Translations under genes and position numbers: made by a program
In this document: positions 1 to 64,000 of the stretch, piece by piece
Position numbering within the stretch: position 1 is the first letter of the stretch
Layout of the letters: the number at the start of each line of letters is the position of its first letter
Notes under the pieces: model-generated
What the model was told of the DNA's origin: nothing
Databases searched by the model: none
Seen by the model: only the letters and a program-made list of their open reading frames with translations
From: Gammaproteobacteria bacterium
GTDB lineage: Bacteria; Pseudomonadota; Gammaproteobacteria; SZUA-140
Reading direction: 5' to 3'
Assembly: GCA_020847075.1 (NCBI GenBank)
Contig: JADLCS010000058.1
Location: 17,074 to 81,073, forward strand
Length of the DNA stretch: 64,000 nucleotides

Positions 1-137
1 TCCGCGGGCAGTCCCAGATGGGGCACCAGGGATTCGAAGTCGTGGCCATCGGCGCCGAGGCCGTGCAGCCAGAGGATGCTCGCCCGCGCGGGTGTCGCGG
101 GTTCGAGGACGACCGCGGGCAGCAGACCGGCATTCAT
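1..137 (-). CDS. alpha/beta hydrolase (carboxylesterase/phospholipase family), N-terminal part only, runs off the window start
   Basis: Reverse-strand translation MNAGLLPAVVLEPATPARASILWLHGLGADGHDFESLVPHLGLPA; LWLHGLGADGHDF is typical of the family. Confidence 0.75.
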   Translation of the reverse strand, partial: MNAGLLPAVVLEPATPARASILWLHGLGADGHDFESLVPHLGLPA

Positions 138-301
138 ACGCGGTCGTCGGATTCGCGCGCGGGGACCGGCGGGAGCCGGCGGGGGGCGATTAGCCTGTGC
201 CGCATGAACCGATTATACTGGGGCCAGATCTCTTCAGCGGGTCCGGAGCGAACGCCCGGTCCGGGCGTCTCCATCCTGTCTTCGCGGTTAAGCTAGCAAA
301 A

Positions 302-451
302 ATGCATGAAAAAAAACAGTCGAAGCGGCGCGCGCGGCGGCGCTGGGCGATGATCGGGGTGGCGTGCCTGCTGCTGCTCGCCGCCTGCGGTCAGAAAGGT
401 GATCTGTATCTGCCCGGCGAGGGCCGGGCCGACCCCCAACAGGCCGGATGA
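302..451 (+). CDS. lptM: LPS translocon maturation chaperone LptM (YifL-like small lipoprotein)
   Basis: Short lipoprotein with lipobox LLLAACGQKGDLYLP, directly upstream of lysA with ATGA overlap. Confidence 0.85.
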   Translation: MHEKKQSKRRARRRWAMIGVACLLLLAACGQKGDLYLPGEGRADPQQAG

Positions 452-1704
452 TCCAGATGGAAGATTTCACCTATCGGGACGGCGTCCTGAACGCGGAGGG
501 CGTCGATCTGCGCGCCGTCGCCGCCGAGTTCGGCACCCCCTGCTATGTCTACTCGCGCGCCGCGATCGAGCGCCAGTGGCGGGCCTTCGACCAGGCCTTT
601 CAGGCCCGCGAGCATCTGGTCTGTTTCGCCGTCAAGGCCTGTTCCAATATCGCCGTGCTGAACCTGCTGGCGCGCCTGGGGTCGGGGTTCGATATCGTGT
701 CGCTGGGCGAGCTGGAGCGGGTGCTGGCGGCCGGTGGCGACCCCGGCAGGATCGTGTTCTCCGGGGTAGGCAAGACACGGGAGGAGATCCGTCGCGCGCT
801 GGCGGCCGGCATCGCCTGTTTCAACGTCGAGTCCGCCGCCGAGCTCGACCGGATCGACGCCGTCGCGGGGGAGTCGGGACGCCGCGCGCCGGTCTCCCTG
901 CGCGTGAATCCCGACGTGGACGCGCGCACGCATCCGTATATCTCGACCGGGCTCAAGGAAAACAAATTCGGTATCCCGGTGGCGGAGGCGGAGGAACTGG
1001 CGGTCCGCGCCGTTCGCATGGACCATGTCGATCTGGTCGGGCTGGATTGCCATATCGGATCCCAGTTGACCTCGACCGCGCCGTTCGAGGATGCGCTGGA
1101 TCGCCTGCTCAAACTGGTGGACAGGCTCGCGCGGCGGGGGATCGAACTGCATCATCTCAATCTGGGCGGAGGACTCGGCGTGCGCTATCGCGCGGAACGG
1201 CCGCCGTCGCCCGCGGAATACGCGGCGGCCCTGTCGGCCCGGCTCGGCGCCCGGCCCGGCCGGCTGTTGATCGAGCCGGGGCGGGCCATCGTCGCCAATG
1301 CCGGCCTCCTGCTGACGCGGGTGGAATACCTCAAGCCGGGCGAGGGGAAAAACTTCGCCATCGTGGATGCCGCCATGAACGACTTGATCCGGCCCGCTTT
1401 ATACGATGCGTGGCACGAGATCCTGCCGGTGGCCCCGCACGCCGATCTGCCCGCCCGGGAGTACGACATCGTCGGGCCGGTGTGCGAGACCGGGGATTTT
1501 CTGGGCAAGGGACGCGCGCTCGCGCTACGGCCCGATGACCTGCTCGCGGTGTGCTCCGCCGGCGCCTACGGGTTTGTGATGAGCTCGAATTACAATTCCC
1601 GTCCGCGTGCGGCGGAGGTCCTGGTCGATCGCGGCCGCGCCCATCTGATCCGTGAACGGGAAAGCCTGCCGATGCTGTTCGCGGGCGAGCGCCTGCCGTT
1701 CTGA
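448..1704 (+). CDS. lysA: diaminopimelate decarboxylase
   Basis: 418 aa; PLP fold with CFAVKACSN, HIGSQL, GGGLGVRY, EPGR and CETGDF motifs. Confidence 0.97.
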   Translation: MIQMEDFTYRDGVLNAEGVDLRAVAAEFGTPCYVYSRAAIERQWRAFDQAFQAREHLVCFAVKACSNIAVLNLLARLGSGFDIVSLGELERVLAAGGDPGRIVFSGVGKTREEIRRALAAGIACFNVESAAELDRIDAVAGESGRRAPVSLRVNPDVDARTHPYISTGLKENKFGIPVAEAEELAVRAVRMDHVDLVGLDCHIGSQLTSTAPFEDALDRLLKLVDRLARRGIELHHLNLGGGLGVRYRAERPPSPAEYAAALSARLGARPGRLLIEPGRAIVANAGLLLTRVEYLKPGEGKNFAIVDAAMNDLIRPALYDAWHEILPVAPHADLPAREYDIVGPVCETGDFLGKGRALALRPDDLLAVCSAGAYGFVMSSNYNSRPRAAEVLVDRGRAHLIRERESLPMLFAGERLPF

Positions 1705-1725
1705 GTTCGTTCGGAGGTCGCCGGC

Positions 1726-2412
1726 ATGAAGCGCGTGCCCGAACCCGAGTTGATGGAAGACGAGGCGCAGGCGCGTGCCTATTCCGAGGCCGATTTCTCC
1801 GAGCCGCACGCGATGTTCGTCCGTCTGTGCGGAGAGGCCTGGGCGGGGCGCGCGCCGCGCGGGCGCATGCTCGATCTCGGTTGTGGACCGGGCGATGTCA
1901 CGGTGCGCCTGGCGGAGCGGTTTCCCCTGTTCACCATCGACGGCGTGGACGGTTCGGAGGCGATGCTCGGATACGGGGCGGAACGCGTGCGCCGGCACGG
2001 GCTCGAGGATCGGGTCCGGCTCATCCGGGGTCATCTGCCGGCCTGTCCGCTGCCGGGGGGGTACGACGCCATCGTCAGCAACAGTCTGCTGCATCATCTG
2101 AGCGATCCGGCGATCCTGTGGGATACCGTTCGGCGCTGCGCCCGCCCGGGCGCGGCGGTATTCGTCATGGACCTGATGCGCCCGGAAGACGAGGCGGCGG
2201 CACAGGCGCTGACGGAGCGCCATGCCGCGGGGGCGCCCGCGGTGCTCCGGCGCGACTTCTTTCATTCGCTGCTGGCCGCCTATCGCCCGGAAGAGGTGCG
2301 CGCGCAGCTCGCCGGCGCGGGCCTGGAGGATTTCGCCGTGCGCGCGGTCTCGGACCGCCATCTCGTCGTGAGCGGATGTCTCCCGGGGACGGACGGCGTC
2401 TGCCCCCGGTGA
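1726..2412 (+). CDS. class I SAM-dependent methyltransferase
   Basis: MLDLGCGPGDVTVRLAERFP motif I and following motifs. Confidence 0.85.
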   Translation: MKRVPEPELMEDEAQARAYSEADFSEPHAMFVRLCGEAWAGRAPRGRMLDLGCGPGDVTVRLAERFPLFTIDGVDGSEAMLGYGAERVRRHGLEDRVRLIRGHLPACPLPGGYDAIVSNSLLHHLSDPAILWDTVRRCARPGAAVFVMDLMRPEDEAAAQALTERHAAGAPAVLRRDFFHSLLAAYRPEEVRAQLAGAGLEDFAVRAVSDRHLVVSGCLPGTDGVCPR

Positions 2413-2442
2413 CGAGATCCCGCCGGCGGTCTTGAGGGAGGT

Positions 2443-4263
2443 GTGATGTCGAGGGGCCGGGGAGGATCGGGGCGCGACGACGGGGCGACGGTCGATGACG
2501 GCGTGACCGCCGCGGCGTTGCGACGGGCCGCAGCGCTGCACCAGGCGGGCCGGCCGGCGGAGGCGGCAGCGCTCTGCCGGGAGATCCTCGGTATCGCGCC
2601 CGGGAATGTCGATGCCTTGTGCCTGCTGGCGATCCTGGCCCTGCAATTCGGACATCCGGAAGAATCCGCCCGCCTGGCCGGGCGGGCGGTGGCGATCGAT
2701 CCGCACTCGGAACGCGCCTTCAATATCCAGGGTATCGCCCTGCAGTCCCTCGGGCGTTATCCGGAGGCGCTGACGAGTTACGATCGCGCCCTGGCGCTGG
2801 AGCCGGCCTTCGCCGAGGCCTGGTATCGCCGCGGCAATGTCCTGCACGACCTGGGGCGCCGCGAGGACGCCATCGCCAGCTATGATCGCGCCCTGGCGCT
2901 CATGCCCGATTCGGTGGAGGCCGCGTACAACCGCGGGCTGGTGCTGCAGGAGTTACGGCGCCAGGATGAAGCGCTGGCCAGTTACGACCTGGCGCTGGGG
3001 CTGCGCCCCGATCTCGTCGATGCGCACTACAATCGCGGCCTGATCCTGCATGAATTGCGGCGTTACGACGAGGCCCTCGTTTGCTATGAGCGCGTGCTCG
3101 GCCTCAGGCCGGAGATGCACGAGGCGCTCAACAACCGCGGCAATACGCTGCGCCGCCTGAACCGCTATGAAGAGGCGCTGGGCTGTTTCGAACAGGCACT
3201 GCGTCTGAGGCCGGATCACGTCGAGGCGCTGATCAACAGAGGCCTGGTGCTGCAGGATCTGGATCGGTGCGAGGAGGCCCTGCGGAGCTTCGACGCCGCT
3301 ACCGCGCGCGCGCCGGATTCGGCCGCCGCCCATTGCGGCGCCGCGCTCTGCCGGTTGTCGCTGGGGGACTTCGCCGCGGGATGGCACGAGTATGAATGGC
3401 GTTGGAGGAGTCCGCAGACGCAGGCCCTCCGCGATTTCGTCGAGCCGCCCTGGCTGGGGCAGGCGCCGGTGGCGGGGCGCACCCTCCTGTTGTGGGCGGA
3501 ACAGGGCCTCGGTGACACGCTCCAGTTCTGCCGTTATGCGAAATACCTGGCCGATGCCGGGGCCGAGGTGATCCTGGAGGTGCAGCCGGCCCTGAAACCC
3601 CTGTTGTCCCGCCTGGAGGGTCCGGTCCGGGTCCTGGCGCAGGGCGAGGCGCTGCCCGCCTTCGATCTGCATTGTCCGCTGTTGAGTCTGCCGCTGGCGT
3701 GTGGGACCGATGCGGGCAGCATCCCGGCCGGGGCCGCCTATCTCCTGCCGGATGTCGCAAAGGTGCGGGACTGGACGGCCGTTCTCGCCGGCGCGAGGGG
3801 GCCGCGGGTGGGGCTGGCGTGGTCGGGGGATCCGCGTCACCCCAACGACCATAACCGTTCCTTGCCCCTGTCCCGCCTGCGGGCGCTGCTCGGCGAGCCG
3901 GCCACCTTCGTCGGCGTGCAGAAGGAACTACGGGCGGAGGATGCGGAGTTTCTGGCCGCGCATCCGGAGATCCGGCATTACGGCGACCGGATCGCGGATT
4001 TCGCCGATACCGCGGCCCTCATCGCCAACCTCGATCTGGTGATCACGGTGGATACCTCGGTCGCCCATCTGGCCGGCGCGCTGGGGAAACCCGTCTGGAT
4101 TCTGCTGTGCCACAATCCGGACTGGCGCTGGATGCGCGGTCGCGCGGACAGTCCGTGGTATCCCTCGGCGCGTCTGTTCCGGCAGGCCGCGGCGGGCGAC
4201 TGGGACGGCGTGATCGGCCGCCTGTGCGCGGGTCTGCGCGAGTCGACGCAGCCGGCGGGGTGA
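2443..4263 (+). CDS. TPR-repeat protein with C-terminal glycosyltransferase-9-like domain
   Basis: About 8-9 tandem 34-aa TPRs (AWYRRGNVLHDLGRREDAIASYDRALAL) then LLLWAEQGLGDTLQFCRYAKYL and VITVDTSVAHLAGALGKPVWILL. Confidence 0.88.
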   Translation: MMSRGRGGSGRDDGATVDDGVTAAALRRAAALHQAGRPAEAAALCREILGIAPGNVDALCLLAILALQFGHPEESARLAGRAVAIDPHSERAFNIQGIALQSLGRYPEALTSYDRALALEPAFAEAWYRRGNVLHDLGRREDAIASYDRALALMPDSVEAAYNRGLVLQELRRQDEALASYDLALGLRPDLVDAHYNRGLILHELRRYDEALVCYERVLGLRPEMHEALNNRGNTLRRLNRYEEALGCFEQALRLRPDHVEALINRGLVLQDLDRCEEALRSFDAATARAPDSAAAHCGAALCRLSLGDFAAGWHEYEWRWRSPQTQALRDFVEPPWLGQAPVAGRTLLLWAEQGLGDTLQFCRYAKYLADAGAEVILEVQPALKPLLSRLEGPVRVLAQGEALPAFDLHCPLLSLPLACGTDAGSIPAGAAYLLPDVAKVRDWTAVLAGARGPRVGLAWSGDPRHPNDHNRSLPLSRLRALLGEPATFVGVQKELRAEDAEFLAAHPEIRHYGDRIADFADTAALIANLDLVITVDTSVAHLAGALGKPVWILLCHNPDWRWMRGRADSPWYPSARLFRQAAAGDWDGVIGRLCAGLRESTQPAG

Positions 4264-4272
4264 TCGACCACC

Positions 4273-4737
4273 CTAGGTTCCGGCGGCGAAGCCTTGCTGT
4301 CGCCAGGCCTCATAGACGATCACGGCGACCGCGTTGGAGAGATTGAGGCTGCGGCAGCGCGGCGCCATCGGGATGCGGAGGATATGCCCCGGCGGCTGGC
4401 GATCGAGCAGTTCCCCCGGCAGTCCGCGTGTCTCGGGCCCGAACAGGAAGGCGTCTCCGGGCGCATAGGCGGGTTCGGTATGGGTCGTGGCGCCGCGCGT
4501 GGAGCAGGCGAAGACGCGGCGCGGCGCGACCGCGTGCAGGAAGGCGGCGAAGTCCCGGTGTTCGCGCACGGGGGCGTACTCGTGATAATCCAGGCCGGCG
4601 CGTCGCAGCCGGGCGTCGTCGAGCGCGAAACCGAGCGGATGGATGAGGTGCAGGGCGGTGTGGGTATTGGCGCACAGGCGTATAATATTGCCCGTGTTGG
4701 GCGGGATCTCGGGCTGAAACAGGACGACGTGGAACAT
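4273..4737 (-). CDS. trmL: tRNA (cytidine(34)-2'-O)-methyltransferase
   Basis: MFHVVLFQPEIPPNTGNIIRLCANT, LFGPETRGLP, IPMAPRCRSLNLSNAVAVIVYEAWRQ: SPOUT family TrmL. Confidence 0.95.
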   Translation of the reverse strand: MFHVVLFQPEIPPNTGNIIRLCANTHTALHLIHPLGFALDDARLRRAGLDYHEYAPVREHRDFAAFLHAVAPRRVFACSTRGATTHTEPAYAPGDAFLFGPETRGLPGELLDRQPPGHILRIPMAPRCRSLNLSNAVAVIVYEAWRQQGFAAGT

Positions 4738-4782
4738 GCGGCGAGCGGCTCCGGAAAATCCTGATGTAATAACCTCTGCGCG

Positions 4783-5757
4783 ATGGGTGGTCAAGCGGTG
4801 AATCAGGACGACAAGCGGGCACTCGAGCTCGATTTCTGCGGCATGCGTTTCGCCACGCCGCTGGTGCTGTTGTCGGGCTGTGTCGGTTTCGGCGAGGAAT
4901 ATACCCGCGTCGAGGGGTTTTCCAATCGCGACGTCGGCGCGGTATGCCTGAAGGGGACCACGCTCCATCCGCGTCTGGGCAACCCGCCGCATCGCGTCAC
5001 CGAGACGCCGATGGGCATGCTGAACGCGATCGGCCTGCAGAATCCGGGCGCGCACCACGTGGTGCGGGAGATCCTGCCGCGGCTCGATTTTTCCGAGACC
5101 CGTTTCATCGCCAACGTCTCCGGTTCCACCGTCGAGGAATACGTCGAGGTGACGCGTATCTTCGACGATTCGCCGATCGACGCCATGGAGATCAATATCT
5201 CCTGCCCCAACGTCAAGGAGGGCGGCGTGCAGTTCGGTAACGACCCCGCCATGTCGGCCCGCGTGGTCGAGGCCTGTCGCGCCGTCACCGATAAACCGCT
5301 CATCACCAAGCTGTCGCCCAATCAGACCGATATCGCGGAAAACGCGCGCCGCTGCATCGAGGCGGGGACCGATGCCTTCGCGGTGATCAATACCTTGACC
5401 GGCATGGCGATCGACGTCGAGCAGCGTACCCCGATCATCGGCAACAATCAGGGCGGGTTGTCCGGGCCGGCGATCAAGCCCATCGCGGTGCTCAAGGTAC
5501 ATCAGGTCTATCAGGTGTGCCGGGCGCACGGTGTGCCGATCATCGGCCAGGGCGGCGTGTGCAGCGCGGAGGACGCGCTGGAGTTCCTCATCGCCGGGGC
5601 GACCGCCGTCGGCGTCGGCACCGGGTTGTTCTACGATCCACTGCTGTGCCCCAAGATCAACGCCGGCATCGCCGCCTATCTCAAACGGCACGGCCTCAGT
5701 GAAGTCGGCCAGTTGACGGGCACCCTGAGGCTCAACGGTCAGACGGTGTGCGCCTGA
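4783..5757 (+). CDS. pyrD: dihydroorotate dehydrogenase, class 1B (PyrDB-like catalytic subunit)
   Basis: NISCPNVKEGGVQFGNDP, ITKLSPNQTDI, NNQGGLSGPAIKPIAVLKVHQVYQ; class-1B signature. Start may be the in-frame GTG/ATG slightly downstream. Confidence 0.85.
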   Translation: MGGQAVNQDDKRALELDFCGMRFATPLVLLSGCVGFGEEYTRVEGFSNRDVGAVCLKGTTLHPRLGNPPHRVTETPMGMLNAIGLQNPGAHHVVREILPRLDFSETRFIANVSGSTVEEYVEVTRIFDDSPIDAMEINISCPNVKEGGVQFGNDPAMSARVVEACRAVTDKPLITKLSPNQTDIAENARRCIEAGTDAFAVINTLTGMAIDVEQRTPIIGNNQGGLSGPAIKPIAVLKVHQVYQVCRAHGVPIIGQGGVCSAEDALEFLIAGATAVGVGTGLFYDPLLCPKINAGIAAYLKRHGLSEVGQLTGTLRLNGQTVCA

Positions 5758-5844
5758 GGGGCGGTGATGAGAATGAGTAATGGGTGAACAGTGATGAGTG
5801 ACTGAAGGGCTGGCGTCACCCATCACCCATTACCGTTCACCCCT

Positions 5845-7287
5845 TCACGATTCGACCCGTTCCTCCTCCGGCACGGTATCGTCCTCGGCGATGCCGAGTT
5901 CCTTGATCTTGCGCGTCAGCGTATTGCGGCCCCAGCCCAGCAGTTTGGCCGCCTCCTGACGCCGGCCGCCGGTATGGCGCAGCGTGGTCTCGATCATGAT
6001 GCGCTCGAAGCGCGGCACTGCATCGCCCAGCAGATCGGATCCGCCCTGGACGAGCCGGGTATCGGCCCATTGCTGCAGCGCCGCTTCCCAGACGCTCGTC
6101 TCGCCGCCCGCGGGGAGTTCGTGTCTGAGTTCCGGCGGCATGTCTTCCAGGTGAATCACCCGCCCGGGTGACATCACTGTGAGCCAGCGGCAGGTGTTTT
6201 CGAGCTGGCGGACATTGCCGTTCCATTCCAACTGGGCCAGGAACTTGCTCGCCTCGCTGTCGAGGGTCTTGGGTTCGACCGCCAGTTCCTGCGCCGCACG
6301 ATTGAGAAAATGCTGGATCAGCATCGGGATATCCTCGCGCCGTTCGCGCAGCGCCGGGATATGGATGCGGATGACGTTCAGGCGATGGTAGAGGTCCTCG
6401 CGGAACAGGTGCGCCTTGACGCGTTCCTCCAGATTCTGGTGCGTGGCGGCGATGATGCGTACGTCCACCTTGATGGAAGAATGCCCGCCCACGCGATAGA
6501 ACTCGCCGTCGGCGAGCACGCGGAGCAGCCGCGTCTGCAGTTCGACCGGCATGTCGCCGATTTCGTCCAGGAACAGGGTGCCGCCGTCCGCCTGCTCGAA
6601 GCGTCCGCGGTGCATGTTCTGGGCGCCGGTGAACGCCCCGCGCTCATGGCCGAAGAGGTCGGATTCGAGCAGCTCGCGCGGTATGGCGGCGGTGTTGATG
6701 GCGATGAACGGTCCGCCGGAGCGCGGGCTGTGGCGGTGCAGCGCCCGCGCGACCAGCTCTTTTCCGGTGCCGGACTCGCCCGTGAGCAGCACCGTCATGT
6801 TCGAGCGCGCCAGACGGCCGATGGCGCGGAACACCTCCTGCATGGCCGGCGCCTCGCCGATGATCTCCGGGGAATGCGGATTCGCCTCGTGCGACTTGGC
6901 GCCATTGTTGCGGCGATGCTGGCGGATGGCGCGGTTGATCAGATCGGTCGCCTCGTCGACGTCGAAGGGCTTGGGGAGGTATTCGAAGGCGCCGCCTTCA
7001 TAGGCGGCGATCGCGCTGTCGAGGTCGGAGTGCGCGGTCATGATGATCACCGGCAGCTCCGGGTAACTCGTCTTGATCAATTCCATCAGCGCCAGCCCGT
7101 CCATGCCCGGCATGCGGATGTCCGCGATGATGGCGTCCGGCTGTTCGGCGCTCAGGCGATCCATGATGCCGGAGGCGCTTTTGAAGCTGGTGACCTGCAT
7201 ATGGGACTTGGCGAGCGCCTTTTCGAGCACCCAACGAATGGAGCGGTCATCGTCGATGACCCAGATGTGTCCGTTATCGCTGCTCAT
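5845..7287 (-). CDS. ntrC: nitrogen regulation response regulator NtrC
   Basis: Receiver DIRMPGMDGL, AAA+ GESGTGKE and GAFTGA (sigma54 contact), C-terminal Fis-type HTH. Confidence 0.97.
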   Translation of the reverse strand: MSSDNGHIWVIDDDRSIRWVLEKALAKSHMQVTSFKSASGIMDRLSAEQPDAIIADIRMPGMDGLALMELIKTSYPELPVIIMTAHSDLDSAIAAYEGGAFEYLPKPFDVDEATDLINRAIRQHRRNNGAKSHEANPHSPEIIGEAPAMQEVFRAIGRLARSNMTVLLTGESGTGKELVARALHRHSPRSGGPFIAINTAAIPRELLESDLFGHERGAFTGAQNMHRGRFEQADGGTLFLDEIGDMPVELQTRLLRVLADGEFYRVGGHSSIKVDVRIIAATHQNLEERVKAHLFREDLYHRLNVIRIHIPALRERREDIPMLIQHFLNRAAQELAVEPKTLDSEASKFLAQLEWNGNVRQLENTCRWLTVMSPGRVIHLEDMPPELRHELPAGGETSVWEAALQQWADTRLVQGGSDLLGDAVPRFERIMIETTLRHTGGRRQEAAKLLGWGRNTLTRKIKELGIAEDDTVPEEERVES

Positions 7288-8356
7288 GGTGTTCCTCGAG
7301 TGGCAGTATGATGGAAAAAACGGTCTTGCCGGGCCGGCTGGCGCATTCGATCAGCCCGCCATGCTGATTCGCGATCGACTGCGCGATGGGCAGTCCCAGA
7401 CCGGTGCCTCCGGGTCGGCCGCTGATCATGGGGTAGAAGATCTTGTCGAGCATGTCGGCCGGGATGCCGGGGCCGCTGTCGATGATGCTGATCTGCACTA
7501 CCAGTTTGTGGGTCTTGTGGCCCAGGGTGAACTGACGCTGGGTCCGCGTCTGCAGCATGATCGAGCCGTTGCCATTGATGGCCTGCAGGGCATTGCGCGT
7601 GATGTTGAGTACGGCCTGGATGAGCTGATCGGCGTCCGCGTGGAGCTCGGGTATGCTGGGATCGTAGTCGCGCAGGATCGTGACGCCCGGTCCCGCCTCG
7701 GCCTGGATCAGCGCCCGTACGCGTTCGGTGACCTCGTGGATGTTCACCCGGCGCTTGAGCGGGATGGCGTTCGGGCCGAGCATCCTGCTCAGCAGGGACT
7801 GCAGGCGATCCGCTTCGCCGATGATGACCCGGGTATATTCCTTGAGGGCATCGTCGTCCAGTTCGCGCTCGAGCAGTTGCGCCGCCCCGCGCAGGCCGCC
7901 CAGCGGATTGTTGATCTCGTGGGCCATGCCGCGCATCAGCATCCGGGTGTTGTTGTACTGCGTGATGAGGTTTTCTTCGCGCGCGATCCGCATGTGGCGA
8001 TCCACCTGCAGCAGCTCGAGCAGCAGTTCATGGCCGTTGCGTTCCTGCAGCGGGGTGACCGTGGCGTCCACGGTCACCATGCGCTGGTCGGGCATGCGCA
8101 GACAGGCGCCGCGTTCCGTATAGGGGTGCCCGCTGAGCCGTGAGCGTCGCAGCGCCTCGATGAAGTCCGGGGATTCCGGAAACAGCCGTATGACGGGTTG
8201 TCCGGCGATCCGGCGCGCGCTGACCTCGAACAGGATTTCGCCCGCCGGGTTGATGTATTTGAGCTCGAGCGCATCGCTGAACAGCAACACCGCGGTGTTG
8301 AGGTTTTCCAGGATACGCTGGTCAGTACGCGTGGATGTCATCGTATTCGCTAGCAC
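7274..8356 (-). CDS. glnL: nitrogen regulation sensor histidine kinase NtrB
   Basis: PAS domain, GMAHEINNPLGGLRGAAQLLERE, GTGLGLPIAQSI; overlaps ntrC. Start may be the internal Met at 8341. Confidence 0.95.
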   Translation of the reverse strand: MLANTMTSTRTDQRILENLNTAVLLFSDALELKYINPAGEILFEVSARRIAGQPVIRLFPESPDFIEALRRSRLSGHPYTERGACLRMPDQRMVTVDATVTPLQERNGHELLLELLQVDRHMRIAREENLITQYNNTRMLMRGMAHEINNPLGGLRGAAQLLERELDDDALKEYTRVIIGEADRLQSLLSRMLGPNAIPLKRRVNIHEVTERVRALIQAEAGPGVTILRDYDPSIPELHADADQLIQAVLNITRNALQAINGNGSIMLQTRTQRQFTLGHKTHKLVVQISIIDSGPGIPADMLDKIFYPMISGRPGGTGLGLPIAQSIANQHGGLIECASRPGKTVFSIILPLEEHHEQR

Positions 8357-8367
8357 AGCCCCATTTT

Positions 8368-8383
8368 TGCAAGAAGCAAACCA
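8368..8383 (-). promoter_or_regulatory. possible sigma54 -24/-12 element upstream of ntrB
   Basis: Reverse strand TGGTTTGCTTCTTGCA (GG-N10-GC, TTGCA at -12). Confidence 0.3.
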
Positions 8384-8593
8384 ATCACGCGTGGGCAGGC
8401 CTGGCCGCGGGGCAATTTTTGTGACGGTCCGGGAAGGCCGGTAAAAATCTATTCAAAACAAATGGATAAGATCCTGCCTGTAGAATGTGCCGGTGCCGCC
8501 GGGGGCGAGCACGCCCGTTCATCAGGTCGTAGCCCTCCAGGGGTGGGTCATGCGACGCCCTATTTTAGGGCAAACCGGCGAGGGGTGCGATCA

Positions 8594-9169
8594 TTATGGG
8601 GCCGACCGGCGGCCCGGGAACAGGGAGGAGTGCTGTTTGAGATGAAAGGTGACCGGTGCGGACTGGATAAGGATCCGCCCCGCGGCGTCGTGCACCTCCG
8701 CGGAGAGGGTATGCGAGCCGCGGTCGACCTCGGGCAGGGTGAGGCGCGTCCCGTCACCTGCCCCTTCCACCGGGCGTCCGTCCAGAAGAATCACCAGGCG
8801 GTGGCCCTGTCGCGCCTTCAGCGGGGGGGTCAGGGACACGCCGACCTCGATTTCCCGGGCGTTGTTCCAGATGACCTGATCGTCGGCGGGTTCCACGATG
8901 TCGAGTCCGGCATAGGGGGACGGGGCGGCCGCCGGCGCCTGTGACGGCATCGTGTCGCGGGTGGACGGCTGCAGCGAAGGTATGACCTGGGGCAGGGGCG
9001 GGTCGATCTTCTCGGCATCGGGGAGGGGCTCGCTGGAATAGCTGACCGTGCCGTCCGGCTGCACCTGCTTGTAGATGTCCGCCGGCAGATCGCAGGGCGC
9101 GAGCCCAAGCAGGCAGGCAAGCACCGGCGGGAGGGCGCCTCGCAGCCTGATCGATGTTGTCCCGAGCAT
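8594..9169 (-). CDS. DUF4124 domain-containing protein
   Basis: Signal-peptide-like N-terminus then DIYKQVQPDGTVSYSSEPLPDAEKI, typical of DUF4124. Confidence 0.8.
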   Translation of the reverse strand: MLGTTSIRLRGALPPVLACLLGLAPCDLPADIYKQVQPDGTVSYSSEPLPDAEKIDPPLPQVIPSLQPSTRDTMPSQAPAAAPSPYAGLDIVEPADDQVIWNNAREIEVGVSLTPPLKARQGHRLVILLDGRPVEGAGDGTRLTLPEVDRGSHTLSAEVHDAAGRILIQSAPVTFHLKQHSSLFPGRRSAP

Positions 9170-9202
9170 CCCCTTTATGTAGCCGGGATCGGGCCGGATG
9201 TC

Positions 9203-9233
9203 AAAGAAAAACCCCCGGTTTGTGACCGGGGGT
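9203..9233 (-). terminator. Rho-independent terminator of glnA
   Basis: Reverse strand ACCCCCGGT-CACAA-ACCGGGGGT followed by TTTTCTTT. Confidence 0.9.
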
Positions 9234-9263
9234 TCAGTGTGGTGGGGGAAACGTCCGGGGCGA

Positions 9264-10670
9264 TTACATGCTGTAATACAAGTCGTACTCGACCGGGTGG
9301 GTGGTCATGCGCAGGCGCGTGACCTCGGACATCTTCAGTTCGATGTAGCTGTCGATCACGTCGTCGGTGAATACGCCGCCCGCCTTGAGGAAGTCGCGGT
9401 CCTTGTCCAGATAATCCAGCGCCATGTCGAGCGCGTGGCAGACCGTCGGGATATTCTTGAGTTCTTCCGGCGGTAGATCGTAGAGGTTCTTGTCCATCGC
9501 GTCGCCCGGATGGATCTTGTTCTTGATGCCGTCCAGTCCGGCCATCATCATGGCGGCGAAGGTCAGGTACGGGTTGCCGGAGGCGTCGGGGAAGCGGACC
9601 TCGATGCGGCGGGCCATCGGGTTGGAGACCCAGGGGATGCGGATCGAGGCCGAGCGGTTGCGGGCCGAGTAGGCCAGCAGTACCGGCGCCTCGAAGCCGG
9701 GCACCAGACGCTTGTAGCTGTTGGTGCTGGCGTTGGTGATGGCATTGAGGGCGCGGGCGTGCTTCAGGATGCCGCCGATGTAGTACAGCGCCAGCTCGGA
9801 CAGGCCGCCGTACTTGTTGCCGGTGAACAGGTTCTTGCCGCCCTTGGCGAGCGACTGGTGCACGTGCATGCCGCTGCCGTTGTCGCCGACCAGGGGCTTG
9901 GGCATGAAGGTCACGGTCTTGCCGTAGGCGTGCGCCACGTTCCAGACCACGTATTTGAGGATCTGGTTGATGTCGGCGCGCTTGGTCAGGGTGTCGAATT
10001 TGGTGCCGATCTCGCACTGGCCCGCCGTGGCCACCTCGTGGTGATGGATCTCCACCTCCACGCCCATCTCTTGCAGGGCCAGGCACATCGCGGACCGGAT
10101 ATCCTGCAGCGAGTCGACCGGCGGTACCGGGAAATAGCCGCCCTTGATGCTCGGGCGATGGCCGATGTTGCCCTCTTCGAACACGCGCTCGGAGTTCCAG
10201 GAGGCCTCGTCGGAATCGACCTTGTAGAAGGCGCCGCCCATGTTGGCGCCCCAGCGCACGTCGTCGAAGATGAAGAACTCGGGCTCGGGACCGAAGTAGG
10301 CGGTGTCGGCGATCTTGGTGGACTTGAGGTAGGCCTCGGCGCGCTTGGCGATGGTGCGCGGATCGCGCTCGTAACCCTGCATGGTGCGCGGTTCAATGAT
10401 GTCGCAGCGGATGATCAGCGTCGTTTCGTCCATGAAGGGATCGAGGACGCCGGTCTCCGCGTCGGGCATCAGGATCATGTCCGATTCCTCGATACCCTTC
10501 CAGCCCGCGATGCTGGAGCCGTCGAACATCACGCCGTCCTTGAAGGTGCCGGCGTCGATCCGGTGGGCGGGATACGAGACGTGCTGTTCCTTGCCACGGG
10601 TGTCGGTGAAGCGGAGGTCGACGAATTTGACCTCATTGTCCTTGATCATTTTCAACACTTTTTGTGACAT
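9264..10670 (-). CDS. glnA: type I glutamine synthetase
   Basis: [18 protein letters not shown], adenylylation motif NLYDLPPEE; 468 aa. Confidence 0.99.
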
Positions 10671-10730
10671 TTGAATCCTCCGAAGACGCTGTAAGACTAG
10701 ATGGTTGCAGGGCCGGACTTCTTACCGGAT

Positions 10731-10746
10731 AGCAGAAAGCATGCCA
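10731..10746 (-). promoter_or_regulatory. sigma54 promoter of glnA
   Basis: Reverse strand TGGCATGCTTTCTGCT matches TGGCACG-N4-TTGCW; about 60 bp upstream of the glnA start. Confidence 0.8.
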
Positions 10747-10810
10747 TGCCGGAATTTACTTGTAATACAGAAGGATAACGATATTTTTCGCCGCATGTCC
10801 CTGGGTAATC

Positions 10811-10825
10811 GCACCACTTCGGTGC
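10811..10825 (-). promoter_or_regulatory. NtrC binding site 1 upstream of glnA
   Basis: GCACC-ACTTC-GGTGC perfect inverted repeat fitting the NtrC consensus. Confidence 0.8.
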
Positions 10826-10831
10826 CATGTG

Positions 10832-10846
10832 GCTCCATTTTGGGGC
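10832..10846 (-). promoter_or_regulatory. NtrC binding site 2 (weaker) upstream of glnA
   Basis: GCTCC-ATTTT-GGGGC, imperfect; its centre is 21 bp from site 1. Confidence 0.6.
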
Positions 10847-10851
10847 ATATT

Positions 10852-11085
10852 TCAAGCGGACCTGCACACTTCCAGGACAATCCGTATCTCATCCTTGCCT
10901 TGTTCTGAATCGAGCAGCCGGTGGCCGTTGATGCGGCACCAGGCGGGGATGTCGTGGAGCGTTCCCGGATCGGTGCACAGCACTTCGACGATGTCTCCGG
11001 CCGGCAGCTTGTTCACCATGTTCTGGGTGCGGATCACCGGAATGGGGCACAGCTGGTAGCGCACGTCGAGGGTATGGCGATTCAT
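10852..11085 (-). CDS. TusA-family sulfurtransferase
   Basis: MNRHTLDVRYQLCPIPVIRTQNMVNKLPAGDIVEVLCTDPGTLHDIPAWCR; LCPxP motif. ATGA overlap with the upstream gene. Confidence 0.88.
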   Translation of the reverse strand: MNRHTLDVRYQLCPIPVIRTQNMVNKLPAGDIVEVLCTDPGTLHDIPAWCRINGHRLLDSEQGKDEIRIVLEVCRSA

Positions 11086-12179
11086 GCGATATACCACTCG
11101 CTGGGGATTTCGTCCTGGCCGAGGGGGCGCACCTCGAGGCTGCGCGGCGGATGGCCCGGGCCGGTGACCTCCACGCTGACCGACGCCGCGTCCTTTCCCT
11201 TGCCGAAACGCGCCACCAGGCGCGCCGACAACTGCAGATCCGCCTCGTCGGCCGTGCCGTCGAGCAAGGCCAGGGGGCCGGTGTGACTGGTCGAACGGAA
11301 CGCAGTATAGCGATTTTTATAACCTTCCAGAAACTTGTTTTCGCCCTCTTCGCGACCCACGATGAGCTTGAAGTGCGGCCGTGGCCGGAGATGGCGGCCG
11401 ACTTTGAGGAGCATGATATCGTCGAGCTCGTAATCGCGGCGTCCGCGCGATTTCCATAGATCCGTTATCTTGACCGCGTATTGTTCGTTGGTCAGGAAAC
11501 AGCAGCCGCCCGCGGGCTGGGCATAGTCGTGCAGCCCATAGGAGCGCGCCAGCGCGATCTGGGGTTTGCGGGAGCGGCCATTGAAATCGTGCAGACGGGC
11601 CCGATCGACCCAGCCTTCGCGTTCCGGCAGGGTCGGGGACAGCAGCCGGGCGCACAGGGGGCGGAGCAGGCGGTCGTTCGCCCCCGACTCGCGGGCGACG
11701 ACGGGAAAGGTGTCCCGGCGCTGCGACATGGGGCGCTGTCCCAGGACCTCGCCGGTGATGATGAAGTCGAAGCCGTTTTGCTCCATCCATTCGCGCGCCT
11801 TGCCGACCATGAATCCTTTGCAGTCCAGGCAGGGGTTGATGTGCGCGCCGTAGCCATGCTTGGGATTCAGGACGACGTCCTTGTATTCCTCGATCACATC
11901 GACGATGTGCAGCTTGATGCCGAGCTGTTCGGCGACCCACAGGGCATTGTTGCGCTTGGGGCGGGCGGAGTCCTTGCGGCGGATCGCGTGCGTATGGCCC
12001 TCTACGCAAAAGCCGGTGAAGAAGTTGATGCCTTCCACATGTACGCCGTGGTCCTGGACGACGCGCGCGGCGAGCATGGAATCCAGCCCGCCGGAGATGA
12101 GTGCCACGGCCTTGCGCTGTGTCGCCATGTCGTTTCGAGGTATCGCCCGTTCCCGCTGAGGAGGGGCTGATGATAGCAA
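11082..12179 (-). CDS. PP-loop tRNA thiolation-type protein (ThiI/MnmA-like) with C-terminal NFACT-R/DUF814-like region
   Basis: SGGLDSMLAARVVQDHGV PP-loop, NPCLDCKGFMVGKA and GGCCFLT cysteines, C-terminal FKLIVGREEGENKFLEGYKN. Confidence 0.75.
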   Translation of the reverse strand: MLSSAPPQRERAIPRNDMATQRKAVALISGGLDSMLAARVVQDHGVHVEGINFFTGFCVEGHTHAIRRKDSARPKRNNALWVAEQLGIKLHIVDVIEEYKDVVLNPKHGYGAHINPCLDCKGFMVGKAREWMEQNGFDFIITGEVLGQRPMSQRRDTFPVVARESGANDRLLRPLCARLLSPTLPEREGWVDRARLHDFNGRSRKPQIALARSYGLHDYAQPAGGCCFLTNEQYAVKITDLWKSRGRRDYELDDIMLLKVGRHLRPRPHFKLIVGREEGENKFLEGYKNRYTAFRSTSHTGPLALLDGTADEADLQLSARLVARFGKGKDAASVSVEVTGPGHPPRSLEVRPLGQDEIPSEWYIA

Positions 12180-12261
12180 ATCCGGGAAAGTTTGAGAAAA
12201 GGCGCGCGGGCGCGGCCGGGCCGCGATGTCCCGGAGACCGCGCCGCGGGGGAAATATGTTG

Positions 12262-12828
12262 TTACATCAGAAAGCTGTCGCTGTACTGCGGGGATCTGAC
12301 CGGGGTGGCGTCGGTGAAGGTGCGGATGACGCGCAGGGCGTGCCGGCTGCCGGTGTCGCTCCACAGATCGAAGGCATGCAGCGGGGACAGGCGCGCGCGC
12401 TCGTCTCTCAGCTCGCGTATGGCGTGCAGCAGGTCCATCAGGGTGACGAATCCGCGGGCGAGATCGGAGTACAGACCGCCGGCTTCGAACGGCGCGGACT
12501 CATGTAACTGGTGGTAGGCGTTCTGTCCCAGTTCGACCATATGGCCGAGCCGGACCTGGCGCCGTTCCGCGTGCTGGGGAAACAGGCCGGCGAACAGCAG
12601 GCAGTGGTCGCCGATATCCTTCAATCGCTCGCTGCGGGACTTCGCCTGCAGAAGCGGATCATTCAGGTAATCGAAGGCCAGAACCCGGGCCATCATCAGC
12701 GGTTTGGCCGAAAATTGCGCCAGCAGTCCGACCAGGTAGTTCTCCGCCTGATCCGTGATCGTGCTGCCGGTGAGATGCTGGGCCTGGTTGACCAGGGTGT
12801 GCCATTGCGGGGCGGATGTCGGGTTCAT
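12262..12828 (-). CDS. conserved hypothetical protein
   Basis: 188-aa ORF with codon usage consistent with neighbours; no motif recognised. Confidence 0.55.
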
Positions 12829-13121
12829 TGTCGCTGGTCGCCGGAGTGATGTTGCCTGATGCCATTACATCGGCATGCGGTTCCTCGGCCTTAGCGACCA
12901 GGTCTCATTTTTCCCACCCCGCCCGCCCCGGCGCGCTTGCGGGAAAAAGCTCGCCGTTGATACCATGCGGCGTCCATGGCGGTCCAGCGGATCCCCGGGA
13001 GGCGGGTGCCCGGCGCGGCGCCCGCCGGCCGCGATGTAAATCCGCGTGGACGAACGCTATACTGCGGGAGGCGCCGGCGTGCCGGGCCGCACCGCTCATC
13101 GAAATTTACTGGCCGATTCTT

Positions 13122-14054
13122 ATGACGCAAACCCCCGATATATCGACCTTCCAGGGCCTGATCCTCGCCTTGCAGCACTACTGGATCGCCAGGGGTTGCG
13201 TGTTGCTGCAACCCTATGACATGGAAGTCGGCGCCGGCACCTTTCATCCGGCCACGTTCCTGCGCGCGATCGGCCCCGAACCGTGGAGCGCGGTCTATGT
13301 CCAGCCCTCGCGCCGCCCCACGGACGGGCGTTACGGAGAGAATCCGAATCGTCTGCAGCATTATTACCAGCTCCAGGTCATGCTCAAGCCTTCCCCGCCG
13401 GATATCCAGGAGCTCTATCTGGGATCGCTGCGCGTGCTGGGGATCGATCCCCTGGTGCACGACATCCGTTTCGTGGAAGACAACTGGGAGTCGCCCACGC
13501 TGGGGGCCTGGGGGCTCGGCTGGGAGGTCTGGCTGAACGGCATGGAGGTCACACAGTTCACCTATTTCCAGCAGGTCGGCGGACTGGATTGCCGTCCGGT
13601 GACCGGCGAGATCACCTATGGACTCGAGCGGATCGCGATGTATCTGCAGGGCGTCGAGAGCGTCTATGATCTGGTGTGGTCGAAAAACGGTCCGGCCGGA
13701 AGGGTCACCTATGGCGACGTATACCACCAGAACGAAGTCGAGATGTCGGCCTACAATTTCGAGCACGCGGATATCGACCTGCTGTTTTCCTGGTTCGATG
13801 GCTGTGAATCCCAGAGTAAGCGGATGATCGAGGCGGGCCTGCCGCTCGCGGCCTATGAGCTGATGCTTAAATCGTCCCATGTCTTCAATCTGCTCGATGC
13901 CCGCCACGCGATCAGCGTGACCGAGCGGGCGCGCTATATCGGTCGTGTGCGCGGCCTCGCGGAGGCGGTGGCGGGGGCCTATTACGAGCGGCGCTCGCTC
14001 CTGGGTTTTCCCCTTGCCATGTCCGCTGGCGATGCCCCGGAGGACGGCGGATGA
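13122..14054 (+). CDS. glyQ: glycine--tRNA ligase alpha subunit
   Basis: [47 protein letters not shown]. Confidence 0.98.
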
Positions 14055-16144
14055 GCGAATATCACGACCTGCTGCTCGAGATCGGCACCGAGGAACTGCC
14101 GCCCAAGGCCTTGCGCTCGCTGAGCGAGGCCCTCGGCGAGGGTATGCGCGCCGGGCTGCGCAAGCTGAATCTGGGGTTCGAGGATATCAAGGTATATGCC
14201 ACCCCGAGGCGCCTTGCGGTGCTGGTGTCCCGGCTGGCCGGCGTGCAGCCGCATAGCCTGGAGGAACGGCGTGGGCCGGCCCTGACGGCCGCCTTCGACG
14301 ACCAGGGCATTCCCACGCCGGCCGCCCTCGGTTTCGCCCGCTCCTGCGGCGTCGAGATCGACGCGCTGGAGACGCAGGAAAGCGGCAAGGGCGCGTGGCT
14401 GGTGTTTCGCAGGGAGCAGCAGGGGCGTCATGTACGCGATCTGTTGCCGGAGCTGGTCCGCCAGCAGATCGCCGCCCTGCCCGTACCGCGGCGTATGCGC
14501 TGGGGCGAACTCGAAGAGACTTTCGTACGGCCCGTGCACTGGCTCGTCCTGCTCTACGGGGACGAGATCCTGCCCCTGCGCCTGTTCGGTCTGGAGGCGG
14601 GGCGCGAGACCCGCGGGCATCGCTTCCATCATCCCGGCAGGCTCTATCTGCCCACGCCGGCCGCGTATGCGCCGCTGCTGGAGACCGAAGGGCGCGTCAT
14701 CGCCGACTTTTCCGCGCGCCGCGCGGCCGTGCGCGCGCAGATTCTGGAGTCCGCGGCCATGGCCGGCGCCGAGGCGGTGATCGACGAGGCGCTGCTCGAT
14801 GAGGTCACGGCGATGGTCGAATGGCCCGTCGCGATCCGCGGTGGATTCGAGCGCCGCTTTCTCGAGGTTCCCGCCGAGGCGCTGATCTCCGCCATGAAGG
14901 GGCATCAGAAATATTTTCACCTTGTCGACGGAGGCGGCCGCCTGATGCCCGCCTTCATCACGGTGAGCAACATCGACAGCACGGATCGGGACGTCGTGCG
15001 GGCCGGTAACGAACGGGTGATCCGCCCGCGGCTCAGCGATGCCATGTTCTTCTGGGAACAGGATCGCAGGCACACGCTCGCCTCGCGTCTCCCCGCTCTG
15101 GAGCAGGTGGTCTTCCAGCGTCGTCTGGGGTCCCTGCGGGACAAGTCGGACCGGGTCGCTACCCTGGCCGCCACGGTAGCGCGGGAGCTGGATGGCGATG
15201 CGCGTCGCGCCGAACGTGCCGGGCATCTGTCGAAATGCGATCTGATGACCCAGATGGTCGGCGAATTTCCCGAGCTGCAAGGCGTCATGGGCGGGTATTA
15301 TGCGCGCCATGACGGCGAGGCCGATGAGGTGGCGCAGGCGCTGCAGGAACAGTATCTGCCGCGTTTCGCCGGCGACCGTCTGCCCGCCACCGCGACGGGA
15401 CGGGCGCTGGCCGTGGCGGACAAACTCGATACCCTCGTCGGGATCTTCGGCATCGGCCAGGTGCCGACGGGTGACAAGGATCCGTTCGCCCTGCGGCGCG
15501 CCGCGCTGGGCGTCCTGCGTATCGTGATCGAGGGTGGGCTGCCGCTCGATCTCGTCCGCCTGCTGGACGCGGCGGCGGACATCTACCGCTCACAAGGGCG
15601 GGCGCTGGAGGCGGGGGAGGCCGTCGCGTCGCAGGTATACGGCTTCATGATGGACCGCCTGCGCGCCTACTACCTGGAGGCGGGGATAAATATCGAGGCG
15701 TTCGAGGCGGTGCTGGCGCGCCGTCCGGCGCAGCCCTTGGATTTCGACGCGCGGGTCCGGGCGGTGGTGCGTTTCCAGGCGTTGCCGGCGGCCGCGAGTC
15801 TCGCGGCCGCGAACAAGCGCATCGGCAATATCCTGCGCAAGGCCGAGCAGGATATCCCCGGGGAAGTCACGCCCGCACTGCTCGCTGAACCCGCCGAACG
15901 GGAGCTCGCCGCCGCCATGGAGTCTTGCGAGCAGGCGATCGGCCCTTTGGCCGTGCGGGCGGATTACAGCGGTGTCCTGACGCATCTGGCCGGGCTGCGC
16001 GGGGCGGTGGACGCCTATTTCGAGCAGGTGCTCGTGATGAGCGAGGACGCCGCCGTGCGGAGCAACCGGCTCGCCCAGCTCAACCGGCTGCGCGGGTTGT
16101 TCATGCAGGTCGCCGACCTGTCGTGCCTGTTCAACCAGGCCTGA
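14051..16144 (+). CDS. glyS: glycine--tRNA ligase beta subunit
   Basis: [27 protein letters not shown] overlap with glyQ; 697 aa. Confidence 0.98.
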
Positions 16145-16162
16145 TGTCGCGGGAGGCCGGCG

Positions 16163-16711
16163 ATGCGCCTGGTGATTCTCGGCCGTGATGGGGTGATCAA
16201 CGAGAGGCGGCCGGCCGGCGTGCGTACGGTCGACGAATGGCGGCCGATACCCGGCAGCCTGCGCGCCATCGGCCGTTTGACCGCTGCACAGTTTCATCTC
16301 GTGGTCGCGACGAACCAGCCCGGCATCGCGAGCGGAGCGCCGGATGGCGGGGCGTTCGCGCGCATTCATGCGAAAATGAACGGCGAGATCGCGCGCGAGG
16401 GCGGTCGCATCGAGGCGATTTTCTACTGTCCGCATAGCATCGATGATGGATGCCGGTGCAGAAAGCCACGGCCTGGTCTGTTGCTGGAGGCTGCGCAGCG
16501 CCTGGAGGTCGATCTGGCCGATGTGCCCTTTATCGGCGACAGCCTCGACGACATCGCGGCGGCGTGCGCCGCTGGCGCCCGGCCGGTGTTGCTGCGCAGC
16601 GGCCGCGGTGGAAAAGCGGAAGGAGAGCTGCCCGGGGCCGCGAATGTCGAGGTATACGATGATCTCGCGGCGGCGGCGTCTGCCCTGATCGCACGGCTCG
16701 GCGCGGATTGA
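16163..16711 (+). CDS. gmhB: D-glycero-beta-D-manno-heptose-1,7-bisphosphate 7-phosphatase-like HAD protein with altered motif I
   Basis: GmhB-like ATNQPGIASG, CRCRKPRPGLLLEA, FIGDSLDDIAAA; motif I reads ILGRDGVIN instead of ILDRDGVIN. Confidence 0.88.
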   Translation: MRLVILGRDGVINERRPAGVRTVDEWRPIPGSLRAIGRLTAAQFHLVVATNQPGIASGAPDGGAFARIHAKMNGEIAREGGRIEAIFYCPHSIDDGCRCRKPRPGLLLEAAQRLEVDLADVPFIGDSLDDIAAACAAGARPVLLRSGRGGKAEGELPGAANVEVYDDLAAAASALIARLGAD

Positions 16712-16715
16712 TCCC

Positions 16716-17450
16716 GTGCTGTTTCTGCGTTCTCTGCTCTTCGCGCTCGGCATGTGGTTGTCGACGCTGGTCTTCGCGCCGCTCGCCGTCCTTACTTTTC
16801 CGTTTCCGTTCACCGTACGATACGCCTTCATTACCCGGTGGGCCCGCTTCAATTTGTGGTGGCTGCGACTGACCTGCCGGTTGGATTATCAGGTGCGCGG
16901 CCGTGAAAACATTCCTGTGGGCAACGCCATCGTCTTTTGCAAGCATCAGTCGGCGTGGGAGACTCTGGCGTTGCAGAAGATCTTTCCTCCACAGGTCTGG
17001 TTGCTGAAGCGCGAGCTGCTGTGGGTTCCGTTCTTCGGCTGGGGGCTCGCGATGCTCGAACCGATCGCGATCGATCGGCGCGCCGGGCGCAAGGCCGTGG
17101 AGCAACTGGTCACGCAGGGCGGGGAACGCCTGGCCAACGGCCGCTGGGTCGTGATCTTTCCCGAAGGGACCCGCGTCCCGCCCGGACAGACCGGGCGCTA
17201 TGGTATCGGCGGCGCCGTACTCGCGGCGAAGAGCGGATATCCCGTCGTTCCGGTCGCGCACAACGCCGGCGAGTTCTGGCCGCGTCGAGGGTTCATCAAG
17301 CGGCCCGGCACGATCACCGTGGTCGTGGGGCCCGCGATCGAGTCGCAGGGCAAGACCGCGGAGATGATCAAGGAGGAGGCGCGGGAATGGATCGAGCGGA
17401 ACACCCGGGGGCTGGGGCCGCGCGCCGATTCAGACGCCCCCGTCGGATGA
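16716..17450 (+). CDS. 1-acyl-sn-glycerol-3-phosphate acyltransferase family
   Basis: KHQSAWETLALQKIFP (HX4E variant), FPEGTRVPPG, GYPVVPVAHNAG. Confidence 0.9.
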   Translation: MLFLRSLLFALGMWLSTLVFAPLAVLTFPFPFTVRYAFITRWARFNLWWLRLTCRLDYQVRGRENIPVGNAIVFCKHQSAWETLALQKIFPPQVWLLKRELLWVPFFGWGLAMLEPIAIDRRAGRKAVEQLVTQGGERLANGRWVVIFPEGTRVPPGQTGRYGIGGAVLAAKSGYPVVPVAHNAGEFWPRRGFIKRPGTITVVVGPAIESQGKTAEMIKEEAREWIERNTRGLGPRADSDAPVG

Positions 17451-18221
17451 GATCGCCTCGCTCAATCGGATGAATTCCACCAGTTGCAGTTGTTCGGCCC
17501 GCAGATTCGGGTCGATCTCAGCGGCCGCAAAGGCCGCGTCCGTCGCCAATCCCTTGAGTGCGTTGCGCAGGGTCTTGCGCCGATAGGCGAAGGCGGTTCC
17601 GACCAGGAGCGAGAAGGCATCGTAATTCCGGGCTTCGATGTCCGGTTTTCGATGAGGCGTCAGCCTGACGATACTGGAATCGATCTTGGGCTGGGGGGAG
17701 AACGCCGCGGGGCCGATGGTAAAGAGCGGCTGGACCTGGCAGTGATACTGCAGCATGACGCTGAGTCGTCCGTACTCCCGGCTGCCCGGGCCGGCCGCCA
17801 TGCGATCGACGACCTCTTTCTGGAGCATGAAATGCATGTCTTCGATGCAGTCGAGCTGCTCGATGAAGTGAAACAATAGCGGTGTGGATATATTGTAGGG
17901 GAGATTGCCGACCACGCGCAGTGCGCGGCCGTCGGGGCCCAGGGCGCGGATATCCGTCTCCAGCGCGTCGGCATTGTGGATCCGGAAGGTGGCATCACCC
18001 GGGACCTCGATCTGCTCCAGGCTCCGGATCAGATCGCGATCGAGTTCGATCACATCGAGCTCGATCCTGTGCGCGAGGAGCGGAACCGTAATGGCGCCCA
18101 GGCCGGGCCCTATTTCGATCAGGTGGTCGCCGGGGCGTGGGCCGATCACCTTGACGATCCGGGCGATCACGTCCTGGTCGCGTAGAAAATTCTGCCCGAA
18201 GCGCTTGCGCGGACGGTGCAT
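17430..18221 (-). CDS. rsmA: 16S rRNA (adenine(1518)-N6/adenine(1519)-N6)-dimethyltransferase
   Basis: RKRFGQNFLRDQDVI, IEIGPGLGAIT, NLPYNISTPLL. Confidence 0.97.
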   Translation of the reverse strand: MHRPRKRFGQNFLRDQDVIARIVKVIGPRPGDHLIEIGPGLGAITVPLLAHRIELDVIELDRDLIRSLEQIEVPGDATFRIHNADALETDIRALGPDGRALRVVGNLPYNISTPLLFHFIEQLDCIEDMHFMLQKEVVDRMAAGPGSREYGRLSVMLQYHCQVQPLFTIGPAAFSPQPKIDSSIVRLTPHRKPDIEARNYDAFSLLVGTAFAYRRKTLRNALKGLATDAAFAAAEIDPNLRAEQLQLVEFIRLSEAISSDGGV

Positions 18222-18225
18222 CACG

Positions 18226-19233
18226 TCAGTCCGGGGGTGTCGATCGGGCATTCCGCGCCATTTCAACCGCGGCCAGGATCGCGGCATCCAGACTGCCGGC
18301 GTCGGCGCGGCCGGTCCCGGCCAGTTCCAGCGCCGTGCCATGGTCCACCGAGGTGCGGATGATCGGCAACCCGAGGGTGACATTGATCGCCTTGCCGAAA
18401 CCCATGTGCTTGAGCACCGGGAGTCCCTGGTCGTGATACATCGCGACGACCGCGTCGAGGTCGGTGAGATCGGCGGGGAGAAAGGAGGTATCGGCCGGTT
18501 TCGGGCCGATGATCTGGAGCCCTGCGTCCCTCAGCGCGGCGATGGCGGGATTTATGATCTCGATTTCCTCGCGGCCCAGGTTTCCGTCTTCCCCCGCGTG
18601 CGGATTCAGTCCGCAGACGAGGAGGCGCGGGTTGTCGATGCCGAAAAACCTGCGCAGGCCGTCGTGCGTTATACGCAAGGTGCTCGTGACCTTCTCACGG
18701 GTGATCGCGCCGAATATTTCCTTGAGCGCGAGGTGTGTCGTGACCAGAGCGACGCGCAGCCCGGGGGTCGCCAGCATCATGACGACAGCGTCGGTCCCGG
18801 TGATTTCGGCGAGGAATTCCGTGTGCCCGGTGAAGGGTATCCCGGCGCTGTTGATGACGGCCTTGTTGACCGGCCCGGTGACCATGGCTGCAAATTCGCC
18901 CCGCGCGCAACCCTGGACTGCCTGCCGCAGCGTTTCCAGGATATAGGCGGCATTGGCCGGATCGGGGGTGCCGCAGACGTCGTTGCGCGCGCAGCGCACG
19001 GGGAGTATCTCGAGCGTACCCGCCGGCGCGATGCGGGCCTCCCGGCCCGGCTGGTATTCTTTCAGGGTGAGCGGCAGTCCGAGCCGGCGCGCCCGCGCGT
19101 GCAGCAGATCCGGGTCGGCGAGGACGACGATCGGCGCGGGCAGGTCTTGCTGGGCGAGCTGTAGGCAGATGTCGGGGCCGATACCCGCCGGTTCTCCCGG
19201 CGTCAGGGCGATAAGAGAGGGTTTACTGTCCAC
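18226..19233 (-). CDS. pdxA: 4-hydroxythreonine-4-phosphate dehydrogenase
   Basis: LTPGEPAGIGPDICLQLA, GHTEFLAEITG, YHDQGLPVLKHMGFGKAINVTLGLPIIRTSVDHGTA. Confidence 0.97.
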   Translation of the reverse strand: MDSKPSLIALTPGEPAGIGPDICLQLAQQDLPAPIVVLADPDLLHARARRLGLPLTLKEYQPGREARIAPAGTLEILPVRCARNDVCGTPDPANAAYILETLRQAVQGCARGEFAAMVTGPVNKAVINSAGIPFTGHTEFLAEITGTDAVVMMLATPGLRVALVTTHLALKEIFGAITREKVTSTLRITHDGLRRFFGIDNPRLLVCGLNPHAGEDGNLGREEIEIINPAIAALRDAGLQIIGPKPADTSFLPADLTDLDAVVAMYHDQGLPVLKHMGFGKAINVTLGLPIIRTSVDHGTALELAGTGRADAGSLDAAILAAVEMARNARSTPPD

Positions 19234-19259
19234 TGTGCCGGTCGCGGGTCGTGCAGGGT

Positions 19260-20606
19260 CTACAGACGGTATTCGACGTACGCCTCATCGCGCAAGCGTC
19301 TCAGCCATTCCTCGGTGCCTTCTTCGATCCTGCGTTGGTAGATCGCATCCCGGGCCTTGTCGCGCGTGAACTCTTCCGTATCGTCGTATTCGCGCCGATC
19401 CTCTACCTGTATCAGGTGCCAGCCGAAACGGGTCTTGACCGGATCGCTGATTTCGCCCGGGGACAGCCTGTCCATCGCCGCCTCGAAATCGGGGATCATC
19501 TGACCCGGTTCCACCCAGCCGAGATCTCCGCCGTTGGAGGCGGAGGCCTTGTCTTCGGAGATGTTCCGGGCCAGTGTGGCGAAGTCCTCGCCCGCGGCGA
19601 TGCGCCGCTTCGCATCCGCGAGGATTTCCTTGGCCTTCCCATCGGTCGTCAGCGCGCTCAGGCGTACCAGGATATGGCGCGCCAGGGTCTGGGTGACGAT
19701 ATGCTGCTGACCGGTACGATGATCGAACAGCTCGATGATATGGAAGCCGCTTGGGCTGCGTATCAGATTGCTGATTTCGCCGGGCTTCATGTTGGGCACC
19801 AGTTCGGCGAACAGCGTCGGGAGCTCGCCGGCCTTGCGCCACCCCAGGTCGCCGCCGTTGAGCGCCTGTTGTCCATCGGATGAGGAGATGGCGATCTGGT
19901 GAAAGTCCGCCCCGGATCGCAGCTGGCTCAGGATATCGTCCGCCCGCGTCTGGACCTGCTGGATTCGTTCCGGGGTGGCCGCCTCCGGCAGGGCGATAAG
20001 GATGTGGCCGATATGGTATTCGTCGGATCCGTTCCCCTGGCGACGCTGCGTGGCGAGGAAGCTGTCGACCTCCTGGTCGGTGATGGTGATGCGGCTGTCG
20101 ACGTATTGCTGTCTCAGCCGGCGCAGGGTGATCTCCTTGCGGATGTCTTCCCGGAATTTCACGAAATCGAAGCCATCATTCTGCAATGCGTCGCGGAACT
20201 CTTCCAATGACATATTGTTTTGAGAGGCTATTCCGCTGATGGCCTGATTCAGGGTCTCATCGTCGACGCGGATACCGTTGCTTTCGGCAAGCTGAAGCTG
20301 GATCCGCTCCAGTACTGCGCGCTCCAGGATCTGTTTCTGCAGCGTCGGCCCGGAGGGAGGCTGCATACCTTGCCGGCGTAACTGGAGTTTTACGGTCGCG
20401 ATCCTGTCGCTCAGCTCGCTTTCCGTGATGACGTCGTTGTCGACGACGGCGACGATCCGATCGATGATCTGAGGATCTCCCGCCACGCCCGCGCCCGGGC
20501 ACAAGGCGGGTATCAGCGTCAGGATCAACATGGCGAGAAACGGCGCCGGACCCGGTATCGATGTGGCGCAAGAGGATCCGGCGTCAGGCGAAGATCTAGT
20601 TTTCAT
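19260..20606 (-). CDS. surA: periplasmic chaperone / peptidylprolyl isomerase SurA
   Basis: IDRIVAVVDNDVITESEL and two parvulin domains (GGDLGWRKAGELP, GGDLGWVEPGQMIPDFE). Confidence 0.97.
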   Translation of the reverse strand: MKTRSSPDAGSSCATSIPGPAPFLAMLILTLIPALCPGAGVAGDPQIIDRIVAVVDNDVITESELSDRIATVKLQLRRQGMQPPSGPTLQKQILERAVLERIQLQLAESNGIRVDDETLNQAISGIASQNNMSLEEFRDALQNDGFDFVKFREDIRKEITLRRLRQQYVDSRITITDQEVDSFLATQRRQGNGSDEYHIGHILIALPEAATPERIQQVQTRADDILSQLRSGADFHQIAISSSDGQQALNGGDLGWRKAGELPTLFAELVPNMKPGEISNLIRSPSGFHIIELFDHRTGQQHIVTQTLARHILVRLSALTTDGKAKEILADAKRRIAAGEDFATLARNISEDKASASNGGDLGWVEPGQMIPDFEAAMDRLSPGEISDPVKTRFGWHLIQVEDRREYDDTEEFTRDKARDAIYQRRIEEGTEEWLRRLRDEAYVEYRL

Positions 20607-22851
20607 ATCCTAGGATACCCTGTTCCAATACGCTTTCGAGGCTGTCGCCGATCCCGGCCAGCCCTTTCAGCTCGAATTGAATATAGAGATTTTCCCTGGT
20701 TTCCCCCAGGTCGTCGTTGACATAGCGGCGATTGACGATCCGGGCGCGCCAGCAACAGCTTTGATATTCCAGGCCCGCCAAAGTTTCCAGGGCGCGGTGG
20801 TCCAGCAGGGAATAATTGCGACGACCTATGATATGCCAGCGCCTTCCCAGAGGCCAGAGAAAAGATATATCGGACTGCTTCAGGGTGGGGTCGAGGTAGC
20901 GATAGGCGATGTTGACGATGCTGCGAGAGTTCGGCATGTATTGCAGCTGTACACTCCCTTTGTCTATTTCATCGGTTTCCTGGTCACAGCGCACATCGAG
21001 CCTGGTGGTGAGCTGCGGGACAAGGGATGCGGCCGACTCGGCCACGATGTCCGACGCCCTGCTGTCCGCGATCTGGTTGCTCAGGCCGACCTCGCGGTCC
21101 TGGAAATAGAAGATACGCCCGATACTGGCGCGTAGCCGCTCCTTGCCGGTTTCCTTTTCGAAGAAGCGCGTGGTCAGGGCCAGTGTCATCTGGTTGGCGT
21201 CTCCGATCCGGTCGCTGCCGCTGAATCTGTTATCGCGGAACAGCTGGCTGTAACTGAAATCGGGCAAGGCGGTATCGAACAGCGGAATCTCCGTCTGTTC
21301 ACGGAATGGGCTGTACAGATAGTACAGCCTGGGTTCGAGGGTGTGGATCATCGGGTTCGCTCCCCAGTGGCTGTCTCTCTCGAGGAAGATGCCGCTGTCC
21401 AGCGAGAATGAAGGGAGGGTCCGGCTGATGTGGGCGACTCCTGCGGCGCCGCCGTCATCGATGTCGTACTGAGTATGCCTCACGCTGATCATGGGCGCGA
21501 GGAAGGCGGCCGGAGAGCGCAGCGGGTATTCGACGCTCGGTTTCAGGTCGATTCTGCTGCCGGAGATACGGGTGTCGTGCCTGAAGTCGACGTATTCGCC
21601 CGTGAGGTTGTAGTTGAGCGTGCCGTCCTCGTCCGGTCGGGTGGTTTTGAACAAGACCTGCGGCAGGCGCTGGTAAGGCCGGCTGTTTTTCGGGATGGTG
21701 TCGTCGACCGTTTGATAGTTTTCCAGGCGGACGCTCGATGTCCACAGGTCGCTCTGGTAATCGAGGCTGGCGAGCTGCCGTAAATGAGTGATGCTGGATA
21801 CGCTCAGGCTGTTGCCGAGATCGCGGAAATATTCGGTATCCGATACGCGGGCGATGTCGATGCCGGAGCTCAGCCGGCTGGTGAAGCGCGATCTGTCCCG
21901 GAAGTTGATGAGTCCGCGATCCCTGTCGGCGAGATCGTCGCCGGGTAGGTATTCCAGATTGAGCTGGCCCCGGCCGATGGGGTTCAGATAGCGGGTTTCA
22001 CCTTTGATCATGGTGCCGCGTTTGGATATGAGGCGCGGCTCCAGCGTGGCGTCGAATTGCGGCGCGATATTTATGTAGAAGGGCAGGCTGAGCTCCGTCC
22101 CGTTGTCGTCCGAATGGCCGTAACTCGGCGCCAGGAATCCGGTTTTTCTCTGATCGTCGATCGGAAAGCTGAGATAAGGAAAATAGAAGAACGGAACGTG
22201 CTTGAATGAAAGCCTGATATTCCTGGCCGTGCCGATCCCGCTCTTTTGGTTCAGGCGCAACGTGCTGGACCTGAGCAGCCAAGAGTCGTCGCCGATGTCA
22301 CATGTCGTATACGTCACCCCGCGCAACAGGGTGACGTCTTTACTCTCGACCGTCGCGGATTCCGCGGTACCGCGAGCATGTCTTGAAAAGAGGTCATAGC
22401 TGGTTTCATTGATGACGCCGGTATCCCTGCCGAGCGAAACCTCGGCGTTGTCGCCGCTGATCGCGAGGTCCTGTTTGAAGTAACGGATGTTTCCCTCCGC
22501 ATTCAGCCGGTCTAAAGTCCGGTCATAGATCGCCGAGTCGGCGCGCAGATACTGGTCGGTCTGCCTGGCGCGAATATCCCCATGTAGGGCCACGGTATCT
22601 CGATCCAGGGTCTCGGCCTCGTCGGCGGTGATGACCGTGGCGGCATCGTTCCGCGCGTCGGGCGCATCGGGTGGCATCCCGGTTTCCGCGTGCGTCCTGC
22701 AGAGGGTCCATTGATCGTCGTCCGCGGCGGGATTACCCATTGCCGGCGTCGCTATCAGGAGAGACAGCATGAAAATCCCGCCGGTCAGCGAGGGCCCGCA
22801 AACGCGGGATGTCTGGCGCATGGGATCGTGGATTAACCAGACTCGCTGCAT
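20596..22851 (-). CDS. lptD: LPS-assembly protein LptD
   Basis: N-terminal OstA-type domain plus long beta barrel; order rsmA-pdxA-surA-lptD. Confidence 0.96.
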   Translation of the reverse strand: MQRVWLIHDPMRQTSRVCGPSLTGGIFMLSLLIATPAMGNPAADDDQWTLCRTHAETGMPPDAPDARNDAATVITADEAETLDRDTVALHGDIRARQTDQYLRADSAIYDRTLDRLNAEGNIRYFKQDLAISGDNAEVSLGRDTGVINETSYDLFSRHARGTAESATVESKDVTLLRGVTYTTCDIGDDSWLLRSSTLRLNQKSGIGTARNIRLSFKHVPFFYFPYLSFPIDDQRKTGFLAPSYGHSDDNGTELSLPFYINIAPQFDATLEPRLISKRGTMIKGETRYLNPIGRGQLNLEYLPGDDLADRDRGLINFRDRSRFTSRLSSGIDIARVSDTEYFRDLGNSLSVSSITHLRQLASLDYQSDLWTSSVRLENYQTVDDTIPKNSRPYQRLPQVLFKTTRPDEDGTLNYNLTGEYVDFRHDTRISGSRIDLKPSVEYPLRSPAAFLAPMISVRHTQYDIDDGGAAGVAHISRTLPSFSLDSGIFLERDSHWGANPMIHTLEPRLYYLYSPFREQTEIPLFDTALPDFSYSQLFRDNRFSGSDRIGDANQMTLALTTRFFEKETGKERLRASIGRIFYFQDREVGLSNQIADSRASDIVAESAASLVPQLTTRLDVRCDQETDEIDKGSVQLQYMPNSRSIVNIAYRYLDPTLKQSDISFLWPLGRRWHIIGRRNYSLLDHRALETLAGLEYQSCCWRARIVNRRYVNDDLGETRENLYIQFELKGLAGIGDSLESVLEQGILGYEN

Positions 22852-22903
22852 GATTAGGATGTGGTCGTGGCCTCGCGCCGTGCGGGGGAGGGGGTGGGTC
22901 GAT

Positions 22904-22930
22904 AGACAATTGCTTGTTAAGTTATTGTCT
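22904..22930. promoter_or_regulatory. inverted repeat in the lptD/HDOD divergent region
   Basis: AGACAAT-N13-ATTGTCT. Confidence 0.35.
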
Positions 22931-23223
22931 GAGTGAATTTTATTATTGATTCGGCCGTTATTTTTTATGATTTGGCGAGGGGTGTCAAACTGTTTGGCGC
23001 GGCGCCCATGGGTGTGGCGTGCCGCGTCCGGCCCGGCGTTGTGATCCGGTTCTCATTCGGACGGCGATCCAGGTCAAGAATCGCGCAATGGTTTTGGATT
23101 CCGCGCCATGTTTTGCCGATACTTTCCAATAGAATCCTGTATGCCGATGTCGATGCGACGGAGGTCGACGGTCTCGATACCGGAAGGGTTTGCGAATCAG
23201 GAAAGCCGAAGGACGGGATTGAT

Positions 23224-24171
23224 ATGAGCATGCCTACCGCACGAGTGATGCCAGCGGACAACGCACAGTCGGCGCCTTCCGACGCCGACGTGGCGAAGGA
23301 TAACGAGCAACCATTGCTGGATCTGCGGGCCCGTATCCGGCGGCTGGAAAAGCTTCCGCCCATGCCGGAGATGACGCAGAAGATTCTGCGTCTGAGTGCG
23401 AAGCCCGACGCCGACGTCAAGGAGCTGGTGGAGGTCGTGGAGCTGGATCCGAGCCTCGCGTCCCAGGTGATGCGTTATGCCAGTTCCCCCTTTTTCAGCT
23501 ATCAGGGAAAGGTCGATTCCGTGCATACGGCGATTACCCGGGTGCTCGGTTTCAACACGGTCATGAATCTGGCGCTGGGGGCGACGGCAGCCCGGCCATT
23601 CAAGGTCGCACGAAACGTGCCGCTCGGACTCGATGCCTTCTGGCGCCATGCCGTGTACAGCGCGGCGCTGGTGCAGGCCTTGAGCAGCGCGGTGCCAAAG
23701 GAGACGCGTCCCCCGGCCGGCATGGCCTATCTCGCGGGTCTTCTGCACAATTTCGGGCACTTGCTGCTGGGTCATCTGTTCAAGCAGGAATTTCTGATTC
23801 TCAACAAGTTCATCAGTAAGTATCCCGACAAACCCGTCGATCTCATCGAGCGGCGGGTACTGGGTACGGATCACGGTATGATCGGGGCGTGGCTGATGGA
23901 GGCGTGGCAATTGCCTGAAGAGATAGTGATCGCGGTCCGTGAGCACCACAATGAGAATTACCTGGAGATCCATGCCGTTTATCCGCAGTTGGTGTTTCTT
24001 GCGGACAGGCTGCTCAAGGGCTACGGTATCGGCGAGGCCGTGGATACCCAGGTGCCTCCGGCATTGCTCGATGCGCTGGGAATAGGGGAGTATCAGGCCA
24101 TGACCATCACGGCGAAGATCATGGAAGGCGGCGAGGGGTTGGATCACATGGCGTCGGGGTTCGCCTCGTAG
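23224..24171 (+). CDS. HDOD domain-containing protein
   Basis: LEKLPPMPEMTQKILRLSAKPDADVKELVEVVELDPSLASQVMRYASSPFF, LLHNFGHLLLGHLF. Confidence 0.9.
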   Translation: MSMPTARVMPADNAQSAPSDADVAKDNEQPLLDLRARIRRLEKLPPMPEMTQKILRLSAKPDADVKELVEVVELDPSLASQVMRYASSPFFSYQGKVDSVHTAITRVLGFNTVMNLALGATAARPFKVARNVPLGLDAFWRHAVYSAALVQALSSAVPKETRPPAGMAYLAGLLHNFGHLLLGHLFKQEFLILNKFISKYPDKPVDLIERRVLGTDHGMIGAWLMEAWQLPEEIVIAVREHHNENYLEIHAVYPQLVFLADRLLKGYGIGEAVDTQVPPALLDALGIGEYQAMTITAKIMEGGEGLDHMASGFAS

Positions 24172-24199
24172 ACCGAGGTCGTCGCTGATGTGGGGATCG

Positions 24200-24240
24200 G
24201 GCCGGGCCATGAGCACTCTCATGGCCCGGCCTTCGTTTTT
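24200..24240. terminator. bidirectional-type terminator between convergent HDOD and moeB-like genes
   Basis: Perfect 14-bp stem GGCCGGGCCATGAG-CACT-CTCATGGCCCGGCC followed by TTCGTTTTT. Confidence 0.9.
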
Positions 24241-25409
24241 CAGGCGTTAGATGCGCATACCTGCGCGTAGTCCTGATAGCCGGGAAATACCGCGCCTTCA
24301 CTGCAGTACCGGCAGTGCGGATTCTTTTTGACCTTGAGCTCGGTGAACCGGCCCGACAGGGCATCGTAATGCAGCATCCGTCCGACCAGCGGATCGCCGA
24401 GGTCGAGCAGTATCTTGATGGCCTCTATCGCCTGGAGCAGGCCGAATATTCCCGGCATGACTCCAAGGACCCCGGCCTCGGCGCACGACGGGGCGAATTC
24501 CGGCGGCGGAGGTTCCGGGAACATGCAGCGGTAGCAGTTCCCATGCTGTTTGTCGTACGTGGGCCAGAAGACGGTGATTTGCCCCTCGAACCGATAGACC
24601 GCCGCGTGGACGTTCGGTTTGCCCAGCTTGACGCATGCGTCGTTGATCAGGAAGCGGGTGGCCAGATTGTCCGTTCCGTCCACGATCACGTCGTATCCGG
24701 ACAGGATCTCTTCCACATTGGTGCTGTCGAGGTGAGTGCGGTGACCGATGACCTCGATCCCGGGGTTCAACGCCTCGAGCGCGACCCGGGCCGACTCGAC
24801 CTTGGGCATGCCCACGCGGGCATCGGTATGAAGGATCTGCCGCTGCAGGTTGCTGCGGTCGACGACATCGTGGTCCACCAGGCCGATGGTGCCCACGCCG
24901 GCGGCGGCCAGATAGTAGGCCGCGGGTGAGCCGAGTCCGCCCGCGCCGATCAGCAGCACTTTGCTGTCGAGCAGTTTGAGCTGGCCCGCCTCACCGACAT
25001 CGGGCATCAGCAAGTGGCGCGAATAGCGTTCGCGCGCCTCGGCGTCCAGGATGCGCGGGATTTCAAACGGTTTCCCCTGGTTCTTCCATCGGCTGAATCC
25101 ACCGCCCACGGAGCGGACGTCTTTATAGCCGAGCCGTTTCAGCGATTCGGCGGCGAACAACGAGCGAACCCCGCCCGCACACATGACGAGCAGAGTGCGG
25201 TCGAGATCCGGGACCATATCCTCGATCCTCAATTCCAGAAAGCCTCGCCCGAGACGATAGGCGCCGACCGGACTTCCCTGGGCGACTTCGTCCGTGTCGC
25301 GCACATCTAGCAGCGCGGCGCCGTTGTGGCTGAGGGCAAGCGCTTCTTCGGGGGATACCTCCGGGATAGCGTCGCGAAGTTCTGCGAGTCGTCGATCTTT
25401 GGCCTTCAT
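24240..25409 (-). CDS. MoeB/ThiF-family adenylyltransferase with N-terminal rhodanese domain
   Basis: N-terminal ALLDVRDTDEVAQGSPVGA...VMCAGGVRSLFAAESLKRLGY rhodanese; then YSRHLLMPDVGEAGQLKLLDSKVLLIGAGGLGSPAAYYLAAAGVGTIGLVDHDVV. Confidence 0.92.
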   Translation of the reverse strand: MKAKDRRLAELRDAIPEVSPEEALALSHNGAALLDVRDTDEVAQGSPVGAYRLGRGFLELRIEDMVPDLDRTLLVMCAGGVRSLFAAESLKRLGYKDVRSVGGGFSRWKNQGKPFEIPRILDAEARERYSRHLLMPDVGEAGQLKLLDSKVLLIGAGGLGSPAAYYLAAAGVGTIGLVDHDVVDRSNLQRQILHTDARVGMPKVESARVALEALNPGIEVIGHRTHLDSTNVEEILSGYDVIVDGTDNLATRFLINDACVKLGKPNVHAAVYRFEGQITVFWPTYDKQHGNCYRCMFPEPPPPEFAPSCAEAGVLGVMPGIFGLLQAIEAIKILLDLGDPLVGRMLHYDALSGRFTELKVKKNPHCRYCSEGAVFPGYQDYAQVCASNA

Positions 25410-25609
25410 CTGAACCTCCAGCCCATGAATGATTGGAATCGAATCAGGAATGCGATGCAATACGAATGGACCCGTGTGAGACGGCTGTCAGCGGGATTTA
25501 CGCCTGATACTGCGTCAAAATTATAGCGTAAACGGATTGGATCCGCATCCTGGCGACGGGTTTTCATAGGCAGCGTATCGACCGTTCCGGTATGACCGTT
25601 AATACCGGA

Positions 25610-26395
25610 TTACTTCGCATCGGCCCGGGAGGGCGGGGCCTGTCGGGGAGGGGAACAGCTTTCGCACAGGGGATCCCTGGTGAACAGGGACTGGCGCCAT
25701 TCGAGGGCGGTTGCATCGATCCGTAACAGCCTCCCGTGGAGTGTTATCCCTACCCCGAGTAGAAGTTTTAAGGTCTCGGCGGCCATGATGCCGCCGATAA
25801 TCCCGGTTACGGGCGCGAACACCCCATTATCGCCGCAGGAGCCCATGGCATCCTGCGCGTGCTGGTTCGGATAGAGGCAATTCAGGCAGGGGGCCTCTTC
25901 ATAATCGTTCCTGAAGGTCGTCGCTTGTCCATCGAAGCGAGTCGCGGCCCCCCAGACCAGGGGGGTTCGAGTTGCAACGCAGGCGTGGTTGATCGCATAC
26001 CGGGTGATGAAATTGTCGCTGGCATCGATGACCACGTCGACTTGGCTGGCGTAGTGCGCGAGTTCGGTTGCGGTCAGGCGATGACCAATCACGTCGATAT
26101 CGAGGCCGGGATTGATCGCGTGCAGATGATCCCGGGCGGATTCCGTTTTGGGCCGGCTCAGATCAAGGGTGGTATGGATGACCTGCCGCTGCAGGTTGCC
26201 GAGATCCACCGAATCATGGTCATTGACGATGATGCGACCGATTCCGCTGGAGGCAAGGTACAGGGCCGCCGGAGAGCCGAGCCCCCCCAGCCCGATGAGC
26301 AGAACCTGAGAGTCGAGCAGCTTCTCCTGCCCGGCGAGATCGATCTCCGGTAGCAGGATATGCCGGCTGTAGCGCTCTAATTGCTTGTCATCCAC
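25610..26395 (-). CDS. MoeB/HesA/ThiF-family adenylyltransferase
   Basis: LERYSRHILLPEIDLAGQEKLLDSQVLLIGLGGLGSPAALYLASSGIGRI; CLNCLY and CESCSP zinc cysteines. Confidence 0.92.
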   Translation of the reverse strand: MDDKQLERYSRHILLPEIDLAGQEKLLDSQVLLIGLGGLGSPAALYLASSGIGRIIVNDHDSVDLGNLQRQVIHTTLDLSRPKTESARDHLHAINPGLDIDVIGHRLTATELAHYASQVDVVIDASDNFITRYAINHACVATRTPLVWGAATRFDGQATTFRNDYEEAPCLNCLYPNQHAQDAMGSCGDNGVFAPVTGIIGGIMAAETLKLLLGVGITLHGRLLRIDATALEWRQSLFTRDPLCESCSPPRQAPPSRADAK

Positions 26396-26425
26396 GCATG
26401 GGGTCGCCGCGGTGAGCGGGTCGGA

Positions 26426-27364
26426 TCAGGCAAATGTATAGGCGTAGCAGCAAGACTGAGGGGTGCGCCCATCGTCTGCCCATCCTCCCAGCAGATAGAT
26501 GGAGTTATTGATAATGCCTACCCCGGTGGCGGCGAGAGGTTGTGGAATCGGGGGCATGATGTGCCATTCGTTCCGCGTGAAGTCGAAACAGGCGCAGTGG
26601 TCGCTGATTCCGTCGCCGCTATATCCCCCAAAGATGAAGAGGTGATCGGAAATCTGACAGGCAGAAGCTCCGGCGGCGGTCCAGGGCAAGGTCATTTCCT
26701 CGCGCGACCATTTCCCAGTGGCGGGATCGAAGGTCTCGATATGGTCGAAATTGTTGAACCCCTCCGGCGTAAACGCGACCCCGCCCATGGTCATGATGCG
26801 GTTGTTCACGACCACGGCATCAAGGGCGAATCTGGGGGTTGGCAGCGAGGCGATCTGTTCCCATTTGCCGGTGCGCAGATCCAGTCGCTCGCAGAAATCG
26901 AAACCCGGATCCGTCTTGGGACCCGAGAGGGTGGCGTCCGGGTGATGGCCTCCGAGTATATAGATATAGTGATCGAGCAGGGCGCCCGCGGGATAGTCGT
27001 GGGGCATGATCATGTCCGGACCCAGCTCCCAGGTGTCGGTATCGGGATGATAGATCTCGGTAGTCCTCAGAAACCGGAAGGTCCCGTTTTCCTGTTTAAA
27101 ACCGCCGCCGATGATATAGATAGCGTCGCCCACCGTAGTGGCTATCGCGCCCGAGCGCAGGCTCGGCATGTCGGCACCCTTTCCCCAGGTATTCGTCTCC
27201 GGGTCGTAGATGATGACCGAATTCAGGCTCTTGAAATTGGGGCCTCCTCCTCCGAAACCATAGATCTTGCCTTGGTAGCTGGCCGTGGGACAGTGCGAGC
27301 GGGCAGTGGGGAGATGGGGTTTGGTTTCCCAGGCACCTTGATGATATGCAGTCGATTTTTTCAT
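26426..27364 (-). CDS. Kelch-repeat protein
   Basis: Repeats such as GKIYGFGGGGPNF...IYDPETNTW, DAIYIIGGGFKQ...EIYHPDTDTW, DHLFIFGGYSGDG. Confidence 0.88.
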   Translation of the reverse strand: MKKSTAYHQGAWETKPHLPTARSHCPTASYQGKIYGFGGGGPNFKSLNSVIIYDPETNTWGKGADMPSLRSGAIATTVGDAIYIIGGGFKQENGTFRFLRTTEIYHPDTDTWELGPDMIMPHDYPAGALLDHYIYILGGHHPDATLSGPKTDPGFDFCERLDLRTGKWEQIASLPTPRFALDAVVVNNRIMTMGGVAFTPEGFNNFDHIETFDPATGKWSREEMTLPWTAAGASACQISDHLFIFGGYSGDGISDHCACFDFTRNEWHIMPPIPQPLAATGVGIINNSIYLLGGWADDGRTPQSCCYAYTFA

Positions 27365-27981
27365 ATGGGTTCTCGTCAGGGAGGCAGTTTGCAGATTGCC
27401 TCGGATTGAATGGGGTGGCTCCAAAGGATTATAGAGATGGATCCGAAAGATCTCGCGCTTGAGTCCGATAATACTAACTTCAGGCCGGAAAAACCAAAGC
27501 CGCAGCCTTTCTTATTTATCGTGAGACTTGTATGAATTCAGGGTGATATCGATGTTTAATCTCGGAGCGTCATATAGGGCAAGATCTTGGACAAGGCTTC
27601 GAGTCATAATTTCGTATTATGTAAATTTATGTTATCCTTCGACAAGTCTTACCGGTCTTTCTGGAGAGGGTGCGAGGAGCGACTGCTCGGCAGTGCCTGA
27701 TTCGAAGATCTCGCTATGCAAGGGCATGCAACATGGGGCGCACATTGGCCGTCGGTGCTTTGATCTGCCCCACTCACCTCGTCAAGGATGGCTCTGGTGT
27801 CTGGCAACGGACACATATTCAACGCTTTTCGAAATACTCAGGGACGGATTTTGGAGCAATGCTTGCGGATGCTTGGAGTATGCGGTCGATGCTCCTGAAT
27901 GTCAGTACTGTAAGGTGAATGACAGACGATAAGATTGTTTGAATACTCCAAATAAGCAAAAGCCGTCGAGGAGATATAGTT

Positions 27982-29103
27982 ATGCTCAACAACCCTCTGA
28001 ATCATAAAACGTCGTATGGGGCGTTCGCCGGTGAGCCAGCATCTGTACCGCAAGAAAATCCTCCTCTGAATCCACTTCCTCCCCTGCAAGACCGTCATGG
28101 TCGCACGTTTGATTATGTGCGAATCGCCGTAATCGAGCAGTGTAATCTGCGTTGCACCTACTGCATGCCTGAAGAGGGCGTGAAGTTCAAAGAAAAAGAC
28201 ATGGTGTTGCGTACCGACGAAATACTGCGCATCGTCGAGATCCTGGCCCGCATGGGGGTGAGAAAAATCCGTTACACCGGGGGTGAGCCCACGGTGCGCC
28301 CGGACATCGTGGATATCGTGGCGCGAACAGTCAAAACCCCGGGCGTCAAGGGCGTCCACCTGACGACGAACGGGCTGCTCTTCCCCAAATATGCAAAAGA
28401 TCTGCGCAACGCCGGTCTGTTGGGGGTCAACATCAGCCTGGACTCCCTGCAGGCCGACAAGTTCGAATCAATTACACGGCGCTCCGGTCTCGAGAAGGTT
28501 CTGGAGAGCATCGACCTTGCCGTCGAACTCGGTTTTCCGCGGGTCAAGGTCAATGTGGTTTTGATGCGCGGCTTCAACGAAGACGAACTGATCCCCTTCT
28601 GCGAGTTGACCAAAGATCGCCCGATCACGGTGCGTTTCATCGAATTCATGCCCTTCGACGCCCATCAGATCTGGGAAACGGGCGAGCATTTTGCCAGCGC
28701 CGCCGATTTGTGCGGCCAGATCGAGACCTACTACAAGGGACACGGGCTCCAGCCTTCGAGCGGTACCCGCACGGAACATCACATATATCAGGTCCCCGGA
28801 TATGCGGGTAAGGTCGCGGTCATTCCCGCCTTCACCCGCAGCCTCTGCGGCAACTGCTCGCGCATCCGCGTCACTGCGGATGGGAGCATCATGAACTGCC
28901 TGTATTCGGAAGAGCCCTATCTTCTGAAAGACCTGATCCGGAATGGCGCCTCGGATGACGATGTGGTGGCCCTGTTCCGCAAGGCGTTTGACGAGAAACA
29001 TAAAGACGGGTTCGAGGCCAAGAAGGCCGCGAGCGTGGCCGCGAAGATCAATGTCTCGGATATTTCACGTTCGCGGGCGAGCATGACTCAGATTGGCGGC
29101 TAG
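27982..29103 (+). CDS. moaA: GTP 3',8-cyclase MoaA
   Basis: CNLRCTYCMPEEG radical SAM motif, C-terminal LCGNCSRIRVTADGSIMNCLYSEE, terminal GG. Confidence 0.97.
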   Translation: MLNNPLNHKTSYGAFAGEPASVPQENPPLNPLPPLQDRHGRTFDYVRIAVIEQCNLRCTYCMPEEGVKFKEKDMVLRTDEILRIVEILARMGVRKIRYTGGEPTVRPDIVDIVARTVKTPGVKGVHLTTNGLLFPKYAKDLRNAGLLGVNISLDSLQADKFESITRRSGLEKVLESIDLAVELGFPRVKVNVVLMRGFNEDELIPFCELTKDRPITVRFIEFMPFDAHQIWETGEHFASAADLCGQIETYYKGHGLQPSSGTRTEHHIYQVPGYAGKVAVIPAFTRSLCGNCSRIRVTADGSIMNCLYSEEPYLLKDLIRNGASDDDVVALFRKAFDEKHKDGFEAKKAASVAAKINVSDISRSRASMTQIGG

Positions 29104-29164
29104 TCTTCTGGCCGGCACGTCTTTGGTAGCGTAGACATTAGAAAGCGAGGGAAGAAGGACAGCC

Positions 29165-29656
29165 ATGAGCTATAACGATCTGACACATTTCAACGCCAGC
29201 GGCGAGGCCCACATGGTCGATGTGGGGAACAAGAACGTGACGGTCAGGGAAGGCATTGCCGAAGGCCGGATCTATATGCAGCCGGAGACCCTGAAAAAGA
29301 TCATGGAGGGCTCTCATAAGAAGGGAGACGTGCTGGGCATCGCACGCGTCGCCGGGATCATGGGCGCCAAGAAGACCCCCGATCTCGTCCCGCTTTGCCA
29401 TCCCATCCTGATCACGGCGGTGGATGTCGAACTCGTGCCCGAACCGGAGAAGAGCGCGGTGTATTGCAAGGCCGTTGTGCGTTGCGGCGGGCAGACGGGC
29501 GTCGAAATGGAGACCTTGACTGCGGTGCAGGTCGCTCTTCTGACGATCTACGATATGTGCAAGGCCGTGGATCGCGGAATGGTCATCTCGGAAGTCGGTC
29601 TGCTGGAGAAATCCGGCGGTAAGTCGGGGCATTGGCGCCGTTCGGCCAACGCCTGA
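29165..29656 (+). CDS. moaC: cyclic pyranopterin monophosphate synthase MoaC
   Basis: [53 protein letters not shown]. Confidence 0.97.
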
Positions 29657-29703
29657 CGGGTCCGGTTTATTCGAATCGTTTTGATGAATTAGGGGCATCG
29701 ATT

Positions 29704-29937
29704 ATGGATCTCAAGGTACGGTATTTTGCTAGCCTGCGTGACCGCATGGGACGTTCGGAAGAGAAGGTCAGCATCGATCAGGGCAAGGTAACGGTGGCGG
29801 ATCTGTGGAAGAAGGTTTCGAACGCCCCCTTGCCGGAAACCATTCTGGTCGCCGTGAACATGGAATATACGGATGCGGCTCACGAACTGAAGAGTGGCGA
29901 TGAGGTCGCGTTTTTCCCACCGGTTACGGGAGGATGA
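29704..29937 (+). CDS. moaD: molybdopterin synthase small subunit MoaD
   Basis: 77-aa ubiquitin-like protein ending PPVTGG. Confidence 0.95.
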   Translation: MDLKVRYFASLRDRMGRSEEKVSIDQGKVTVADLWKKVSNAPLPETILVAVNMEYTDAAHELKSGDEVAFFPPVTGG

Positions 29938-29940
29938 TGT

Positions 29941-30414
29941 ATGAAGGTTTTTATAACCAAAGACGTCTTGGATCCGTATAAAGAGATTCTGGATTACGAG
30001 AAGGCGGCGTTGCCTCCCGGAAAGCACGGTGGTGTAGTTTCTTTCGTCGGTACGATGCGCGATTTTAACGACGGACAGGACGTTCGTGCGATGAATCTCG
30101 ACTACTATCCGGGAATGACGGAACACCATATCGAGCGTGTTTGCCAAGAGGCGATGAACGAGTGGGATGTAATGGATTGTCTGGTCGCCCACCGGGTCGG
30201 TGAAATGATCCCTACCGATCCGATCGTTCTGGTGGCCGTGTGGTCCGCGCATCGCAAGGATTCGTTCGATGCCTGTCGTTACATCATCAATTATCTGAAA
30301 GAGAGCGCCCCTTTCTGGAAGTGTGAGGTGACGACCGCGGGAAAGAAGCACTGGGTCGAAAAGAACTCGGAAGATCCCGGCGTCGCCAAGCGGGTGGTTC
30401 GTAAATCGGCCTAA
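29941..30414 (+). CDS. moaE: molybdopterin synthase catalytic subunit MoaE
   Basis: GGVVSFVGTMRDFNDGQ, VAVWSAHRKDSFDACRYIINYLKESAPFWKCE. Confidence 0.96.
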   Translation: MKVFITKDVLDPYKEILDYEKAALPPGKHGGVVSFVGTMRDFNDGQDVRAMNLDYYPGMTEHHIERVCQEAMNEWDVMDCLVAHRVGEMIPTDPIVLVAVWSAHRKDSFDACRYIINYLKESAPFWKCEVTTAGKKHWVEKNSEDPGVAKRVVRKSA

Positions 30415-30542
30415 GTCCTTCGCCGGAGCCTGACACGAGACTTCGCCTCGTGGTCGGGGCGAGGTCCTCCTTTCCTCAATTAATCCCTAATCATCCTTGT
30501 CGATTCAGCTTGACTGAAACCTTATGAGGGATAAAATATTAC

Positions 30543-30571
30543 ATGTGATCTGGAAATAATACAGATTACAT
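30543..30571. promoter_or_regulatory. candidate operator upstream of the nickel-uptake operon
   Basis: ATGTGATCTG-N9-CAGATTACAT imperfect inverted repeat (9/10) in an AT-rich intergenic region. Confidence 0.4.
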
Positions 30572-30717
30572 CATATCTTCAAGTTTTATCATTGAAAATC
30601 ATATGGCTGGATCATCACCCATAAAATCATCAGAGGTTAAGATCCATTGACTACCGGAAGCCGTAACCCCTGATTGGTCCTGGTCAAAAAAATCCTTCTA
30701 TTCAGGAGCACGTCAAA

Positions 30718-31512
30718 ATGAGCGATAAGAAAATGAAATTGAGCCTTTTCCTGGGTGGCTTGTTAGCCATGGGGGCGATCGGTACGGCCTCCGCCCACTT
30801 TCAGATGATTATCCCGTCGGATGACATGGTCAGGCAGGATGAGAATCGCAATCTGGATATCGACGTGATGTTCTGGCATCCCTTTGAAGGTCATGGGATG
30901 GACATGGTAAAGCCGGCACAGTTCGGTGTTCTCGTCGGCGGCAAGAAAGTGAGCCTGCTGGATAGCCTGAAACCCAACAAATTCAAGGGCACGGACGGCG
31001 AGACGCACGATGGATTCAAGGTCTCCTATGAGCTGAAGTCAAACTGTGATCACACGTTCTATATCGAGCCGAAGCCTTATTGGGAGCCGGCTGAGGAATC
31101 TTTCATCATTCACTACACCAAGGTCGTGGTGAACGCCTTCGGGCTGGAGGAAGGCTGGGGCGATGAGGTCGGTCTCAAGACCGAGATCGCGCCTTTGACG
31201 CGTCCCTATGGCATCTACGCCGGCAACGTGTTTCAGGGGGTGGTCAAGGTCAATGGGAAGCCCGCGCCCTTTACCGAAGTCGAGGTTGAATACTACAACA
31301 AGGACGGCAAGCTGAAGGCGGCCGCCGATCCCATGATCACCCAGGTGGTGAAGGCGGATGCCAACGGTGTATTCACCTATGCGATGCCCAGGGCCGGCTG
31401 GTGGGGTTTTGCCGCGCTGAATGAAGATGAGAATACCATGCAGCATGATGGCAAGGACTATCCGATCGAGATCGGGGCCGTGCTGTGGGTTCGCACCCAT
31501 GATATGAAGTAA
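30718..31512 (+). CDS. DUF4198 domain-containing secreted protein (NikK-like nickel-uptake component)
   Basis: Signal peptide ending TASAHFQMIIP; DUF4198 pattern; first gene of a NikKLMQO-type operon. Confidence 0.85.
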   Translation: MSDKKMKLSLFLGGLLAMGAIGTASAHFQMIIPSDDMVRQDENRNLDIDVMFWHPFEGHGMDMVKPAQFGVLVGGKKVSLLDSLKPNKFKGTDGETHDGFKVSYELKSNCDHTFYIEPKPYWEPAEESFIIHYTKVVVNAFGLEEGWGDEVGLKTEIAPLTRPYGIYAGNVFQGVVKVNGKPAPFTEVEVEYYNKDGKLKAAADPMITQVVKADANGVFTYAMPRAGWWGFAALNEDENTMQHDGKDYPIEIGAVLWVRTHDMK

Positions 31513-31547
31513 GGTCTGCGTCACTCACATGCCATTATGAGGTCCTC

Positions 31548-32267
31548 ATGTCTACTTTCGTTGTTCAGATGAAAGGAGCAGGAGTAGAAGGTGCGCCCCG
31601 TTTCTGGGGCGCACTTTTCAGCGCGTTTGAATTCCGTTTCCTGCTGCTGCTTGCCGGCGTTATCGCCCTGTCTCTCGCGTCCAGCCATGCCTACGCGCAT
31701 AAGGTGAACATGTTTGCCTATGTCGAGGGCAACAAGGTCATGATGGAAGGGTATTTTGCCGACGGCAACAAGCCGATGAACTGTGATGTCATTGTGACCG
31801 ATCCCGACAAAAATGTTCTGGTCAAGGGATTGACGGATCGTGAGGGAAAGTTTTCATTCGACATCCCGAAGATCACCGATCTCAGGATCGTTCTCAATGC
31901 CGGGATGGGGCATCGTGCCGAGTTTGTCATCTCACGAGATGAATTGACCGGTGTCAGCCCGGCCGCCGAGTCGGGGACGGAGGGCGATGCGGGTACCGTG
32001 GAGAGTGACGAGACGGCGGGGACGGATGCGTCGAGCGACGTCTCATCGCTATCTTCCGGGGTATCGAATGCCAGTGAGGCGGCCATTCGCAAGGCGGTTG
32101 CCGAAGCTAATGTGCCTTTGATGCGGGCGATAGAGGAACTGAAGGAAGGTGTAAACTTTGCGAACATCGTGGGCGGGATAGGTTTCATCTTCGGCATCGT
32201 CGGGATATTGTTTTACGTCAAGGCGCGCAAGACGCTCGATTCCCGATCTTCCGCTGCGGCAAAGTGA
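31548..32267 (+). CDS. NikL-like membrane-anchored protein of an ECF nickel transporter
   Basis: HAYAHKVNMFAYVEGNKVMMEGYFADG, one C-terminal TM helix; sits between NikK-like and CbiM-like genes. Start uncertain. Confidence 0.8.
   Translation: MSTFVVQMKGAGVEGAPRFWGALFSAFEFRFLLLLAGVIALSLASSHAYAHKVNMFAYVEGNKVMMEGYFADGNKPMNCDVIVTDPDKNVLVKGLTDREGKFSFDIPKITDLRIVLNAGMGHRAEFVISRDELTGVSPAAESGTEGDAGTVESDETAGTDASSDVSSLSSGVSNASEAAIRKAVAEANVPLMRAIEELKEGVNFANIVGGIGFIFGIVGILFYVKARKTLDSRSSAAAK
31591..31618 (+). terminator. intrinsic-terminator-like hairpin at the nikK/nikL junction, inside the annotated N-terminus of nikL
   Basis: GTGCGCCCC-GTTTCT-GGGGCGCAC-TTTT, perfect 9-bp stem. Confidence 0.6.
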
Positions 32268-32342
32268 ATTTTTCTCCATTTTCATACAGGGGTTGCCGAT
32301 AAGATCCCTATGAATTAACGATCACGGTCCTGGCAGGATCCT

Positions 32343-32987
32343 ATGCATATATCAGAAGGCGTATTGAGCGCTCCGGTGTTGATCACCGGCTTTGTCGGTA
32401 CTGCTGTACTTGCCGCAGTCACCATGCGCAAAATGGATCTGGAGGAAATCCCCAAGATTTCCGTCATCACATCGGTATTTTTCGTCTCCTCACTCATTCA
32501 TGTCCCCATCGGGGTCACCAGCGTCCATTTGATCCTGAATGGTTTGGTCGGGGTTATCCTCGGATGGCGGGCGTTTCCCGCAGTTCTGGTCGGATTAGTG
32601 TTGCAGGCGATACTGTTCGGGCATGGTGGGGTGACTGTCATCGGTGTGAACTGCCTGATGATGGGCGGCGGGGCACTGATGGCCTATGTGGTGTGGCAGC
32701 AGCGTCATCACTTCTCACTCAAGCGCAAGGAGATGATTTTCGGTGCACTGGCTGGTGCGACCGGTGTCGGATTCTCCGGCATTGTCCTTGCCCTGGCGCT
32801 CGCGACTACCGGCGAGGCATTCCATGCGGTCGCGGGGGCGGTGCTCATCGCGCATATCCCGATAATCATCATAGAAGCAGGAGTCGTGGGTGCCTGCGCC
32901 GAGTTCCTGAGCCGTGTCAAGCCCGAAATCCTGGCCGGTCAACGGCCGACGCCAAACCCGGCCGGTTCGGCCGATGTTGCGACGTGA
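32343..32987 (+). CDS. CbiM/NikM-family cobalt/nickel ECF transporter S component
   Basis: MHISEGVLSAPVLITG with N-terminal Met-His; polytopic. Confidence 0.93.
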   Translation: MHISEGVLSAPVLITGFVGTAVLAAVTMRKMDLEEIPKISVITSVFFVSSLIHVPIGVTSVHLILNGLVGVILGWRAFPAVLVGLVLQAILFGHGGVTVIGVNCLMMGGGALMAYVVWQQRHHFSLKRKEMIFGALAGATGVGFSGIVLALALATTGEAFHAVAGAVLIAHIPIIIIEAGVVGACAEFLSRVKPEILAGQRPTPNPAGSADVAT

Positions 32988-33030
32988 AGATGCTCCACGG
33001 TGCTTATCCTGATGTCCTCCCGGGGATTCC

Positions 33031-33819
33031 ATGGCCTTAGATATAGATCGATATTCCAGCATTGATTCGCCCATAAGCCGCTGGGATCCGCGGTTCAAGA
33101 TCTTTGCCCTGGGGATACTGATAATCTCCATCGCGCTGCTGAAGACCATACCCGTGGCGATCACTGCACTGGCGATCGCCGCGGTGATCATCGGGATGAG
33201 CGCCTTGCCACTGCATTTTATTTCTCATGGCTTATCCTTCATCCTCGTTTTTCTCGTCCCGTTTTTTTTCATCATGCCCTTCAGTTATCCGGGTGAAGCC
33301 GCCTTCCGTGTCTTGGGCCTTCCATTCGCTTGGGAGGGATTGAGGTATGCGACGCTGATCTTCACGAAGGCGCTGGCGATCGTTCTCGTCTCTTTTTCCA
33401 TATTCGGTTCGAGTCGATTCGACGTTTCCATGATCGCGCTGCAAAAATTGAAATGTCCCAAGATCATCGTTCAGATGCTGCTGTTTACATATCGCTATAC
33501 CTATGTATTTCTGGAAGAAATGCATCGCATGCATACCTCGATGCATTCCCGTGGGTTCGTTGCGGGCACGAATGCGCAGACATTACGCATCTACGGAAAT
33601 TTTATCGGGACTTTGCTGGTGCGCAGCTTTGAGCGCACGGATCGCGTGTATAAAGCCATGCTGTCTAAAGGCTATCAGGGTGAACTGCACTCTATGGTCA
33701 AATTCAAGTCGTCTTCCCCGGACATTCTTAAGGGGCTAATTGTGATAGGATTGGCGCTGGCCTTGTTATTGTCGGATTACGGCGGGATCTTCACGGCCGC
33801 GGAACAGGGCTGGTATTAG
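33031..33819 (+). CDS. CbiQ/NikQ-family ECF transporter T component
   Basis: DPRFKIFALGILIISIALL; RSFERTDRVYKAMLSKGYQGE. Confidence 0.93.
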   Translation: MALDIDRYSSIDSPISRWDPRFKIFALGILIISIALLKTIPVAITALAIAAVIIGMSALPLHFISHGLSFILVFLVPFFFIMPFSYPGEAAFRVLGLPFAWEGLRYATLIFTKALAIVLVSFSIFGSSRFDVSMIALQKLKCPKIIVQMLLFTYRYTYVFLEEMHRMHTSMHSRGFVAGTNAQTLRIYGNFIGTLLVRSFERTDRVYKAMLSKGYQGELHSMVKFKSSSPDILKGLIVIGLALALLLSDYGGIFTAAEQGWY

Positions 33820-33856
33820 AACAATAAACTTATCCCTTTGATCTTGCGAGGATAGG

Positions 33857-34951
33857 ATGTCAGAGCGCGTCCTTGTTGAAGCCGATAACCTGCATTTCTC
33901 CTATCCTGACGGGCACAAGGTCCTGAAGGGGATTTCCTTCAGGATCAAACGGGGCGAGAAGGTCGCGCTGATAGGACCGAACGGCGCGGGAAAATCCACC
34001 CTGATGAGCCATCTGAACGGGGTGCAACTGGCGAGTTCCGGGCGTATCGTCATCGACGGGATTCCGGTCAGTAAAAACAACCTGAAAGAAATTCGCCGCA
34101 AGATCGGGATCGTGTTCCAGGATCCCGATGATCAGCTCTTTTGTCCGACGGTTTACGATGACGTTGCATTTGGTCCCTTGAATCTGGGATTGCCCGAGCA
34201 TGAGATTACCTCCCGTGTCCAGGAGGCCTTGTCCGTGGTCGGTCTGGAGGGGTTTGATCAGCGTTCCTCGTTTCACCTATCCTTCGGCGAGCGCAAGCGC
34301 CTCGCATTGGCTACGGTATTATCCTATCAGCCCGAGATCCTGGTGTTCGATGAGCCGTCGACCAACATGGATCCGATGAATCGCAGGAATCTCATCAATT
34401 GGCTCAAGAATTCGGATAAAACCCTGCTGCTCTGTACACATGATCTCGATATCGCCCTCGAGGTATGCGATCGTTGCCTGTTGCTCACCGACGGCCGTAT
34501 CGAGAGCGACGGGCCGACCCATAAGATCCTCTATGATCGAGGGCTGCTCGAGAGGAACAAGCTTGAGATGCCCCTCGCGCTCATGACTCATGAGTTGTTG
34601 CACGATATTCTGGCCGAACAGGACATGGACGAGGAGCACCGGCATATAATCGGGAAATTCCTGCATGCCCATCGTCATGCCCATGGATCCGATGCGCACA
34701 TCCACGTCCATCTGCATGCGCATGAACACGGCCACGAACACTTGCATGAGAAAGTCGACGAGTCGCACTTCCATGAAGTGGACGAGCGCCACCATGAAGT
34801 ATCTCATGATCATATCGCCGTGCCCCATTCCCACGGTGGTGGAGAGGGGCAGCACGACCATGACCACGATCATGGTCATCATCATGACCATTCCCACCCT
34901 CACGATCATGATGGAGAGGATACCGGGCATAAGTCACGGGATGCAGGCTGA
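33857..34951 (+). CDS. CbiO/NikO-family ECF transporter ATPase with His-rich C-terminal extension
   Basis: [40 protein letters not shown]; residues 261-358 contain 35 His by count. Confidence 0.95.
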   Translation: MSERVLVEADNLHFSYPDGHKVLKGISFRIKRGEKVALIGPNGAGKSTLMSHLNGVQLASSGRIVIDGIPVSKNNLKEIRRKIGIVFQDPDDQLFCPTVYDDVAFGPLNLGLPEHEITSRVQEALSVVGLEGFDQRSSFHLSFGERKRLALATVLSYQPEILVFDEPSTNMDPMNRRNLINWLKNSDKTLLLCTHDLDIALEVCDRCLLLTDGRIESDGPTHKILYDRGLLERNKLEMPLALMTHELLHDILAEQDMDEEHRHIIGKFLHAHRHAHGSDAHIHVHLHAHEHGHEHLHEKVDESHFHEVDERHHEVSHDHIAVPHSHGGGEGQHDHDHDHGHHHDHSHPHDHDGEDTGHKSRDAG

Positions 34952-35204
34952 GTCCGTTGTCGGAGGGGGATTCGGGTGCTTGCCAGGAGTGGCTTGAGCG
35001 TCCGCGATCCCGGGCTGGCGCTGAAACAGACTGGAAAAGCTCATCGCTGCGGCGGCGCGCCTCGGGTGGAGGGGTGGCCGTGGCGACGCCCGCTGATTCT
35101 TTCAGAACATTCTCGACGCGTCGGACGCATGGGGCATGTCATACCCCTGACGTCAACCGTAATGTCCCATCCCTTGTCGGAATGGCATCATTTGATGTCC
35201 AGGG

Positions 35205-35498
35205 TCAGCGATATTTCAGGATTTCCATGAGCTCGTCGATGATCTCGCCGGCGTCCCCCCGGCTCCCCGCGGTTACCACGTGATCATGGAGATGGCTGCG
35301 CAGGATGATGTCTCCGACCTTCACCATGGCGCCGTCGACCGCCCTGATCTGCTTGATGACATCGACGCAATAGACTGAATCGACTTCCATCATCCGTATG
35401 ATCCCTTCCACGTGCCCCTTGATGGAGCGCAGCCGGGCAATGGCTTCCGAGCGGGTGGCGGGATTCAGCTGCAGGTTCTGGTGGCAACCGGCCATCAC
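35205..35498 (-). CDS. CsoR/RcnR-family metal-sensing transcriptional repressor
   Basis: ATRSEAIARLRSIKGHVEGIIRMMEVDSVYCVDVIKQIRAVDGAM...IILRSHLHDHVV; family fold with C...HxxxH ligands. Confidence 0.9.
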   Translation of the reverse strand: MMAGCHQNLQLNPATRSEAIARLRSIKGHVEGIIRMMEVDSVYCVDVIKQIRAVDGAMVKVGDIILRSHLHDHVVTAGSRGDAGEIIDELMEILKYR

Positions 35499-35692
35499 GC
35501 GACTACGGCTGAATAGCCCGCTTCACGTATGGCCGTGATAACGGCCTGGGTGTCGGGTGAGCCTTCTATGACGGCGGTTCCATTGTCGAGGCGGATCTCC
35601 TTGATTTGCTGGACGCCGGGCACCGCGCGCAGCGCCTTTTCAACCGAGTTGACGCAGTGATTGCAGCTCATGCCGGTAATTTTGACGATCAT
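35495..35692 (-). CDS. heavy-metal-associated (HMA) domain metallochaperone
   Basis: MIVKITGMSCNHCVNSVEKALRAVPGV: MxCxxC motif, 65 aa. Confidence 0.92.
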   Translation of the reverse strand: MIVKITGMSCNHCVNSVEKALRAVPGVQQIKEIRLDNGTAVIEGSPDTQAVITAIREAGYSAVVA

Positions 35693-35710
35693 GGCCTTTT
35701 GCTCCTTATT

Positions 35711-35728
35711 CCACCCCAGGTGGGGTGG
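35711..35728 (-). promoter_or_regulatory. CsoR-type operator 1
   Basis: CCACCCC-AGGT-GGGGTGG perfect inverted repeat just upstream of the HMA gene. Confidence 0.65.
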
Positions 35729-35762
35729 GGTAGTTGAGATGAAAATATCATCCCTGTTTTTC

Positions 35763-35781
35763 TACCCTGGGACAAGGGGTA
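35763..35781 (-). promoter_or_regulatory. CsoR/RcnR-type operator 2
   Basis: TACCC-TGGGACAAG-GGGTA inverted repeat, G/C-tract operator style. Confidence 0.55.
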
Positions 35782-35799
35782 AAATTATTACCTTTTAAT

Positions 35800-35860
35800 C
35801 ATCGGCCTAATGATCCCGCCTGGCGGGACACCGGCGCCGACGAGGCGGCGGAGGCCGATG
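35800..35860. other. multi-stem inverted-repeat element (possible structured RNA)
   Basis: Outer stem CATCGGCC/GGCCGATG; inner TCCCGCC-T-GGCGGGA hairpin; second inner GC-rich hairpin CGCC-GACGA-GGCG. Confidence 0.5.
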
Positions 35861-36023
35861 TCCATATTCGCTCTTATTTTTACAGTAATGAATATTCATA
35901 CTATGTATCTGATTGTTGATTGAGATATTCTTTCAAAGTCGGATAATCTTTGCGCTGGGATCGCGAGCGGGCGTTTTTACAATGCCAAAACATAAACTTA
36001 ATTAACTTTTAGGAAAACAGATT

Positions 36024-36485
36024 ATGGAACGCATCACGATGTCGCTTGATTCTGTGCTGGCGGATTTATTCGATAAATTCATAGCCGAACACGGTTATAC
36101 CAATCGTTCCGAGGCGATGCGGGACCTGATCCGCCAGCAACTCGAAAAGGAGCAACTGGAAAAATCGGGGGATGGTTATTGTGTCGCGAGCTTGAGCTAT
36201 GTATACAACCATCACGAACTGGAACTCGCCAGCCGCATTACCGAGGCCCACCACGATCATCACGAACTGATGCTTTCCAGTATGCATGTACACCTTGATC
36301 ATGATAATTGCTTGGAAATCACGATCATGCGTGGACCTGTCGGGATTGTCAGAAATACCGCGAATGCCATCATGGCGGAGCGGGGTGTACGTCACGGCAA
36401 GCTGAACATGGTGCCGATCGATATCAGCGAGGTCAGCCATTCCCATGGTGGGCAACCCCATGTCCACAGCCGCCCGTTGACTTGA
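36024..36485 (+). CDS. nikR: nickel-responsive transcriptional regulator NikR
   Basis: RHH N-terminus MERITMSLDSVLADLFDKFIAEHGYTNRSEAMRDLIR; ACT-like YNHHELELASRITEAHHDHHELMLSSMHVHLDHDNCLE. Confidence 0.96.
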   Translation: MERITMSLDSVLADLFDKFIAEHGYTNRSEAMRDLIRQQLEKEQLEKSGDGYCVASLSYVYNHHELELASRITEAHHDHHELMLSSMHVHLDHDNCLEITIMRGPVGIVRNTANAIMAERGVRHGKLNMVPIDISEVSHSHGGQPHVHSRPLT

Positions 36486-36619
36486 TGTCCGATCCTGTTT
36501 TTGTCCCCCGGTTTTTGTCTGCTTCTGGGCGCTATATGGCGCGGAATTTGCCTTAAGATCGGCCGGGAGGGGGGATTGCCGCGGCAATTCCAGCCCAGCC
36601 ATGAACCCGGCGTCATATA

Positions 36620-37249
36620 GTGCATATGAGAGAAAAGGAAAAAACCACAAGCATCCTATTCGTCCGTCACGGGCAGGCCGATTTCCCGCAGGACAGGCTC
36701 TATTGCGATGAGCGCGAGGATCCTCCGCTGACCGCCGAGGGGCTACTGCAGGCTCAGCGTGCCGCGGCCTTGCTTGAAGGGCAGTCCATCGATGCCATCT
36801 ACAGCAGTCCGATGCAGCGTACCCGCACGACGGCAGAGCAGATAGCCGCCCGTTGTGGGGCACAGGTAATCTTTGATCCCAAGCTCAAGGAGCGTCCGTT
36901 CGGGATCTGGGATGGCTTGTACTTCGATGCAATCGCCAGAGATTATCCGGAGCAGTTTCAAGCCTGGAAGAAGGATCCGGTATCTTTTGTCCCCGAGGGC
37001 GGAGAACCTATCCACGCGCATATGGAGCGTGTGAAGATGGCGATCCGGCAGATCGTCGAGAATCACCGCGGGCGGCGCATCGCTGTCGTGTCCCATGTCG
37101 GTCCGATACGGATGTGTCTCACGGATGCGCTCGAGATGCCATTGACCTCTTATCGACGTCTGACGATCGATTATGCCTCTGTCACGAGGGTCGATTACGG
37201 CAGCAAGCAAAACAATCTCGTGTATATGAATATTTCAGGCAAGGTATGA
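36620..37249 (+). CDS. histidine phosphatase family protein (phosphoglycerate-mutase-like)
   Basis: ILFVRHGQADFPQDRLYCD, IYSSPMQRTRTTAEQIA, VVSHVGPIRM. Confidence 0.92.
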   Translation: MHMREKEKTTSILFVRHGQADFPQDRLYCDEREDPPLTAEGLLQAQRAAALLEGQSIDAIYSSPMQRTRTTAEQIAARCGAQVIFDPKLKERPFGIWDGLYFDAIARDYPEQFQAWKKDPVSFVPEGGEPIHAHMERVKMAIRQIVENHRGRRIAVVSHVGPIRMCLTDALEMPLTSYRRLTIDYASVTRVDYGSKQNNLVYMNISGKV

Positions 37250-37530
37250 AGCGCGTGGGGGCTCGTTTGCCGGCCTCGTGGCAGGCAAGTTGTCTTTCCG
37301 GCTTTTTTACCGATATAGACGGTAGTGGATCAGGCTATGGCGCGGGCATGGTCCGAAATGGACACGGTGAGAGCCATATGCTAGCATCAAGCCATTGGTT
37401 TTATTGCGTCTATTTGTAGAGTGTGGGTTGGGACGGGGAGGTTGATCGAGGCATCTCCGTCGTCGCAAGGTAGCGAAATAGTTCACCCCATGCGTTTTTG
37501 ACAGGCCACGGTGCTTGGAGGATTCAGAAG

Positions 37531-38496
37531 ATGGTTAATCGTGCAGCTGTGAAAATGATGCCGAAGCTTTATCAAGCCGGTGGCGCGACCTTGTTTCTGC
37601 TGGTCGCCGGCCCGACGCAAGCACTCCCGGTGTTCGATAACTGGACCGTTGCCAACGGCAACGTCAGTGTGAGTTGTCCCGCGGGCTTTACCTGCGAAAC
37701 CCTGACCACCGGCGACGGGTTTGCCCAGGTGCAGTGGGTTGAAACCGCGACAGGAGACACGTTCATCCAGACGATCATCACGGATCAGGGGGCAGGAGCC
37801 GGCGGCGGTACGCCGTCTTCAGGCCTTGGCTACAGCGACGAGAGTTTCATCATGCTGGGCGGCTCCAACGGCATTTCCTCGCGCCAGCACTATCTCCAGG
37901 ACGATACGGCGACTACCGGTACGATCTTTGAGAATACGACGGCGCTCAACACCGGCTGGGCGCAGACCAATCCGACCAGTCCGGATATGGACGTCACCCA
38001 GACCCTGACCGTCGATGCGACTCCGGCGGTGACGGGCGATGAGTTTACCAATGCCTTCGAGATGCACCTCATTCATGATGCCGGCGGAACGACCACGGGC
38101 AGCAGCATCACCATTTCCCAGGATTCGGGGCTGGGGAACGGGGTCGATACGTCCACCGACGCGCAGAAATTCCAACTGGTCCATTTGCAGGGAAGCTATG
38201 TCGCCACCGGTTCGAGCATCACGCTTGATCCCACTACCACGGCGAGCGGCGGAACCGTGGCCTGGGGGGCAGGCGACGACATCATGATTCGCTGGATCGG
38301 TCAGGGGATAGATCTCGGCGCCCAGGGCACGGCGATTTTCGGATTCCAGGGTATCACGAACAATACCACGGACGAGGAGGCCACGACCTTCTCCACGACC
38401 AGCGCCGGCATAACGGTGGATGGCTCGGACCCGCAGGGCTACGGTACGCCGTTTGACTGGGATACCATCTTCGGGGCCACGCCGCCTCAGCTATAG
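37531..38496 (+). CDS. secreted hypothetical protein
   Basis: RBS GGAGGA before the ATG, signal peptide ATLFLLVAGPTQALP, Thr/Gly/Asp-rich mature region. Confidence 0.65.
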   Translation: MVNRAAVKMMPKLYQAGGATLFLLVAGPTQALPVFDNWTVANGNVSVSCPAGFTCETLTTGDGFAQVQWVETATGDTFIQTIITDQGAGAGGGTPSSGLGYSDESFIMLGGSNGISSRQHYLQDDTATTGTIFENTTALNTGWAQTNPTSPDMDVTQTLTVDATPAVTGDEFTNAFEMHLIHDAGGTTTGSSITISQDSGLGNGVDTSTDAQKFQLVHLQGSYVATGSSITLDPTTTASGGTVAWGAGDDIMIRWIGQGIDLGAQGTAIFGFQGITNNTTDEEATTFSTTSAGITVDGSDPQGYGTPFDWDTIFGATPPQL

Positions 38497-38548
38497 CGCC
38501 CGCTGGCTGGCCGTTTTTCTGGCCGCGCCGCCATGTCTAGTCCCATCG

Positions 38549-38583
38549 AGAAGAGAAGGGTAGCGCCCTTCTCTTCTTTTTTG
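38549..38583 (+). terminator. Rho-independent terminator
   Basis: GAAGAGAAGGG-TAGCG-CCCTTCTCTTC followed by a T run. Confidence 0.9.
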
Positions 38584-38646
38584 TCTCGCGACAGCTTGCC
38601 GCCTTGTTAAGAGATTTGTAAAAGTTGTGTACTGTAATACCTGGCT

Positions 38647-38665
38647 TGTGTAACATTGTTATACG
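38647..38665. promoter_or_regulatory. candidate operator B for the RHH regulator
   Basis: TGTGTAAC-ATT-GTTATACG, resembling site A at 39821. Confidence 0.45.
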
Positions 38666-38844
38666 ATGATGTCCGGAGGCGCTATTTTAAGCGGGCGAGC
38701 CTCTGATCACCGGAGTCGTTGGCTGTTTGCAAGGCCGGCCGGATCCCCGTCGCCTGCGGTGCGATTCACTTCCATATCTTCGCAGCCCGTGCCCGGACGG
38801 ATGTCATGTCGAATCGATTCGATACAGGTCAGAAAGGCGTAAAC

Positions 38845-39720
38845 ATGAGCAGGACTGAGGCCGTCATGAATCTTCGTAATCATCGCTGGTATTCCTACGC
38901 CCACGCCATGATCTGCATGGCAGGGGCTGCGGTTCTATGCATATCGATTGCGTCTGCCGAGGAATCCGAACCTGAACTGACGGGGAAACAGATCTTCGAG
39001 CGGTGCGGCAACAAGTATCCGGGCGACGACCAGCAGGGAAAGTTCACGGTCATCCTTCAGGACAAGGAAGGAAAGGTCATGAAGAGCGAGTACCTGAGAT
39101 ACTGGAAGGATTACAAGGGCAAGGACGATGTCGCCGACAAGATGCTTTTGTTTACTACTTATCCTCCGGAGGCGAAAGGCTCCGCGTTCATGCGAGTGGC
39201 CTATAGCGAGCACGACAAGCCGGTGGATCAATGGATATATCTCCCCGCGCTCAAAAAGATCAGAAGGGTTTCGATCCGCGATCTCGGTGACAGTTTCCTG
39301 AATTCCAATTTGACGTACGCCGACGTCAGCCGGAGGGCGCTGGAGGACGACGACCATAAATATCTGGGTACGCGTCAGGTCGACGACGCCGTGTTCTATG
39401 TCGTCGAAAGCACGCCCAAGGAAGCCAACCCAATCTACGGCAAGAGGGTCTTCTGGTTTCTGAAGACGAAAAACTGGGACGAATGCATCAATACCCGGAT
39501 CGATTACTATGACAACAGCGGCGAGTTGATAAAAGACCAGTTCATCAAGTGGCAGCGCATGGGTGACGCCTGGGTATGGGATCGCGTGCTGGTCAGGAGC
39601 CGCCGCACCCTCAGCGCCTCGATTTTTCAGCTGAGCGAGATCAAGATCAACGCCGGAGTCGATGACGAGCTGTTTTCGGCCAGGTCTCTGGAGCATGGGC
39701 CGGCCGCGGCCATGGAATAG
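38845..39720 (+). CDS. outer membrane lipoprotein-sorting (LolA-like) protein
   Basis: Signal peptide; SEYLRYWKDYKGKDDVADKMLLFTTYPPEAKGSAFMRVAY, DQWIYLPALKKIRRVS, DDHKYLGTRQVDDAVFYVVESTP. Confidence 0.85.
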   Translation: MSRTEAVMNLRNHRWYSYAHAMICMAGAAVLCISIASAEESEPELTGKQIFERCGNKYPGDDQQGKFTVILQDKEGKVMKSEYLRYWKDYKGKDDVADKMLLFTTYPPEAKGSAFMRVAYSEHDKPVDQWIYLPALKKIRRVSIRDLGDSFLNSNLTYADVSRRALEDDDHKYLGTRQVDDAVFYVVESTPKEANPIYGKRVFWFLKTKNWDECINTRIDYYDNSGELIKDQFIKWQRMGDAWVWDRVLVRSRRTLSASIFQLSEIKINAGVDDELFSARSLEHGPAAAME

Positions 39721-39820
39721 GCGCAGATCCGCGGATCCGCGCATCCTCGTGTTCAGGTGCTGGTTTCTGTGCGATGGTCTTGTGCCGGCCTCCGTGCATG
39801 GCCGACCCCTTGTTTGACTA

Positions 39821-39840
39821 TGTATAACTTTTGTTATACA
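39821..39840. promoter_or_regulatory. candidate operator A: perfect palindrome overlapping a putative promoter
   Basis: TGTATAAC-TTTT-GTTATACA; TTGACT lies just upstream and TATACA is inside the palindrome. Confidence 0.65.
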
Positions 39841-39883
39841 TTTTAGGCCTCGAAACAATCATGGGCTAGGGGGGGATGATTTT

Positions 39884-40327
39884 ATGCAAGATTTCGCGAG
39901 GCAGATGAGGGAACTCGGAAGAAAGCAGGGGCGCGAGATGCGGGACCAGGCGCGGAGCGCCGCGATGAAGCGGAAAGAAGAATATCTGGGTGCGCGCGTT
40001 CCCAAGGATCTGCGCGAGAAGGTCATTGCAAAAGCGGATAGTCTGGGCATCCCAGTCTCCATTCTCATCAGGAATATCCTCGAAGAGGCATTCAATGGCC
40101 AGGTCGTCCCGCGCGAGATCCAGGAGAGGCGTCGGGGCGAGACGTCCGTCCGGTTGAACGTGAAATTCCCCGATGTCATAGGATGGGAGAGGATAACCCT
40201 GAATAAGGATGTGGCATGTTCGAGCTGTTCGAAGATTTTATCCGCCGGAGGCATCGCCGCATGGGGGGTGTCGGGCTCGAGGGAAGATCGCGTGATTCTG
40301 TGCGAGAAATGCCGGGAATCCGCCTGA
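39884..40327 (+). CDS. small RHH-like protein with C-terminal zinc-ribbon cysteines
   Basis: YLGARVPKDLREKVIAKADSLGIPVSILIRNILEEAF (RHH-like); CSSC...CEKC zinc-ribbon pattern. Confidence 0.65.
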   Translation: MQDFARQMRELGRKQGREMRDQARSAAMKRKEEYLGARVPKDLREKVIAKADSLGIPVSILIRNILEEAFNGQVVPREIQERRRGETSVRLNVKFPDVIGWERITLNKDVACSSCSKILSAGGIAAWGVSGSREDRVILCEKCRESA

Positions 40328-41823
40328 TCCGGGCGGGAAGTTTCGAAAAGATCGTATGGGGGGGCTTATTGCTTCTGTTGTCGTCGTCCGGAAGCGCCGC
40401 GGAGGGCACGCAGGAAATCACGGACATAGAGCAGTTGTTTCATGATGACGCCCCCATCTCGGCCAGCGTCCAGGCGGGAACCTCGGATTGGAGGGACAGG
40501 CTTTCCCTCGGCGGGTATATAAAAAACGAGACCGCCTACCGGCTCGACGAGCCGAGATCGATAACGAAAATACGAAACATCTTTCAAGTGAATGGGGACT
40601 ATACCTTCAGCCCGACCCGCAGGCTGGGGTTTTCCGCCTGGGCTTATCACGACCTTGCCTACGATCTCTTCGATTACGAAACGATATCGGCCAGATTCGC
40701 CCGCGATGACGATAAACCGCTCGTATTCGTCAATGATCTCGAGCGCAAGAAGGACTCCCCGGTCGCGGAACTGAGGGAGTTCTATCTCGACATCACCTCG
40801 AGCAAGGTGGATGTCCGTCTGGGGAAGCAGATCGTCGTTTGGGGCGTACTCGAGGGGATCAGGATCACCGACGAGATCAATCCCCTGGATTTCCGGGAGC
40901 TCATCCTTCCCGACCTCATCGACTACAGGATCCCGCTCTGGACTGCGAAGGTCGACGTCTACAGCGGGGATGACAGTTATCAGATTCTTTGGATTCCGGA
41001 CGTCAAGTTTCACAAACCCGCGCCGCCGGGTTCCGAATGGGAACTGCTCCAGGACGTCCCCGACACAAAGAAACCGAATTCGTTTACCCTGAACAACTCC
41101 GAAGTCGGGATCCGCTATTCCACCACCCTCCTCGACGCGGAGATCTCCCTCAGTTATTTCTACACCTGGGACGATTTTCCCGTCGTCTATCGCTCCGCGG
41201 CCATCAATTCCGCGCTTGATCCGGTATTTTTCCCGACCTACACGCGTATAAACATCTATGGGTTTACCGGTGTGAAGCAGATGGGGGAGGGAATCCTGAA
41301 GGGTGAGCTTGCCTATGTGCCGGATAAATTCTTTGGGCTGCAAAACGATACCGATCGGGATGGGGACGGTTATCTGGACAGCCAGGGCGAACTGCAGAGA
41401 AAACATATCCGGTGGGGGTTGGGCTATGATTTCACCGCATTCGGCGCGGATTTTTCGCCCGCCGTGTCGCAATGGATCATCCTCGACCATGACAGCAAGC
41501 TCATCCAGGATAAGTTCGATACCTCGCTCACCCTGTTCATCCGCAAGCCGTTCCCCGAACAGGCGGCGGTTTTTCAGCTCCTCGCCATCGGTCTCGTCAA
41601 TCTCCGGGAACTCTATCTGAAGCCCAAGGCCACTTTCTCGATCACGGACCACTTCCAGGTCGCCGCTGGATTCGACATATTCACCGGGGCCAGGTCGAAA
41701 CTGGGCTCGACGGGTGGAGCGAATGTCATCACCAGCACCGAGGCGCTGGAGCAGAGCGCGCAGTTCTTCGGGAATTTCAACAACAATGACCGCGTATTCG
41801 CCGAGTTCAAATATACATTCTGA
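40309..41823 (+). CDS. DUF1302-like outer-membrane beta-barrel protein
   Basis: Signal peptide IVWGGLLLLLSSSGSAAEG; REFYLDITSSKVDVRLGKQIVVWGVLEGIRITDEINPLDFRELILPDLIDYRIPLW; ends in KYTF. Confidence 0.8.
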   Translation: MPGIRLIRAGSFEKIVWGGLLLLLSSSGSAAEGTQEITDIEQLFHDDAPISASVQAGTSDWRDRLSLGGYIKNETAYRLDEPRSITKIRNIFQVNGDYTFSPTRRLGFSAWAYHDLAYDLFDYETISARFARDDDKPLVFVNDLERKKDSPVAELREFYLDITSSKVDVRLGKQIVVWGVLEGIRITDEINPLDFRELILPDLIDYRIPLWTAKVDVYSGDDSYQILWIPDVKFHKPAPPGSEWELLQDVPDTKKPNSFTLNNSEVGIRYSTTLLDAEISLSYFYTWDDFPVVYRSAAINSALDPVFFPTYTRINIYGFTGVKQMGEGILKGELAYVPDKFFGLQNDTDRDGDGYLDSQGELQRKHIRWGLGYDFTAFGADFSPAVSQWIILDHDSKLIQDKFDTSLTLFIRKPFPEQAAVFQLLAIGLVNLRELYLKPKATFSITDHFQVAAGFDIFTGARSKLGSTGGANVITSTEALEQSAQFFGNFNNNDRVFAEFKYTF

Positions 41824-41860
41824 GCCCAACCCGATGACGACACAGGATCGGATATAAGCG

Positions 41861-42799
41861 ATGACAAACTTGCCGGCTGGATTCAGAAAACGATCGGTCT
41901 TCGTCTTTGTTCGACGGGTATCGCTCATTCTGGGTGTATCCCTGCCCCTGGCCGCCTATGCCGATTCCGAGCAGAAGCGGTGGAGTGTCTCCCCGATACT
42001 GGGGGTTCACAGCCCCAGGATGAAGCTGCTCAACGAGGGTGAGTTTCGTTCTCCCTTGCCGGGCCGTGGCCGGATCATATTCGAGGACAGCGGCGAGAAT
42101 ACCAACTACGACTTTGTGATAGATAATCGGCTTCCCGCCATAAAATACGGCACCGAGGCGGGTATCGAGTTCAAATTACTGCTGGATCCGCGGTACTCCC
42201 TGATACTGGGCGCCAGCGGCTGGGAGGGAGTTTCCACCTCGGCGGTTCAGACGGAGATCCCTTTCCAGGGTTCCCTGACGCCGGCGGGCTACGAGAGATC
42301 CGGGAGTATCTCCTATTTCCAGTATTATCTCGGTGTGCAACGCATCCTTATGCAGAAACCCAGGAAATATGACATCTACGGCCGGATAACCCTCAACGAA
42401 GTGCTCGACGTGGACTACAAAGAAAACATGGTGTTCGCCTTCCAGGGCAGCGGCGGTGACACCTTCAAGAGGATCATAGAGATGGAATCCCAGGCGACCG
42501 GGCTTCTCATGTTGAACCTGGGCGCCGGCGGCGAATATTTTCTGAGGAGCTGGATATCGCTGGGGGTCGATCTGGGTTACACCCTGAGCGCCGACAGGGT
42601 CAGGCTCGGGAACGCCACGCTGAAATCGGATATCCAGGAAGAAGACAACCTCAATTTCAGGACCCCGGTACAGCTTGATGCCAATAATGAATTGACCTAT
42701 CTTGCGGAGGCATCCTCGTTCGATGATGCGAGCTACCGGAAACTCGAGCTCGGATTCGATGGCTGGCGGGCGTCGTTCCGCGTCAATTTCTATTTCTAG
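41861..42799 (+). CDS. outer-membrane beta-barrel hypothetical protein
   Basis: Signal-peptide-like N-terminus, alternating amphipathic strands, C-terminal RVNFYF. Confidence 0.65.
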   Translation: MTNLPAGFRKRSVFVFVRRVSLILGVSLPLAAYADSEQKRWSVSPILGVHSPRMKLLNEGEFRSPLPGRGRIIFEDSGENTNYDFVIDNRLPAIKYGTEAGIEFKLLLDPRYSLILGASGWEGVSTSAVQTEIPFQGSLTPAGYERSGSISYFQYYLGVQRILMQKPRKYDIYGRITLNEVLDVDYKENMVFAFQGSGGDTFKRIIEMESQATGLLMLNLGAGGEYFLRSWISLGVDLGYTLSADRVRLGNATLKSDIQEEDNLNFRTPVQLDANNELTYLAEASSFDDASYRKLELGFDGWRASFRVNFYF

Positions 42800-42843
42800 C
42801 GTTACCGCATGCGGTATCGTTTCCCTCCATAAGTGAGCCTCCG

Positions 42844-45558
42844 GTGCGCCCCTTGACCGCCTTTCTCCGGGTTTCATCGCTATCTGCGCGCCTGGTGTCG
42901 ATCGTCATCCTGGGCCTGTATTTCACCAATGTGGCCCTGGCACAGGGCGAGCCCCCGGATCGATCGAAGGCGGATCTCATGCTCGAGTCGGGAAAGTCTC
43001 TGCTGAAGACCGGCCGGACCGACCAGGCGATAGAAAAGCTTCGGGAGGCCGCAAGGCTGGATGAAGATAACTCCGATGCCTACTATTTTCTCGGTATGGC
43101 CTATGCCAGGGCCAGAGACACCGCGCAGGCAGTTAAGGCCCTGGAGCGCGCCGTATCGCTCGGGCCGGACAATGTCGAGGCACGTTATCAGCTCGCGGGC
43201 CTCTACGAGGCTCAGGAACTGTTGGACAAGGCGGTCGAGGCGTATTCCGGCGTTATCCAGTGGGCCGATCCGAGCGGGGAGCTGTTCGCGTCGAGCGTGA
43301 AGAATCTGCGTTATCTGGTCGCGACGCAGCACGCCAGACGGAACGAGATGGATCAGGCCATGATTCTGTTCGGCGAGCTTGCCGAGACCTATCCGGGCGA
43401 TGCGCGGCTGGCGTACAGCGCGGGTGTGGCATACATGATCAAGGGCCGGATGGGCGAGGCGCGCAGCCTGTATGAGCGGGCCATTCGTATCGACCCTGCC
43501 TATATGAATGCGTATTTGAATCTTGCCACTGTGGACGAGGCGCAGGGGGATCTGGACGCGGCGGTAGTCAATCTGAGGCATATCGTAAAGTTCGGCCCCG
43601 ACAGCCCGGCGGCGCTGAAGGCGGGTGTCAGACTCGATATCCTGGAAGCCAGGATGCTGACGCGCAGTGGCAATATTCAGGATGCCGTGTCTGCCTATGA
43701 GCGGGCGCTCGAGACCGAACCCTCGAACAATGTTGCGTTGAGGGCGCGGCCCGATCTGTATCGCCGACTGGGTGACAGGGAGGGTGAGCGCGGCGCCTAT
43801 GAGGCGCTCATCGCGCAATATCCCGATGATTTTTCCGCCCGCAACAGGCTGGCGGAATGGTATCTTGCCGAGCGCCGCTATGCCGAGGCGTATGACCAGA
43901 TCTATGCGGTGATCGACGGGCAGGAAGAAGGGGAACAAAGGGATATCGCCAGGCGCCTGCTCGCGCAGATGCTCTCCACCGACGAGGGAAAGGCGATCAG
44001 CCGGGCAAAGGCGGCGGAAAAACTGGCGGGGCTTCAGGCCCGGATCGAGGAGAATCCCGAGGACGCAGCGGCCCTCAAGGAGCTGGCCATCCTGTATTCC
44101 CGTCAGGAGAAATATCAGGACGCGGTGACCCTGCTGGAACGGTTCGTGGGACTACATCCGGAAGACGAGTCCGCGCACTCGATGCTCGCAGTCCTCTATG
44201 ACAAGCTGGGCCGATTCCCGGATTCCGTGCGTGAATCTCTGTGGCTGATTTCCAGGACGAATGACGAGGCGCGGGCGGCGCGCTACGCATCGGCGATGAA
44301 GCTGGTGAACGCCAAGCGCCTGTTCGTCGAGGGGGATCTGCGGGCGGCAGGGCAGGAATTCTCCGAAATCCTGTCCCTGGATCCGGGAAATTCCGTCGCC
44401 TACTTCTATCTCGGCCTGATCTATGCGCGCGAGGATGATATCGCGAGCGCCGTCGATGCCTACAAAGAGGTCATACGGCAGATTCCGACCCATGTCAGCG
44501 CCAGGTTCAACCTCGCCTACAGTTACGAGCGCCTCAATCGCGAGGAAGACGCGATAGACGAATACCGGAAGATCCTGCAGGCGAATCCTCCCCCTGAGAT
44601 CGAGCAGACCGTCAAGCTCAGGCTCAAGAATCTGCAAAGGAGAATCAACGGCGTCACGGTCGGCGTCGGCTATTCCTTCGCCTACGACAGCAACAGCAAT
44701 CTGAGCGACACGGACCCGGCGGAAGAGCTGAGGTCCGATTTATCCCTGAATCTTTCCTATCAATATAAAACCGAGCGGGGATACCGCTGGCGCTTGTCGG
44801 CGCAGCCGACCTATTCCAATTACCACGAGGGCCAATACGATTATCTGAATTCGAGCGCGACCCTCGCGGCCAGTACGATCAGGGATGCATTGACACTGGT
44901 CGGCGGTTATACGTATCGGACCACCGACGGCATACTGGTCGAAAGCCGGCTCAGCCGCATGCATACCGTGTTCGGTGAGATCCTGTCACGCCTGAGACTG
45001 CCCAATATACTCAGGAGAGGGGAGACGGTGTCCAGCGGCCTGTCGTTCAACCTGTCCTACAGCGACTTCGATTCTTCCAGCAGCCCTTTCTTCAGTTCAT
45101 ATACCACCGCGGGTGGCGTCTCGCTGAGCCAGCAGGCGACGGCCACGGATACGCTCAGGGCGGGGTATACCTATGTCATCAATGACAACAAGGAGCTTGT
45201 CGGCAGCGATTACGCCTACACAAGTCATGCATTATCGGCCGGACTCGAGCATTCCATGCCGTGGGGAAGCGTCAACCTGACGCTGGGGCTCGCCATTTTC
45301 GATTACTCCAACCTGGATTCCTTCTCCCAGTTCACCAGCCGGCGCAGGAATATCAGAAACAATCTCGCGCTCGGCCTGACCTACAGGTACAGGCCGGATA
45401 TCAGCCTGTTCGCCTCTCTGGCCTGGGCGGATAACCGCTCGAATCTTCCGGTCGGATTCATTCTGAACAGCGAGGATATCATCGAGGGACAGCAGAGTTC
45501 CTCGTTGAGCGACTACCGCCGGGAACTGCTGACGACGGGGATCAATCTCAGATTCTGA
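42844..45558 (+). CDS. TPR-repeat protein fused to a C-terminal outer-membrane barrel
   Basis: N-terminal TPRs (AIEKLREAARLDEDNSDAYYFLGMAYARARD) followed from about residue 600 by GVTVGVGYSFAYDSNSNLS...INLRF strands. Confidence 0.8.
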   Translation: MRPLTAFLRVSSLSARLVSIVILGLYFTNVALAQGEPPDRSKADLMLESGKSLLKTGRTDQAIEKLREAARLDEDNSDAYYFLGMAYARARDTAQAVKALERAVSLGPDNVEARYQLAGLYEAQELLDKAVEAYSGVIQWADPSGELFASSVKNLRYLVATQHARRNEMDQAMILFGELAETYPGDARLAYSAGVAYMIKGRMGEARSLYERAIRIDPAYMNAYLNLATVDEAQGDLDAAVVNLRHIVKFGPDSPAALKAGVRLDILEARMLTRSGNIQDAVSAYERALETEPSNNVALRARPDLYRRLGDREGERGAYEALIAQYPDDFSARNRLAEWYLAERRYAEAYDQIYAVIDGQEEGEQRDIARRLLAQMLSTDEGKAISRAKAAEKLAGLQARIEENPEDAAALKELAILYSRQEKYQDAVTLLERFVGLHPEDESAHSMLAVLYDKLGRFPDSVRESLWLISRTNDEARAARYASAMKLVNAKRLFVEGDLRAAGQEFSEILSLDPGNSVAYFYLGLIYAREDDIASAVDAYKEVIRQIPTHVSARFNLAYSYERLNREEDAIDEYRKILQANPPPEIEQTVKLRLKNLQRRINGVTVGVGYSFAYDSNSNLSDTDPAEELRSDLSLNLSYQYKTERGYRWRLSAQPTYSNYHEGQYDYLNSSATLAASTIRDALTLVGGYTYRTTDGILVESRLSRMHTVFGEILSRLRLPNILRRGETVSSGLSFNLSYSDFDSSSSPFFSSYTTAGGVSLSQQATATDTLRAGYTYVINDNKELVGSDYAYTSHALSAGLEHSMPWGSVNLTLGLAIFDYSNLDSFSQFTSRRRNIRNNLALGLTYRYRPDISLFASLAWADNRSNLPVGFILNSEDIIEGQQSSSLSDYRRELLTTGINLRF

Positions 45559-45569
45559 GACCGGTGCGA

Positions 45570-46316
45570 TCAGTCGCGCAACGCGTTGAACGCGGTAACC
45601 GCCCAGGCGAGCGTCGCGCCCGCGAAGAGCAGCATGACGACGAATCCCTTGACGAAGAGGCCCAGGTCGGGCGCGCTGGAGATCACGGCCCGCACCGCCT
45701 CGACGGCATACGTGATCGGGTTGAGGATGGAGACATATTGAATCCAGTCCGGCATGAACTGCTTCGGCACCAGGGCGGAGGAAAAGAACATCAGCGGCAA
45801 GGTCATCATGTTGCCGATCATGACGAGCGGCTCCTCACGCTGGAGGGTGATGGCGAAACCGTTCGAGAGTGCGGCGAAACCCACGCCGAGCAAGAACACC
45901 ACCAGCATCCCGAGCAGGAGGTAGATGGGATTGAAGTTGATCGACGAGCCCATCGCCCAGGCGACGACCAGGATCACGATGGCCTGGGCGATCACCTGTA
46001 CCGCCGAATGCAGTACGCGGCTCAATACTATGGCGACGCGCGAGACGGGGGAGACCAGCATCTTGTCCACTGTGCCCGCCGAGATCTCCCTCAGCAGGCT
46101 CACGCCGGACCAGGAAGATCCGAACAACACCGTCATGATCAGGATGCCCGGCACCATGAAGTCCATGTAGTGCTCCGACTGGACGAAGCGGCCGAACAGT
46201 TGTCCGAAGATGATGAGCCAGATCAACGGCTGGATCAGCGTGAACAAGGACCACATGGGCATCCGCAGCGTGATGATCATGTACTTGTTGAACAGATGCC
46301 AGGTATCCGCCATCAT
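45570..46316 (-). CDS. ABC-2 type transporter permease
   Basis: FNKYMIITLRMPMWSLFTLIQPLIWLIIFGQLF; six-TM ABC-2 pattern; paired with an ATPase. Confidence 0.92.
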   Translation of the reverse strand: MMADTWHLFNKYMIITLRMPMWSLFTLIQPLIWLIIFGQLFGRFVQSEHYMDFMVPGILIMTVLFGSSWSGVSLLREISAGTVDKMLVSPVSRVAIVLSRVLHSAVQVIAQAIVILVVAWAMGSSINFNPIYLLLGMLVVFLLGVGFAALSNGFAITLQREEPLVMIGNMMTLPLMFFSSALVPKQFMPDWIQYVSILNPITYAVEAVRAVISSAPDLGLFVKGFVVMLLFAGATLAWAVTAFNALRD

Positions 46317-46376
46317 GGATTGACGCTCCGGTTCGAAGTTACGAAAGAAAACAGAATGCTTGTGCCGGGACCGCGG

Positions 46377-47915
46377 TCAGCCGCGTTCCTTCCTGTCCGG
46401 GTCCTTTGACCAGTCGCCCTTGGGCTGCCCCTGTTCATCGACCCAGTCATTCCCCTTCCAGTCGGAAGCGTGACCCCAGTCGCCGATCTGCTGGCCGCCC
46501 TTGTCGACCCACTCGTTGCCCTGCCAGCGGCCGGAGGGTTTGCCGCCGGTCGGCGCGGGCGCGGGTGCCTCCGTCTCTCCGGAGGCCGGCCGTTCCGGTC
46601 GGGCTTCCCAGTCGCTCTTGGGTTTGCCGTCCTTGTCGACCCATTCATTGCCCTGCCAGTCCGCGGAATGCCCCCAGTCGCCTTTTTGCCTTCCGTCCTG
46701 ATCCACCCATTCGTTGCCGTGCCAGGAATCCGCTGCCTTCTCCTGTGCGGGGCCTTCGTTGTCCGCGGCCTCTCCCTGTTCGGCGGCGCTCCATTCCCCT
46801 TTGGGTTTACCGTCCTTGTCGACCCACTCGGTGCCCTGCCAGTCGGGGTTTTCCGCATCGGGGTCGTAGCCCCACTTCTTGGCCATCTTTTTCCAGTTGC
46901 CGCCGCCGCCACCCTTGCCGGCCCACTGTGTCCACCATTGCTCGGGCTCTTCCTCGCCGGTTTCCACCATGCTGGTGCCGGTGTATTTCAGGAAGACGTC
47001 GTCCAGCGTGGGACGGGCGAGCGACAGGGTCTTGACGTGCAGGCCATGGCGCGCCGCCTGTTCCATGATCTGGGGCACGGAGCCCGCCCCGTCCTCGACG
47101 TACAGGTGCAGGTTGTTTCCGTCCCACACCGCATCGCGCGCCAGGCGGGCCTCCTTCAGCCCCGAGGCATAGCCGCGCTCCGCCTCGCCGACGGTCTCGA
47201 ACGACACCACGACGGAATCCCCGTGAATGCCCGTCTTCAATTCGTCCGGCGTGCCCACGATGCGGATCTTGCCCGAGTTGATGATCGAGACCCGGTGCGA
47301 GAGCTTGTCGGCCTCTTCCAGATAGTGGGTGGTGAGCAGTATGGTCAGGCCGAAGTTCCGGTTGAGCTCTTCGATATGTTTCCACAGGATCTTGCGACTC
47401 CTGATGTCGAGCCCCAGGGTCGGCTCGTCCAGATACAGGATCCGGGGGCGGTGGATCAGCGCGGTCGCGATGTCGAGCTTCCGCGTCATGCCGCCCGAAT
47501 AGGCGGTCACCGGCTTGTCCAGGCTGTCCTTGAGCTCGAAATATTCCGCGAGCTCGTCGATGCGTGACCGGATATCCGCCTTCTTCATGCGGTAGAGCTG
47601 GCCCTGCAGGGTCATGTTCTCGCGGCCGGTCAGGAAGTAATCGACGCCGGTCTTCTGCGCCACCACCCCGATCGTCTGACGTACCTTTCCCGGATCGATG
47701 TCCACATCGATGCCGCCGACCAAGGCCTGGCCGGAATCAAAGCCGCTCAGGGTCGAGAGGACGCGTATCGTGGTGGATTTTCCCGCCCCGTTGGGTCCGA
47801 GCAGGGCCATGATCTCGCCTTCCTTGACGCTGAGGTCGAGACCGTCCACGGCGCGCAGATCGGGCGGATAGATCTTGGTGAGCTGTTTGACGAGGATCGC
47901 GTAGTTATCGGACAT
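46377..47915 (-). CDS. ABC transporter ATPase (DrrA-like) with C-terminal Trp-rich tandem repeats
   Basis: [57 protein letters not shown]; extension of about 190 aa with repeated [17 protein letters not shown]. Confidence 0.93.
46410..46844 (-). repeat. region coding five Trp-rich 18-aa repeats
   Basis: [90 protein letters not shown]. Confidence 0.92.
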
Positions 47916-48203
47916 GGGAATTATCGTCGTCTGTACCGGAAGGCGGCGCGGCCCGTCGCCGGGTACCGGATAGGGTCAGCGGCGGTAACAACGGGATCCA
48001 GGGCGCCGGATCAGCCCCGTGGTACGGGGTCTCGTAATCGTAATACTTGCCGTTTTATCGGCCCGGCCGGCCATTCCAGTTTGCTACAATTCGGTCAGCG
48101 GGCCGGGAGCGGCCATTGTAACGTATTTGCGGGTTTTCTGCCCGCAAAATTTATCGTCCGGCCCTCGTATCATGCGAGAGCACCGGCCCATGGGATGTGG
48201 GAA

Positions 48204-49235
48204 ATGCGGGTTATCGGTCTAGAAACTTCTTGCGACGAAAGCGGCGTCGCCATCTATGATGCGCGCGAGGGCCTGCTCGCCCAGCGTCTCCATAGCCAAT
48301 CCCGCATGCATGCCGAATATGCCGGCGTGGTGCCCGAGCTCGCTTCCCGCGACCACGTGCGCAGGATTTTACCGCTGGTCACCGAAGTGATGCGGGAGGC
48401 CGGGACGGGGTGGGGGCAGATCGACGGTATCGCGTACACCGCCGGCCCCGGGCTGGTCGGGGCCTTGCTCGTCGGGGCGTCGGTGGGGCGCAGTCTGGCC
48501 TGGTCCCGGGGGCTGCCCGCGGTACCCGTACATCATCTGGAGGGGCATCTGCTGGCGGCCCTGCTGGAACGGCCCGCGCCGGTCTGCCCGTTCGTCGCCC
48601 TGCTCGTTTCGGGCGGGCATACCCTGCTGGTCAAGGTGGAACGGGCCGGGCGCTATGAAATCATAGGCGAGACACTGGACGACGCCGTCGGAGAGGCCTT
48701 CGACAAGACCGCGACCCTGCTGGATCTGCCCTATCCCGGAGGTCCGGCGCTGGAACAGCTGGCCCGCGCCGGCGACCCCGCGCGTTTCAGCTTTCCCCGT
48801 CCCATGGTGGATCGGCCCGGCCTGGAGTTCAGCTTCAGCGGACTGAAGACCTTCGCCGCCAACACACTGCTCGGATATCGGCACGCCTCCGACCGGGACC
48901 GCCTGCGGGCGGATGTGGCGCGGGCGTTTCAGGATGCGGTGGTCGACACGCTCGCGATCAAATGCCGGCGCGCCCTACGCGCCACCCGTCTGAGTCGCCT
49001 CGTCGTGGCCGGCGGCGTGGGGGCCAACCGGGCATTGCGCCAGAGGTTGACGGAGCTGGCGCGCGAAGAGGGCGGCGAGGCGTTTTTCCCGCGCGCCGAG
49101 TTCTGCACCGACAACGGGGCCATGATCGCCTTCGCCGGTTGCCTGCGCCTGCAGGGCGGGGAGTGGACGCGGGGCGGCTTCGATGTGAGGGCGCGCTGGC
49201 CGCTCGACGCCCTGCAGGCGATCGCCCCGGGGTGA
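48204..49235 (+). CDS. tsaD: tRNA N6-adenosine threonylcarbamoyltransferase TsaD
   Basis: [59 protein letters not shown]. Confidence 0.98.
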
Positions 49236-49268
49236 GGCGCGTGCCGCCACGCGGGCATCCGCGGCGGT

Positions 49269-49853
49269 TTATTTCTTTCCGATCTTCGGCTCGACGCCGT
49301 CCAGCAATTTGCGGATATTGCCGCGGTGGCGCCATAGCAGTACCAGGCTCATGATCAGCACGACCGCGGCATGTTCGGGCGCATTCATCCAGACGATCAT
49401 CGGGGCGGTGAGCGCGGCGCAGATGGCCGCGAGCGACGAGTATTTGAATATCAGCGCGATCAGCACCCAGACGCCGAGTATGGCGAGCCCGGACGGCCAG
49501 GACAGTCCGAGGATGACGCCGAGCGCGGTCGCCACGCCCTTTCCGCCCCGGAAGCCGAAGAAGACCGGAAAGAGATGGCCCGCGAAGGCGAGCAGTCCGA
49601 CGATGCCCACGGCCAGGGGCGGGAGCGCGAGCAACAGCGCGACCAGCACCGGGATCAGCCCCTTGAGCAGGTCGCCGAGCAGCACGACGACCGCGAGGCC
49701 CTTGCCGCCGAGACGCAGCACGTTGGTGGCGCCCGGGTTACCGGAGCCCTGCGTGCGCGGATCGGGCAGTCCGCTCAGCCGGCAGGCGATCACGGCCGTC
49801 GACAGGGACCCCAGCAGATAGGCGAACAGCGCCGCGCAGACCTCGATGATCAT
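49269..49853 (-). CDS. plsY: glycerol-3-phosphate acyltransferase PlsY
   Basis: LLGSLSTAVIACRL, GSGNPGATNVLR, GHLFPVFFGFRGGKGVATALG. Confidence 0.96.
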   Translation of the reverse strand: MIIEVCAALFAYLLGSLSTAVIACRLSGLPDPRTQGSGNPGATNVLRLGGKGLAVVVLLGDLLKGLIPVLVALLLALPPLAVGIVGLLAFAGHLFPVFFGFRGGKGVATALGVILGLSWPSGLAILGVWVLIALIFKYSSLAAICAALTAPMIVWMNAPEHAAVVLIMSLVLLWRHRGNIRKLLDGVEPKIGKK

Positions 49854-49972
49854 GAAAGTGTGTTGGCATCCTCGATTCGTGGCGCTTAATATAATCGAGA
49901 ATACCTCCGACAGGATACCCGGCGCCGGACCCACGGCGCCGGACTTTGAGCGCCCCGCGCGGGCGGACGGCA

Positions 49973-50329
49973 ATGGATACCATCTATCTGACTGATCTCA
50001 AGATCGACACCGTGATCGGCATCTTCGAGTGGGAGCGGCGCGTCAGGCAGACCGTGAGCCTCGATCTCGAGATGTCCACCGACGTGGCCAGGGCGGCCAG
50101 GACGGATTCGATCGCCGATGCGCTGGACTACAAGGCCGTCACCAAGGCCGTGATCGAGTTCGTGGAAAACAGCAGTTTCCAGCTCGTCGAGAGCCTCGCC
50201 GAACATGTCGCCGAACTGATCATCCGCCAGTTCGGGGTGGAGCGCGTGCGTCTGCGGGTGAACAAGCGGGGCGCGATCCGCGGCGCCCGCGACGTCGGCG
50301 TGCTCATCGAGCGGGGCAGAACCGCCTGA
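49973..50329 (+). CDS. folB: dihydroneopterin aldolase
   Basis: MDTIYLTDLKIDTVIGIFEWERRVRQTVSLDLEM. Confidence 0.96.
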   Translation: MDTIYLTDLKIDTVIGIFEWERRVRQTVSLDLEMSTDVARAARTDSIADALDYKAVTKAVIEFVENSSFQLVESLAEHVAELIIRQFGVERVRLRVNKRGAIRGARDVGVLIERGRTA

Positions 50330-50331
50330 AC

Positions 50332-50820
50332 ATGAGCCGGGTCTATGTCAGCATCGGCAGCAATATCGACCGGGCGGCCCATATCCGCGCCGGCGTCGCC
50401 GCCTTGCGGGAGCGCTTCCGCGCCCTCCGTCTGTCGACGGTCTACGAAACCAAGGCGGTGGGATTCGCCGGGGACGATTTCTACAATCTGGTGGTTTGTT
50501 TCGACACCGAACGCGACGTACGCAGGGTGGCGTCCGATCTGCGCGAGATCGAGCTCGCCGCCGGGCGTGAACGTGGCACGGGACGGTTTGCCGCCCGCAC
50601 GCTCGACCTGGATCTTCTGCTCTACGACGATCTCGTCCTCGATGAGGAAGGGATCAGGCTGCCGCGCGACGAGATCCTCGAGTATGCCTTCGTGCTCGGC
50701 CCCCTGGCCGAAATCGCGGCCGAGGCGAGTCATCCGGTGCTCGGCACGACCTTCGGCGCCCTGTGGGAGGGATTCCGGCGGACGGAGGACTCGCTCGTGC
50801 CGGTCCCGTTCCGATGGTGA
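50332..50820 (+). CDS. folK: 2-amino-4-hydroxy-6-hydroxymethyldihydropteridine diphosphokinase
   Basis: VYVSIGSNIDRAAHI, RTLDLDLLLYDDLVLDEEGIRLPRDEILEYAFVLGPLAEI. Confidence 0.96.
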   Translation: MSRVYVSIGSNIDRAAHIRAGVAALRERFRALRLSTVYETKAVGFAGDDFYNLVVCFDTERDVRRVASDLREIELAAGRERGTGRFAARTLDLDLLLYDDLVLDEEGIRLPRDEILEYAFVLGPLAEIAAEASHPVLGTTFGALWEGFRRTEDSLVPVPFRW

Positions 50821-50843
50821 ACCCAGGAGCAGTTTCCCCTGGC

Positions 50844-51599
50844 TCAGGTATGGAGTGACCGTCCGCCATCGACGACGATGGTCTGCCCCGTGACATAGGC
50901 GCCGTCCCGTATCAGAAACAGCACCGCGCGGGCAATGTCCTCCGGCGCGCCCTGGCGCTTGAGGGCGGTGCGCGCGACGATCTCGCGCCGGCCGGCCGCA
51001 TCGAGTTCGTGTTCCGGCCACAGGATGGCGCCGGGGGCGACGGCGTTGACGCGCACCCGCGGACCGAGCTCCCGCGCGAGCGACCGCGTGAGCATGGCCA
51101 GTCCCGCCTTGGCGATGCTGTAGACGCAGTAACCCTTCAGCGGGCGCTCCGCGTGGATGTCGGTGATGTTGACAATGCAGCCGTCGTTGTCGGCGAGCGC
51201 CGCCGCGGCTGCCTGTGACAGGAACAGGGGGCCCTTGAGGTTGCTGTCGATCAGCGCATCCCATTGTGCCGTCGTGATCGATCCCACCGGAGTGGGAAAG
51301 AAGGCCGAGGCGTTGTTCACCAGCGCATCGAGCCGACCCCAGGCGGAGACGGTCTGATCGATCATGGCGGGCAGTTCCTCCACCCGCTGCAGATCGGCCC
51401 GGATCAGCGCGGCGGAATGCGGGCGGGCGTGATTGAGCTCGCGCGCGAGCGCGTCCGCCTCGGCGGCGGACGAGCGGTAATGCAGCGCCACGCGCATGCC
51501 CTGCCGGTGCAGCGCGCGCGCGATGACGGCGCCGATGCGGCGCGCCGCGCCGGTGATCAGCACGACCTCTCCCTCGATATCAGGGGCCTGGCTCGTCAT
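50844..51599 (-). CDS. SDR-family pteridine reductase
   Basis: VLITGAARRIGAVIARALHRQGMRVALHYRSS, VNNASAFFPTPVGSIT, YSIAKAGL. Confidence 0.9.
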   Translation of the reverse strand: MTSQAPDIEGEVVLITGAARRIGAVIARALHRQGMRVALHYRSSAAEADALARELNHARPHSAALIRADLQRVEELPAMIDQTVSAWGRLDALVNNASAFFPTPVGSITTAQWDALIDSNLKGPLFLSQAAAAALADNDGCIVNITDIHAERPLKGYCVYSIAKAGLAMLTRSLARELGPRVRVNAVAPGAILWPEHELDAAGRREIVARTALKRQGAPEDIARAVLFLIRDGAYVTGQTIVVDGGRSLHT

Positions 51600-51665
51600 G
51601 ATGACCCTATACTAGCATGGCGGTTATACTCGCACGACGATCCCAAGCGCCGTTCCCGCGAAGCA

Positions 51666-52859
51666 ATGCCGGATACCCTGAACGAACTTCCCGCGCCCGA
51701 CGCCGACGCCCGCGCCCATGGAGAACGCGTCTCCGCGCGGATATGTGACGAGATCGATCGGGCCGGTGGCCGTATCCCGTTCGCGCGCTACATGGAGCTC
51801 GCGCTCTACGCCCCGGGCCTGGGTTATTACAGCGCCGGCAGCGTCAAACTGGGCGAGGCGGGGGATTTCGTGACGGCGCCGGAGATCTCGCCGCTGTTCG
51901 CCTTCTGCCTGGCCCGCCCGTGCCGGCCGGTCCTGGCGTCCATGGACGGGGGAGAGATCCTCGAATTCGGCGCGGGTTCCGGTGCGCTCGCCTGCGGTCT
52001 GCTGGAGGAGCTCGAGAGACTCGGCGCATTGCCCGCCCGCTATGCCATCGTCGAGCTCAGCGCCGATCTGCGCGCGCGCCAGCGGGAAAGGTTGCGGGAA
52101 TGCGTTCCGCGCCTGCTCGATCGCGTCGTCTGGCTGGAAGGCCTGCCGGAGACGCCGCTGCGCGGAATGATCCTCGCCAACGAGGTGCTCGACGCCATGC
52201 CGGTGCATCGCGTCGTCAGAGGACCGGACGGGTGGCGCGAGCTTTATGTCCGTCGGGCGGAGACCGGGGGATTCGCGTATGCGCCGGGCCCGTTGAGCGA
52301 GCCGCGTCTGCAGGAACGTCTCGCGGCGATCCTCGCCGAACTGGGCGAGGAGAGCTTCCCGGAGGGTCATGTGCTGGAGATCAATCTGGCCTCGGAACGC
52401 TGGGTGGCGGCCGTCGGCGCGGCGTTCGCGCGCGGCGTGATCCTGCTCGCGGACTATGGCGGCCCGCGGCGCGAATACTATCACCCGGAGCGGCGCGCGG
52501 GCACGCTGCGCTGCTTTTACCGGCATCGCGCGCATGGCGACGCGCTGATCCTTCCCGGCCTGCAGGACATCACCGCCGATGTGGAGTTCACCGCCCTGGC
52601 CGAGGCGGCGGTGGGGGTCGGGCTCGAGGTCGCCGGATACACCACCCAGGCGTATTTCCTGCTCGGCGGCGGGCTCATGGAATGGGAGCAGCGCCTGGCG
52701 CAGGCCCCCGCGCCCGAACGGGTGAGGCTGGCGCAGCAGATACGGCGACTGACCCTGCCCGGAGAGATGGGCGAGCGCTTCAAGATCCTCGCGCTGTCGC
52801 GCGGATTCGACGCGCCGTTGCCGGGGCTTTCCTTCCGGGACGAGCGCGGGAGGCTGTAG
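51666..52859 (+). CDS. SAM-dependent methyltransferase, MidA/NDUFAF7 family
   Basis: MELALYAPGLGYYSAGSVKLGEAGDFVTAPEISPLF, EFGAGSGALACGLLEEL, ANEVLDAMPVHRV. Confidence 0.92.
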   Translation: MPDTLNELPAPDADARAHGERVSARICDEIDRAGGRIPFARYMELALYAPGLGYYSAGSVKLGEAGDFVTAPEISPLFAFCLARPCRPVLASMDGGEILEFGAGSGALACGLLEELERLGALPARYAIVELSADLRARQRERLRECVPRLLDRVVWLEGLPETPLRGMILANEVLDAMPVHRVVRGPDGWRELYVRRAETGGFAYAPGPLSEPRLQERLAAILAELGEESFPEGHVLEINLASERWVAAVGAAFARGVILLADYGGPRREYYHPERRAGTLRCFYRHRAHGDALILPGLQDITADVEFTALAEAAVGVGLEVAGYTTQAYFLLGGGLMEWEQRLAQAPAPERVRLAQQIRRLTLPGEMGERFKILALSRGFDAPLPGLSFRDERGRL

Positions 52860-52880
52860 CCGCGCCGGCAAGGGGAGGGT

Positions 52881-53831
52881 CTAGGTGACCGCCTCGCCGG
52901 CCGCCTGGCGGTCGGCGTGATAGGACGAGCGGACCATCGGTCCGCTGGCCACGCTGGTGAAGCCGAGCGCGCGCGCCCTTGCGGCCAGGAGGTCGAACTC
53001 CTCCGGCGGGACGAAACGCGCCACGGGCAGATGGAACTTGCTCGGCTGCAGGTACTGGCCCAGCGTGATCATGTCGCAATCGTGCGCGCGCAGATCGCGC
53101 ATCACGGCCTCGATCTCCTCCAGGGTCTCGCCCAGTCCCAGCATCAGGCCGGACTTGGTCGGGATGGAGGGGTGGAGCTGCTTGAAGCGCCGCAGCAACT
53201 GCAGCGACCACGCGTAGTCCGCCCCCGGCCGCGCCTGCAGATACAGGCGCGGGACGGTCTCCAGATTGTGGTTGAACACGTCCGGCGGCGTGCGCGCCAG
53301 CAGGTCGAGGGCGACGTCCATGCGGCCGCGGAAATCCGGCACCAGGACCTCGATGCGGGTCGCCGGGCTGTGGCGCCGCACCGCATCGATGCAGGCGGCG
53401 AAGTGGGCCGCGCCGCCGTCGCGCAGATCGTCGCGATCGACCGAGGTGATCACGACGTATTTCAGTCCCATGGCGCGGAGGGTCACCGCCAGGTTCTCCG
53501 GTTCGGCCGGGTCGAGCGGTCCGGGTTTGCCGTGGGCGACATCGCAGAAGGGACAGCGGCGCGTGCAGATCGCGCCCATGATCATGAAGGTCGCGGTGCC
53601 GTGGCTGAAGCATTCTCCCAGGTTCGGGCAGGAGGCCTCCTCGCACACGGTATGCAACTGGTGGCTGCGCAGGATCGCCTTGAGTTCCATCACCCGGGTG
53701 CCGGACGGCGCCTGCGCCCGGATCCATTTCGGCTTGCGCGGCGGGGTGATCGTGGGCTCGATCTTCACCGGGATGCGCGCCACCTTGGCGGCGCCGCGCA
53801 GCTTGTTGCGTTCGTGGGAGAGATCGGCCAT
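52881..53831 (-). CDS. lipA: lipoyl synthase
   Basis: [39 protein letters not shown]. Confidence 0.98.
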
Positions 53832-53879
53832 GACAGGGACCCGTTCGTCTGTGCAGGCGCCCGGGGCTCGGGCTGCGGT

Positions 53880-54545
53880 TCAATCCGCCGCGACGGCGGG
53901 CGTGACGATTTTATCGTATTTCAATCGGCGTGTCAGAAGGGCGAGGAATCCCGCGCCGACCCCGGCCGGATCCACCGCGCCGGAATCCCCCAACGCGGCG
54001 AGCTGGGTGACCCGGAGGCCGGGGTAGCCGCAGGGATTGATGCGGGCGAACGGCTCCAGGTCCATGTCCACGTTCAGGCTCACGCCGTGATACGCGCAGC
54101 CGCGCCGTACGCGCAGGCCGAGCGCCGCGATCTTCGCGTCGGCGACGTATACCCCGGGGGCCCCCGCGCGGCGGCCGGCGGGAATCCCGTAACCGGCCAG
54201 CAGGTCGATCAGACAGCCCTCGAGCAGGTGGACGAAGTCCCTGACGCCGAGACGGCGGCGGCGCAGGTCGATCAGCGTATAGGCGACCAGCTGGCCGGGG
54301 CCGTGATAGGTGACCTGGCCGCCCCGGTCGGTGCGTACGACGGGGATCGCCCCGGGGGCGAGGACGTGATCGGGCAGCGCCGCACGGCCGAGGGTGTATA
54401 CCGGGGGGTGTTCCAGCAGCCAGATCTCGTCCCCGCTGTCCGCGTCGCGCGACTCGGTGAAGGCCTGCATCGCCGCGACGACGGGGGCATAGTCCCGCAG
54501 GCCCAGATGCCTGACGGTCAAGTACCGCGTGGGCCGCGTGTTCAC
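53880..54545 (-). CDS. lipB: lipoyl(octanoyl) transferase LipB
   Basis: [53 protein letters not shown]. Confidence 0.97.
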
Positions 54546-54826
54546 AGCACCATGAGGATGTCATCGTGCGCGCTCAGGGCGCGATAGATGGCGTCGAGCT
54601 GGGCGCGGCTGGTGGCGCGGATCGTGACGGTGACCGCCTGGTAGCCGCCGTTCCGGCTGAGCCGGCTGCGGATGGCCCCCTCGCCGAGGTCGGGCGCATG
54701 GACGCGTACGAGGGCGAATACGAGGGCGTCGATATCGTGCCCCGCCTTTCCGATCGCCTTGATGGGAAAGTCGCAGGGGAATTCCAGCAGGCTGTCAGCG
54801 GGCTGATCCATGCAGGGTGTCGCCAT
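54542..54826 (-). CDS. ybeD: DUF493 (YbeD) family protein
   Basis: [19 protein letters not shown]...[38 protein letters not shown]; between lipB and dat. Confidence 0.93.
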
Positions 54827-55673
54827 GCCGCTGATAGTCGCGCTTGTAGTCCTGGTACCAGTCGATCATGCGTCGCCACAACGGTCCGGGCGTTCCGCCG
54901 CCGACCGGCCTGCCGTCGAGGCGGGTCACCGGAAGGATCTCCTTGGTCGAGCTCGACAGCCATATCTCGTCGGCCCGCGTCAGTTCGTCGCGCGTGATCA
55001 CCGCCTCGCGCTGCGGTATCCCGTGGTGCACGGCGAGTTCCAGGATCAGGTCGCGGGTGATGCCGGGCAGCAGCCGCGGTCCCTTGGGCGGGGTGAGCAG
55101 GGTCCCGTCCCGGACGATGAACAGATTGCTGGCGGCGCCTTCGGTGGCCTCGCCGTCGCGGATCAGGATGGCCTCGGCGGCGCCCTGGTCGAGCGCCTGC
55201 TGGCGCAGCAGGATGTTCGGCAGCAGGGCGATGGTCTTGAGGTGGCAGTATTGCCAGCGGATATCCTCCAGCGTGACGGCGCCGACGCCGGATCGGCGGA
55301 TCTCGGCCGGGACCGGGGCGAGCGGCGAGCTCATGACGAACACGGTGGGTACGCAATCGCGCGGAAAGGCGTGATCGCGCCTGGCGACCCCGCGCGTGAT
55401 CTGCAGATAGACCGACTGGTCTCCGCCGTGATTGCGTTCCACCAGCTCGTGCAGGATGCGCGCCCATTCCGCGTGTGTGTGCGGAGAGGTCAGACGGATG
55501 CCCTCCAGGCTGCCGTCGAGCCGGACCAGATGTTCCTCCAGGCGGAACAGGCGCCCGCCGTATACCGGGATCACCTCGTAGACGCCGTCGCCGAAGACGA
55601 AGCCGCGGTCGAGCGGGGAGATCGTCGCCTGTTCGAGCGGCAGGAACCCGCCATTGAGAAAGACCGTACCCAT
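54795..55673 (-). CDS. dat: D-amino acid aminotransferase (class IV aminotransferase)
   Basis: VFLNGGFLPLEQATISPLDRGFVFGDGVYEVIPVYGGRLFRLEEHLVRL, DGEATEGAASNLFIV. Confidence 0.92.
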   Translation of the reverse strand: MGTVFLNGGFLPLEQATISPLDRGFVFGDGVYEVIPVYGGRLFRLEEHLVRLDGSLEGIRLTSPHTHAEWARILHELVERNHGGDQSVYLQITRGVARRDHAFPRDCVPTVFVMSSPLAPVPAEIRRSGVGAVTLEDIRWQYCHLKTIALLPNILLRQQALDQGAAEAILIRDGEATEGAASNLFIVRDGTLLTPPKGPRLLPGITRDLILELAVHHGIPQREAVITRDELTRADEIWLSSSTKEILPVTRLDGRPVGGGTPGPLWRRMIDWYQDYKRDYQRHGDTLHGSAR

Positions 55674-55689
55674 GCCAGCCGTCCGCGCC

Positions 55690-56907
55690 TTACTCGAAGA
55701 ACAGGCGGATTTCGTCGGCGATGCGCTGGGCGAAGTTCCCCTCGGGGATATCGTTCAGCGCGACCAGCGGCCGTTCCGCGATGTTTTTGCCATCCAGGGT
55801 GACCTGGACGGTGCCGAGCGGCTGCCCCTTGTGCACCGGCGCGGTGATGGTGGGGTCCATGTTCATGGCGGCGTTCAGCTTCTGGTACTGATTGCGCGGG
55901 ATGGTGACGTACAGGTCCTGGCTCAACCCGAGCGGCAGTTCCTCCGTCGCGCCCTTCCACACGCGGGCCGTGGCCAGCGAGGATCCGGCGCCATAGAGGC
56001 GATGGGTTTCGAAGAAGCGGAAACCGTAATTGAGCAGCTTCTGCGTCTCCTCGACCCGGGCGTCGTCGCTCTTGGTGCGCAGCACCACGGATACCAGCCG
56101 CATGTCGTCGCGGCGCGCCGAGGTGACCAGGCAGTAGCCGGCGGAGTCGGTATGGCCGGTCTTGACCCCGTCCACCGATTCGTCGCGCCACAGCAGCCGG
56201 TTGCGGTTGTGCTGGGGGATGTTGTTATAGGTGAATTCCCGGATCGAATACAGCTTGTAGTCCTCGGGGAAGGAGGCGATCAGCGCGCGGGTGAGCAGCG
56301 CGAGGTCGTAGGCGGTGGTGTAATGCTCGGGATCGGGCATACCGGTGCTGTTGACGAAGTGGGTATCCTTCATCTGCAGGGCGCCGGCGACGTCGTTCAT
56401 CATGCCGGCGAAGGCCTCTTCGCTCCCGGCCACCAGTTCGGCGAGGGCGACGGTGGCATCGTTGCCCGACTGCACGATCACTCCCTTGAGCAGGTCTTCG
56501 ACCTTTACCTGTGTGTTGACCTCGACGAACATGCGGGATCCCTGGGTACGCCAGGCGTTTTCGCTGATGGTGACCAGTTGATCCCGCCGTATGGTTCCGT
56601 TCCGCAGTTCGTTGAAGACGATGTAGGCCGACATCAGCTTGGTCAGGCTCGCCGGCTCCATGCGGGTACGGGCATTGTTTTCGGCCAGGATGTCGCCGCT
56701 GTTGAAGTCGAGCAGCACGTAGCTGCCGGCGTTGATGGATGGCGGCGTCGGCGTCAGCACGGCCGGTACCGCGGGCGCCGCGGCATCGGCCCCGGCGGCG
56801 CCCAGCAGCAGGGCGGCGGCCAGGGTCGCGCACAGGCGGCGCGCGACGCGTCCGCGCGGCCGCGCGCGGGCATGGATATGGGGTGGGTTCAGGTCATGGG
56901 TGGTCAC
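55690..56907 (-). CDS. dacA: D-alanyl-D-alanine carboxypeptidase (PBP5/6 family)
   Basis: EPASLTKLMSAYIVF (SxxK), VQSGNDA (SxN), DGVKTGHTDSAGYC (KTG). Confidence 0.96.
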   Translation of the reverse strand: MTTHDLNPPHIHARARPRGRVARRLCATLAAALLLGAAGADAAAPAVPAVLTPTPPSINAGSYVLLDFNSGDILAENNARTRMEPASLTKLMSAYIVFNELRNGTIRRDQLVTISENAWRTQGSRMFVEVNTQVKVEDLLKGVIVQSGNDATVALAELVAGSEEAFAGMMNDVAGALQMKDTHFVNSTGMPDPEHYTTAYDLALLTRALIASFPEDYKLYSIREFTYNNIPQHNRNRLLWRDESVDGVKTGHTDSAGYCLVTSARRDDMRLVSVVLRTKSDDARVEETQKLLNYGFRFFETHRLYGAGSSLATARVWKGATEELPLGLSQDLYVTIPRNQYQKLNAAMNMDPTITAPVHKGQPLGTVQVTLDGKNIAERPLVALNDIPEGNFAQRIADEIRLFFE

Positions 56908-57021
56908 TCGTGCGATTCTCCCTGTTCGGTGGTTGCGACGCCTCCAGCGGCGTCGCGGGTCAAGATGCGTATATTGTGCCGTCGCTGGCCGGGGCTGGCG
57001 ATCCAGAGGGCGTCCCCCGCC

Positions 57022-57867
57022 TCAGTCGATCACGATGCGGGAATCCTCGAGGCCGAGCAGGGCCAGTTCCCGGCTCATGCGGTCGGCCTCGTCGACCCCC
57101 GCGATGGGGCCGATGCGTACGCGATAGACGGTGCGCCGGTCGATTTCCGCGCGTACGATCCGCACGTTCCCCTGCGCCACGTTGCCGAGGCGCGTGCGCA
57201 GGCGCTCCGCGTTCTCGGCGCTGCTGAAGGCCCCGATCTGCAGATAGAGACTGGGGTTGCCCGCGGGGGCCGCGGCGGTGACCGGCCCCGGGTTCCGGAC
57301 CGGCTCGGGATGCCTCGGATCCAGCGCGCGCACCTCCACCAGCCCGGTGCCCTCGGCGGTGATCCCGAGCCGGGTCGCGGCCGCATAGGAGAGGTCGATC
57401 AGCCGGTTGTCCTTGAACGGGCCGCGGTCGTTGATCTTCACCACTACCGTGCGCCCGTTCCTGAGATTGGTGATCCGCGCGTAGGTGGGCAAGGGCAGGG
57501 TTTTATGCGCCGCCGTCATGGCGTACATGTCGTAGGGTTCGCCGCTGGAGGTGCGCTTGCCGTGGAATTTGGTGCCGTACCACGAGGCCACGCCGCGCTC
57601 GACGTAACCGGCATTGTCGCTCAGCACGTAATAACGCTGATAGCCGATCAGATAGGAATCGGGATTGCCGTATTTGCTGAACGGCTCGACCCTGGGCACG
57701 GCGTCCGGGATGCGGGACAGGTCCACCGCCTGGCGCGGGGGGCCGTCGCTCGGCTCGATCCGGGTCATGTTCGGCAGCGTGCCGCAGGCGGACAGGGCGA
57801 CGGCGAGCAGCATGCCGTATACGGGGCGGACGGGCATCCGCGGGGGGCTGGACGGAAACTCTGACAT
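57022..57867 (-). CDS. rlpA: septal ring lytic transglycosylase RlpA
   Basis: GVASWYGTKFHGKRTSSGEPYDMYAMTAAHKTLPLPTYARITNLRNGRTVVVKINDRGPF; C-terminal SPOR domain. Confidence 0.96.
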   Translation of the reverse strand: MSEFPSSPPRMPVRPVYGMLLAVALSACGTLPNMTRIEPSDGPPRQAVDLSRIPDAVPRVEPFSKYGNPDSYLIGYQRYYVLSDNAGYVERGVASWYGTKFHGKRTSSGEPYDMYAMTAAHKTLPLPTYARITNLRNGRTVVVKINDRGPFKDNRLIDLSYAAATRLGITAEGTGLVEVRALDPRHPEPVRNPGPVTAAAPAGNPSLYLQIGAFSSAENAERLRTRLGNVAQGNVRIVRAEIDRRTVYRVRIGPIAGVDEADRMSRELALLGLEDSRIVID

Positions 57868-57874
57868 CTGCGTC

Positions 57875-58906
57875 TTAATTGGGGGCCACGTTGTCCCGCG
57901 GCTGATTCCGTATCTCCTCGCTGAGCTGATAGACCGCCATGGCGTACAGCGGGCTGCGATTATAGCGCGTGATCACGTAGAAATTCTTGAAACCCAGCCA
58001 GTACTCCGGGGCGTTCTCGCCCTCCAGCCGGATCAGGGCGGCCGGCAGGTCTTCCGGCAGGGGCGCCTCCGGCGTCACGCCGGACTTGCGCAGCTCGGCG
58101 AGCGTCGCCGCGGGCAACAGGCCCTGGTCGAGATAGGCCTGGTAACCGTCGCCTTCCACGCCGGCCGGACTGGCCACGGGCTGGTGCGGCTGCCAGCCAT
58201 GCTCGTTCAGATAACGCGCGACGCTGCCGATGGCGTCGTCGGTATTGTTCCACAAATCCCGCTTCCGATCACCGTCGAAATCGACGGCGTAGTGCCGGTA
58301 ACTGCTCGGCATGAACTGCGGCTTGCCCATGGCCCCGGCGTAAGAGCCCTTGATCGTGAGCGGGTCTATGCCCTCTTCGCGGGTCAGCAGCAGGTACTGT
58401 TCGAGCTCGCCGAGAAAAAAGGCGCTGCGGGGCGGGTAGTCGAAGGCCAGCGTGGAAAGGGCGTCGATGACGCGATAGCCGCCCGCCTGACGTCCGTAGA
58501 AGGTCTCCACGCCGATGATCGCGGTCACGATCTCGGGCGCCACCCCGTAGACCGTCTCGGCGCGCGCCAGGGCCCCGGCGTTCGCGGCCATGAACTCCGC
58601 GCCCTGGCGGATGCGCTCCGGCGTGAGGAAGATGGGGCGGTATTTGTACCAGGGTTTGCTCTCCGCCGGGCGCGAGATCGCGGCGATGATGTCCTCGCGC
58701 GGCGCGACCTGATCGAGCAGGCCGGCCAGGCCGTCGCGGTCGAAGGCATGATCCATCACCATGCGGTCGATGAAGCCGCTGACGTCCGGCCGGGTGGAAA
58801 AGGCCGGTTCCCCGGCCAGCGTGAGACCGGCATGCGTGCCGGACAGGCCGCTGGCGAGGGAAAGGGACAGGAGGAGGCGGTAGATCCGTCTGGAGGAAGG
58901 CATCAT
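57875..58906 (-). CDS. mltB: membrane-bound lytic murein transglycosylase B
   Basis: IIGVETFYGRQAGGYRVIDALSTLAFDYPPR, GSYAGAMGKPQFMPSSYRHYAVDFDGDRKRDLWNN. Confidence 0.96.
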   Translation of the reverse strand: MMPSSRRIYRLLLSLSLASGLSGTHAGLTLAGEPAFSTRPDVSGFIDRMVMDHAFDRDGLAGLLDQVAPREDIIAAISRPAESKPWYKYRPIFLTPERIRQGAEFMAANAGALARAETVYGVAPEIVTAIIGVETFYGRQAGGYRVIDALSTLAFDYPPRSAFFLGELEQYLLLTREEGIDPLTIKGSYAGAMGKPQFMPSSYRHYAVDFDGDRKRDLWNNTDDAIGSVARYLNEHGWQPHQPVASPAGVEGDGYQAYLDQGLLPAATLAELRKSGVTPEAPLPEDLPAALIRLEGENAPEYWLGFKNFYVITRYNRSPLYAMAVYQLSEEIRNQPRDNVAPN

Positions 58907-60042
58907 TACGTGGACAGCAGTTTCCTGTGGGTATGTATCGACATTATGATGCCGAACGACGCCATCAATGTCACCATGGACGTGCCGCCGAAGCTGATCA
59001 GCGGCAGCGGCACGCCGACGACCGGGAGCAGTCCCATCACCATGCCGGTATTCACGAAGGTATAGACGAAGAAGGTCAGGATGAGGCTGCCGGAGAGCAG
59101 GCGCGTAAAGGTATCCTGCGCCTGGGTCGCGATATAAAGCCCGCGGATCACGATGAAGGTATAGATCCCGAGCAGGAACAGGATGCCGATGAAGCCGAAT
59201 TCCTCGCCGAATACCGCGAAGATGAAGTCGGTGGAGCGCTCGGGAAGGAATTCCAGGTGCGATTGCGTACCGTTGAGCCAGCCCTTGCCGTAGATGCCGC
59301 CCGATCCGATGGCGATCTTGGACTGGATGATATGGTAGCCGCTGCCCAGGGGGTCGCGCTCCGGGTTGAGGAAGATCAGCACCCTCATCCGCTGGTAGTC
59401 GTGCAACATGTACCAGAATAGCGGCGCGCTGGCGGAGACGAGCAGGATGAGCAGTGCGACGTATTTCCAGCGCACGCCCGCCAGCAGCAGCACGAAGACG
59501 CCGGAGGCCGCGATCAGCAGCGCCGTGCCGAGGTCGGGCTGCTTGGCGATCAGCACCACCGGGACGACGACGATCAGCGCGGCGATGGCCAGATGGCGCG
59601 CGCTGGGCGGCAGCGGCCGGTCGGCGAGATACCAGGAGACCATCATCGGGACGGCCAGCTTCATCATCTCGGAGGGCTGAAAGCGGAACAGGCCGATATC
59701 GAGCCAGCGTTGCGCGCCCTTGCCGATCTCGCCGAACAGCAGCACGCCGAACAGCAGCGCCAGCGCGATGCCGAACAGCCAGGGCACCCAGCGTTCGATA
59801 TGATGCAGGGGGATCTGCGCCAGCACGAACATGACGGTGAAGGCGATACCCAGCCGCATCGCCTGCCCGATCACCATGTCCATATTCCGGCCGCTCGAGC
59901 TGTACAGGATGGCCAGCCCGGCCAGCGAAAGCAGCACCAGTCCGGCCAGCAGCGGAAAGTCGAGATGCAGCCCCCGCACCAGCAGGCGCGGCCCGCGCCG
60001 GTCGCCCCAGCGCGGAGGGGTGCGATGGGGTAACGGGGTCAT
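58906..60042 (-). CDS. rodA: rod shape-determining protein RodA
   Basis: SEDS family; LAKQPDLGTALLIAASG, ALLPVVGVPLPLISFGGTSMVTLM-type C-terminus. Confidence 0.97.
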   Translation of the reverse strand: MTPLPHRTPPRWGDRRGPRLLVRGLHLDFPLLAGLVLLSLAGLAILYSSSGRNMDMVIGQAMRLGIAFTVMFVLAQIPLHHIERWVPWLFGIALALLFGVLLFGEIGKGAQRWLDIGLFRFQPSEMMKLAVPMMVSWYLADRPLPPSARHLAIAALIVVVPVVLIAKQPDLGTALLIAASGVFVLLLAGVRWKYVALLILLVSASAPLFWYMLHDYQRMRVLIFLNPERDPLGSGYHIIQSKIAIGSGGIYGKGWLNGTQSHLEFLPERSTDFIFAVFGEEFGFIGILFLLGIYTFIVIRGLYIATQAQDTFTRLLSGSLILTFFVYTFVNTGMVMGLLPVVGVPLPLISFGGTSMVTLMASFGIIMSIHTHRKLLST

Positions 60043-61880
60043 GGCGGCGGATTCCCGAGATACTGATCGATCATCTTGCGCGCGAGGGGGGCGGCGGCGG
60101 TGGAACCGTGGCCGGCGTTTTCCACCATCACGGCGAGCGCGATGCGCGGATCCTCCGCCGGCGCGAAGGCGATGAACAGGGAGTGGTCGCGCAGCCTCTC
60201 GGCCACGTCCTTCTCGACGTATTTCTCATCCTGCTTGATGCCGAACACCTGCGCCGTGCCGGTCTTGCCCGCGATCGGAAACGGGGCCTTGCGGCCGATC
60301 GCCTGCGCCGTGCCGCGCTCACTGCTCACCACATGTCTCATCGCCGTGATGATAGCATCCCAGTTGCCCCGGCTCTTGACCGGGACGTTCGTCATGGGCG
60401 CCGGCAGCCGCTCCGTCTGCGGCGTGCCGCCGGTCCCGACGGCGCGCAGCAAATGGGGCGGCGTGTGCGCGCCGTGCGTGGCCAGGACCGCGGTGGCGTA
60501 GGCGAGTTGCAGCGGCGTGGTCAGGGTATAGCCCTGGCCGATACCGGTGATCAGCGTCTCGCCGGGATACCAGGGCTGGCCGCGGCGCGCGCGTTTCCAC
60601 TGGCGCGACGGCAACAGGCCGGAGGACTCGTCCCGGAGATCGATCCCGGTCGGCTGACCGAAGCTGAACTGGGCGAGGAAGTCGTGCATGAGGTCGATGC
60701 CGAGGGTCGACGCCAGATCGTAGAAATAGACGTCGCAGGACTCGACGATGGCCTTGTCCATCGTGGTGAAGCCGTGGCCGCGTTCCTTCCAGTCGCGGTA
60801 TTTGTGGGGATCGCCCGGCAGCCGGTACCAGCCCGGACAGAAGGTGGCGGCGTCCAGGGTGATCTTGTTGCTCTCGAGGCCGGCCAGGCCGATGAAGGGC
60901 TTCAGGGTCGAGCCGGGAGGGTATTGGCCGCGCAGGGCGCGGTTGAACAGCGGCCGGTCGAGCGAGGTCTGCAGTTCGCTGTAGGTCCCCACGTCGATGC
61001 CGGTGACGAACAGGTTGGGGTCGAAGCCGGGCATGCTGACGAAGGCGATCACCTCGCCGCTGCGCGGGTCGATGGCGACCGCCGCGCCGCGGCGGCCTGC
61101 GAACTCCGCCTCCGCCACACGCTGTACCCCGATGTCCAGGCTCAGATAGAGATTCTTGCCGGGGGTCGGCGCGCTCTGCTGCAGCTCCCGCAACGTGCGG
61201 CCGTAGGCGTTGGTCTCGATCTGCTTGAATCCGACCTGTCCGTGCAGCAGGTTTTCATAGAACCGCTCGATCCCGGTCTTGCCGATGAAGTCCGTGCCGC
61301 TGTAATTGGAGGCGTCGATGTCGCGCAGTTCCTCCTCGTTGATCCGGCCGACATAGCCGATCGCGTGCGAGGCGAGCGTGCCGAGGGGGTAGTTGCGGAT
61401 GGCGCGCGCCTCGATCTCGACGCCGGGAAACAGATGGCGCCTGACCGCGAAGCGCGCGATTTCCTCATCGTTCAGGTTGAAGCGCAGGGCGATGCTGTTG
61501 AAGGCGCGTTTCTGCTTCACCTGGCGATGGAAGCGCCTGACGTCCTCGTCGCTGATGGTGACCAGCTTTCTCAGTTCGGAGATCGTGGCGTCCATGTCGG
61601 AGATCTGTTCCGGGATGAGCACCAGGCTGAAGGCGGGGAGGTTCTGCGCCAGCACGACGCCGTTGCGGTCGTAGATCAGGCCACGCGTCGGCGGGACCGG
61701 CACCAGGCTGATCCGGTTCACGTCGGAGAGGGTGGAGAAGTGCTCGTGGCTGATGATCTGCAGATAGACGAGGCGCGCGATCCCGACCATGAGCAGGAGG
61801 AGCACGGCGACCAGCGCGAACGCCGCGCGTTCATTGAACAGGCGGGATTCGCGGATATGATCCTTGATCGTCAGCCGCAT
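60039..61880 (-). CDS. mrdA: peptidoglycan DD-transpeptidase PBP2
   Basis: YPPGSTLKPFIGLAGL, VESCDVYFYDLA, AGKTGTAQVFG. Confidence 0.97.
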   Translation of the reverse strand: MRLTIKDHIRESRLFNERAAFALVAVLLLLMVGIARLVYLQIISHEHFSTLSDVNRISLVPVPPTRGLIYDRNGVVLAQNLPAFSLVLIPEQISDMDATISELRKLVTISDEDVRRFHRQVKQKRAFNSIALRFNLNDEEIARFAVRRHLFPGVEIEARAIRNYPLGTLASHAIGYVGRINEEELRDIDASNYSGTDFIGKTGIERFYENLLHGQVGFKQIETNAYGRTLRELQQSAPTPGKNLYLSLDIGVQRVAEAEFAGRRGAAVAIDPRSGEVIAFVSMPGFDPNLFVTGIDVGTYSELQTSLDRPLFNRALRGQYPPGSTLKPFIGLAGLESNKITLDAATFCPGWYRLPGDPHKYRDWKERGHGFTTMDKAIVESCDVYFYDLASTLGIDLMHDFLAQFSFGQPTGIDLRDESSGLLPSRQWKRARRGQPWYPGETLITGIGQGYTLTTPLQLAYATAVLATHGAHTPPHLLRAVGTGGTPQTERLPAPMTNVPVKSRGNWDAIITAMRHVVSSERGTAQAIGRKAPFPIAGKTGTAQVFGIKQDEKYVEKDVAERLRDHSLFIAFAPAEDPRIALAVMVENAGHGSTAAAPLARKMIDQYLGNPPP

Positions 61881-61895
61881 CGGGGCGGGGGGCGA

Positions 61896-62384
61896 TCAGG
61901 AGACCCGGAACCGGCGCCGCAGCCGGCGTAGCCCCAGGAACATGAGCGGCCACAGCAGCATGCTGCTGAGGGCAGGCAGCAGGAAGATCAGCGCGGGAGG
62001 GGGGTTGCCCGAGATGCCCTTGATCCACAACTGCAGCAACAGATGCAGCAGGATCAGGATGAGCACGCTGACGGCCTGTTGCCAGAGGGGAAACACGCGG
62101 ATCCGTTGGTAGAGCTGGAGCGTGATATAGGCCACCAGCGCGAGCGACAGGGCGTGCTGGCCCAGCAGGCCTCCGCGCAGCACGTCGAGCAGCAGGCCGA
62201 CGATCCAGGCCACGCCGACCCCGACCCGGCCGGGCAGCGCCATGCACCAGTAGATCAGCACGAGCGCGACCCATTCCGGGCGGACCTGGGCCAGCCAGTC
62301 CGGCAGCGGAAGGATGGTCAGCGCGAACGCCGCGAGGAAACTCGTGACGATGATCCAGCCGCCGCCCCGCCCCTGCTGGATCAC
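61896..62384 (-). CDS. mreD: rod shape-determining protein MreD
   Basis: Polytopic 162-aa protein; mreB-C-D gene order. Confidence 0.93.
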   Translation of the reverse strand: MIQQGRGGGWIIVTSFLAAFALTILPLPDWLAQVRPEWVALVLIYWCMALPGRVGVGVAWIVGLLLDVLRGGLLGQHALSLALVAYITLQLYQRIRVFPLWQQAVSVLILILLHLLLQLWIKGISGNPPPALIFLLPALSSMLLWPLMFLGLRRLRRRFRVS

Positions 62385-63238
62385 GGCTCCGCCCCCTTTT
62401 CTTCCCGCGCGGCCTCCGCGCCGCCGGGCGGGGCCGGTTCGGGGGTGGCGTCCGCCGGCGGCGAGTCGGACATCACCAGCAATACGACGCGGCTGTTTTC
62501 CAGGTGGGCGGTGGGTTCGGCGCTGACGACCACGAAGGGGCTGTCGGTCTGTTTCTCGATGCGGGTGACGTAGGCGACCGGGTATCCCGGCGGGAAGCGG
62601 CCGTCCAGCCCCGAGGTGACCAGGAGGTCTCCGCGCTGGATATCCGCGTTGCCCGGCAGGTGGAACAGCTCGAGCTGGCTGGGATCGCTGGTGCCGCGCG
62701 CCACCGAGCGCAGGCCGTTGCGATTGACCTCGATCGGCAGCGCATGGTTGGGATCGGTGATCAACATGGCGGTGCTGGTGCGCGGCGTGACCCGCACGAC
62801 CTGGCCCATCACGCCATAGGCGTCGAGGATGGGCTGGCCCTCGTGGACGCCCTGGTCGCTGCCTTTGTTCAGCACGATCTGGCGCGAAAACGGCGCCATG
62901 TCGACCGAGACGAGCTCGCTGATGAGCAGGCGCTGGTCGATCTGGGCGGAGGAGTCGAACAGGGCGCGCAGGCGGCCGTTCTCCGCCTCCAGGGCCTCGA
63001 GTTTCAGCAGCTTGGAGTCGAGCAGCAGTTGCTGCTCCTTCAGGGCGGCGTTCTCACGCTCGAGCGTGTTGCGGGTGGACAGCGCCTCCGACAGCCAGTC
63101 GCCGGCGCGGCCGGGGAGGCCGACGAGGTACAGGATCGGATAGACGACGTAAGAGAGGCCGGCGCGCACGTCGTCCATATGGTGCTGCCGGTGATCGACG
63201 GTCATCATGGCGATCGACGCGAGCGACAGCACCACCAC
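62381..63238 (-). CDS. mreC: rod shape-determining protein MreC
   Basis: Coiled coil ENAALKEQQLLLDSKLLKLEALEAENGRLRALFDSSAQ; VNRNGLRSVARGTSD; HLPGNADIQRGDLLVTSGLDGRFPPGYPV. Confidence 0.95.
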   Translation of the reverse strand: MVVLSLASIAMMTVDHRQHHMDDVRAGLSYVVYPILYLVGLPGRAGDWLSEALSTRNTLERENAALKEQQLLLDSKLLKLEALEAENGRLRALFDSSAQIDQRLLISELVSVDMAPFSRQIVLNKGSDQGVHEGQPILDAYGVMGQVVRVTPRTSTAMLITDPNHALPIEVNRNGLRSVARGTSDPSQLELFHLPGNADIQRGDLLVTSGLDGRFPPGYPVAYVTRIEKQTDSPFVVVSAEPTAHLENSRVVLLVMSDSPPADATPEPAPPGGAEAAREEKGAEP

Positions 63239-63355
63239 GCGCAGCGTGAGGGACGGTCCGCGAAGAAAGAGGGGCTTTATCGGACACCTCGCGCGGCCGG
63301 ATCGCCGGAGGCCGCCTTCATCGGGGTACGGTCGGTGACCGATGCGCCGCGGGCG

Positions 63356-64000
63356 TCATTCAACCGCGAAGATCTCTCCGTTGTGCTCATCGAACATCTC
63401 CAGCGCCCGGCCGCCGCCGCGCGCCACGCAGGTGAGCGGATCCTCGGCGATGATGACGGGCAGGCCGGTCTCCTCGGACAGCAGGCGGTCGAGGTCGCGC
63501 AGCAGGGCGCCGCCGCCGGTCAGCACCATGCCGCGTTCGGCGATGTCGGCGCCGAGTTCGGGCGGGGTCTGCTCGAGCGCCGTTTTGACGGCGCCGACGA
63601 TGCCGGAGAGCGGCTCCTGCAGGGCCTCGAGGATCTCGTTGCTGTTGAGGGTGAAGGTGCGCGGGATGCCCTCGGCCAGGTTGCGCCCGCGCACCTCGAT
63701 CTCACGGATCTCGTTGCCGGGATAGGCGGAGCCGATCTTGTGCTTGATCATCTCGGCGGTGGATTCTCCGATCAGGCTGCCGTAATTGCGTCGTACGTAA
63801 TTGATGATGGACTCGTCGAAGCGATCGCCGCCGATGCGGGCCGAGGCGGCGTAGACGATGCCGTTGAGCGAGATCACCGCCACCTCGGTGGTGCCGCCGC
63901 CGATGTCGACGATCCTGTTGCCCGAGGGCTCGGTGATGGGCAGGCCGGCGCCGATCGCCGCCGCCAGCGGCTCGGCGAGTCGGTAGACCTCGCGGGCCCC
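63356..64000 (-). CDS. mreB: rod shape-determining protein MreB (partial; start lies beyond window end)
   Basis: [68 protein letters not shown]; frame stays open to the window end. Confidence 0.97.

Follow-up and report, generated by a model that had tools for sequence, protein, structure and literature searches.

Conserved tandem TGT-N3-ACA boxes at the promoter of a ribbon-helix-helix gene: putative operators of an envelope cluster in Gammaproteobacteria

The promoter of a small ribbon-helix-helix (RHH) gene in the window, i.e., the whole stretch of 64,000 nucleotides that was analysed, carries an array of tandem 9-bp boxes that is widely conserved upstream of the orthologous genes and is not a product of chance. 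Our analyses suggest, with a probability of about 0.78, that these boxes are the operators of the protein encoded immediately downstream, an Arc/CopG-like RHH repressor with four cysteines, one dimer of which would occupy each box.

Tandem boxes over the RHH promoter

A sequence-only reading of this DNA had reported a perfect 8+8 palindrome 44 bp before the RHH gene and a related one upstream of a LolA-like gene. Both are present: TGTATAAC-TTTT-GTTATACA occupies positions 39821-39840, 43 bp 5' of the ATG at 39884, and TGTGTAAC-ATT-GTTATACG occupies positions 38647-38665. Neither has a second match in the window at up to three mismatches (shuffle means of 0.03 and 0.00, respectively). The symmetry is real and not fortuitous, but it is better described as a tandem of 9-bp boxes of the form TGT-N3-ACA, a unit that is its own reverse complement in form and repeats every 10-11 bp. 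The model of a single 8+8 palindrome was rejected because the arms stand 3, 4 or 5 bases apart depending on the site, because the conserved letters are the TGT...ACA of each box and because a third in-register box is found in at least 16 promoters. In the window, the three boxes lie in register on the forward strand with starts at 39811, 39821 and 39832, that is, at steps of 10 and 11 bp. Box 1 (TGTTTGACT, 39811-39819), which the earlier reading had overlooked, is defined by its sequence, the box periodicity and the promoter alignment; box 2 (TGTATAACT, 39821-39829) and box 3 (TGTTATACA, 39832-39840) are the left and right arms of the reported palindrome. Upstream of the LolA-like gene, the pair consists of TGTGTAACA (38647-38655) and, one 10-bp step further on the same strand, TGTTATACG (38657-38665); it was delineated from its sequence, its uniqueness in the window and a pair scan. 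The more degenerate element noticed before this pair does exist (TGTGTACTGTAATAC, 38626-38640); its best box, TGTAATACC at 38633, lies 14 bp from the next one and is thus out of register, and we did not count it as part of the LolA operator.

The array fills a sigma-70-like promoter on the forward strand, TTGACT-17-TACATT (39814-39842), whose -35 hexamer (39814-39819) is contained in box 1 and whose -10 hexamer (39837-39842) is overlapped by box 3. The TTGACT and TATACA hexamers proposed previously are both there, but the pair given here is better spaced and matches the promoter consensus at 9 of 12 positions. Since a single promoter-like site in 1.6 kb is close to what shuffled sequences yield (0.8), our promoter call rests on conservation: the boxes coincide with TTGACA-17/18-TACAAT in loci of several genera (L021, L022, L059, L060, L061, L062, L063), while another group of upstream regions places a -10 hexamer TATAAC inside a box.

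Conservation upstream of orthologues had been named as the point on which the palindromes could fall, and at the RHH gene it came out in their favour in many genera. Pairs of boxes spaced by 10 bp are present in 26 of 41 upstream regions, against 17 of 41 at 11 bp and 17 of 41 at 21 bp, and shuffles give 0.03 regions per spacing. When up to two mismatches per pair are allowed, a pair at 10-12 bp is found in 34 of 40 regions (about 38 of them distinct, as some genomes were fetched twice, e.g., L033 and L118); four others have a pair at 19-23 bp only, and no pair is seen in two, including L034, which a contig end truncates. In a box matrix derived from 28 upstream sites, TGT and ACA are almost invariant and the middle is loosely A/T. 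Among 13 orthologue loci outside this matrix, of which only about eight are fully independent because some belong to the same or close genomes as training loci (e.g., G071, G313, G188, G187, G294), the best upstream pair scored at least 13.7 in ten, a value reached in less than 1% of Markov shuffles. Of the pairs with scores above 15 in 552 kb of loci, nearly all are located at RHH promoters or precede related envelope genes; two matches came from the reversed control. Four of the 369 genomes of the class contain the exact palindrome with a gap of 3-5, and three of these carry the RHH gene: two matches are at an RHH promoter, one is intergenic in an RHH genome (G354, locus L066) and one is inside a coding gene. 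Exact matches at L037 and L131, inside coding sequence, were taken as chance. In the orthologues furthest removed (G303, G197, G055, G209), the boxes are variant and differently spaced, and the position of the array relative to the promoter varies between lineages while the boxes persist.

The RHH protein, its probable operon and comparable systems

The presumed repressor is a protein of 147 residues (39884-40327, forward strand), taken to be Arc/CopG-like from its translation, profiles, alignment and AlphaFold model. Orthologues were retrieved in the relatives, in Gammaproteobacteria MAGs and, by a profile search of the 369 class genomes, in 22 of these; the weakest of the profile matches (G363) is partial and is not counted as confirmed, leaving 21 confirmed RHH genomes. 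An alignment of 26 sequences shows G36, R38, V58-S59, L61-I62-R63 and the cysteines C112, C115, C140 and C143 to be invariant, so that all 26 carry the four metal-ligand-type cysteines CxxC...CxxC of a zinc ribbon, a pattern that does not imply the identity of a metal and that is accompanied by weak profile matches. The family matches no Pfam or NCBIfam model above cut-off; below threshold, its members resemble CopG_antitoxin (22 of 26), Arc (4 of 26) and RHH_5 (4 of 26). The AlphaFold monomer has helices at 41-54 and 58-70, which correspond to both RHH helices, and lacks the inter-subunit strand, which a monomer might not show; a structure search with this model returned nothing at E <= 0.001, the C-terminus bearing a weak, non-significant resemblance to small zinc fingers. 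Variants of the boxes did not covary clearly with residues of the beta-strand (Y34F).

The likely start of the DUF1302 outer-membrane barrel gene (40309-41823, ATG chosen at 40309) overlaps the end of the RHH gene at 40327, and the genes for a predicted outer-membrane protein (OMP) of 312 residues (41861-42799) and a TPR protein of 904 residues (42844-45558) each follow within about 50 bp, all on the forward strand. Given this overlap and these short gaps, the four genes probably share one promoter. The LolA-like periplasmic protein gene, a possible second target, precedes them on the same strand (38845-39720, ATG chosen at 38845), and the order LolA-like, RHH, DUF1302, (RND), OMP, TPR is kept among relatives, with some gaps at contig ends; in those relatives examined that lie beyond the closest, an RND/MMPL pump gene separates DUF1302 from OMP, and it is absent from this cluster in the window. 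At the conserved loci no toxin gene of the kind that accompanies CopG antitoxins in type II toxin-antitoxin systems adjoins the RHH gene, whose conserved neighbours are the LolA-like, DUF1302, RND, OMP and TPR genes. Further upstream, a gene for a predicted secreted protein of 332 residues (37498-38496) is followed by a terminator-like hairpin (38548-38578); this protein has no Pfam match, and many relatives also encode it ahead of the LolA-like gene.

Arc, CopG and MetJ are RHH repressors that bind tandem operators whose sub-sites are about one helical turn apart. The locus described here shares with them a small predicted RHH protein adjoining its putative operator and short sub-sites, conserved at about one turn from each other, over its own promoter; an alignment by eye also recovers an Arc-like motif around R-x-P and G-x-x-V. 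It differs from them by the additional C-terminal four-cysteine domain, by the TGT-N3-ACA box, by a protein for which no family model reaches its cut-off and by its setting, an envelope export cluster instead of a plasmid, phage or methionine system. The neighbouring genes recall AmeABCD, an HAE3-type RND cluster of Castellaniella that exports apolar monoterpenes, in having a DUF1302 outer-membrane protein, a LolA-superfamily periplasmic protein and, for the majority of relatives, a pump of the RND/MMPL type (PMC6394551); here, by contrast, the cluster includes a gene for an RHH regulator and encodes an additional OMP and a TPR protein, and in the window it is devoid of an RND gene. Our literature searches found no paper with both 'ribbon-helix-helix' and 'DUF1302', nor one that connects the TGT-N3-ACA box with a protein of the RHH type. 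Systems of this kind are known; it is the regulator family, the box code and the four-cysteine domain that are undescribed in the libraries searched.

Candidate binders of the boxes

We infer that the RHH protein itself is the binder, and the live rival is NikR, another RHH protein encoded in the window (36024-36485). If NikR bound the boxes, the envelope operon would belong to the nickel regulon, leaving the small RHH protein with some other role. NikR is found in all 21 confirmed RHH genomes of the class sample as opposed to 42 of 369 genomes overall, and its gene is often syntenic with the RHH gene, the two frequently lying within 10 kb of each other. The half-sites of NikR, GTNNNAC, lie about 21 bp apart (PMC7055735, PMC545781), as in the E. 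coli site GTATGA-N16-TCATAC (PMC7055735), and boxes 1 and 3 are separated by the same distance. No NikR-like match in the window is better than 39812-39839, which has two mismatches, although the 12 matches obtained at up to three mismatches are at the level of shuffles. As NikR was present in 22 of 22 RHH genomes searched, its absence could not be used to separate the two binders.

The spacing of the boxes, the repeats near nickel genes and the genomes that carry NikR alone are the reasons why we prefer the RHH protein and regard NikR as an improbable binder. The dominant step is 10-11 bp, unlike the spacing of NikR sites: these need two half-sites 20-22 bp apart and no site in the middle, and pairs at 21 bp do exist in the 17 of 41 regions given above, but 10-bp pairs dominate and at several sites occur alone. 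Two types of NikR can be distinguished, one 60-82% and the other about 40% identical to the NikR of the window. The second type belongs to the nickel loci of G071, G354 and G146, which have different repeats of the known NikR kind (GTGNNAC/GTAACAC-like) at nickel-gene promoters; the first is that of G294, with perfect GTATGA-N15-TCATAC repeats near nikR; yet the boxes at the RHH genes are alike throughout these genomes. These repeats were found by pattern only, and in some genomes, including the window, no NikR site was found at nickel genes. Finally, perfect 10-bp pairs are absent from 21 genomes with NikR and without the RHH gene, compared with seven sites in 14 RHH genomes, although this comparison is small. 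The RHH protein has no match to the NikR_C domain, which the separate NikR gene possesses.

The NikR gene closes a run of nickel/cobalt ECF-type genes in the window (30718-36485: DUF4198, NikL-like, CbiM, CbiQ, CbiO, then NikR), at whose promoter no clear NikR palindrome was found. The co-occurrence of the two regulators makes a functional link of the RHH gene to nickel possible, shared ancestry or synteny being the alternative.

It is very improbable that some other, unlinked transcription factor binds the boxes and that the array before the RHH gene reflects the control of the operon by that factor. Palindromic A/T-rich sites are common to many regulators; nevertheless, the array constantly accompanies the RHH gene in different families, and tandem steps of one turn are typical of RHH proteins. 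That the palindromes are mere promoter sequence or chance symmetry, with no regulator at all, is hardly credible: the boxes do overlap the -35 and -10 hexamers, which would be conserved in any case, but the TGT/ACA letters and their 10/11-bp period go beyond promoter hexamers, exceed what shuffles yield and persist while the array shifts relative to the promoter.

Putative regulon and mode of action

Sequence evidence strongly supports the earlier proposal that the RHH protein regulates its own gene and, through it, the barrel operon: the footprint is conserved in many genera, the promoter is overlapped by the boxes, and the DUF1302 gene begins before the RHH gene has ended. The proposed co-repression of the LolA-like gene is supported in part. 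The pair upstream of this gene scores 21.2 in the window, and in a distant genome (G071, locus L132) a LolA-like gene located far from the regulator is immediately preceded by a perfect pair; strong pairs also precede the gene before LolA in three relatives (L028, L029 and L030), with a weaker one (14.9) in a fourth (L025). Most LolA-like orthologues, on the other hand, have no pair directly upstream, and we rejected a LolA operator as a general feature; separate control of the LolA-like gene would thus be patchily conserved.

Trans arrays, the further targets for which the sequence-only reading had suggested a scan, were found in other genomes, and the LolA-like site of the window accords with them. 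In the 2.5 Mb assembly to which the window belongs, scanned by patterns only, the 39821 palindrome was the sole full match. Arrays stand upstream of second DUF1302 genes that have no accompanying RHH gene in G006, G009, G010 and G012 (in G009, no RHH gene was found in an incomplete assembly), and a perfect pair precedes a gene for a large secreted DUF5122 beta-propeller protein, divergent from purD, in G013 and G014, two related genomes (L067, 5801; L068, 2777). The second LolA-like/DUF1302 cluster of the own genome (G000:C88, L098), whose DUF1302 protein is 57% identical and which has no RHH gene, was rejected as a target, for it has no array (best score -2). The intergenic match in G354 is an exact gap-5 palindrome (L066, 7998-8018) between RfaH/NusG-like and tRNA-methyltransferase-like genes; G354 carries the RHH protein elsewhere, and this site is possibly an extra target.

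We propose that one RHH dimer would hold each TGT-N3-ACA box through its beta-ribbon, and that two or three dimers would sit side by side, 10-11 bp apart on the same face of the helix, presumably in a cooperative manner. In the window the boxes cover the -35 hexamer, the spacer and the edge of the -10 hexamer (39811-39840), and bound protein would exclude RNA polymerase. We infer both the sign of regulation and the cooperativity; repression is the natural reading because a protein on the boxes would block the polymerase. The RHH protein would accordingly repress its own operon (RHH, DUF1302 barrel, OMP and TPR) and, through the trans boxes, the LolA-like gene, second DUF1302 clusters and the beta-propeller surface-protein gene. 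The inducer could plausibly be a metal or thiol signal, sensed at the CxxC...CxxC site. The wider proposal, in which a new family of RHH repressors senses metal or redox/thiol through its four-cysteine site and governs a LolA/DUF1302/RND exporter regulon linked to nickel homeostasis, we consider unlikely as a whole. NikR was described in a 2019 review as the sole metal-regulated member of the RHH family (PMC7055735), and, if the proposal were true, this protein would be a second metal-linked RHH regulator besides it. NikR has the RHH fold predicted here, occurs in the same genomes and recognises GTNNNAC-like half-sites about 21 bp apart; the present protein differs in the lack of NikR_C, in boxes repeated at 10-11 bp and in being encoded by a separate gene. 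Given the four-cysteine domain and the close association with NikR across genomes, a metal or redox signal is open to direct test. The TGT-N3-ACA code at 10-11 bp and its predicted regulon now characterise a family without a Pfam or NCBIfam match above cut-off, and they offer a handle on what the DUF1302/LolA-like/RND clusters export and when this export is needed.

In two lineages, the operator is extended to an inverted repeat that is almost perfect and whose arms measure 20-25 bp (L028 near 5946, L029 near 5963, L058 near 9976, and upstream of the RHH gene in L113 and L115). The sequence of the arms differs between species while their complementarity is kept, and the right arm enters the ribosome-binding region of the RHH gene, for which reason an RNA reading through from the preceding gene could hide this region.
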